NCBI GenBank assembly: GCA_002788135.1
Contig: PFQT01000053.1
Location: 1-39,862, forward strand
DNA: 39,862 nucleotides
From: Candidatus Yonathbacteria bacterium CG_4_8_14_3_um_filter_46_25
GTDB lineage: Bacteria; Patescibacteriota; Minisyncoccia; Phycocordibacterales; UBA1539
Reading direction: 5' to 3'
In this document: piece after piece, positions 1 to 39,862 of the stretch
Layout: each line of letters begins with the position of its first letter
How positions within the stretch are numbered: the stretch's first letter is position 1
Made by a program: the position numbers and the translations under genes
The notes under the pieces: generated by a model
Databases searched by the model: none
Seen by the model: the letters and a program-made list of their open reading frames with translations, nothing else
What the model was told of the DNA's origin: nothing

Positions 1-184
1 CAGTCATTTTCTGGCAGTATTTTCGTGTTTCCCATTGTTTTCAAAGTGCTCGTCTACTGTCAACTATACACTGACCCAGTGCAAGTATTAGCCATTCCTC
101 CGAGAATGAGGTAACGTGGGAGTGTCGCAACAGAAAGGCGCACCATGGCCACCCCATCGCGGATGGTCGTCTAATCCGCCCTTA

Positions 185-230
185 AAAATGCCACAGGCGG
201 CATCCAATCGGATGCCGCCTGTGGCATTTT
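185..230 (-). terminator. Rho-independent terminator of the peroxiredoxin gene
   Basis: Perfect 21-bp inverted repeat aaaatgccacaggcggcatcc-aatc-ggatgccgcctgtggcatttt, with a T-run on the minus strand, just downstream of the CDS ending at 251. Confidence 0.85.
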
Positions 231-250
231 AACAATGGACACGGCATCAA

Positions 251-898
251 TTATATCTTCCCCACTAGATCAAGTCCCGGCTCAAGATCATCGTCACCCG
301 GTTTCCAACTTGCCGGGCATACATGTCCCGCGTGCTCGGAAACATATTTTGCCGCCTGTAATTTTCGATACAGTTCCGCGGCGCTTCGCCCGATATCATT
401 ATGGTTGATCTCCAATGATTTCAAAACGCCTTCGGGGTCAATAAGGAACGTTCCGCGAAGCGAAACACCTTCTTCATAAATATACGTCCCGAACATTTTT
501 GATAATTCTCCCGTACGGTCGGCAATCATCGGATAGGTAACCTTCCCTATCGCTTCCGAGGTATCGTGCCATGCTTTGTGTACCTCAATGGTGTCCGTAC
601 TTATCGACAAAATTTCCGCGCCCTCTTTTTGGAACTTCCCATAGTAATTTTGCATTTCCTCCAATTCGGTAGGACACACAAACGTGAAGTCTTTTGGATA
701 AAAGAAAAGTATGAGCCATTTTCCCCGATAATCAGACAGGTTGATCTTCTTCTCCTCATCGTTATGATAGGCAGACAGATCCATATCGGGGACAGTGTCC
801 CCTATCTCGATCGTGTATTCTCCCCACTGATCATGCGCGCCGCACCCATCGCACGCGCCAGTGCAATTGCCACACATGTCTTTTTCATCTTTATTCAT
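251..898 (-). CDS. AhpC/TSA-family peroxiredoxin with Cys-rich N-terminal extension
   Basis: Motifs FYPKDFTFVCPTELEEM (peroxidatic Cys) and HVCPASWKPG (resolving Cys). Confidence 0.92.
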   Translation of the reverse strand: MNKDEKDMCGNCTGACDGCGAHDQWGEYTIEIGDTVPDMDLSAYHNDEEKKINLSDYRGKWLILFFYPKDFTFVCPTELEEMQNYYGKFQKEGAEILSISTDTIEVHKAWHDTSEAIGKVTYPMIADRTGELSKMFGTYIYEEGVSLRGTFLIDPEGVLKSLEINHNDIGRSAAELYRKLQAAKYVSEHAGHVCPASWKPGDDDLEPGLDLVGKI

Positions 899-973
899 GA
901 TATTTTTAGAAAATTAAATTGATAAGCCATTTTGATGATTGGTAAAAATCATACTACCGTATATTATAGAGAG

Positions 974-1888
974 ATGCAAGAAACAGAAAAGAAATTGAAC
1001 GAAAGACCGAAGATCCTTGCAGTTATTGGTCAAACCGCGTCCGGCAAGAGCGATCTAGCGGTCGTGTTGGCAAAAAAATTCAATGGAGAAGTGGTGTCAG
1101 CTGATTCGCGACAGGTGTATCGTAGAATGAACATCGGCACCGGAAAAATAACAAAAAAGGAGATGCGGAGCGTCCCCCACTATCTGCTCGATGTTATAGA
1201 TCCTCAGTCAACATTCACCGTTGCGCGGTATAAAAAGCACGCTGAGAAAGCGATACACGGTATTCTGCGACGTGGCAAGTTGCCGATACTGTGCGGAGGT
1301 ACCGGATACTATGTGCAAACAATTACTGGTGGCACGAATATCCCTTCGGTAAAACCCAACACTGCTCTGCGGAAACGCCTTGAATATGCGGGAACGCCGG
1401 AACTTTTCGCCATACTAAAACGACTCGATCCGCGGCGCGCGGGAGAAATTGATCAACACAATCGCCGACGACTCGTCCGTGCCATCGAGATTGTAAATTA
1501 TCTCGGGGTTGTGCCGTTAATAGAAAATACCCCGCGCTATGACGTTCTCTCTATCGGAATCAAGACAAACGACCAAATACTCAAAGAAAAGATCGCGACG
1601 CGGCTCCATGCGCGCATTCGACACGGCATGATAGCGGAAGCAAAGCGTTTGCACGATGATGGTGTGTCATGGAAACGAATGGAAGAAATTGGACTTGAAT
1701 ATAAACATCTCGCACTCCATCTGCAAGGAAAATTATCGCGCGAAGAGATGGAACGGCAACTCACCGCCGCGATCTGGCAGTATGCAAAACGCCAAAAGAC
1801 GTGGTTCAAACGCGACAAAACAATTCACTGGATCAACGCAAAAGAAATAAAGGAAGTAGAGCAGTTGGTGAAAGGATTTCTTAAGTAA
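974..1888 (+). CDS. miaA: tRNA dimethylallyltransferase
   Basis: AVIGQTASGKSDLAV P-loop, SADSRQVYRRMNIGTGK, GGTGYYVQ; open frame extends to 932, ATG at 974 looks the likelier start. Confidence 0.93.
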   Translation: MQETEKKLNERPKILAVIGQTASGKSDLAVVLAKKFNGEVVSADSRQVYRRMNIGTGKITKKEMRSVPHYLLDVIDPQSTFTVARYKKHAEKAIHGILRRGKLPILCGGTGYYVQTITGGTNIPSVKPNTALRKRLEYAGTPELFAILKRLDPRRAGEIDQHNRRRLVRAIEIVNYLGVVPLIENTPRYDVLSIGIKTNDQILKEKIATRLHARIRHGMIAEAKRLHDDGVSWKRMEEIGLEYKHLALHLQGKLSREEMERQLTAAIWQYAKRQKTWFKRDKTIHWINAKEIKEVEQLVKGFLK

Positions 1889-1908
1889 GAGGTTGTTTTT
1901 CGCAACAG

Positions 1909-2121
1909 TGCTTTCATGCGGGCGCTCGGGGAATTGGCGTCAGCTCACATCAATCCCGCCGAATGCGGGATTGTGTGGCTCCTGCCCGGACTCGCCTGTC
2001 GCAAAGCGACATGGCTCCGTCTTTCAATTCCCTACGCGAGGCAAGTAGTTGCCTCGCTCATCGCCCTTTACGCTTAAAAAGCGCCGTTGTTGATGCTTTC
2101 ATGCGGGCGCTGAGGGAATTG
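1909..2121. repeat. 28-bp direct repeat (26/28 identical) of the tRNA-Trp 3' end bracketing a hairpin-rich cassette
   Basis: 1909-1936 tgctttcatgcgggcgctcggggaattg versus 2094-2121 tgctttcatgcgggcgctgagggaattg; hairpins at 1946-1977, 1997-2011 and 2036-2057 lie between. Confidence 0.8.
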
Positions 2122-2174
2122 AACCCCCGACCGCGGTTTTGGAGACCGCTATTATGCCACTTAACTAAGCGCCC
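2104..2174 (-). tRNA. trnW: tRNA-Trp (anticodon CCA)
   Basis: Cloverleaf GGGCGCT..GCGGT-CTCCAAA-ACCGC..GGGGGTTCAATTCCCTC-AGCGCCC-G on the minus strand. Confidence 0.95.
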
Positions 2175-2214
2175 AGAAACTGTTTCGAATTATAGCAAAG
2201 CACTGGACGAAAAA

Positions 2215-2373
2215 CTACTTTTTCGCTTCCTTATGAACCGTATGCTTTTTACACCACCGGCAATGCTTCTTAAGTTCAATCTTACGCTCAACGCTTTTTC
2301 TATTCTTTCGGCTCCAATAGTTGATCCGTTTGCAATCATGACATGCCAATTTTATTAGGTGATCTTGTGACAT
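2215..2373 (-). CDS. rpmG: 50S ribosomal protein L33 (52 aa, not in ORF track)
   Basis: Translated by eye: MSQDHLIKLACHDCKRINYWSRKNRKSVERKIELKKHCRWCKKHTVHKEAKK; zinc-ribbon CxxC...CxxC; adjacent to tRNA-Trp as in many bacteria. Confidence 0.92.
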   Translation of the reverse strand: MSQDHLIKLACHDCKRINYWSRKNRKSVERKIELKKHCRWCKKHTVHKEAKK

Positions 2374-2457
2374 AAAAGTATCTATATTCTTGCGCCGACA
2401 TACGGCTAATCCACACTAGAGTAATATAAACAGACTAAAAAAGCAACTATTTTGTTA

Positions 2458-3612
2458 TCACGGGAGATATATACGCTTAATGAGCGGATTGATCCGTGTT
2501 ACCACCTCATAATTGATCGAGTCTGACATTCGCGCCAAATCGTCGACGGTAACATGCTTCCCGTCCTGCTCGCCGATAATGACAACTTCGTCCCCGGGTG
2601 CCGCTTTTGGCACATCCGTAACATCAAGTACAACCATATCCATCGAAACACGACCGACAACGCGCGCGCGGCGCCCTCGCACCAGCATTGACCCAACACT
2701 CGAAAACACTCGCGAATAACCGTGCCAATACCCGATCGGGACGACCGCGATTTTTGTCTTCCGCTCAAGCGTTTCCGTCAGATCATACCCAACACCCATA
2801 CCCGCTTCAAGTTCTTTTGTTTCGCCGATAATAGTCTTCCATGAGAGTATCGGAGCAAGCGAAAATTTCCGACTCGCAAACGCCTCAACCTCTTTGGATG
2901 GCCAAAGACCATACGACCCGATCCCGATACGCACCATGTCAAAATGCGCTTCTGGAAAGAGAACGGCACCCGATGTTGCGGCGGCATGGGTGACCGGCAC
3001 AAGACCGAGACGTTTGAATTCATTGATCCATTGTTTGAGAAGAGCAATCTGCCCGACGGTATAGGCGGGAAAAGAGGGATTCTTTGCTACGGCAAAATGA
3101 GTATAGAGTCCCTCAACGGCAAGTTTGTTTTTTTTACCAGTAACAAGACGCATTACGTCAGGAAGTTCACCGATGAGAAAGCCTTGCCGATGCATTCCCG
3201 TATCAACTTTGACATGAAGATTCGGACATTTTTCGGAAGGATATCGGGCAATCTCTTTCAGAGCCGCCATATTTGAAACCGTGATGCTTATGTTATATTT
3301 TCGCGCTTCAGCGATCCTACCATCCAGCGTATGCCCAAGCACAAGAATCGGCGCGCCAACCCCTTCACGACGTAGAGCAATACCCTCAACAATAGAGTCA
3401 ACCCCAAGCCAATCAACGCCGATTGTCACGATCTCTTTCGAAAAAGAGATGAGGTCGTGCCCGTATGCGTTCGATTTAACAACCGCCATCAAACTGCACG
3501 TCTTAGGTATAACAGAGCGAAATATTTTGTAATTGTGCGCTATCGCTTTTCGGTCGATCTCAATCCACGTCCGCAGTTCATTTTTCGTTTGTTTTGCGCC
3601 ATTGAGAAGCAT
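2458..3612 (-). CDS. alr: Alanine racemase
   Basis: AVVKSNAYGHD PLP-lysine motif, VKVDTGMHRQGF, RVSMDMVVLDVT. Confidence 0.95.
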   Translation of the reverse strand: MLLNGAKQTKNELRTWIEIDRKAIAHNYKIFRSVIPKTCSLMAVVKSNAYGHDLISFSKEIVTIGVDWLGVDSIVEGIALRREGVGAPILVLGHTLDGRIAEARKYNISITVSNMAALKEIARYPSEKCPNLHVKVDTGMHRQGFLIGELPDVMRLVTGKKNKLAVEGLYTHFAVAKNPSFPAYTVGQIALLKQWINEFKRLGLVPVTHAAATSGAVLFPEAHFDMVRIGIGSYGLWPSKEVEAFASRKFSLAPILSWKTIIGETKELEAGMGVGYDLTETLERKTKIAVVPIGYWHGYSRVFSSVGSMLVRGRRARVVGRVSMDMVVLDVTDVPKAAPGDEVVIIGEQDGKHVTVDDLARMSDSINYEVVTRINPLIKRIYLP

Positions 3613-3630
3613 AGTGTCCTTGATTGTAGC

Positions 3631-3799
3631 AAAAAAAATCCCCCCGTGCCATTTGCGGCAACGATGGGGGGCGAACCTGGGCGACCTCTACCAAAAGAGC
3701 GGGAGGGGGGATGGGACCGCGCATCGGGATAGAGACCGTCCCAGGTCCGCCATATAGGTCGATGAGAGGCGGAGGAGGAACTCATCAACCTATATCTAC
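3631..3799 (-). ncRNA. Candidate structured small RNA or alr leader/attenuator
   Basis: Consensus promoter (3805-3832), 15-bp stem (3752-3795) with loop UUCCUCCUCCGCCU, 12-bp stem (3670-3681/3740-3751), G/C terminator stem (3640-3671) followed by a U-run at 3631-3638. Confidence 0.7.
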
Positions 3800-3804
3800 T
3801 ATAA

Positions 3805-3832
3805 ATTTTACTCGACTTTTTTTATTTGTCAA
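3805..3832 (-). promoter_or_regulatory. Sigma70-type promoter for the candidate RNA upstream of alr
   Basis: TTGACA - 16 nt - TAAAAT on the minus strand. Confidence 0.7.
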
Positions 3833-3921
3833 CCCCCTGTTCTCAACACCGACATTTGCCCCGTAAATGTCGGGCATCTACAGACAGGACACGTGAATTC
3901 TGGTCTACAGTGCATCTGTAA

Positions 3922-5352
3922 TTAGTATCGTTTCCATAGAGAATCTTTTTTAATGCTTATTCCCAAATCAACTCTTTGTCTATTAGATATTTCAGCAGGC
4001 GCGTTCATTATTAAGTCTTTACCATCGCCAGTCTTCGCGAAAGCAATCACTTCTCTTATATTTAGTTCTTGTTCAAGAATCATCATGAGTCTATCGAAAC
4101 CCCACGCAATGCCTCCATGGGGGGGAGCCCCAAGTTCCAATGCTTTCAACATATGGCCAAAATTATTTTCTATTCTCTCATTGTTGTAACCCATAATTTC
4201 GAAAGTAGTTCGGAGAGCGGAAGGTTTGTGGTTCCTTATGCTTCCACCCCCAATTTCAAGCCCATTCAAAGTAATGTCGTATTGCGTGGTAAGAATTTCT
4301 CCAATACTCTCTTTGCTCATAAATTTTTCAAAATCTTCGTCTCTTGGTTTTGAAAAAGGATTGTGAGTGAACGTCCACTCGCCGGTGCCATCAACATTAT
4401 CTTCTCCTGTCTTTTCAAACATGGGAAAATCTACAATCCAAAGAAATGCAAGAAGATTTGCGTCTGTCTTGTCTTCTCTTATATCAGGTCTGTCATTTCC
4501 ATACTTCCCCATTGCTTCTTTATAAGGCATTCTCGGAAAGGGTATTTGTTGTATTCTTTTTTCAGGATAATATTTTTCTACAATAGAAATCAATATTTTC
4601 TCATTTAGCTGAATAATATCTTCTTCGGTAACAAAAGACATTTCCATATCAAGCTGGGTAAACTCAGGTTGCCTGTCGCCACGAGTATCTTCATCTCGCA
4701 TACAGCGTGCAAATTGAAAATACTTTTCAAAACCACTAACCATTAAAAGTTGTTTATATTGTTGTGGAGATTGAGGAAGAGAATAAAAGCTTCCTTTGTA
4801 AATTCTACTTGGCACAACATATGAACGAGATCCTTCGGGCGTCGGTGCAGATAAAAGGGGCGTTTCTATTTCTAAAAAGCCATCTTTTTCAAGATAATTT
4901 CGAATGAAATTTTGAATTTTAAATCTATTTGCAATATTTTTGTGCATTCTGTCGCTTCGTAAATCCAAATATCTGTATTTAAGACGAATAGATTCGTTCA
5001 CCTCTCTAGTATCACCACTAATCGGGAACGGCAAAGTTGCCGATTCATTTAAAACATTGATGTGCAAAATCTCAAGTTCTATATCTCCATTTAGTATTCC
5101 TGATTTTTTATTTTTCTCGGGTCTTTCATTAACCTTTCCGGTAATTTCAACTACAAATTCTTCTCGTAGAGTTTTACCAATCTCCATTGCGTTACTATTC
5201 GGCAATATCACACCTTGTATGATGCCTGATGTATCACGAAAATCCAAAAAAATCATTTTCCCTTGATCACGACGAACATTTATCCAACCATAAATAATCA
5301 CCGTTTCCTGTTTTTTTTCTGATAATTCATTTATGTAGGTTCTTTGCTTCAT
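3922..5352 (-). CDS. aspS: Bacterial-type aspartyl-tRNA synthetase lacking the GAD insertion domain
   Basis: GSRSYVVPSR..YSLPQSPQQYKQLLMVSGFEKYFQFARCMRDEDTRGDRQPEFTQLDMEMSF; PPHGGIAWGFDRLMM; IREVIAFAKT; only 476 aa. Confidence 0.95.
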   Translation of the reverse strand: MKQRTYINELSEKKQETVIIYGWINVRRDQGKMIFLDFRDTSGIIQGVILPNSNAMEIGKTLREEFVVEITGKVNERPEKNKKSGILNGDIELEILHINVLNESATLPFPISGDTREVNESIRLKYRYLDLRSDRMHKNIANRFKIQNFIRNYLEKDGFLEIETPLLSAPTPEGSRSYVVPSRIYKGSFYSLPQSPQQYKQLLMVSGFEKYFQFARCMRDEDTRGDRQPEFTQLDMEMSFVTEEDIIQLNEKILISIVEKYYPEKRIQQIPFPRMPYKEAMGKYGNDRPDIREDKTDANLLAFLWIVDFPMFEKTGEDNVDGTGEWTFTHNPFSKPRDEDFEKFMSKESIGEILTTQYDITLNGLEIGGGSIRNHKPSALRTTFEIMGYNNERIENNFGHMLKALELGAPPHGGIAWGFDRLMMILEQELNIREVIAFAKTGDGKDLIMNAPAEISNRQRVDLGISIKKDSLWKRY

Positions 5353-5356
5353 AATT

Positions 5357-5566
5357 TTATTTCATTAAAACATCAAGCGAAACGCCCAAGGCGTCCGCAA
5401 TTTTTTTAACCGTACCAATGGTAGGGTTAGGCGTTGAACCAGCCTCTATTTTAGCAATAGTATGAAAAGCCAAATTTGACTTTTTCGAGAGGACATCTTG
5501 AGAAATACCGAGTTTATTTCGGTGTTTCTTTATATTGTCCCCAATTATGGATTTTTTGTTTGACAT
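5357..5566 (-). CDS. XRE-family HTH transcriptional regulator (69 aa)
   Basis: IGDNIKKHRNKLGISQDVLSKKSNLAFHTIAKIEAGSTPNPTIGTVKKIADALGVSLDVLMK. Confidence 0.9.
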   Translation of the reverse strand: MSNKKSIIGDNIKKHRNKLGISQDVLSKKSNLAFHTIAKIEAGSTPNPTIGTVKKIADALGVSLDVLMK

Positions 5567-5590
5567 ATTCGTGTATGTTTTACTGTTATA

Positions 5591-5634
5591 GTTAGTATGT
5601 ATATAAAATCTTAACTATATACAAGTTAGTATAT
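5591..5634. promoter_or_regulatory. Candidate operator of the XRE regulator/aspS operon
   Basis: Direct repeats gttagtat at 5591-5598 and 5625-5632 plus an inverted-like ttaactatatac at 5611-5622, just upstream of the HTH gene. Confidence 0.45.
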
Positions 5635-5762
5635 GAAATATTTACCATTCAGTCAAACAAAAATAGTGAGCTCTCTTTTAGAATTGCTCGCCTGCGCTAT
5701 CGCTCCGGTGACAACCTCGCAGAAATTTCCCCCTACAATTTTTCTTTTGCGCGCGCCCCCTG

Positions 5763-5937
5763 AAAAAAAGGTAAGGGAAATTTCTACTCGGTTCCGCCCT
5801 CCAAGTATTCGGGCGGGATGGGACGACGATTTCCCGGAGGATCCCTGATAGGTGGAGGAAGACGCGATAAGGAATTCATCCACGACCTGGGCGACGGCAT
5901 GAGCCGCTCAAAAGCATCGACTACGAGGCCATGTAAT
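5763..5937 (-). ncRNA. Candidate small RNA resembling the alr-upstream RNA
   Basis: Minus-strand TTGACA-18-TATCGT promoter (5943-5972); terminal stem GGGAAAT/ATTTCCC enclosing CCGCCC/GGGCGG, then T7; shares GUCCCAUCCC, CGCCCAGGU and UUCCUCC words with the 3631-3799 RNA. Confidence 0.45.
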
Positions 5938-6026
5938 CGATTACGATAGAGCCCGCGTCGTCTAGCTGTCAAGAGTTATCCACACAACATCTTGACGGCA
6001 AAAATCCAGGGGTGTACGATGGGATA

Positions 6027-6088
6027 GTTCCTCAAAAGGGAACAACCCCATCGGTCCCCCGCCCACAAAGGCAGGGGACCATTTTTTT
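6027..6088 (+). ncRNA. Candidate ~60-nt small RNA with own promoter and terminator
   Basis: TTGACG (5992-5997) - 18 - TACGAT (6016-6021); hairpin gttcc-tcaaaag-ggaac; terminator ggtccccc-gcc...ggc-aggggacc followed by attttttt; no CDS precedes this terminator. Confidence 0.4.
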
Positions 6089-6092
6089 GTAC

Positions 6093-6135
6093 AACTCCCC
6101 CATATACGACATCGCAAGTCGTATATGGGGGAGTT
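6093..6135. terminator. Perfect 18-bp stem-loop
   Basis: aactcccccatatacgac-atcgcaa-gtcgtatatgggggagtt. Confidence 0.7.
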
Positions 6136-6142
6136 TAAAAAG

Positions 6143-6177
6143 AATACCGCCTTGCGTCATAGACGCAAGGCGGTATT
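6143..6177 (-). terminator. Perfect 16-bp stem-loop, terminator of the 6319-7500 gene
   Basis: aataccgccttgcgtc-ata-gacgcaaggcggtatt with CTTTTT following on the minus strand. Confidence 0.75.
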
Positions 6178-6318
6178 TGTTAGTACACTTTTTTGTCCTT
6201 ATCCGCGCGATGTTGGAATCCTCCTTTGAAAGAGGAACCTCACACGCGGCCATGGCAGACGCTCTTTTGGAATTCGCCTTTTGGCGAAACCTCAAACGTT
6301 TGCTCGGACGAAACTACC

Positions 6319-7500
6319 CTACCGCACCGTCGCGGCGAACTCGTGAACAACCGAATCGTCCTGGATGACGATTCCGAGGTGCCGCCGCGAGGTGGCGGAA
6401 CGGCGCAAGCTTCCCACGACGTTCTTGGGAAGCACCGGCTCGTCCGAGCCGGCGAGAAGGAGTTTCACCTCCTCACTACGCGGATCGATGGGGATCCGCA
6501 CGATCGTCCCCCCGTCTCCCCTGGTCATGTCGCCAGGGAGGCGGAACGAGAACGCCATGCGATCAACCTCGTCCGCGATTGTCGCATGTGCGTCAATCGC
6601 GTCCCGCAGGTCATCCTGCAGATCCGCCATTGCCCTATCGGCCTCGGCGAACAGCGCTTCGGCCTGGTCGGCGCGCTTCGCGGCCTCTTTTGCGTGGCCG
6701 GCAAGTCCGCGTGCGGTCTCCTCAACGCCCTTCCGCACATCACGCTGATGGAGCGCGATGATGCAAAGAAGAAGCGTGGCGGCGAAAAGCCATCCTTCCG
6801 GGGCCGTGAAGCCCCGGATTCGCTCGATCGCCGTCGCCACAGTCAGTGGCGGATTCACGGGGGGGATGACCTCCGAAAGAATCTTGTCGATCCCCGCGGC
6901 GATCACGGCAAGGCGCGTCGAGAGCGCGGACATGTGCGTCTCGATGCCGTCAAACCGCGCGATCGCGGCGGCGAGCGCGTCCTTTAAAGCCGCGACCTGC
7001 GACTCAAGGTCGGCGACCTGCGCTCGCGCGGCAACAACAATCGGCAGAGCCGCGACATCAAGTGGCTCCATGTTGGCGAGCGCGTAACTCACCGCGCCCC
7101 CTGCCCGCCGCTCAAGCACGACATTCGCGGGCAGGGTGACGGTGTTTGGCGGCACCACTGACCCGTCAGCCATGCGGACGACGTACGTCGTCCCGACGGC
7201 TCCGGGTCGTGCCGAAGCCATCCACACGCCAGCCGAGAGGTGGCGAAACGCCTCGTCGGAACAATCCGCCATGGCGTTTACGACACAAAACTCCTCGAGA
7301 AACTCCTCGAGGGTGACGTCAGGACGGTAAAACTGGTTCCAGATGTCCCACGCCGTTCCCCCCGGCTGGAGCTCGTACTCCTCAACTGAACGGATAACCA
7401 AGTTATCCGTCGAAGGAGCGGCGATGGCGCTGTCCGCGATGGCTGGCATATCATGCATCACTACGAGTACTGCGACGAGTACTGCGACGATCATTTTCAT
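6319..7500 (-). CDS. Secreted/membrane protein with N-terminal signal, LysM-like segment, coiled coil and internal TM helix
   Basis: MKMIVAVLVAVLVVMHDMPAIADS signal; coiled-coil RAQVADLESQVAALKDALAAAI; TM GWLFAATLLLCIIAL; SD aaggagag upstream of the ATG at 7500. Confidence 0.75.
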   Translation of the reverse strand: MKMIVAVLVAVLVVMHDMPAIADSAIAAPSTDNLVIRSVEEYELQPGGTAWDIWNQFYRPDVTLEEFLEEFCVVNAMADCSDEAFRHLSAGVWMASARPGAVGTTYVVRMADGSVVPPNTVTLPANVVLERRAGGAVSYALANMEPLDVAALPIVVAARAQVADLESQVAALKDALAAAIARFDGIETHMSALSTRLAVIAAGIDKILSEVIPPVNPPLTVATAIERIRGFTAPEGWLFAATLLLCIIALHQRDVRKGVEETARGLAGHAKEAAKRADQAEALFAEADRAMADLQDDLRDAIDAHATIADEVDRMAFSFRLPGDMTRGDGGTIVRIPIDPRSEEVKLLLAGSDEPVLPKNVVGSLRRSATSRRHLGIVIQDDSVVHEFAATVR

Positions 7501-7780
7501 CTTCTCTCCTTGCTGTGGTCTCACGACTTCGCGTGAGACCTATTGATGTGGCGAGCACGCGAGCACGTTTTTCGCGGTTCGCGGTAATTCTTTGCTCCTT
7601 CTTTTGGCTTTTGGAAGTGGTTGTAAAAGTCCTTCTCTCCTGTATTCATTGCAACGGCGGACAAGGGAGTTTTTTCCCTCAAATCCAGCCATTATTGGCA
7701 TATTTCAACACAATAACGCAATAATCGTGCTTTCGTAATCTCGGTTCTTTCTACCCTAAATCAATCATTTTGTCAATCCG

Positions 7781-7809
7781 TAGCTATAAAGGTCCGACCT
7801 TTATAGCTA
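7781..7809. repeat. 29-bp perfect palindrome with 1-nt centre
   Basis: tagctataaaggtc-c-gacctttatagcta. Confidence 0.9.
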
Positions 7810-7814
7810 TATTC

Positions 7815-7856
7815 AAAAAAAGGCCCTGCGTCGAGAAATATGCTCGACACAGGGCC
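7815..7856 (-). terminator. Rho-independent terminator of the 7868-9115 gene
   Basis: ggccctg(c)gtcgag-aaatatg-ctcgac(a)cagggcc stem, T-run on the minus strand. Confidence 0.8.
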
Positions 7857-7867
7857 GGAAAAGAACT

Positions 7868-9115
7868 TCAGTGGGGAGCGACAATCCCCTGCGCGACGGA
7901 ATGGTCCGTCGCGGCGACTTGCCCGACAACGTTGCCGCTCCCGCCCACATTGGACGTTTGGACCGTCCCGCCCGGCGCGACAATGTGCGGGCCGTTGTTG
8001 TTGGTGGTGTTGTTGTTGACCACTCGATTGACCACCGAGTGGTCACTTTGGTCGACGTCGGCAGTCGCATCCGACGTCGAATTTGACGAGCTGGAGCTAT
8101 ATGTATGCGCCATGCTCGCCCCGCCGGTCGCGTTGATTGTGGGGTTTGCCGTCGCGTTTCCGCCAATGCCCCCCGCGCCGCCGGAAGCGGTATTGGTCGA
8201 ACTGACCACCGTCGGACCGGTGTAGCTCGTCCCGCCAGAACCACCCTCAGCGGTGGTGCTAATATCACCGACTCCGGACGAGCTGGTACTGCCGGCAACG
8301 TTGACCGCTCCGGTCGTAGCACCGCCCGCCGTGTTGGTGTTCTCAACCCGCACCGCGCCTGGCGCAACCGCCACATCGCCACCGGCAACATCGCCGACAT
8401 TGCCGCCGTGGCTCGTCGAAGACGAGTTTGGGTTCGCGGTAACACTCACCGCGCCGCCCGTCATGACGCCGCCGTTTTGCGTTGGGCTGGCAACCGCGCT
8501 GACCGCGCCGTCGGCGAGATTGACGTTCGCGTCACCGCTCGTCGCGGAAACACCGTCAACCGATCCGCCGGTTGAGTTCGCGGCGCCGCCTTCCCCACCA
8601 GTGGCAGTTTGGTCCTGCGCCTGCGACTGGTTACCGCCCTCGTTCGTGAGGGTGGTACTCGCGTTATAGGTCGGCGGAGCAAGGTTTGTCCCGAACGCAC
8701 GCGCCGCTTCCACGTTGCCCGTTGCGATTGCCTCCGCCGCCTGCACATTACCGCTCGCGGTCGCTTGCGCGGCGCGTTCAGCACCTTTGGCGATTTCCCG
8801 CGCGGCAGTCGCGTTGCCGAACGCGGTCGCGATTGCGGCACCGGCGCCGACACCGAAGCCGTCAACCATCGACTGTCCCCAGCCAACGCCCCCGAAACAC
8901 GCCTGCCCGATGGGGATGTCGCGCACGAACGTGTAGGTACACGTTCCCTTGGCACCCCCGTCAAATCCGGTCCCGGTGTCAACCACCATGGACCAGACTC
9001 CATATTTTTCGGCGATGTTCGCCCCCGGCCCCCCAACCTTGGGGACAACGGTTGTTGAGTGCGCACACGCGCACAGACAACACAACGAGATAAGAGAGAT
9101 AAGAACTTTTTTCAC
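7868..9115 (-). CDS. Lipoprotein/secreted protein with hendecad repeats and long Gly/Ser/Thr/Asn-rich tail
   Basis: MKKVLISLISLCCLCACAHS lipobox-like signal; (AxGNxxAAxxx) repeats; low-complexity tail. Confidence 0.75.
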   Translation of the reverse strand: MKKVLISLISLCCLCACAHSTTVVPKVGGPGANIAEKYGVWSMVVDTGTGFDGGAKGTCTYTFVRDIPIGQACFGGVGWGQSMVDGFGVGAGAAIATAFGNATAAREIAKGAERAAQATASGNVQAAEAIATGNVEAARAFGTNLAPPTYNASTTLTNEGGNQSQAQDQTATGGEGGAANSTGGSVDGVSATSGDANVNLADGAVSAVASPTQNGGVMTGGAVSVTANPNSSSTSHGGNVGDVAGGDVAVAPGAVRVENTNTAGGATTGAVNVAGSTSSSGVGDISTTAEGGSGGTSYTGPTVVSSTNTASGGAGGIGGNATANPTINATGGASMAHTYSSSSSNSTSDATADVDQSDHSVVNRVVNNNTTNNNGPHIVAPGGTVQTSNVGGSGNVVGQVAATDHSVAQGIVAPH

Positions 9116-9795
9116 TCCTTCTCCTTTCCCTCGACATCGACATCGAGGACTTGATACGATTCCTGAATCACCGTAATTGGCGATCCAGTATGGGACACGA
9201 CGACCGAGCCGGTGTCAATCCATGCTCGCCAGCGCGGATACACCGATCCCTCCGTTCTCACCGTCCTGATCCGGTAGCGTTTTGGCAACGGCGGATCAGG
9301 ACGATACTCCGGAGGCGGCTCTTCCGTGACCTCGTCTTCGCTTTCTCCCTCATCTTGCAAAACGTGAATCACGTTTCCGCAATAGAGCGAAAAGGCGGGG
9401 GTGCCGGCAATATAGGCGAATATCTCGCCCGGGTCGCACGGCGCGACGTCCTCACGGTGCCATATGCCAAACTCTCCGGCGTCGTTCACGCGCTCGATTT
9501 CGGGGACGTTTCCTTCCGTCCACGAGCACGTCTCGACGGACGTTATCGCCGCTTCGAGTTCCTCGCGTGACGAAAGCAGGTGCCCCTGCCTCCTTAACCG
9601 CTCAAGGAACTGCGGAAGCGTCACGTAGACACTCACGCCGGGTGTTCCCGACTCGATATCGTCGAGAAGCTCGGCAACGCTCGTCCGAGCCGTTCGCCAC
9701 ACGAACGGATGCCACGTGTCGGACCCGCGTGCCCTGGCCGGGACAAAAAACGTCACCGTGAAGCACAGACAACACAACGAGATAATCTTCTTCAC
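9112..9795 (-). CDS. Secreted hypothetical protein
   Basis: MKKIISLCCLCFTVTFFVPARARG signal peptide; SD-like ggagaaag upstream; stop overlaps the next gene by 4 nt. Confidence 0.7.
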   Translation of the reverse strand: MKKIISLCCLCFTVTFFVPARARGSDTWHPFVWRTARTSVAELLDDIESGTPGVSVYVTLPQFLERLRRQGHLLSSREELEAAITSVETCSWTEGNVPEIERVNDAGEFGIWHREDVAPCDPGEIFAYIAGTPAFSLYCGNVIHVLQDEGESEDEVTEEPPPEYRPDPPLPKRYRIRTVRTEGSVYPRWRAWIDTGSVVVSHTGSPITVIQESYQVLDVDVEGKEKE

Positions 9796-10173
9796 TCTTT
9801 CTCCTTTGCTGGTTTACCCCAATATAATTCAGGGTTTTTTGTTAATATACTCTGGCGGAAACACTACCACGCCGATGAGAACTGTCAATATCTGTAGGTA
9901 ATGTGCATGCACCGTATGAACATACACTAGGGACTTTCGTCTTCATCATTATAACCACCAACCAATTGAGAAAAACGCCGTTAAAGAACGATGAAATCGT
10001 GCTTGACATGCTCAGCGCGACGCGATCGGCATCATTATCTTGATAAATCTCGGAGCAACCCCGCGCAAACTTTTTTTATTATAATTGTATGCGGCTATGT
10101 AAAGTTATGGTAGTGACAAAAAGCGCGTAGTGGACAATAATCAAAAACACGCCATTGGCATAGGGGGTAAAAT

Positions 10174-10202
10174 TTGACAAAACAAAGGAAGAAACGTAGT
10201 AT
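10174..10202 (+). promoter_or_regulatory. Sigma70-type promoter of the 49-aa ORF
   Basis: TTGACA - 17 nt - TAGTAT. Confidence 0.5.
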
Positions 10203-10251
10203 CTTATCAGAGGAGACCCTGTAACACAACCCGAGGGGAAAGGAGGTTCCC

Positions 10252-10401
10252 ATGGAAAACATCATGACGATCGTGGTGGGGGGAGCGGTGGTGGCGGTTG
10301 CGATGTCCTGCTTTATCAAGTTGCAGGAGATCGCAAAGTCGGCGGAGTGCCGACAAAGCACCCGGCTTCCGTGCCGAGTGGTACGGACGCTGTTCGCGTA
10401 A
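10252..10401 (+). CDS. 49-aa small putative membrane protein (not in ORF track)
   Basis: MENIMTIVVGGAVVAVAMSCFIKLQEIAKSAECRQSTRLPCRVVRTLFA; strong SD aaaggagg; upstream promoter; downstream terminator. Confidence 0.65.
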   Translation: MENIMTIVVGGAVVAVAMSCFIKLQEIAKSAECRQSTRLPCRVVRTLFA

Positions 10402-10406
10402 GTTTC

Positions 10407-10460
10407 AAAGCCCCGCATCGTGTTGTCCGATAGGACACCGGTGCGGGGCTTTCTCTTTGC
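10407..10460 (+). terminator. Rho-independent terminator
   Basis: aaagccccgca...tgcggggcttt stem then tctctttg. Confidence 0.75.
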
Positions 10461-10549
10461 CTATAGTACTTGACAGAAATCATCATTACAACAATAATAT
10501 AAGCAGAAAATTTTTTCCCTCATCTAACCTCATCATAAGGAGAAACGAA

Positions 10550-11119
10550 ATGAGCTCGCATAAGAAGATTTTTGCATGCGGAGCGCTCATCGTCTTCGCC
10601 TTATGTGTGGAGACGCGAGCGTATTCCGCCGACGACATCGTCGAGATCACCTACGCGGGCGAAGTTGAGGCGGTGATCGGAGAGGTCGCCGAGGATATTA
10701 ACGGCAAAAAACTCTGCCTCATCGCCGTGCGTATCAGGGATGGCGTGGTGATCCGTGATGCGTTTTATGTAGTACACGAAACGGTCAAGGCGGAGATCGC
10801 ACGTCTGATCTGCGACGCGCGCTACCTCAGCGCCATTGATCCGGATGTGCAGAGTTCCATCCGAACAAATATCGGAACGATAGCAAGGTTGCTGTCGCCT
10901 GATGAGGTTAAGATGATGCGACGCCCCCTGGTGTACGGCAACTGGAACGGACACCAGAAAGCCCTGAAGTTCGCTGTCGCCCGATTGGTGAGTATTGTGC
11001 GCTCGGGAGGCAGAGTTTTCGTTTCCTGCAAGATATTCCCGGAAACGAAAAACCACGCGGCGATAGCGTGGATACAAGACATCGAGGTTGGTGGGAGAAC
11101 GTACGTTCTCACCGACTAG
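10550..11119 (+). CDS. Secreted hypothetical protein
   Basis: SD aaggag then MSSHKKIFACGALIVFALCVETRAYSADD signal peptide. Confidence 0.75.
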   Translation: MSSHKKIFACGALIVFALCVETRAYSADDIVEITYAGEVEAVIGEVAEDINGKKLCLIAVRIRDGVVIRDAFYVVHETVKAEIARLICDARYLSAIDPDVQSSIRTNIGTIARLLSPDEVKMMRRPLVYGNWNGHQKALKFAVARLVSIVRSGGRVFVSCKIFPETKNHAAIAWIQDIEVGGRTYVLTD

Positions 11120-11126
11120 CGCGGAC

Positions 11127-11164
11127 GCGGGCAATGGAGATAAAACTTCGTTGCCCGCCTTTTT
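11127..11164 (+). terminator. Rho-independent terminator
   Basis: gcgggcaa...ttgcccgc followed by ctttttg. Confidence 0.7.
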
Positions 11165-11179
11165 GCAAGAAATCTACTC

Positions 11180-12436
11180 CTATTCATACCGCAGAGCCTC
11201 GATAGGGCTCTTCTGCGATGCCTGTCGCGCCGGATAAATACCGAACACAAGTCCGACCGCCACGGAAACCCCAATCGCAAGAAGTGCGGCGGAAAGCGGA
11301 AGTGTGAAACCCCATGAAGTCCCTACCGTGATAGAGAGTACAAGAGACGCCGCCAAAGAAAGCAGCACACCGCCGAGAATACCAATCAGTCCGCCGGAGA
11401 GCGTCAAAAGGACCGACTCGACCAAAAATTGCGAGAGAATGTCGCGATTTGTCGCACCAAGCGCTTTTCGCAAACCGATCTCGCGAGTACGCTCGGTCAC
11501 GGATACTAACATAATGTTCATAACACCGATCCCGCCGACCACAAGAGAGATGGCGACGACCGACGAAAGGAACGCGGTCAAAACACCAATGATCGTACTG
11601 ATTTGGTCAACCAGACCTTGTTGTGTTTCGATGAAAAAATCGTTCTCGCCGGAATCAGGAATTTTGTGCGAAGTGCGAAGTGTTGCTTCTATGTCACGGA
11701 CCGTTTGCGCCACCACGTCGGGACTCTCCGCACGCATCATGATCTCGTGATAATAGGTGATACCGAGTAAATATTTTTGCGCGGTCGTGTATGGAATCAC
11801 GATCGTTTCATCAACATTAAGGAATGCCGCTTGCCCGTGCGATTCAAAAACACCGACAATTCTAAAATTTTTATCCTTGATTCTAACGTTTTTCCCGACG
11901 GCGGACTCGATACCAAAAAGTTCTTCTTTCACTTTCGCGCCAATAACCGCGACATTGGCGTTCGCGCGAATCTCATCTTCGCCAAAAAGAATTCCCTCGA
12001 CGGGATAGACTTTGAACATCCTGCTTAAGAGCTCCACCGACCATCCGAATGTTGTCGGACGATAGGTTTCACCGCGATAGGAAGCGGTTCCGGACACGAT
12101 GACCGCCGGAACGATTTCAACCAGATCGGGAACATTGCTTTTCTTTTTGAGCGCCGCGACATCGGCGTCTTTGAGCGAATCGGCAAAAAGCGTGTCGGCA
12201 AAATCGGACGGACCGGTTGGTTCTTTCCCGGGACGAACGACGATCGTGTCGGCACCCATCCCCCCTATCTGATCAAGGATCAATTTTTCAGCGCCTTTCC
12301 CGATCGAAACGATCAGCATGATCGAAGCGACTCCAATGACTATCCCAAGGATAGTGAGCAGTGAACGAGTTCGGTGCGTCCAAACGGATGTTCCGGCGGT
12401 TGTGAAAAGATAGCGCAGTTTCATATTATTTGACAA
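11180..12436 (-). CDS. MacB-like ABC transporter permease
   Basis: FtsX/MacB_PCD: RTRSLLTILGIVIGVASIMLIVSIGKGAE; VTERTREIGLRKALGA. Confidence 0.9.
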   Translation of the reverse strand: MSNNMKLRYLFTTAGTSVWTHRTRSLLTILGIVIGVASIMLIVSIGKGAEKLILDQIGGMGADTIVVRPGKEPTGPSDFADTLFADSLKDADVAALKKKSNVPDLVEIVPAVIVSGTASYRGETYRPTTFGWSVELLSRMFKVYPVEGILFGEDEIRANANVAVIGAKVKEELFGIESAVGKNVRIKDKNFRIVGVFESHGQAAFLNVDETIVIPYTTAQKYLLGITYYHEIMMRAESPDVVAQTVRDIEATLRTSHKIPDSGENDFFIETQQGLVDQISTIIGVLTAFLSSVVAISLVVGGIGVMNIMLVSVTERTREIGLRKALGATNRDILSQFLVESVLLTLSGGLIGILGGVLLSLAASLVLSITVGTSWGFTLPLSAALLAIGVSVAVGLVFGIYPARQASQKSPIEALRYE

Positions 12437-13145
12437 AATGGCGATTGATACTTTTTGTATCTTCTCTTACTTTCCGATCATTCTCGATACGTCCATCGGC
12501 AAGTGTAATTATTCGCTGTGCGTATTCAGCAGTGTATGTCTCGTGCGTAATAAGAATTATCGTTTTCCCTTGGTGGTGCAAGTTTTCAATGATACCCATT
12601 ACCTGCGCGCCGGATTTTGAATCAAGATTACCAGTCGGTTCATCGGCGAAAACGACCGCCGGGTTGTTGACCAGCGCGCGCGCGATGGCAACGCGCTGTT
12701 TCTCCCCGCCAGATAGGTCCGATGAATGATATCCGATTCGGTGAGAAAGCCCGACTGAATCAACCGCGTGGCGAGCCATCTCGTCCCAAAGTTTTTCGTG
12801 AACATCGGAATACAAAAGTGGAAGTTTGACATTTTCAATCACGGTCGCTTTTGCCAGAAGATTGAACGATTGAAAGACAAACCCCATTCGCTTGTTCCGC
12901 ACTCGCGCGAGCTCGTTCGAAGAATAGTCATCTATTGTTTTCCCGTCGAACCGGTACATTCCTTCCGTGTTCCTGTCCAAAAAACCAAGCACATGAAGCA
13001 GTGTCGATTTCCCTGAACCGGAAGGGCCCATAATCGAAACAAACTCTCCCGCATTGATTGTAAACGACGCTTCCCGCAACGCCTGAGTTTCAACCTTTCC
13101 GGTGTGGTATATTTTCCCTACGTTTTGTGCTTCGATGAGCGCCAT
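12426..13145 (-). CDS. MacB/LolD-like ABC transporter ATP-binding protein
   Basis: GPSGSGKST Walker A, LSGGEKQRVAIARAL signature, VVFADEPTGNLD. Confidence 0.94.
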   Translation of the reverse strand: MALIEAQNVGKIYHTGKVETQALREASFTINAGEFVSIMGPSGSGKSTLLHVLGFLDRNTEGMYRFDGKTIDDYSSNELARVRNKRMGFVFQSFNLLAKATVIENVKLPLLYSDVHEKLWDEMARHAVDSVGLSHRIGYHSSDLSGGEKQRVAIARALVNNPAVVFADEPTGNLDSKSGAQVMGIIENLHHQGKTIILITHETYTAEYAQRIITLADGRIENDRKVREDTKSINRHFVK

Positions 13146-13158
13146 AAGAGATTAGACA

Positions 13159-14736
13159 CTACCGGCTGGTCGGAGTGATGATCACATGGTCGCCTTCTTC
13201 GACACCGGTTATAATCTCGACTCTGCCATGGGAATCGAGTTTCCCGGTCTTGACCGGCACAGTGTCAACAATACCGTTATCTCGCATGATCCGTACCGCT
13301 TTCCCATCACTGTGCGAAAATATGGCACGTGCGGGAACCGATATCACCCCCTCGCGCCGGTCCACGATAATATCAATATTTGCCGTCATCCCCGACCATA
13401 TACGCCCGTCATTGTCATCAAACTCCAGGATTGCCTTATAGGTCGGAACACCTTGAATAATCACTTCAGCAGGATCGACTGAAACAATAGTCGCGCCAAA
13501 GACAACGCCGTTGTACGCGTCAAGAGCGACATCCGCGTGGTCTCCCGTAGAAACATTGATAACATCAACTTCGGGAATATGAGCTTCAATTTTGAATCTT
13601 TTATCCGAAATAATCGAAACAACCGGCGTACCGACAGGAATAATCTCGCCCTGTTTCGCGTCTTGCGCAGTCACGATACCATCCATAGGAGATCGAAGGA
13701 TGGTCTTCGCTATCTGCGCTTTGATATTTTCCATATTTGCTTGCGCAGATCGTACCCGCGCATCCTGCGCGGCCCGGTCTTCCGCCGTGGCAGGAGCTTG
13801 TGTTAGAGTCAACTCGTTGAGAGAAAGAGAGAGGTTTGACTCAGTCGATAAAAGTTTTTCTTCGGCTGATGAAAGATTGACAATGGCGGCGTTGATATTC
13901 GTCCGTGCCATCGACACGTCGGATTTATAGCCATCAATGGCCGCTTGGGATAAGGAGGCATTCGCGGTGAGACCGTTCGTCGCAAGCGCAACCGTATCAA
14001 GAAAATCTCTGACTTGCTCAAGATCACGCTGGGATGCGGTGGTAAAATCGAAAAGAGCGCTGTCGGTCGAGATGGAATCGATCAAAGCACCCCATGACGC
14101 AAACATCCCCTCGATGACAAACCTTCTCCACTCAACGTCAACCTTGATCGAGTAATCAACGGCGTATTTGAACTTTGGCTCCGAGCTCTTGGCGTTGTCA
14201 AATAATTGGTCGACATTATTGCGTACCGCGTCGTCCGCTTTCGCGTATGCGTCACGCAACTTGTTCGCAACATCTGTTTTTGCGGCCTCACGAGCAACGC
14301 GCGCACTCTGAACCTTCGCCTCCGCAACGCCGATTTCTTCGAGACGCGCGCCTCTAGTAAGCTTGTCGAGGCGGGCCATTTCTTCTTGAGATGCCGCTGT
14401 GGCTTGACCGAGCGCCGCCACAAGTTCCGATGAATCAATGCTAACAAGTGATTGCCCCGCAATTACTCGATCGCCGACATGCACATGCACATTCGTAGCT
14501 CTACCGCCCTTTTCAAAGCCGAGAGAAACGTCGCTGGACGGTTTCACGCGTCCGGTAACACTCACGTCAAGAACAAAATCACTCTTCTTCGCAACCTCGA
14601 GGTCGTACGCCGTCCCCGTGCGGCTTGAACGAAAGACGAGGAACGCGGCAACAGCGATAATGACGATCACGATTCCGATGAGTGATTTTCGCGGGACACT
14701 CAAAGTCATAATATATTTTTTTATCAGCATAAACAC
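13159..14736 (-). CDS. MacA/HlyD-family membrane fusion protein
   Basis: Biotinyl-lipoyl-like VTGRVKPSSDVSLGFEKGGRATNVHVHVGDRVIAGQSL; long coiled coil; ILRSPMDGIVTAQDAKQGEIIPVGTPVV. Confidence 0.9.
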   Translation of the reverse strand: MFMLIKKYIMTLSVPRKSLIGIVIVIIAVAAFLVFRSSRTGTAYDLEVAKKSDFVLDVSVTGRVKPSSDVSLGFEKGGRATNVHVHVGDRVIAGQSLVSIDSSELVAALGQATAASQEEMARLDKLTRGARLEEIGVAEAKVQSARVAREAAKTDVANKLRDAYAKADDAVRNNVDQLFDNAKSSEPKFKYAVDYSIKVDVEWRRFVIEGMFASWGALIDSISTDSALFDFTTASQRDLEQVRDFLDTVALATNGLTANASLSQAAIDGYKSDVSMARTNINAAIVNLSSAEEKLLSTESNLSLSLNELTLTQAPATAEDRAAQDARVRSAQANMENIKAQIAKTILRSPMDGIVTAQDAKQGEIIPVGTPVVSIISDKRFKIEAHIPEVDVINVSTGDHADVALDAYNGVVFGATIVSVDPAEVIIQGVPTYKAILEFDDNDGRIWSGMTANIDIIVDRREGVISVPARAIFSHSDGKAVRIMRDNGIVDTVPVKTGKLDSHGRVEIITGVEEGDHVIITPTSR

Positions 14737-14762
14737 ACTATGGAAAATAATTGCGGGAGGTC

Positions 14763-15524
14763 CTATTCCGCGTTGAGAATCGCTTCGATCTTCGCTTGAA
14801 CCATCTCAAATGTTTCCGCGCCATCAATCGCGCTTTTCGGGGTACCGTCGGAAGACAGGATCACGCTATACGGCGTACCGCGAGCCCCGGAGAGAACAGC
14901 GTTCTGTATGCTATTACTTATCTTGTTTTGATAAATGTCGGCATTGGAAATACAGCCGTCAAATTGTTGTCGACTAATCCCCACATCTTCCGCCATGCCC
15001 GGAAGAAGCGCGAGGTCGAGACCATTGTTCGACGGCGTAACTTCAAAGATATTATCAAGATATCGCCAAAATGCGTCTTCGCCGGCAAGCGTCGCGACAC
15101 ATTCGGTGGCGACCGCTTCCGCAACCGCTTTTGAGTGCAAATTCTGTATCGGGAAGTGGCGATACACCCATGCCACCTTGCCGTCTTTCCCATATACATC
15201 CATTATCCGGTTCATTGTGTTATGGAACACCTTGCAATAAGGACATTCAATATCGGAATATTCGACGATCTTGACTGGGGCATTCGGATTCCCAATGACA
15301 TGATCCTCCGCGGTGATCGGGGTTACGTTTGTAATCGATGGCTGTTGTGTCAGCCCAGTGGTGACGGGTTGTGCATTGTTCGCCACGGCATTTGCCTGAT
15401 TATTGCCAGTCGGCGCGTTCGTGGCGGAAGAATACCATATTGCTCCGGCGACAAAGGCGCCCGCTATGACAATAGCCAAAGGAACAAGAAAAGTAGTGCC
15501 CGTGCTGGTTCTTTCATTTTCCAT
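14763..15524 (-). CDS. DsbA-like thiol oxidoreductase, membrane anchored
   Basis: EYSDIECPYCKVFHNTMNRI CPYC motif; N-terminal TM; likely start MENERTSTG. Confidence 0.88.
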   Translation of the reverse strand: MENERTSTGTTFLVPLAIVIAGAFVAGAIWYSSATNAPTGNNQANAVANNAQPVTTGLTQQPSITNVTPITAEDHVIGNPNAPVKIVEYSDIECPYCKVFHNTMNRIMDVYGKDGKVAWVYRHFPIQNLHSKAVAEAVATECVATLAGEDAFWRYLDNIFEVTPSNNGLDLALLPGMAEDVGISRQQFDGCISNADIYQNKISNSIQNAVLSGARGTPYSVILSSDGTPKSAIDGAETFEMVQAKIEAILNAE

Positions 15525-15648
15525 AATAAAATATCGTGGATAAGTTTTTAATGACATTCATTATATACCAAAATCTCATAAAAATCCACTCTCCACCTTC
15601 TTTCGTTAATAGTTACCTTATGGAGAACATGATACAATAACAGAAACC

Positions 15649-16202
15649 ATGATCAGAGAAAAGGTGCAAAACGGCTTCACGTTGATTGAGCTCTTGGTGG
15701 TCATAGCGATCGTTGGGATCTTGGCATCGGTTGTACTCAGCAATATCAATCTCTCCAGAGAAAAAGCGAGAATCGCGAAAGCGAAGGCGGAATTGCGGCA
15801 AGCACGAAGCGCGATTGCTCTGCTCGAGGACGACACCGCGAAATGACCAAATGGATGTCCTCCCGCCACAGGCGCCAATCCTGAAGTCGCGCTTGATGGC
15901 GCGCAGGCCGCATAAAACAAATACCGGCAGTTCAAGACAACGGCGGCGGATGCGAATGGACGGCAACTGATGTCGCCGCGTGGAAAGGTCCTTATATGGA
16001 TACGCCGATTGACCCGTGGGGAAATTCATATGTGTTTGATCCGGATTATCACGCTGACCCAATCACTGACGTGCGAGAGGATTGCCCGATAGCGGGAAGC
16101 AATCCGGGTGTGCCGTCGATTGTCGTGGTTTACTCACCGGGACAAAATGGCTCGGCGATAAACGATTACGACTGCGACGATATCCTTTATCCGCTATATT
16201 AA
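15649..16202 (+). pseudogene. Type IV pilin/GspG-like prepilin, broken by an in-frame TGA and a frameshift
   Basis: [22 protein letters not shown] prepilin motif; TGA at 15844-15846 in DDTAK*PNGCPPATGANPEVALDGAQA; after a frame change the C-terminus GRIKQIPAVQDNGGGCEWTATDVAAWKGPYMDTPIDPWGNSYVFDPDYH continues. Confidence 0.8.
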
Positions 16203-16678
16203 AACTCACTAGCAAAATCTTTCACATCAGCAAGTACATCGCCCGGATGTGTCGCAGGTTTCACTTTTTTGTAATGCTTGAGGATCGTGCCGTCTTTCCC
16301 GATGAGAAATGAATCGCGCCTAACACCCATATATTTTTTCCCGAACATTGACTTCTCCACCAGCACGCCGTAACGATCGGCGATTTTTCTGTCTTCATCC
16401 ACCAAAAGCGGGAAATCGAGCGAATTCTTTTTGCAGAATTTTTGATGCGAGACGGCACTGTCGGCGCTCACCCCGAGCAACCGCACTCCGAGTTTTTCCA
16501 ATTCCTTACCCACTTTTTGAAATTCAATCGCCTCGACCATGCATCCCGGCGTCATGTCTTTCGGGTAAAAATAAAGCAAAACCATTTTCCCGCGATAATC
16601 GGAAAGTCGGTGAATCACGCCATTGTGGTCCGATAATTCAAATTCAGGAGCTTTTTTGAGGATTTTTTCGTTTGTCAC
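16199..16678 (-). CDS. bcp: Thiol peroxidase, BCP/PrxQ family
   Basis: LYFYPKDMTPGCMVEAIEFQ; ADRYGVLVEKSMFGKKYMGVRRDSFLIGKDG. Confidence 0.93.
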   Translation of the reverse strand: MTNEKILKKAPEFELSDHNGVIHRLSDYRGKMVLLYFYPKDMTPGCMVEAIEFQKVGKELEKLGVRLLGVSADSAVSHQKFCKKNSLDFPLLVDEDRKIADRYGVLVEKSMFGKKYMGVRRDSFLIGKDGTILKHYKKVKPATHPGDVLADVKDFASEF

Positions 16679-17124
16679 AGATACTGCAATTCTTCTGCTG
16701 ATGGAGGATTCAAGACATCGGTAAATTCATATATATCACTTAAAACAATAACCTTGGGAAAACAAAACGAGAGCTGTATCGCGGCAATCCCGCGAGGAAC
16801 AAGAATTGCCTTTATGATGCCGCCGGCTTCTTTGCACTTATCGAGGTCGATGTCGTATCGTATGATTCTTATCGTGTAATCGGGACAAACATCGGAGCAA
16901 GGAAAAACAACTCGTACAGGAATTCCGTGATGGGAGCCGATGATCATCCTCTTTCCCCACATTTTTTCTTTACTAAATCGCGCTTGAGCATAACTTAAAA
17001 GTTCCTCATCGGATAGTTCTGATGTCCCGTCATAAAGTGCTCCATTTTTATAGTCCATAAACATCCATGCCGCCATAACAACCATGACGACCGCGACGAA
17101 TGAAATTACAACTTTTTTGTTCAT
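16675..17124 (-). CDS. Hypothetical protein with N-terminal TM
   Basis: MNKKVVISFVAVVMVVMAAWMFMDY; stop overlaps the bcp start. Confidence 0.65.
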   Translation of the reverse strand: MNKKVVISFVAVVMVVMAAWMFMDYKNGALYDGTSELSDEELLSYAQARFSKEKMWGKRMIIGSHHGIPVRVVFPCSDVCPDYTIRIIRYDIDLDKCKEAGGIIKAILVPRGIAAIQLSFCFPKVIVLSDIYEFTDVLNPPSAEELQYL

Positions 17125-17145
17125 GCTTTTTTGCTATTTCGTAAT

Positions 17146-17721
17146 TCAAGATAAGATAAGACGAAGCAACATATCTCTCCCCTCTCCCGTTTTTGCGGAA
17201 AACGGCACAATGTCGTAATCGGGAATGCCGGCCGTGATGGACAGTTCTTTTTTTAATCGATAACGGACACTTTGTTTTGCTTTGTCGATTTTGTTTGCCA
17301 CCAGTATAACACGGTGGTGATTCTCACGCAAAATATCGAGCATGTCGCGATCAAGCGGAGTTACGCCGACATTCGCATCAACGATAAGCGCCACCGCGGC
17401 GGGTTTCACTCCCGCGTCAACCAAGTACCAGATCATCATCTTGCGCAATTTTTCACGCTTCTTTTCCGGTATCTTCGCGAACCCATATCCGGGCAGATCG
17501 ACAAAATATCGCTCGCCGTTCACGAGAAAAAAATTGATCTCTTGCGTTTTTCCCGGCGTTGTACTCGCTTTTACCAAAGTTTTTCTGCCGGTAAGAGTAT
17601 TGATGACGCTCGACTTGCCCGCGTTCGAGCGGCCGACAAAGGCGACGTGAGGAATACGCCCCTCCAAGATCGGATCGGTGCCAATGATCCCTTTGACGAA
17701 TTCGGCGGTGGTGATATTCAT
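17146..17721 (-). CDS. engB: Ribosome biogenesis GTP-binding protein YsxC/EngB
   Basis: VAFVGRSNAGKSSVINTLTGRKTLVKASTTPGKTQEINFF; LPGYGFAKIP; VANKIDKAKQS. Confidence 0.95.
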   Translation of the reverse strand: MNITTAEFVKGIIGTDPILEGRIPHVAFVGRSNAGKSSVINTLTGRKTLVKASTTPGKTQEINFFLVNGERYFVDLPGYGFAKIPEKKREKLRKMMIWYLVDAGVKPAAVALIVDANVGVTPLDRDMLDILRENHHRVILVANKIDKAKQSVRYRLKKELSITAGIPDYDIVPFSAKTGEGRDMLLRLILS

Positions 17722-18002
17722 AGCCCCAAAATATTTCGCAGTTCGGCACTCGGCTTCCACGGCGGCTCGAACGTGATCTCGACACGGACATTCTCCGGCG
17801 CAAGTGGCGCAAGTGCTTCCTCAACCGACTCAATGATCTCTCCGCCGAAAGGACAGAGGGGTGACGTGAGCGTCATAACGACTTCGACACCGTCGTCAGT
17901 TTTAATCTCATAGATAAGACCAAGCGTGTAGATATCAATCCCGAGCTCCGGATCTTTTACTGTTTTTAATTTTTCGATAACGTTTTGTTCTTGAATGTTC
18001 AT
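17718..18002 (-). CDS. MIP18/DUF59-family Fe-S assembly protein (SufT-like)
   Basis: VKDPELGIDIYTLGLIYEIK..MTLTSPLCPFGG..VEITFEPPW. Confidence 0.88.
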   Translation of the reverse strand: MNIQEQNVIEKLKTVKDPELGIDIYTLGLIYEIKTDDGVEVVMTLTSPLCPFGGEIIESVEEALAPLAPENVRVEITFEPPWKPSAELRNILGL

Positions 18003-18013
18003 AATATTTTTAG

Positions 18014-18751
18014 TTACTTCGCGGTTACGCGGTCAAACCCATTGGTACGAATCTTGGCAATAAGATCGCTTCCGCCCGACTCAATTATTTCTCCTCCGGC
18101 CATGACATACACCCGATCGGGATCGATATGATCGAGAATATGCACGGAATGAGAAACAAGCACGAAACAGGTCTTTTCTCCGCTCCGAAGAACACGCAAA
18201 GCCGCAAAAACACGCTTCTGCGCATCAATATCCACCCCCGAGTCAATCTCATCAAGGAACGCGAATTTGGGCATCACAAGAGAAAGGAGGAGTGCCTCGA
18301 GCAACTTCTTCTCTCCCCCCGAAAACCCAACATTGACCTCGCGCGCGAGAAGCCCTTCAGCGCCAAACTGCACGGCTTTCTCTTTGAGACCACGATGGAA
18401 TTCCATCGCTGGCACCTTTGTCCCCGTAAACGCCTCATAGGTCGTATGTAAAAAATGTGCGACACCGACGCCATCGATCTCCGGCGCGTGTTGCAGGGAA
18501 AGAAAAATGCCTCGACGCGCTTTCTCCTCGGTCGGCAAAGTAAGAATATCATCGCCGTCGAGCGTGATCGTTCCGCGCTTCACGGAATAGCCCGGGTGCC
18601 CCATGATCGCGTTCAAGAGACTCGACTTGCCCGATCCGTTGCGCCCCATAATAATGTGCGCCTCACCGGAAGCAAGCGAGAGCGACACGTCTTTGACCAC
18701 GGTCTTCCCTTCCGCCGACACTTCGATATTTTTTATTTCAAGCGTTGCCAT
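18014..18751 (-). CDS. sufC: Fe-S cluster assembly ATPase SufC
   Basis: IMGRNGSGKSSLLNAIMGHPGY; FSGGEKKLLEALLLSLVMPKFAFLDEIDSGVDIDA. Confidence 0.95.
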   Translation of the reverse strand: MATLEIKNIEVSAEGKTVVKDVSLSLASGEAHIIMGRNGSGKSSLLNAIMGHPGYSVKRGTITLDGDDILTLPTEEKARRGIFLSLQHAPEIDGVGVAHFLHTTYEAFTGTKVPAMEFHRGLKEKAVQFGAEGLLAREVNVGFSGGEKKLLEALLLSLVMPKFAFLDEIDSGVDIDAQKRVFAALRVLRSGEKTCFVLVSHSVHILDHIDPDRVYVMAGGEIIESGGSDLIAKIRTNGFDRVTAK

Positions 18752-19121
18752 ATTTTTCTTTCAATATGCGTTCAAGCGCCCCATAACCAAGCAGAACGCA
18801 CGCGCTCCGCGAAGGACCGACTTTCCACCCGAGCAGTGTGTAAACATCGCCCGGCGTAAGGAGTCGCACATCCCCGATGTTCGCCCCGGATATCTTTTCC
18901 ACAAGGAGCGATGCGGCGGCGCGTGAGAGCGCGCACCCCTCCCCTTCGAATCCCACGTCGGCAATCACGCCATTGTCATTGAGTTTGAGATAGAGCGTCA
19001 ATTCGTCACCGCAGGTCGTATTGCGCTTTTTACCTTTCAAATCAAAATCGACAAGCGCCCCGTAATGTCGCGGGTTATGGTAGTGATCCAAGATATTTTC
19101 TTTGTAGAGTTCCTCTTCCAT
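18738..19121 (-). CDS. sufU: SufU-like Fe-S scaffold/sulfur carrier
   Basis: ILDHYHNPRHYG; NTTCGDELTLYLK; GEGCALSRAAASLL; SRSACVLLGY. Confidence 0.92.
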   Translation of the reverse strand: MEEELYKENILDHYHNPRHYGALVDFDLKGKKRNTTCGDELTLYLKLNDNGVIADVGFEGEGCALSRAAASLLVEKISGANIGDVRLLTPGDVYTLLGWKVGPSRSACVLLGYGALERILKEKYGNA

Positions 19122-19122
19122 A

Positions 19123-20352
19123 TTATCGTTTTGAAAAAAAATTAACTGCTTCACGAACGGAGGCCGTGAGTATGTCAAGGTCGGTTTTATCATTATAGAG
19201 ATAAAGACTCGCGCGAGTAACCGCCGGCAGAGAAAGACTTTTCACGAGCGGTTCGGCGCAGTGATATCCAGCACGCAAGGCGATGCCGTTTCGCCCCACA
19301 ATCTCGGCAATATCATGCGGATGAATGTCGTCAACCGAGAACGCGATGATGCCCCCGTTCTCGCGCGGATTTCGCTTCCCAACGATTGTAACGCCCAATA
19401 CTCTCTCAATTTCTTCCACAGCGTATAAAAGAAGTCCGCGAACATATTCATGGATACTCTCGACCCCAATCGCGGTGAGATACTCCGCGGCGGCGGCAAG
19501 TCCGATCGCGCCTGCGATATTCTGCGTACCCGGCTCAAATCGCTGGGGCGGCTCGCGCCACACGACATCGCTCTCTCCAACCGACTCGACAATCCCGCCG
19601 CCCATGATGTTCGGTTCAAGTTTCGCCAAGAGATCACGCTTACCATAAAGCACGCCGATGCCGGTCGGCCCGCACATCTTGTGACCGGAAAATACCAAAA
19701 AATCGCAAGCGAGTTCGCGCACATTGACCGGAATATGCCCGACCGCTTCGGTAGCATCAACGATCATGATCGCACCAACCCGATGCGCGAGATCGGCGAT
19801 CAACCGTACGTCGTTGATTGTACCGAGTACATTGCTCACGAGCACGATCGACACAATCTTGACACCATCCGTGATAACACGCTTCGCCTCCTCATAGTCA
19901 AGCCCAAAGTCTTTCATAACGCCGATACGCACCAGTTTCGCACCATTCTTGCGAGCGAGATTCCAAAGCGGCAGGTATGAACTGTGATGCTCCATCATGG
20001 TGGAGACGATCGTGTCACCACTACCGATATCAAGATACTCGGCAAGACCGGCAACAAGCATATTCATTCCCGCGGTCGAGCCGCTCGTGAACACCACTTC
20101 ACTCGCTTGCGCGCCAATAAAGTTCGCGAGAGTCTGCCGTGCGTTTTCAAAGCGCTCGGTTGCCATCTCGGCAATGCCGTATCCACCGCGATGAATATTG
20201 GAGCGATAGCACGTGTAGTATTTTTCCATCGCCGCAAGTACTTGCCGCGGCGTTTGCGAGGTCGCCGCGTTATCGAGGTAGACAAGTTCGGGGTTATTCT
20301 CGAATATCGGAAAATCCTTTTTTATTTTTTTCGTATCAAACACTACGCTCAT
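19123..20352 (-). CDS. sufS: Cysteine desulfurase SufS
   Basis: YLDNAATSQTPRQVL; SGHKMCGPTGIGVLYG; RAGYHCAEPL. Confidence 0.96.
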   Translation of the reverse strand: MSVVFDTKKIKKDFPIFENNPELVYLDNAATSQTPRQVLAAMEKYYTCYRSNIHRGGYGIAEMATERFENARQTLANFIGAQASEVVFTSGSTAGMNMLVAGLAEYLDIGSGDTIVSTMMEHHSSYLPLWNLARKNGAKLVRIGVMKDFGLDYEEAKRVITDGVKIVSIVLVSNVLGTINDVRLIADLAHRVGAIMIVDATEAVGHIPVNVRELACDFLVFSGHKMCGPTGIGVLYGKRDLLAKLEPNIMGGGIVESVGESDVVWREPPQRFEPGTQNIAGAIGLAAAAEYLTAIGVESIHEYVRGLLLYAVEEIERVLGVTIVGKRNPRENGGIIAFSVDDIHPHDIAEIVGRNGIALRAGYHCAEPLVKSLSLPAVTRASLYLYNDKTDLDILTASVREAVNFFSKR

Positions 20353-20361
20353 GGAATGATT

Positions 20362-21729
20362 TTATTTTTCGAGCTCAAACTCGATGAGCTTATTGAGCTC
20401 GAGCGCGTACTCGAGCGGAAGCGCTTTTATGACGGGACCGACGAATCCAGACACAATAAGCTTGATCGCCTCCTCTTCGGTGTATCCTCTGCTTTTGAGA
20501 TAGAAAATTTCTTTCTCGCCGATACGACCGACGCGTGCTTCGTGAGCGACGCTCACTTTGTCATTGTGTGTCTTGACCGCCGGATAGGTATTTGATTGTG
20601 ACTTGTTGTCGAGAATGAGCGAATCGCACACAACGGATGACACCGCGTTCTCGGCGTTCGCCGCAATCTTCACCATTCCCCGATATTCCGCAATCCCGCC
20701 ATCTTTTGAAACGGACTTCGAACGAATGATCGAGGTGGTGTTGGGCGCGCGGTGGTCGGCTTTCGCGCCGACATCCTGTATCTGCCCCGCTCCGGCGAAC
20801 ACGATTCCCGTGCTCTCAGTGCGAGCACTGTCGCCAAGAAGAATGGACGACGGATACAGCATGGTCACCGCCGATCCCATGTTGCCGTTGAGCCATTCGA
20901 TCGAACCGTGCTCATAGACAAGCGCGCGCTTGGTGTTCAAATTGTAGGTGTTGGCCGACCAATTCTCAATGCTTGAGTATTTCATCCGCGCACCCGGAAG
21001 CACAAAGAGCTCGACGCACCCGGCATGCAAAGACGATGCGTTGTAACGCGGCGCCGAACATCCTTCGATATAGTCCACGCTCGACCCTTCGTCGGCGATG
21101 ATAAGCGTGTGCTCGAACTGCCCTGAGCTCGGACGGTTCATGCGGAAATACGCCTGAAGCGGCATCTCAACGTGCACACCCTTCGGAACATAGATGAACG
21201 TTCCCCCGCTCCACACCGCGCCGTGGAGCATCGTGAACTTGTGGTCGCCCGCGGGGACACATTCCGACATAAAATATTTTTTGACAAGCTCGGGGTGTTT
21301 CTTGAGTGCTGTATCCATGTTCTCGAAGATTACCCCTTTGTCGGCAAGTGACTTTTTGAGGCGATGGTACACGACGCCGGAATCATACTGCGCGCCAACA
21401 CCGCCGAGATAATCGCGCTCAGCTTTCGGGATGCCAAGCTTCTCGAATGTTTCTATCACATCTTTGGGCAATTCCTTCCAGTCGTCTGATTCGGCAACAC
21501 CCGGGTCGGCATAGTAGCAGAGATTTGGCAGATCAAGACCGGAGAGGTCGGGGCCGAATTTCGGAAGCGGCGTCTTTTGGTACAAATCAAAGGCCGCGAA
21601 TCGTTTCTCGCGCATCCACTCCGGCTCGCCCTTGTGCTCGGAAATATACTCAACAAGCTCGCGAGAAAGCCCCTTCAACATGCTCGGAGTAAGTTCTTTA
21701 TTGTGCTTTGTGTCCATTGACATATTCAC
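20362..21729 (-). CDS. sufB: Fe-S cluster assembly protein SufB
   Basis: Full-length SufB (455 aa): GTFIYVPKGVHVEMPLQAYFRMN; EGCSAPRYNASSLHAGCVEL; ISRGYTEEEA-like SRGYTEEEAIKLIVSGFV. Confidence 0.95.
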   Translation of the reverse strand: MNMSMDTKHNKELTPSMLKGLSRELVEYISEHKGEPEWMREKRFAAFDLYQKTPLPKFGPDLSGLDLPNLCYYADPGVAESDDWKELPKDVIETFEKLGIPKAERDYLGGVGAQYDSGVVYHRLKKSLADKGVIFENMDTALKKHPELVKKYFMSECVPAGDHKFTMLHGAVWSGGTFIYVPKGVHVEMPLQAYFRMNRPSSGQFEHTLIIADEGSSVDYIEGCSAPRYNASSLHAGCVELFVLPGARMKYSSIENWSANTYNLNTKRALVYEHGSIEWLNGNMGSAVTMLYPSSILLGDSARTESTGIVFAGAGQIQDVGAKADHRAPNTTSIIRSKSVSKDGGIAEYRGMVKIAANAENAVSSVVCDSLILDNKSQSNTYPAVKTHNDKVSVAHEARVGRIGEKEIFYLKSRGYTEEEAIKLIVSGFVGPVIKALPLEYALELNKLIEFELEK

Positions 21730-21769
21730 TTCAATGTTACATTAACTTACACTATTGAATGCGATATGT

Positions 21770-21816
21770 CTATCTCATTCCACTTGGGAGTCGGACTCCC
21801 AAGTGGAATGAGATAG
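21770..21816. repeat. 47-bp perfect palindrome, CACTTGGGAGTC-S-GACTCCCAAGTG family, site 1
   Basis: ctatctcattccacttgggagtc-g-gactcccaagtggaatgagatag. Confidence 0.97.
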
Positions 21817-22120
21817 TGTTGGTTAGTGGTTAATGACCCATATCAGGAATGCCAATGCATTTTACAGTGAACAACAAAGTACTATTTGATATTTAAGATC
21901 AATCCTCTGTTGAGACACCTGCTCATCAGTCAGATCATCATTTACCGTAAGCACCCGATACGCCAGATAGCCGAAAATCCCACCCGCAAGGAAGGTGCTA
22001 TATATTTTCTAAAACATCTCTTTATCTTTTCTTTAACATCGGGTTGATCATTGTTGATCGCTTGGAGGATGAACCTCAAAGAGCGCTGGGCACAGTAACG
22101 ACCAAATTTTGCAGGATATA

Positions 22121-23479
22121 TTAATAATTCCGCAAACGGCGCACTTTGTCATGATGGCGGATTTTTTCGAGTGCCTTTGCTTCGATCTGGCGGATGCGTT
22201 CACGGGTGACTCCGAACTCTTTTCCTACTTCCTCAAGGGTGTGCATCACACCGTCAATGAGTCCGTGGCGAAGCTCCAATATTTTGCGCTCTTTGAGCGA
22301 GAGGTCGTTCAAAATATCCTTGATCTGGTCGGTCAATATTCGTCGAGCCGAATCCTGATCGGGTGAGAGTATTTTATCGTCAGCGATAAATTCTCCGAGA
22401 GTTGATTTGTCCTCGTCATCACCGATCGGCTTCTCGAGAGAAACCGTACCGTGATCAATCTTCGTGATCGTGTGGATCTTCTCGACATCAACTCCCATTT
22501 CAGTCGCGATCTCTTCGGGAAGCGGTTCGCGGCCAAGGTCCTGCGAGAGCCGACGGAACACCTGCTTGTATTTCGCGATCGTCTCCACCATGTGAACTGG
22601 GATACGAATCGTGCGCGATTGGTCGGCAAGCGCACGCGTGATCGCCTGCCGAATCCACCATGTTGCGTACGTTGAGAACTTAAATCCTTTCGTCCATTCA
22701 AACTTATCAACCGCCTTAAAAAGCCCCAGGTTCCCTTCCTGAATAAGGTCAAGGAGTGTCAGGTCAGGACTTCGGCCGACATATTTTTTCGCTATTGAAA
22801 CAACAAGCCGCAAGTTTGCGCGAGCAAGGAGATTGCGCGCCTCTTCATCGCCCGCCTCGATTCGTTGTGCAAACTCACGCTCTTCCTGCGCCGTCAAAAG
22901 CGGATACTGCCCAATTTCGCGCAGATACATCTGGATCGAATCATATGAAGAATCGCGACCACCATAGGTGTATTTCTTCCCCAAAACTTCTTCATCCGCG
23001 GCATCCAAAAGTCCGCCGCTATCGAGGATGTCAATACCGGCATCGGAGAATCTTTCATAGAGAACATCGAGGAAAGTGATATTCTCCTCGATCTTCGGAA
23101 AATGCTTAAGCATCTCGTCATAAGTAATGAATCCGCGTGAGCGCCCCTTTTCAATGAGCACTTTGGAATTTTTTTCAAAATCGTCATGGCCGCGGGGCGC
23201 TTTTTTGCGGGGTGCTTCCTTCGCGGGAACTAGCTTCGCTTTCTCTGACTTAATCACTTTTTTCTTCGCAACGGGAGTTTTCTTTTTTGCGGAAACTGCT
23301 CGCGCGCTTACCGTGCCATTCCTTAGTGGAGAGGTAGTTTTGCGTTTTGTCGTAGACGCGCTCTTTCGCGGGGCGGTCTTCACATGAAGTTTCGACACAC
23401 TGCGAGCGCGAGCTGGTTTCTTTTTAAGCATTGTCTTTTTTACCGCGCTTGATTGCTTTATTTTTGCCTTGGTTGCCAT
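22121..23479 (-). CDS. rpoD: RNA polymerase primary sigma factor with Lys/Ala/Ser-rich N-terminal tail
   Basis: YAQ-type region 2: [48 protein letters not shown]; region 4: [40 protein letters not shown]. Confidence 0.96.
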
Positions 23480-23533
23480 ACAATGAAAAAGTGAAGGTTA
23501 TATTATATGATATTGATAATTCTCTCCACGACA

Positions 23534-25270
23534 CTACTTCAACGCGTTGATCTTCTTCGAAATATCTTGACACTTCGCGAGCAAAGCGATCGACCGCTCT
23601 TTGTCGTTTTCGTGCTCAGCTTTTTTAAGATCCATCATCGTTTTTGAAAATTCTTCTTTTAACACCTCTTCGCGGAAATAGTGAAGAAGTTCTCTTACTT
23701 CGGCTTCCATATCTTCGGTGCCATCATAATATGCCTCTGCTTCGAATATACGTTCTTTTTGCTCTGTTTCGGCGATACTGGCGATATGCGAGATGTCTTT
23801 TGCGCCGAGGATGATGGCGTATTCGGTTCGCAGATATTTAACGTCAATCGACGGTTTTTTCATCTCATCCTGCCAGAGTATGATCCCGATGATCTTTCGT
23901 TCAACGAGCTCTTTACGGGTGGTGATCGTCGCGAGTATCTCTTGCTCTCGCGCTTTTTTATCCTGCTCATTATTTTTATTTTTCGCTCCGGTGGCGCGGA
24001 TTATTGATTCTTTCTTTTTAAGTTCTTCCCATATCGGATCCTCGGAGGTCATTTGCAACATTCGCGCAACCTCAGAAACGAAATATGCTTGCCGCATTTT
24101 TCCGGAAAGGGCGGCGATGTAGGGCAATACCGTTTCACTGATATTGAGACCAAGCGTGCGTTTATCGTGCCCTTGCGAGCTCAAAAGTTCGAGATAGTAG
24201 TCAATGACGTGCTTCGCGGAACCGACAAGCTCTTTCCAGCGCGCAGAATCATCGAGGATGAGCTCGGCCGGGTCGCGTCCGTCCGGCAAAGTTACGATAT
24301 GTACGTCCATACCGAGCGAAAGCGCGCTGTTAATCCCCCGCGCGGACGCCTTGATACCCGCCGCATCAGGATCGAACGCAAAAACAAGATTGTCGGTAAA
24401 TCGCTTGATAATCTTCAAGTGCCCTTCAGTAAGAGCTGTCCCTGACACCGCGACGGTGTTCTTTGCTCCCGCTTGATGAGACATAAGGAGATCCATCTGA
24501 CCTTCTACAAGAATACATGCGTCTTCACGCTTGATCTCCAAACGCGCTTTATCGAATCCATAGAGCACTCGCGACTTGTCGTAGAGATCGGTCGCCGGTG
24601 TGTTAACATACTTAGCGCCCCGATTCTCTTCTTCTCCGCCGAACAATCTTCCGGAGAAACCGATTACTCTGCCCGAAATGTCCGCGATAGGAAACATGAT
24701 CCTGCCGCGGAACCGATCGTAGTATCCCTTGTCACCTCGTACGACGAGTCCGACTTTCTCCATCTGCGCATCAGAGAATTTCTCTCCTCGCAGAAACGCA
24801 TGAAGCGAGTTCCATGAATCGCGCGCGTATCCGACTCGAAACTCTTTCGCGGTTTTCCCCGAAAGCCCGCGTTTCTTTAAGTAATCAATGGCTTCTTGTT
24901 CTTCTTTGAGACGCGCTTCAAAAAATTGCGTCGCCTTCTCGAGAATGTTGAACTGCAATTCAGCTTCCGTAGCTTTTTTTCGATCGAAGGTTGTTATTTT
25001 GATACCAGCCCGGTCGGCGAGTGTCTTGAGCGCGCCGGCGAAGTCGGTTCCTTCTATCTCTTCTACAAAACTGACAATGTCTCCACCTTTGCCGCATCCG
25101 AAACAGTGGAATGATTGCCGTGAAGGCGACACAAAGAATGAGGGTGTCTTTTCGCTATGGAACGGGCAGCGCGCTTTTAGGTTTGTGCCGGCGCTCTCAA
25201 GCTTGACATATGTGCCGATGACTTCGACGACATCAAGACGTGATTTTATTTGTTCCACTGTAGAAGACAT
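23534..25270 (-). CDS. dnaG: DNA primase
   Basis: CPFHSEKTPSFFVSPSRQSFHCFGCGKGGD zinc motif; TOPRIM VEGQMDLL...FAFDPDAAG. Confidence 0.95.
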   Translation of the reverse strand: MSSTVEQIKSRLDVVEVIGTYVKLESAGTNLKARCPFHSEKTPSFFVSPSRQSFHCFGCGKGGDIVSFVEEIEGTDFAGALKTLADRAGIKITTFDRKKATEAELQFNILEKATQFFEARLKEEQEAIDYLKKRGLSGKTAKEFRVGYARDSWNSLHAFLRGEKFSDAQMEKVGLVVRGDKGYYDRFRGRIMFPIADISGRVIGFSGRLFGGEEENRGAKYVNTPATDLYDKSRVLYGFDKARLEIKREDACILVEGQMDLLMSHQAGAKNTVAVSGTALTEGHLKIIKRFTDNLVFAFDPDAAGIKASARGINSALSLGMDVHIVTLPDGRDPAELILDDSARWKELVGSAKHVIDYYLELLSSQGHDKRTLGLNISETVLPYIAALSGKMRQAYFVSEVARMLQMTSEDPIWEELKKKESIIRATGAKNKNNEQDKKAREQEILATITTRKELVERKIIGIILWQDEMKKPSIDVKYLRTEYAIILGAKDISHIASIAETEQKERIFEAEAYYDGTEDMEAEVRELLHYFREEVLKEEFSKTMMDLKKAEHENDKERSIALLAKCQDISKKINALK

Positions 25271-25371
25271 GAACGAAAAGTTTGCGCGTTACCGACCGCG
25301 CACGCACGCCAAGCGTGCATATCAGATAACTACTCATGCTATTCTCTCGCCCGAACACTGCAAGGCATCGC

Positions 25372-28300
25372 TCATTCCACAGGAGCGCTATCTTTTTCTC
25401 TGTCACTTGCCACCTTCTCTTTTATCCGGGCCCCTGTGCCTACCGGAATGAGTCTGCCTAATATGACATTCTCTTTGAGGCCTCGGAGTTGATCTTCGGT
25501 TCCGCGAATGGCAGTTTCGATGAGTACGCGGGTGGTGTTTTCGAATGAAGCGGCGGAAAGCCAGCTTTTGGTGGTGAGCGCGACGTCGGAAATCCCGAGT
25601 ACAATCGAGATCGCGGTCGCCACTTCTCCTCCTCCCGCTTTTACTTTTTCATTTTCAGCATTGAATACCGATTTGTCGACAACGGACCCGATAATGAATT
25701 TCGTATCCCCCGCTTCTTTTATTCTGACGCGAGCGAACATTTGTCGGACAATGACTTCAATATGTTTTTTACAGATCGATGCTCCCTGCAGTTCATATAT
25801 GCGATTCACTTCGTTAAGAATATAATCTTGGGTCGCGTCTTTCGTGCTATATTTGAAGAGTTCTGAAATATCAGCCGAACCGTCGGTTAGAATGTCGCCT
25901 TTCTTCACCGTATCGCCAACCTTGACGCGCGACATCCTTTTGAGAGGAACGATGTATTCCACGCGCTCCTTTCCTTTTGTTTTTGTTGCCGGATCAGCAA
26001 GGACAATGATTTTTTTGCCATCCATTGAATTTTCAACCTCGATGACCTCGCCATCGGAAACATTGATGACTGCCGCGCTCTTGGGGATTTTGCGTTCGAA
26101 TATCTCCTCAACGCGAGGAAGACCCTGCGTAATGTCTCCTCCGACGGACGCGATGCCTCCAGCATGAAACGTTCTCATGGTCAACTGAGTGCCCGGTTCT
26201 CCAATCGCCTGCGCCGCGACAATACCGACCGCTTCTCCAAGTTTAACAAGTTTGTTTCTTCCGGGATCGACACCGTAACATTTCTGGCAAACACCGTACA
26301 AAGTTTTACAGGTAAGCGGAGAACGGACGAACGCTTCGGTAACACCAGCCTCTTCCGCCTTGATCGCGTCCTTTTTTGAAACAATCGCTCCTTTTTTAAA
26401 CAAAACTTTTCCATCGACGCCAACAACGTCTTTCGCCAAAATTCTTCCGCGCAAATTCTTTGAAATCGGCGTTTCGAATCCGGCAAGATTTTGCTTCGTG
26501 ACACGCTTTCCTTCTTTTTCTCCGCAGTCTTCCTCAGTAATGATCGCGTCCTGTGCGACATCAACCAAACGCCTGGTAAGATATCCTGCCTTTGCGGTCT
26601 TGAGGGCGGTGTCGGCAAGACCTTTTCTCGAACCATGTGTCGTAACGAAATATTCTATCGGAGAAAGACCTTCTTTTGCCGACGGAATAATCGGAAAATC
26701 AATCGTTCTTCCCGCCGTATTGACGATAAGTCCTTTCATTCCGGCCATCTGGACAATCTGCGAGATCGATCCGCGCGCGCCAGAATGAAGCATGTCGCTC
26801 ACCGGCCCGTCTTTGGCAAGCGTTCCCGGGATGACGCGCTCTATCAAGTCGCGTGTTTCCTGCCAAACTGAAATGACCTTTCTGAAGCGTTCTTCATTTG
26901 CGAGCAATCCTTCATCGTATTGATCTTGTATCACCGCAATCTTCTTTCGCGCCCCTTCGATGATCCCTTTCTTCTCCGCAGGAACCTGAACCTCGTCAAT
27001 ACCCCAAGTGATCCCCGACTGAGTAACATATTTATAACCGAACGCTTTTATCTTATCGAGTATTTTTGGTGTTCCCTCCATGCCATAGCGTTCAATGATA
27101 TCTTCAACGATCTCTCCAAGTCCTCGTTTGTTCACCTCTTTGTTGATATAGGCAAAGTCGCTCGGTAAAACGCTATTGAAAAGAAGTCTTCCGACGGAGG
27201 TTTCAAAAAGTTTGCTTTCGTACGCGCCATATTTCGGACTATCGGTCGGCATCACCTTGATCTTTGATCGGAATCCGACCAGTCCAAAGTCATATGCCAT
27301 AATGGCGCTATTGGGATTGGGAAATACTTTCCCCTCGCCAACTTCGCCGTCAATCACTTTCGTCATCCAGTAACAACCGAGTACGATATCAAGTTCCGGA
27401 TTGACGATCGGATCTCCGTTTCCCGGTCCCAAAAGATTCTGATTGGATGCCATAAGGTCACGCGCTTCCTGTTGCGCTTCATCGGAGAGCGGAACATGCA
27501 CCGCCATCTGGTCTCCGTCAAAATCGGCGTTGAACGCGCGACAAACAAGCGGGTGCACCATAATCGCGTTTCCTTCGATTAAGATTGGATTGAATGCTTG
27601 AATACCCAAACGGTGAAGAGTCGGAGCGCGGTTTAAAAGAACAAATTTATTCTTTATCACCTCCTCGAGGATTGCCCATACGTCGGGGTGTCCGTCGTCG
27701 ATAATCCTTCCCGCTCCCCGTATATTGAAAGCGAGTTCCCGTTCAAGTATTTTTGATATCACGAACGGGCGGAAAAGTTCAAGCGCCATGTGCTTAGGGA
27801 GCCCGCACTGATTGAGCTTAAGATCGGGACCGACGACGATAACCGATCGTCCCGAATAGTCGACGCGCTTGCCGAGAAGGTTTTGTCTGAAAAGTCCTTG
27901 TTTCCCTTTGAGAGTGTCGGCGATCGACTTGAGTGCTCTTTTTTGCGATTGACTTACCGCCGCCGTTTGGATGCGCCGGATCGAATTATCGATAAGCGAG
28001 TCGACCGCTTCCTGCAAGATCCTTTTCTCATTGCGCAAGATCACTTCCGGTGCGCCTATTTCTTTTAACTTTTTAAGTCGGTTATTACGGTTTATGACTC
28101 GTCGATACAGATCGTTGACATCGGAGGTCGCATGCCGTCCGCCCTCAAGAGCCACCATTGGTCGAAGCGCCGGCGGCGTCACCGGAATCATGGTAAGAAA
28201 CATCCACTCGGGCATGACACCGGAGATAATAAGCGATTTTATCAACCCCAAACGTTTTCTCAATTTTGTCTTTTCAGCCGTTTTTGCTTTTTCCAATCTT

Positions 28301-29013
28301 TCTTCAAGAATTTCCTTGTAGCGATGCAAATCAAGCTCTCTAAAAATATTGTAGATCGCCTCGGCGCCGATACCCGCCTCAAAAGCAGTTCCGTATTTCA
28401 GTGAATACTTGCCATAAGTCGCCTCGTCAATGACATTACCCTCTTCGATCTCGCCCACCTCCTTCTTTGCGGTAAGGAGCAATTCCTTGAGTTTCCCTTT
28501 TGAACGCTCATCATTAACTCCTTTTACCTTTTCCTTATATTCGCTGTCGAGACGCTTCAAGATATTGGTTTTCTCCGTATCATTGACGTTAGTGATGATA
28601 TAACCGGCAAAGTACACGACTTTTTCGATATCGGCAACCGATAGGTTAAGCAAAAGCCCTATTCTCGACGGAACACCCCTCAAAAACCAAATGTGTGCGA
28701 CAGGACTCGCAAGCTCGATGTGTCCCATGCGCTCTCTTCGAACGATTGAACGAGTAACCTCGACGCCGCACTTTTCACAAATAATACCTTTATACCGAAT
28801 TCTTTTGTATTTTCCGCAATAACATTCGTAGTCCTTTTCCGGTCCAAATATTCGCTCGTCAAAGAGTCCGCCGCGCTCGCTCCGTTGGGTTCGATAGTTA
28901 ATCGTTTCCGGCTTGGTCACTTCTCCGTATGACCATTCTTTGACCCTTTCGGGAGAAGCAAGTTTGAGGACAATCGAATCAAAATCGGTGATTTTTCCTT
29001 TTGTTGTTTTCAT
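25372..29013 (-). CDS. rpoC: RNA polymerase beta' subunit
   Basis: NADFDGDQMAVHVPLS; CYCGKYKRIRYKGIICEKCGVEV; GEPGTQLTMRTFHAGG. Confidence 0.98.
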   Translation of the reverse strand: MKTTKGKITDFDSIVLKLASPERVKEWSYGEVTKPETINYRTQRSERGGLFDERIFGPEKDYECYCGKYKRIRYKGIICEKCGVEVTRSIVRRERMGHIELASPVAHIWFLRGVPSRIGLLLNLSVADIEKVVYFAGYIITNVNDTEKTNILKRLDSEYKEKVKGVNDERSKGKLKELLLTAKKEVGEIEEGNVIDEATYGKYSLKYGTAFEAGIGAEAIYNIFRELDLHRYKEILEERLEKAKTAEKTKLRKRLGLIKSLIISGVMPEWMFLTMIPVTPPALRPMVALEGGRHATSDVNDLYRRVINRNNRLKKLKEIGAPEVILRNEKRILQEAVDSLIDNSIRRIQTAAVSQSQKRALKSIADTLKGKQGLFRQNLLGKRVDYSGRSVIVVGPDLKLNQCGLPKHMALELFRPFVISKILERELAFNIRGAGRIIDDGHPDVWAILEEVIKNKFVLLNRAPTLHRLGIQAFNPILIEGNAIMVHPLVCRAFNADFDGDQMAVHVPLSDEAQQEARDLMASNQNLLGPGNGDPIVNPELDIVLGCYWMTKVIDGEVGEGKVFPNPNSAIMAYDFGLVGFRSKIKVMPTDSPKYGAYESKLFETSVGRLLFNSVLPSDFAYINKEVNKRGLGEIVEDIIERYGMEGTPKILDKIKAFGYKYVTQSGITWGIDEVQVPAEKKGIIEGARKKIAVIQDQYDEGLLANEERFRKVISVWQETRDLIERVIPGTLAKDGPVSDMLHSGARGSISQIVQMAGMKGLIVNTAGRTIDFPIIPSAKEGLSPIEYFVTTHGSRKGLADTALKTAKAGYLTRRLVDVAQDAIITEEDCGEKEGKRVTKQNLAGFETPISKNLRGRILAKDVVGVDGKVLFKKGAIVSKKDAIKAEEAGVTEAFVRSPLTCKTLYGVCQKCYGVDPGRNKLVKLGEAVGIVAAQAIGEPGTQLTMRTFHAGGIASVGGDITQGLPRVEEIFERKIPKSAAVINVSDGEVIEVENSMDGKKIIVLADPATKTKGKERVEYIVPLKRMSRVKVGDTVKKGDILTDGSADISELFKYSTKDATQDYILNEVNRIYELQGASICKKHIEVIVRQMFARVRIKEAGDTKFIIGSVVDKSVFNAENEKVKAGGGEVATAISIVLGISDVALTTKSWLSAASFENTTRVLIETAIRGTEDQLRGLKENVILGRLIPVGTGARIKEKVASDREKDSAPVE

Positions 29014-29036
29014 AAGATTGAGCGTTATAAATTCAA

Positions 29037-32000
29037 TTATTTTGTCCGAGTATCTTCGTCATGTTTTTGTAAAATAACATCGAGCGAGAGACCACGCAGG
29101 TTATACAAAAGCACATTGAACGATTCCGGCGTATTGGACTCGTGTATTTTCTCACCTTGAACGATCGCATCGAACGCACGCGACCGACCTACGATATCGT
29201 CCGATTTTATGGTGAGCATTTCGCGCAATATGTGCGCCGCGCCGTATCCTTCAAGCGCCCATACTTCCATTTCGCCAAAACGCTGACCACCTCCTTGTGC
29301 CTTGCCTCCAAGCGGTTGCTGTGTAATGAGCGAGTATGGTCCAATGGATCGCATATGTATCTTGTCTTCTACCATGTGATGCAATTTGAGTATGTACATA
29401 TAGCCAACAGCTATATTTTGTTCGAATGTCTGACCCGTTCTACCGTCAAAAAGTTTCATTTTCCCGTCAGCGCTGAATCCAGCCTTTTCCAATTCTTCTT
29501 TGATTTCTTCAACAGTCGCCCCCATGAACGCCGGAACGATCGCTTGATAATCGAGCGTATGCGCGGCAAGACCAAGATGAAGTTCAAGTATCTGTCCCAA
29601 ATTCATACGAGACGGAACGCCAAGAGGAGTCAAGATAACATCAACCGGCCTTCCGTCTTCCATGAACGGCATATCTTCTTCCGCGAGAACCGTTGAAACA
29701 ACACCCTTGTTCCCATGGCGTCCCGCAAGTTTGTCGCCGACCGTAACGTTGCGAAGTTGAGCGATTTCAACATGAATCTTCTTTATAATCCCAGACTCAA
29801 GATTGTCTCCGCGATCACGCGAAAAGACCTTGACGCCGACAATACGACCGCGTTTGCCGTGCGGCATCCGCAGTGATGTGTCCTTGACATCACGCGCTTT
29901 CTCTCCGAAGATCGAACGGAGAAGACGCTCCTCGGGAGTAAGTTCCGCTTCTCCCTTGGGAGTAATCTTGCCAACCAGAATATCTCCCGGCTGAACTTCG
30001 GCGCCGATGCGCACAATACCATCTTCGTCGAGATCTTTGAGTTTCGCTTCGCCAACATTCGGAATATCGTGAGTTGTTATTTCCGGCCCAAGCTTCGTGT
30101 CTCTCACATTGGCCGTAAACTCGTCCATATAAATGCTCGTGAAGCGTCCGTCTTTCACCACTTTTTCCGAGAGAATGATCGCGTCTTCATAGTTTGACCC
30201 TCCCCACGACATGAAAGCGACGAGCATATTTTGCCCGAGCGCGATCTGTCCGCCGTCAGACGACGAGGTGTCGACGAGTAGATCTCCTTTCTTTACTTTC
30301 TGTCCAAGAGAAACCGCTGGTCGTTGATGGAGCGCGGTAAAACTGTTCGTGCGCGAGTAATTCACCAGATCATAGGTATGTCTTGTTTCTTTGTTCCCTT
30401 TAAGAACGACTTTTTTCGCGTCAACCGCTTCGATCGTTCCATCTTCTGGAGCAAGGATGATCCTTCCCGTATCACGAGCCGCTTTTGCTTCCATGCCGGT
30501 AGCGACAAGCGGCGCTTGGGGGAGAATGGCCGGTGTCGCCTGTTTCTGCATGTTTGATCCCATGAGTGCTCGGTTGGCATCATTATGTTCAAGGAACGGG
30601 ATCATGGATGTTGCTATGGAAAACGCCTGACCGGGCGCAACATCCATCAATTGGACTTCGTCACGACCAACAAGAAGAGGACTGGTCTTTGATCTCGCTT
30701 CCACATATGGCTCCGAAATATTCCCCGACGCATCATAATGTGTCGCCGCGTGAGCGATGATGTATTGCTCCTCTTCAAGCGCGTCAAGATAAACAACTTC
30801 TCCGGTTATTTTTCCTTTTTCAACTTTTACGTATGGTGTTTCAATGATCCCGAAATCATTGACCCAAGCATACGTTGCGAATCGCAAGATAAGACCGATG
30901 TTCGGACCTTCGGGGGTATGGATGGGACACAGTCTTCCATAGTGCGATGAATGAACATCGCGCACCTCAAGCCCCGCGCGCTCACGAGTGAGACCGCCCG
31001 GTCCGAGCGCCGAGAGTGTTCGGAGGTGCTCTATTTCGTTCAATATATTGTACTGCCCCATGAACTGCGAAAGTTGGTTGGTGGCAAAAAATTCTTTGAT
31101 GCGCGCCTGAAGCGGTCGAGGACTAATGAATTGTATGGGCAGGACCGTGTCCGACTCAATGGTCGACATCCTATCCTGAACATTTCGTTTGATCTGCGAC
31201 ATGCCAACTCGCAGTTTTTGATGAAGAAGCTCGCCGACGGAACGAACCCGACGCGAACCGAGGTGGTCAATATCATCGGGAGCGGCCCCGGGTGTTATAT
31301 TGAGCTTGGCGATATGCGCGACGATGGCAACGACATCATCGCGAGAAATAGTGCGCTCGTTCGTCAATACGCTTTTGTCAGATTTCCTTCCGAACCGCTT
31401 GTTGAATTTGAAACGACCGACTTCGGAAAGATCATACCGTTCCTTGCTGAAAATCGAGTCGATAAATCCTTTCGCGTTGTCGGGAGTAACAAGCTCGCCG
31501 TCACGCAAACGTTTATGGATCTCAACATACGAATTTTCTACCGTCTTTGCCGTGTCTTTTTCAAGCGTCGCCTCTATCTGCGCGCGGGCGGCAGGATCGG
31601 CAAACGCCGCGATGATCTCTTTGTCATCTTTCATTCCAAGCACACGAAGCAAAAAAGTGACCGGAAATTTTCGCTTCTTATCGATCCGAACATAGATCAC
31701 GCCATCCGGCTCGGACTCAAGCTCGACCCACGCGCCACGAGACGGAATAATCTTTGCTCCAAAATACCGTTTTCCTTTAAGTTCCTGCACGGAGAACGAA
31801 ACCCCAAACGAACGAGCGAGTTGGGGAACGATGACACGTTCGACACCGTTGATAATGAATGTCCCATGAGGAGTCATCATCGGAAAATCCGCCATGAAGA
31901 TTTCTTGCTCTTTGCTCGTATTGAGCGTTTTGTTCTTCAGTCTGACGACCGCGCGAAGAGACGCTTCATAAGTGATCTTATTGTCTTTCGCGTAATACTC

Positions 32001-32207
32001 ATCGTACTTCGGCTTCCCGAGCTCAAAACTTACAAACTCAAGATCGAACTTTTTCTGCGAATAATCAACGACGGGAGAGAACTCTCGAAACACCTCCCCG
32101 ATCCCTTCGTCAATAAGCAATCGATAGGATTTTAATTGCGTCTCCACAAAGTCAGGAAACTGCACGATCGGCTCTTTATACCTGCTGAAATATTTCTTTG
32201 TTTTCAT
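29037..32207 (-). CDS. rpoB: RNA polymerase beta subunit
   Basis: GRLCPIHTPEGPNIGLI; SWGGSNYEDAIILSEKVV; KLAGRHGNKGVVS. Confidence 0.98.
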   Translation of the reverse strand: MKTKKYFSRYKEPIVQFPDFVETQLKSYRLLIDEGIGEVFREFSPVVDYSQKKFDLEFVSFELGKPKYDEYYAKDNKITYEASLRAVVRLKNKTLNTSKEQEIFMADFPMMTPHGTFIINGVERVIVPQLARSFGVSFSVQELKGKRYFGAKIIPSRGAWVELESEPDGVIYVRIDKKRKFPVTFLLRVLGMKDDKEIIAAFADPAARAQIEATLEKDTAKTVENSYVEIHKRLRDGELVTPDNAKGFIDSIFSKERYDLSEVGRFKFNKRFGRKSDKSVLTNERTISRDDVVAIVAHIAKLNITPGAAPDDIDHLGSRRVRSVGELLHQKLRVGMSQIKRNVQDRMSTIESDTVLPIQFISPRPLQARIKEFFATNQLSQFMGQYNILNEIEHLRTLSALGPGGLTRERAGLEVRDVHSSHYGRLCPIHTPEGPNIGLILRFATYAWVNDFGIIETPYVKVEKGKITGEVVYLDALEEEQYIIAHAATHYDASGNISEPYVEARSKTSPLLVGRDEVQLMDVAPGQAFSIATSMIPFLEHNDANRALMGSNMQKQATPAILPQAPLVATGMEAKAARDTGRIILAPEDGTIEAVDAKKVVLKGNKETRHTYDLVNYSRTNSFTALHQRPAVSLGQKVKKGDLLVDTSSSDGGQIALGQNMLVAFMSWGGSNYEDAIILSEKVVKDGRFTSIYMDEFTANVRDTKLGPEITTHDIPNVGEAKLKDLDEDGIVRIGAEVQPGDILVGKITPKGEAELTPEERLLRSIFGEKARDVKDTSLRMPHGKRGRIVGVKVFSRDRGDNLESGIIKKIHVEIAQLRNVTVGDKLAGRHGNKGVVSTVLAEEDMPFMEDGRPVDVILTPLGVPSRMNLGQILELHLGLAAHTLDYQAIVPAFMGATVEEIKEELEKAGFSADGKMKLFDGRTGQTFEQNIAVGYMYILKLHHMVEDKIHMRSIGPYSLITQQPLGGKAQGGGQRFGEMEVWALEGYGAAHILREMLTIKSDDIVGRSRAFDAIVQGEKIHESNTPESFNVLLYNLRGLSLDVILQKHDEDTRTK

Positions 32208-32348
32208 GCAAAAAAAGATACAGGGTAAAAACCCCTATTCTGGTAAGTAACAACTAGTTTATACTCAAAGTACGCAAAATAGCTCTGGAAACTAGCCCAC
32301 TATCAAAAAATACTCCAACAGTAACTCAATCTATGAGGATTGCACGAA

Positions 32349-32376
32349 AGTATACTCCCTGTATATTTTTTGTCAA
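32349..32376 (-). promoter_or_regulatory. Promoter of the rpoB-rpoC operon
   Basis: TTGACA - 16 nt - TATACT on the minus strand, about 140 nt upstream of the rpoB start. Confidence 0.65.
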
Positions 32377-32524
32377 TATGTGGATAATCATACCCCGCCA
32401 TCAACGATGCCGTTGTTATTCCCCGCGTTTCCACTGCCACCCTCATGAATTAACTGTTACCCAAGAGACACGCAAGCAGTGATATGAATTTTACGATAAT
32501 GCGCTTGGTTATTGATATGAAAGT

Positions 32525-33178
32525 TTACCGCCTTCCTTGCCCTTTTCGCTTTTTTTTCCATCCTTCTATTTTTACATGGTCGCCGGAAAGCAGAACGCGT
32601 GGCACGCGGTATTTTTTACCTTTGTGAACAAATATATCAGGGCGCGTGTAAGTTTCACTTGCCGAAACGCGGTACTCTTCGATGGACTCGCTCTTTCCGA
32701 GAACTCCCGGCACGCGACGCGACACGGCATCGACCACCACCATCGCGGGTGCTTCGCCACCCGTGAGCACATATGGTCCGATCGAAACCTCTTCGGCGCG
32801 CAGTATTTTTTTAACACGCGCATCAATACCCTCATAACGGCCGGAGATGAGGACGATGTCGCGATATTCCTTGGCAAGCTTGTCGGCATACGCATTGGTG
32901 AATTGCTTCCCGGACGGCGAGAACAAGACGATTTTCACATTTCGCTTTCGCGCGCGCGCCTTGCCTACCGCCGCAATAATCGGTTCCGCTTGCATGACCA
33001 TCCCGGGACCTCCGCCGTACGGCCGATCATCTACCTTACGATGCTTATTTTTGGTGAAATCGCGCGGATTGTAAAAACGCACATCGACAAGTCCTGCCTC
33101 TCCGGCGCGGCCAAGGATCGACTCATTGAGATACCCTCTGATACTCTCGGGAAACAAGGTTATTACATGGAATGTCAT
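32525..33178 (-). CDS. trmD: tRNA (guanine-N1)-methyltransferase
   Basis: MTFHVITLFPESIRGYLNESILGRA; DDRPYGGGPGMVMQAEPI; YVLTGGEAPAMVVVDAVSR. Confidence 0.96.
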   Translation of the reverse strand: MTFHVITLFPESIRGYLNESILGRAGEAGLVDVRFYNPRDFTKNKHRKVDDRPYGGGPGMVMQAEPIIAAVGKARARKRNVKIVLFSPSGKQFTNAYADKLAKEYRDIVLISGRYEGIDARVKKILRAEEVSIGPYVLTGGEAPAMVVVDAVSRRVPGVLGKSESIEEYRVSASETYTRPDIFVHKGKKYRVPRVLLSGDHVKIEGWKKKRKGQGRR

Positions 33179-33252
33179 TTATTTTTGTGTTTGATCAATT
33201 CTTGTACTCTAGCAAAAATGCGCAGGGTAGACAAATAAACAGATGCTAAACG

Positions 33253-33287
33253 AAAAACCGCCCTCGCGCCACATGGTGCAAAGGCGG
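33253..33287 (-). terminator. Rho-independent terminator after the KH-domain gene
   Basis: Minus strand ccgcctttgcaccatgtggcgcgagggcggttttt. Confidence 0.7.
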
Positions 33288-33318
33288 ATATTTCTTCCTT
33301 TTATTCCGAAAGGGAAAC

Positions 33319-33639
33319 CTAGGATTTCAGGTCCTCCATTGCCTGATCGATACTGTTTGCGGAATCGCTCCCGCTTCTACTGCCTCCTTCCGGTTCGTTG
33401 ATCTTGAGATTCACACGCGCGTTGTTTTTCATACCAACTATGCGGAGAAGAGTACGGATCGCTTTGGCGGTATTACCCGATCGTCCGATGACCTTACCCA
33501 TGTCATCTTTATTGACATCAAGAGTGACCAACACTCCCATTTCGTCAACATCACGCTTGACTTTCACGTCGCTTGGGTTATCAACCAACGCCTTGACCAC
33601 GTACTCGAGAAATATTACATCGCTTTCTTCTGAAGACAT
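33319..33639 (-). CDS. KH-domain RNA-binding protein (KhpA-like)
   Basis: YVVKALVDNPSDVKVKRDVDEMGVLVTLDVNKDDMGKVIGRSGNTAKAIRTLLRIVG. Confidence 0.9.
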   Translation of the reverse strand: MSSEESDVIFLEYVVKALVDNPSDVKVKRDVDEMGVLVTLDVNKDDMGKVIGRSGNTAKAIRTLLRIVGMKNNARVNLKINEPEGGSRSGSDSANSIDQAMEDLKS

Positions 33640-33920
33640 TGCAACCTAAGTACTTAAACTTAAATAACTTATTCCATGCAGTTGCTCGACCACATCCAAA
33701 CTGCTGAAGATAATTGTATAAAAAAAACACAGACAGTCAACCCCTTGTACCAACAATGTCGCTTCTGCTTCACGTTTTTATAGCTACCAACGGAGCAATT
33801 GCCAAAGAACGGTATCTGACAGTGATATAAACTTTTGCAACGAAAATACGATAGTATTGGTGCGCGGACAAGTTGGTGTTATTGGCGATTGCCACAGGTG
33901 AACACAGCGCGCGCCCAACT

Positions 33921-34322
33921 CTACTTTTCTTCTTTCTTTCCCGCAATAGAAGTATCTTTGGCGGCAACTGCTGGTTTTTCTTCTCCGCCGGCTGATGAAT
34001 TTTCAGCTTTCGATGCGGCTTCGACTTTCTTATCCCCTTCTTTCTTTATCGGGCTCTTTTTAGGAAGCACGTTGACTTTTTTGCCCTCGATCACCTTTTC
34101 CGTAACAAAAATATTGTGTACCGTGTCGGAGAGTTTCGCACCAACCGACATCCAGTGGAGTGCTCGCTCCTTGTTTATTTGAGGGGTTCCAAAGCGCGCG
34201 TTATATGAACCAACAACTTCGACATGATTGCCGCTTTTTGGACCCGTATGGGAATCAACGACAACAAGCCGAAACGACGGATCGTTCTTTCTCCCCACTC
34301 GTTGTAATCGTATCTTTAACAT
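33921..34322 (-). CDS. rpsP: 30S ribosomal protein S16 with acidic/basic C-terminal tail
   Basis: MLKIRLQRVGRKNDPSFRLVVVDSHTGPKSGNHVEVVGSYNAR. Confidence 0.95.
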   Translation of the reverse strand: MLKIRLQRVGRKNDPSFRLVVVDSHTGPKSGNHVEVVGSYNARFGTPQINKERALHWMSVGAKLSDTVHNIFVTEKVIEGKKVNVLPKKSPIKKEGDKKVEAASKAENSSAGGEEKPAVAAKDTSIAGKKEEK

Positions 34323-34434
34323 TGGGTGCAATACTAACAGAACGACGGGTAAAGGTCAATATGCGCATGCGCACGAATGGTGTTGTAGATAGACTTATAG
34401 ACGCAGAGCTTATAAGATATTACAATACAGATAC

Positions 34435-34680
34435 ATGTTTTTCCCGAGCAACACTACCGAACACGCGCCGATCGTCATACCGACTCATTTTCTTTGGGTC
34501 GGCTTGCTTGCGATGCTTATACTATTTATGATCATCAGCACTGTTCTTGTATATCACTGGGTAACGTACGGGTACAAAGCCGCAACAACGAGTATTGCGG
34601 GCATTGTTTATTTTTCCGGCTCGGTCCTTTTTGTCGGCATTACGATGATCGCAATCATATCTTATGGAATTTCATTATGA
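34435..34680 (+). CDS. Small two-TM membrane protein
   Basis: FLWVGLLAMLILFMIISTVLVYHWV and IVYFSGSVLFVGITMIAIISYGI; ATGA overlap with the next gene. Confidence 0.6.
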   Translation: MFFPSNTTEHAPIVIPTHFLWVGLLAMLILFMIISTVLVYHWVTYGYKAATTSIAGIVYFSGSVLFVGITMIAIISYGISL

Positions 34681-35219
34681 TCAAACTTGATGAAAATGAA
34701 AAAATAATCCTCGAGATACGGAAACACTGGTTCCTGCTTGTGGCTGAATCGTTCTTTCTCGTATTCCTTGCCACCATTCCGTTCATAGTATTCAAAGGAA
34801 TAAGCATCACCGGCTTTCTGCGATTCATAACCTTCCAGGGAAGTGGTACATCTCTGTATGTTGCGATCTCCTCCGTGTGGCTTCTTTTTGTGTGGGTCAC
34901 ATTTTTTGTCATCTGGACGGATTACTATCTCGACATTCTCATCATCACCGACAAAAAAGTGATCGACATTGAGCAAAAAGGTCTTTTCTATCGTGAAATA
35001 TCAACATTTCGACTAGACAAGATACAAGACATCACCGTCAAAGTGAACGGCCTCATCCCCACATTCTTCGGTTTTGGCGATATTTATATTCAGACCGCGA
35101 GCGAGGAACAATCATTTGCCGCCAAAGGTGTTCCACACCCCGACAAGATCAAATGGCAGATCCAGGACGAACAAAACAAGGCGCTTGATGAATTACGACA
35201 CGTGTGGATACGAAAATAG
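34677..35219 (+). CDS. PH-domain (bPH2/YdbT-like) membrane protein
   Basis: Two TMs then DYYLDILIITDKKVIDIEQKGLFYREISTFRLDKIQDITVKVNGLIPTFFGFGDIYIQTA. Confidence 0.8.
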   Translation: MIKLDENEKIILEIRKHWFLLVAESFFLVFLATIPFIVFKGISITGFLRFITFQGSGTSLYVAISSVWLLFVWVTFFVIWTDYYLDILIITDKKVIDIEQKGLFYREISTFRLDKIQDITVKVNGLIPTFFGFGDIYIQTASEEQSFAAKGVPHPDKIKWQIQDEQNKALDELRHVWIRK

Positions 35220-35229
35220 AAAAGAAAAA

Positions 35230-35257
35230 GACGGCACGCGCGGACGCTTGTGCCGTC
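35230..35257. terminator. Bidirectional terminator between convergent genes
   Basis: gacggcac-gcgcggacgctt-gtgccgtc. Confidence 0.6.
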
Positions 35258-35271
35258 AATCTTGAAACAAC

Positions 35272-35841
35272 CTAAACCATTGCCGACATCTCGTCGGCAA
35301 CCTCGTCGACGAGTCCGAACGCCACCGCCTCCTCGGCGGAAAACGATCTCTCGGCGTTCATCGCCGCAACAATCTCCGCCAATGAGCGCCCTGTGCGTTG
35401 CGTGAATATCGTGTATATCCTCCGCAATCTCTGGAGGACATAATCGATATTCTCGATCACCCGCGCTTGATCGAGCTCGACGGTTCCCGACTCGTTCATT
35501 CGGCTAATAATTCTGATATTCGCGGTGCTGTTGTGAATCACGATCTCGGCATGCCGCGCGATCATTCGCAGCCGACATGCCTGCAGTACCACACTCGCCA
35601 TCGAGTTCGCCGAACCGACAACAACGCCGACAACCGGCACCCCCGACATGCTGACAGTGTCGTAGATATCGAGCCCGTCGCGGACGTTCCCGCCGGAGCT
35701 CTTGATATAGAGTGTCGCTTCGTCTCCACCATGTTTCAGACGAAGCAACGCCTCTGCAACATAGTTCGCTGTGCGCTCATCTATGTTGCCATTCAACACT
35801 ATGATCCGCGACCGAAGTAGTCGCTCATGGACTTTATTCAT
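35272..35841 (-). CDS. Divergent ClpP-like protease
   Basis: SSGGNVRDGLDIYDTV; GSANSMASVVLQA (Ser); IVIHNST (His); FSAEEAVAFGLVDEV; start MNKVHERLL preceded by SD ggagg. Confidence 0.85.
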   Translation of the reverse strand: MNKVHERLLRSRIIVLNGNIDERTANYVAEALLRLKHGGDEATLYIKSSGGNVRDGLDIYDTVSMSGVPVVGVVVGSANSMASVVLQACRLRMIARHAEIVIHNSTANIRIISRMNESGTVELDQARVIENIDYVLQRLRRIYTIFTQRTGRSLAEIVAAMNAERSFSAEEAVAFGLVDEVADEMSAMV

Positions 35842-35980
35842 GGAAATACCTCCGTTGCGTGCGTGCGCTATTGCACCGTGCTTCAAGTATGCTATACTAT
35901 AGTAAGCATTACCACTATTAGTGGTAATTGTCAACGGGTGTATCTTTACACTCGCATTATTCATTAAAATAAAAAATATT

Positions 35981-36244
35981 ATGATGTCAGAAGGAGTACC
36001 GCAAGACAGCGGGCAAACAAACGCGTTCCCCGCCGACAAAGATGAGAACGAAGAGAAGAATGAGAAAAAGAACGAGGACAGAAATAATGGACAAGCAACT
36101 GCTGTTCATGTTACTGGTGGTGCGGGTGGCGTCCCCCCGCAAGGAGACGGCACGGGGAAATTCATACGAGTCCATAAAGACGGCACGACCGAAAGAACGA
36201 ATAATCTGAAACCAGATGACAATTGGCCACCAGAGCACAATTAA
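35981..36244 (+). CDS. Small hydrophilic hypothetical protein
   Basis: MMSEGVPQDSGQTNAFPADKDENEEKNEKKNEDRNNGQ...; followed by a terminator at 36270-36296. Confidence 0.5.
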   Translation: MMSEGVPQDSGQTNAFPADKDENEEKNEKKNEDRNNGQATAVHVTGGAGGVPPQGDGTGKFIRVHKDGTTERTNNLKPDDNWPPEHN

Positions 36245-36269
36245 TTTCCACCTTATCCGGAACAACATG

Positions 36270-36296
36270 TCCCGCCTTTAGCGGGATTTGTTTTTT
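36270..36296 (+). terminator. Rho-independent terminator
   Basis: tcccgc-cttta-gcggga then tttgtttttt. Confidence 0.8.
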
Positions 36297-36324
36297 GGAC
36301 AAAAACCACTATCATAAAAAAAAT

Positions 36325-38268
36325 ATGATTGATAATGACGCGCATTTTATCGGAACCATCAGGATCACCGCGCGTGGAGACGGATATGTTTCCCCTACCG
36401 GCAGAAGGGACGACAGCGTCAAAATAGACCACGTTGATCTCAATACCGCACTCCACGGCGACACGGTTAACGTATTCCGACATCCGAAAAAAACTGGGGG
36501 AGAAGAGCGTGGGGAAGTGATTGAGGTTATGAGGCGGACAAAAGATGTTTTTGCCGGCGTGTTGGAAAAAAATAACGGCTCGTATTTTTTCGTGCCTGAC
36601 GATCAGAAGATGTACATTGACATTCTCATCCCGGAGCAATCTCTTGCGGGAGCACGAAACAAAGAGAAGGTGGTCGTGCGCATCGCCAAATGGAACGACC
36701 CGAAAAAAAATCCGGAAGGAGAAGTAATCAAGGTGCTGGGGAAACCGGAAGATAACAACGTCGAAATGGAGTCAATCGTCTACGATAAAGGGTTTTTAAT
36801 CGAATTCTCAAACAAAGTGGAACGAGAAGCGCTCAAGATACAAGCTTCCGCGCGGCGCGATATCGAAGAGGAAGCGCCGAAGCGAAAAGACATGCGGGGT
36901 GTCACGACGTTCACCATCGACCCAGCAACGGCAAAAGATTTCGATGACGCTATCTCGTTCCGTGAATTGCCGAATGGGAATATCGAGGCGGGAGTGCATA
37001 TCGCTGATGTTACCCACTATGTACGGCCCGGATCGATAATCGAAGATGAGGCGCGGAAACGCGCAACATCAATCTATCTTGTCGATCGGACGATCCCCAT
37101 GCTTCCCGAAGAACTCTCAAACGACATCTGCAGTCTGAAGCCGAACGAAGATCGGCTGGCATTCTCGGCGATATTTACATTCAAAAAAGATTCCCTCGCG
37201 CCCGGCGCAAATCCCGAAATCATCGATCAATGGATTGGCGAAACGATCATCAATTCAGACAAACGTTTTTCCTACGAGGAGGCGCAGGGTGTTTTGGATG
37301 GAAAAGACGGGCCGTTTCGTCATGAACTCAAGACCCTTAATGTGTTGGCAAAAAACTTGCGTGCTGAGCGCATCCGTGCCGGAGCGATCATGATTGAACA
37401 AGACGAGATAACATTTTCGCTCGATGACCGAGGAAAACCCGAGAGTGTGGCAATTAAGGTTCATGGCGACACGAATGAGCTCATTGAGGAGTTGATGCTC
37501 CTTGCCAATCGCGCGGTTGCTGAAGCAATGACTGGCACGCCGGAGACCAAAAAGCGTACATTCATTTTTCGCATACACCCGAAACCCGAAAGCGACCGAA
37601 TCGCCGAACTTGCGGAATTTCTCGGAACGCTCGGATACTCGCTCAAGCCGGGACTCACGAACCTCTCCCATGGCCTCAACACCATCCTCAAGCAATCGGT
37701 GGGTACCGAGGTCGAGCATATCGTCCATACCGTTACCATCCGTTCATTGCAAAAGGCGGTGTATTCAACACAAAATGTCGGGCACTTCGGACTCGCGTTC
37801 AAATATTACACCCATTTCACCTCCCCTATCAGGCGCTACCCGGACATGATGACGCACCGGCTCGTAAAAACATATCTTGCGGGAAAAACGGTGCCGCCTA
37901 ATGAAGCGGAATGCTATGACAGCGACGCGCGGCACTCAAGCGAGATGGAACAACGCGCCGCGGAAGCCGAGCGCGATTCGATCAAGTACAAACAGATCGA
38001 GTTCATGATTGAGCGTGGCGGAGAAACATACGAGGGGATCATTTCCGGCGTAACTGATTGGGGTATCTATGTCGAAGAAAAAACAACCAAAGCAGAGGGA
38101 CTTATTCGTCTGCGCGACATCGGCAACGATTATTACGTCCTTGATAAAAAGAATCACGCCATCGTCGGAGAGAAGCGCGGGAAGCGATATCGTCTCGGAG
38201 ATACGGTAAAAGTCAGAATAAAAGACGCAAACTTGGAACGTCGAACGGTAGATTATCTACTAGTGTAG
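36325..38268 (+). CDS. rnr: Ribonuclease R (RNase II/RNB family)
   Basis: TFTIDPATAKDFDDAISF; HIADVTHYVRPGS; HFGLAFKYYTHFTSPIRRYPDMMTHRL; C-terminal S1 domain. Confidence 0.95.
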   Translation: MIDNDAHFIGTIRITARGDGYVSPTGRRDDSVKIDHVDLNTALHGDTVNVFRHPKKTGGEERGEVIEVMRRTKDVFAGVLEKNNGSYFFVPDDQKMYIDILIPEQSLAGARNKEKVVVRIAKWNDPKKNPEGEVIKVLGKPEDNNVEMESIVYDKGFLIEFSNKVEREALKIQASARRDIEEEAPKRKDMRGVTTFTIDPATAKDFDDAISFRELPNGNIEAGVHIADVTHYVRPGSIIEDEARKRATSIYLVDRTIPMLPEELSNDICSLKPNEDRLAFSAIFTFKKDSLAPGANPEIIDQWIGETIINSDKRFSYEEAQGVLDGKDGPFRHELKTLNVLAKNLRAERIRAGAIMIEQDEITFSLDDRGKPESVAIKVHGDTNELIEELMLLANRAVAEAMTGTPETKKRTFIFRIHPKPESDRIAELAEFLGTLGYSLKPGLTNLSHGLNTILKQSVGTEVEHIVHTVTIRSLQKAVYSTQNVGHFGLAFKYYTHFTSPIRRYPDMMTHRLVKTYLAGKTVPPNEAECYDSDARHSSEMEQRAAEAERDSIKYKQIEFMIERGGETYEGIISGVTDWGIYVEEKTTKAEGLIRLRDIGNDYYVLDKKNHAIVGEKRGKRYRLGDTVKVRIKDANLERRTVDYLLV

Positions 38269-38301
38269 TTAGTTTAGGATATTGAAAAGTTCATGAATTA
38301 C

Positions 38302-38330
38302 CCCACTTGGGAGTCCGACTCCCAAGTGGG
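38302..38330. repeat. 29-bp perfect palindrome, same core family, site 2
   Basis: cccacttgggagtc-c-gactcccaagtggg. Confidence 0.97.
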
Positions 38331-38594
38331 TGGAGTTTTGGTACTATATTGAAATTTCACCATACTGTATTACGATGCCCCTCTACACGAAATAACCACG
38401 TCCCTGAGTTCCAGAATTAATTACAACGCTTGTTTAGTAAAATAGACAAGTATGAAATATGTAAATAATCGAAAACATAAAGATGGTAATCCTTTCTCGC
38501 TTTGCGAAAGGAGTATTATCGAAGTAAGATGGTGCCGAAATTTTAAAAACATAACCGAGATGACCAAAAAGTTACTAACCTTTTCCACATAGGT

Positions 38595-39513
38595 TATATT
38601 AGACCAACTGCTCAATAATATTCCAACCAGTCAACTTAAAATATCGGCATTGTTTCTCTGGTTATGTTTCAGATTATAAAGTCCAGCCACAATTACAAAT
38701 TTTGCGTTATAGGTTTTGAGAGCATTTCTAAATCTGTGAGATAATATTCTCCACTGTTTGAGCGAAGTAAAAACATGTTCAACCACAATACGTATATGGC
38801 TGTGTTTTTTGTTGTGTACCTGCTCTTTCTTGGTAAGTAGCTGATACTTTAAAGCATTGTACGGAAGATGCAGATTAGTGCCCAAATATCCCATTTCAAT
38901 TTTACCTCTGCTTGATCATACAAATTTTTGTCATGAAAATTTCCTGACATTGATTTTGACACATACTTGATTCGTCCTTTAATATCAACCACTACTTATG
39001 TTTTAACGGTTTGTTTCTTTTTCTTTCCGGAATATCCCGAACCGGATCGTCTTTCTGTTTCCTGTTCAGTGGCATCAATAAAAAATTGTATTTCTTCTTT
39101 GGTAAGATGTATTTTTTCAATCGTAATTTTCTTCATTTTTCGGTAGAGTATCGGTTCCAGTTTTTTGAAATACCGGCAGACCCGTGAATCATCAATATGA
39201 AAAAAACTCTGCCAACATCATATGACTCATATATGTGCGAGTATACAAAAAATACATAGCAACCATCTGTTCAAATGATGGTTTGTATTGAATGCCTCTA
39301 CCCACCGCCCTTTTTCTTGGGTAGGCTGATTTTCTTTTGTGTTCTGCTTCTTGCCACAATAGTTCAAGTTCTTTGATTAAATCGTTAAACTGCTTCGGTG
39401 AAATACCAAAAAAATGACCAAAGACCTTTGGTCTTTGGGAGAGTTTGCGTATATTCATACCCTGTATTATGTATTATACTACAATATATTAGTTAAGCAG
39501 TGGGTCTAATATA
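38595..39513 (-). mobile_element. IS5-family-like insertion sequence with imperfect terminal inverted repeats
   Basis: Left tatattagaccaactgctcaa versus right-end reverse complement tatattagacccactgcttaa. Confidence 0.8.
38631..39458 (-). pseudogene. Fragmented DDE transposase (IS5/DDE_Tnp_4-like)
   Basis: N-terminal ORF 39192-39458 and C-terminal ORF 38631-38894 (RIVVEHVFTSLKQWRILSHRFRNALKTYNAKFVIVAGLYNLKHNQ) separated by disrupted frames. Confidence 0.8.
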
Positions 39514-39541
39514 TGTTCATGAGATAAAGGGTGTATGATCA

Positions 39542-39770
39542 TCTCATCACCGGAACGCGACCGCAAGAAGCTGGATCGCCGCCAACATCTCATGGCTCCG
39601 CACGGCGCGCTTCCTCGGTTACGCTCCTGGATTGAACCCGATTAAGTATCTGTGGTCGACGACATCTCGGCAATCTTTCCGATCTCTCCGTAATCGGTAC
39701 GGCGTTGCGTTCCTATCGAAGAAAGGTCGGGAACCTCGACCTTCTCGGCGGGTTCCTGTGAGCGAACGGA
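39542..39770 (+). pseudogene. IS630-like (DDE_3) transposase C-terminal remnant
   Basis: SWIAANISWLRTARFLGYAPGLNPIKYLWSTTSRQSFRSLRNRYGVAF; YAPxLNPxxYLW motif. Confidence 0.6.
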
Positions 39771-39773
39771 CTC

Positions 39774-39854
39774 TTTATATAACATCTGTGGCAAAGTACA
39801 TCACTTGGGAGTCGGACTCCCAAGTGATGTACTTTGCCACAGATGTTATATAAA
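39774..39854. repeat. 81-bp perfect palindrome, same core family, site 3
   Basis: tttatataacatctgtggcaaagtacatcacttgggagtc-g-gactcccaagtgatgtactttgccacagatgttatataaa. Confidence 0.97.
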
Positions 39855-39862
39855 TACTTCTG

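Follow-up and report, generated by a model that had tools for sequence, protein, structure and literature searches.

The window analysed here, a stretch of 39,862 nucleotides, is a contig of an 828-kb bin (98.96% complete) whose host genome is of the Paceibacteria type (Patescibacteria). Two of its minus-strand genes, encoding a class II aminoacyl-tRNA synthetase and the ordinary cell-wall enzyme alanine racemase (alr), are separated by a 309-bp intergenic space, inside which a predicted promoter, a folded region and a terminator follow one another in order on the same strand (Table 1). The nearest relatives of the alr product, at about 57%, come from Candidatus Taylorbacteria and other Parcubacteria / Paceibacterota. 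An inverted repeat without a U-run, CCGACATTT-N-AAATGTCGG, is also found between the stop codon of the synthetase gene and the promoter, and is possibly a processing or termination element.

Table 1. Predicted features of the alr upstream region and other positions referred to in the text; numbers without a prefix are window positions.
Feature	Position	Strand	Details
Class II (Asp/Lys/Asn type) aminoacyl-tRNA synthetase	3922..5352	-	upstream neighbour; Pfam tRNA-synt_2 + tRNA_anti-codon
Inverted repeat	3850-3910	-	no U-run
Sigma-70-type promoter of the RNA	3805..3832	-	TTGACA-N16-TAAAAT, 11/12 matches; predicted RNA start ~3798-3797
-35 box of the RNA	3832-3827	-	TTGACA
-10 box of the RNA	3810-3805	-	TAAAAT; spacer 16 nt
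Entire predicted RNA	3631..3797	-	about 167 nt; single copy
Hairpin 1	3752..3795	-	15 bp including one G-U; 14-nt loop UUCCUCCUCCGCCU (3780-3767)
Hairpin 2	3671..3751	-	12-bp stem, bulged A, 11-bp helix with G-U pairs, weak inner GCGG/CCGC stem
Apical C-rich loop of hairpin 2	~3716-3703	-	UCCCAUCCCCCCUC
Intrinsic terminator	3631..3671	-	CCCCCC...GGGGGG stem, A, then U8; -17.9 kcal/mol
Predicted alr promoter	3623..3652	-	ATGGCA-N18-TACAAT; extended -10 TGCTACAAT (3631-3623), 10 nt before the ATG
alr, alanine racemase	2458..3612	-	downstream neighbour; Pfam Ala_racemase_N + Ala_racemase_C
16S rRNA gene	L134:1311-2812	-	gene ends GUCGUGGAUUAUUUCAAGUGAAAC
SD-bearing genes in the window	6322-9795	-
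SD-bearing genes in the window	10550-11119	+
Other SD-bearing genes	L123:10609, L137:3492, L177:820-3900, L181, L189:2414
Promoter and 63-codon frame	L128:96-340	+	TTGACA-17-GATAAT, then CUGGAGGAGAAAGCC
Palindrome family copies	21782, 38305, 39803, 6103; L121:7039, L125:5449, L177:5970, L180:11766		others also present

The first hairpin begins 9 nt past the end of the promoter -10 box, and the loop of the second hairpin duplicates the C6 of the terminator arm. The terminator, whose loop (that of the third hairpin) reads GCAAAU, does not appear in the list of a simple pattern scanner because its stem has an internal loop. Between the end of the U-run (3631) and the alr ATG (3612) there are 18 nt on the same strand. 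This anatomy agrees closely with the first-pass annotation, which had described a minus-strand TTGACA-16-TAAAAT promoter, a 15-bp hairpin with its loop, a second hairpin with a 12-bp stem, an inner GCGG/CCGC stem and a loop rich in C, and U8 behind a C6/G6 terminator stem, in an RNA of ~165 nt ending ~19 nt ahead of the alr ATG; the G-U-containing helix of the second hairpin, described there as 10 bp, has 11 bp.

The predicted RNA folds with -82.3 kcal/mol, and none of 200 dinucleotide shuffles does as well (z = -6.1). Both C-rich loops are accessible, having an unpaired probability near 1 at nearly all positions, with exceptions at two positions of loop 1. The plus strand folds less well (-72.2 kcal/mol), since the G-U pairs of the minus strand become mismatches on the other strand, and because promoter, terminator and G-U pairs all point to the minus strand, the orientation of the predicted RNA is settled. 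A plus-strand RNA exposing GGA loops, as a CsrA sponge would, was also considered and was rejected, since both signals, promoter and terminator, belong to the minus strand, which also folds better.

Genome-wide statistics were computed on stretches totalling 503 kb of the 828-kb genome. The promoter of the RNA is one of 29 sites with at least 11 of 12 matches in these 503 kb, where Markov shuffles give 6-9, a three- to fourfold excess, and the genome's own 16S and 23S rRNA promoters have a spacer of 16 nt, as in the RNA promoter. When the first 150 nt from each of the 29 strong promoters are folded, this RNA is the most stable (-66.7, the next best being -53.8). An 81-codon frame runs through the RNA, but its codon usage is non-coding and no relatives of its product were found, which rules out an encoded small protein. 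The element thus has, at the sequence level, the marks of an independent small RNA gene: a promoter of its own, an intrinsic terminator and no coding frame.

Structure by itself is not rare in this palindrome-rich genome, and the element may be no functional RNA at all, only a chance or decaying cluster of inverted repeats such as the remnant of a mobile element. Among all 167-nt segments of the genome, corrected for GC, it ranks 108th of 18,104 (z -3.5), so that 107 fold better; perfect palindromes are abundant, with about 30 other stems of at least 15 bp in 276 kb, some palindromes form dispersed families, and the GC content of the element (0.59) exceeds that of the genome (0.46). Moreover, homologues were found nowhere. 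A blastn search of the own-genome, order, phage and plasmid sets returned nothing beyond the element itself, while a covariance model built from this single sequence (R1) recovered only the window's own genome among 397 genomes of the order and no homologue in 384 genomes of the phylum, a comparison in which the host's family has no second member. The exact stem pattern is absent from viral contigs, where no alr protein was found either. On the other hand, a decaying repeat cluster accounts poorly for an ordered promoter, fold and terminator on one strand within 309 bp, for helices containing G-U pairs, which are mismatches as DNA, and for two hairpins neither of which recurs in the genome. 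The absence of a functional RNA is considered unlikely.

Three dispersed palindrome families with conserved tips were noted in the genome: ACTTGGGAGT-CGG-ACTCCCAAGT, TATTGGACAC-TCG-GTGTCCAATA and TATACGAC-loop-GTCGTATA. Several copies are flanked by further inverted repeats, each unique, that lengthen the stem.

The position of the element suggested a second possibility, already raised in the first-pass annotation, namely a cis-acting attenuator or riboswitch-like leader of alr, in which transcription from 3797 would halt at the terminator unless a signal opened it, making alr expression conditional. The terminator directly precedes the gene on the same strand, with its U-run ending just ahead of the ATG, and since C6 is repeated in the loop of hairpin 2, the G6 arm could in principle pair there. 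In this respect the element resembles attenuators and riboswitches before biosynthetic genes, whose hairpins also lead up to an intrinsic terminator directly ahead of the gene; it differs from them in matching no aptamer family (neither a riboswitch nor a T-box is matched in Rfam), in lacking a predicted antiterminator, in preceding a gene with a predicted promoter of its own, and in being absent before alr elsewhere. Masking the 5' arm of the terminator leaves the 3' arm without a partner, and no other stable fold of the terminator emerged. No related leader stands before alr in about 50 relatives.

The predicted promoter of alr itself weighs further against the attenuator. Its extended -10 opens at the last T of the U-run of the RNA, and the layout is common among orthologues: of 47 different sequences upstream of alr, one from the window and 46 from orthologues across the order, 21 have a -10 box of at least 5 of 6 matches within 24 nt of the ATG, whereas each of two flanking windows gives 4. 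Across the genome, too, -10 boxes are concentrated immediately ahead of start codons (53/336 vs 22-24, p = 0.0006). The alr gene is most simply read as a near-leaderless gene with its own predicted promoter, in a separate transcription unit, which would not require the RNA as a leader, and the terminator would most simply close the RNA's own unit. Control of alr by attenuation is accordingly thought unlikely.

C-rich loops are known from several bacterial regulators. In Firmicutes, small RNAs such as RsaE/RoxS, IsrR and LhrC use C-rich unpaired seeds to reach G-rich mRNA sites and have their own terminator. The predicted RNA shares with them the accessible C-rich loops and the terminator; it differs in belonging to another phylum and to a genome without targets rich in Shine-Dalgarno (SD) sequences. 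Rfam gave no match at the gathering score, which bears out the earlier statement that no class was recognised, and the Rsa families are also missing from the matches listed at E up to 10, a relaxed threshold at which only a sub-threshold ar14 match and chance matches appear. The alphaproteobacterial NfeR1 (alpha-r14 or 'cuckoo', Rfam RF02344) is an Hfq-independent RNA, and alpha-r14 has three hairpins with the identical motif CCUCCUCCC (PMC10746234). Like alpha-r14, the predicted RNA is short and intergenic and its loops expose a CCUCCUCC-like sequence on stems of unrelated sequence; CCUCCUCC in loop 1 equals 8 of 9 letters of that motif. The ar14 match, the best in Rfam, covers hairpins 1 and 2 with 20.3 bits (E 0.14), far under the gathering score of 58.8. 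Its main basis is CCUCCUCC in loop 1; the RNA resembles ar14 without belonging to the family, and an ar14 search of the whole genome did not single out the locus. Where alpha-r14 repeats one motif three times, loop 1 reads CCUCCUCCG (G for the ninth C), loop 2 reads CCCCCCUC and the third loop is the GCAAAU of the terminator. Pairing to mRNA start regions, which characterises alpha-r14, is likewise not predicted here, the computed preference being reversed. By analogy, the design is thus like that of alpha-r14/cuckoo and the Firmicutes C-rich-loop RNAs, yet these defining traits of alpha-r14 are lacking.

Silencing by alpha-r14 RNAs takes place at the ribosome binding sites of mRNAs, whereas the 16S rRNA of the present host has no anti-SD. 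Its tail reads GGAUUAUUUCAAG, without CCUCC. CCUCC is likewise missing from every one of the 28 readable 16S tails of relatives in the order (L141-L168), one example being GGAAUAUUUCAA after helix 45. In a phylum-wide sample, CCUCC is kept in 27 of 30 tails, and the lone tail of the same class among those 30 also lacks it. The SD mechanism appears, from these tails, to be gone in the clade. No paper on anti-SD loss in this order was found in the literature collection searched, and the order-wide loss is a more notable by-product of the analysis than the RNA itself.

Of 148 long genes, 7% have GGAG or GAGG ahead of the start; the corresponding share is 2-5% in control windows and 33% in a Bacillota control. 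Strong SDs are found before 21 of 389 genes, against 2-7 in control windows. The 21 SD-bearing genes have textbook AAAGGAG(G) sequences, are richer in GC (0.53 vs 0.46) and include a LeuA-type synthase, a prephenate dehydratase and a SAICAR synthetase; all 21 lack a -10 box ahead of the ATG, a feature present in 60 of the 368 others. These GC-rich genes were probably acquired, with the SDs of their donors retained. As a separate observation, a strong promoter at L128 is followed by CUGGAGGAGAAAGCC, an SD unusually strong for this genome, and by a frame of 63 codons whose small protein product apparently spans the membrane.

A strict anti-SD RNA of the alpha-r14/cuckoo or Staphylococcus Rsa kind, with loops that rival the ribosome for the SDs of many mRNAs, would explain the near-identity of loop 1 to the alpha-r14 motif and the fact that ar14 is the top, if sub-threshold, Rfam match. 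The lack of CCUCC in the own 16S and in those of the order, the scarcity of strong SDs and the weak ar14 score all speak against it, as does the genome-wide target computation, in which the loops pair worse with start regions than with coding interiors, the opposite of the start-region enrichment sought. The SD pairing that the first-pass annotation had taken over from Staphylococcus is not supported as a general mechanism by these results, and an RNA of this strict kind is judged improbable.

Within the SD-bearing set the pairing is better, with a mean loop 1 duplex of -10.8 kcal/mol against -5.9 kcal/mol. Because the better start-region duplexes fall there, these genes would be the first place to look should the loops have SD-type targets at all, although the acquired mRNAs as targets of the RNA are speculative. 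An extension of this idea would have loop 1 display a copy of the lost CCUCC that selectively recognises the few SD-bearing acquired mRNAs, in order to silence them or, more radically, to serve as an anti-SD in trans. This is very improbable. Against the trans anti-SD form, the acquired AAAGGAG(G) sequences fit a canonical CUCCUUU tail better than CCUCCUCC, and relatives without the RNA manage without an anti-SD.

The reading preferred here, an orphan, terminated candidate small RNA gene whose product would probably act through pairing of its C-rich loops with a few G-rich mRNAs, is given an even chance. What counts for a small RNA gene is the strong promoter, the most stable promoter-proximal transcript, the z of -6.1, the G-U pairs that favour the minus strand, the accessible loops, the lack of a coding frame, the separate predicted promoter of alr and the favourable loop duplexes of SD-bearing genes, and what counts against it is that 397 and 384 genomes show no homologue or sign of conservation, together with the poor start-region pairing and the many palindromes. 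The anatomy of the locus, its strand, its uniqueness and its separation from the alr promoter can be read from the DNA itself; from these we infer discrete transcription and action in trans. RNA polymerase would start at ~3797 from the strong sigma-70-type promoter and stop at the C6/G6-U8 terminator; the product, a stable RNA of ~167 nt, would expose its C-rich loops on two long hairpins. These loops would then pair with G-rich segments in a handful of mRNAs, which, going by established small RNA biology, might be blocked in translation or exposed to nucleases and destabilised. The likeliest targets would be the minority of GC-rich, SD-bearing, probably acquired mRNAs, along with other G-rich sites. 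The usual competition with the 16S anti-SD is excluded as a mechanism, since the host 16S has none. Of the initial interpretation, then, the structured RNA with its own predicted promoter and terminator is supported; general SD pairing and the cis attenuator are not.

A lineage-specific regulator, rather than a new class of RNA, is a plausible description of the element. Small RNAs of candidate-phyla-radiation bacteria are almost undescribed, and a literature search on them found nothing relevant. Because CCUCC is missing from the 16S tails across the order, target predictions developed for SD-using bacteria should not be carried over to this group. An RNA with C-rich loops in a clade that has no anti-SD in its 16S rRNA would also provide a natural setting in which to ask whether the SD mechanism is required by such loops at all.
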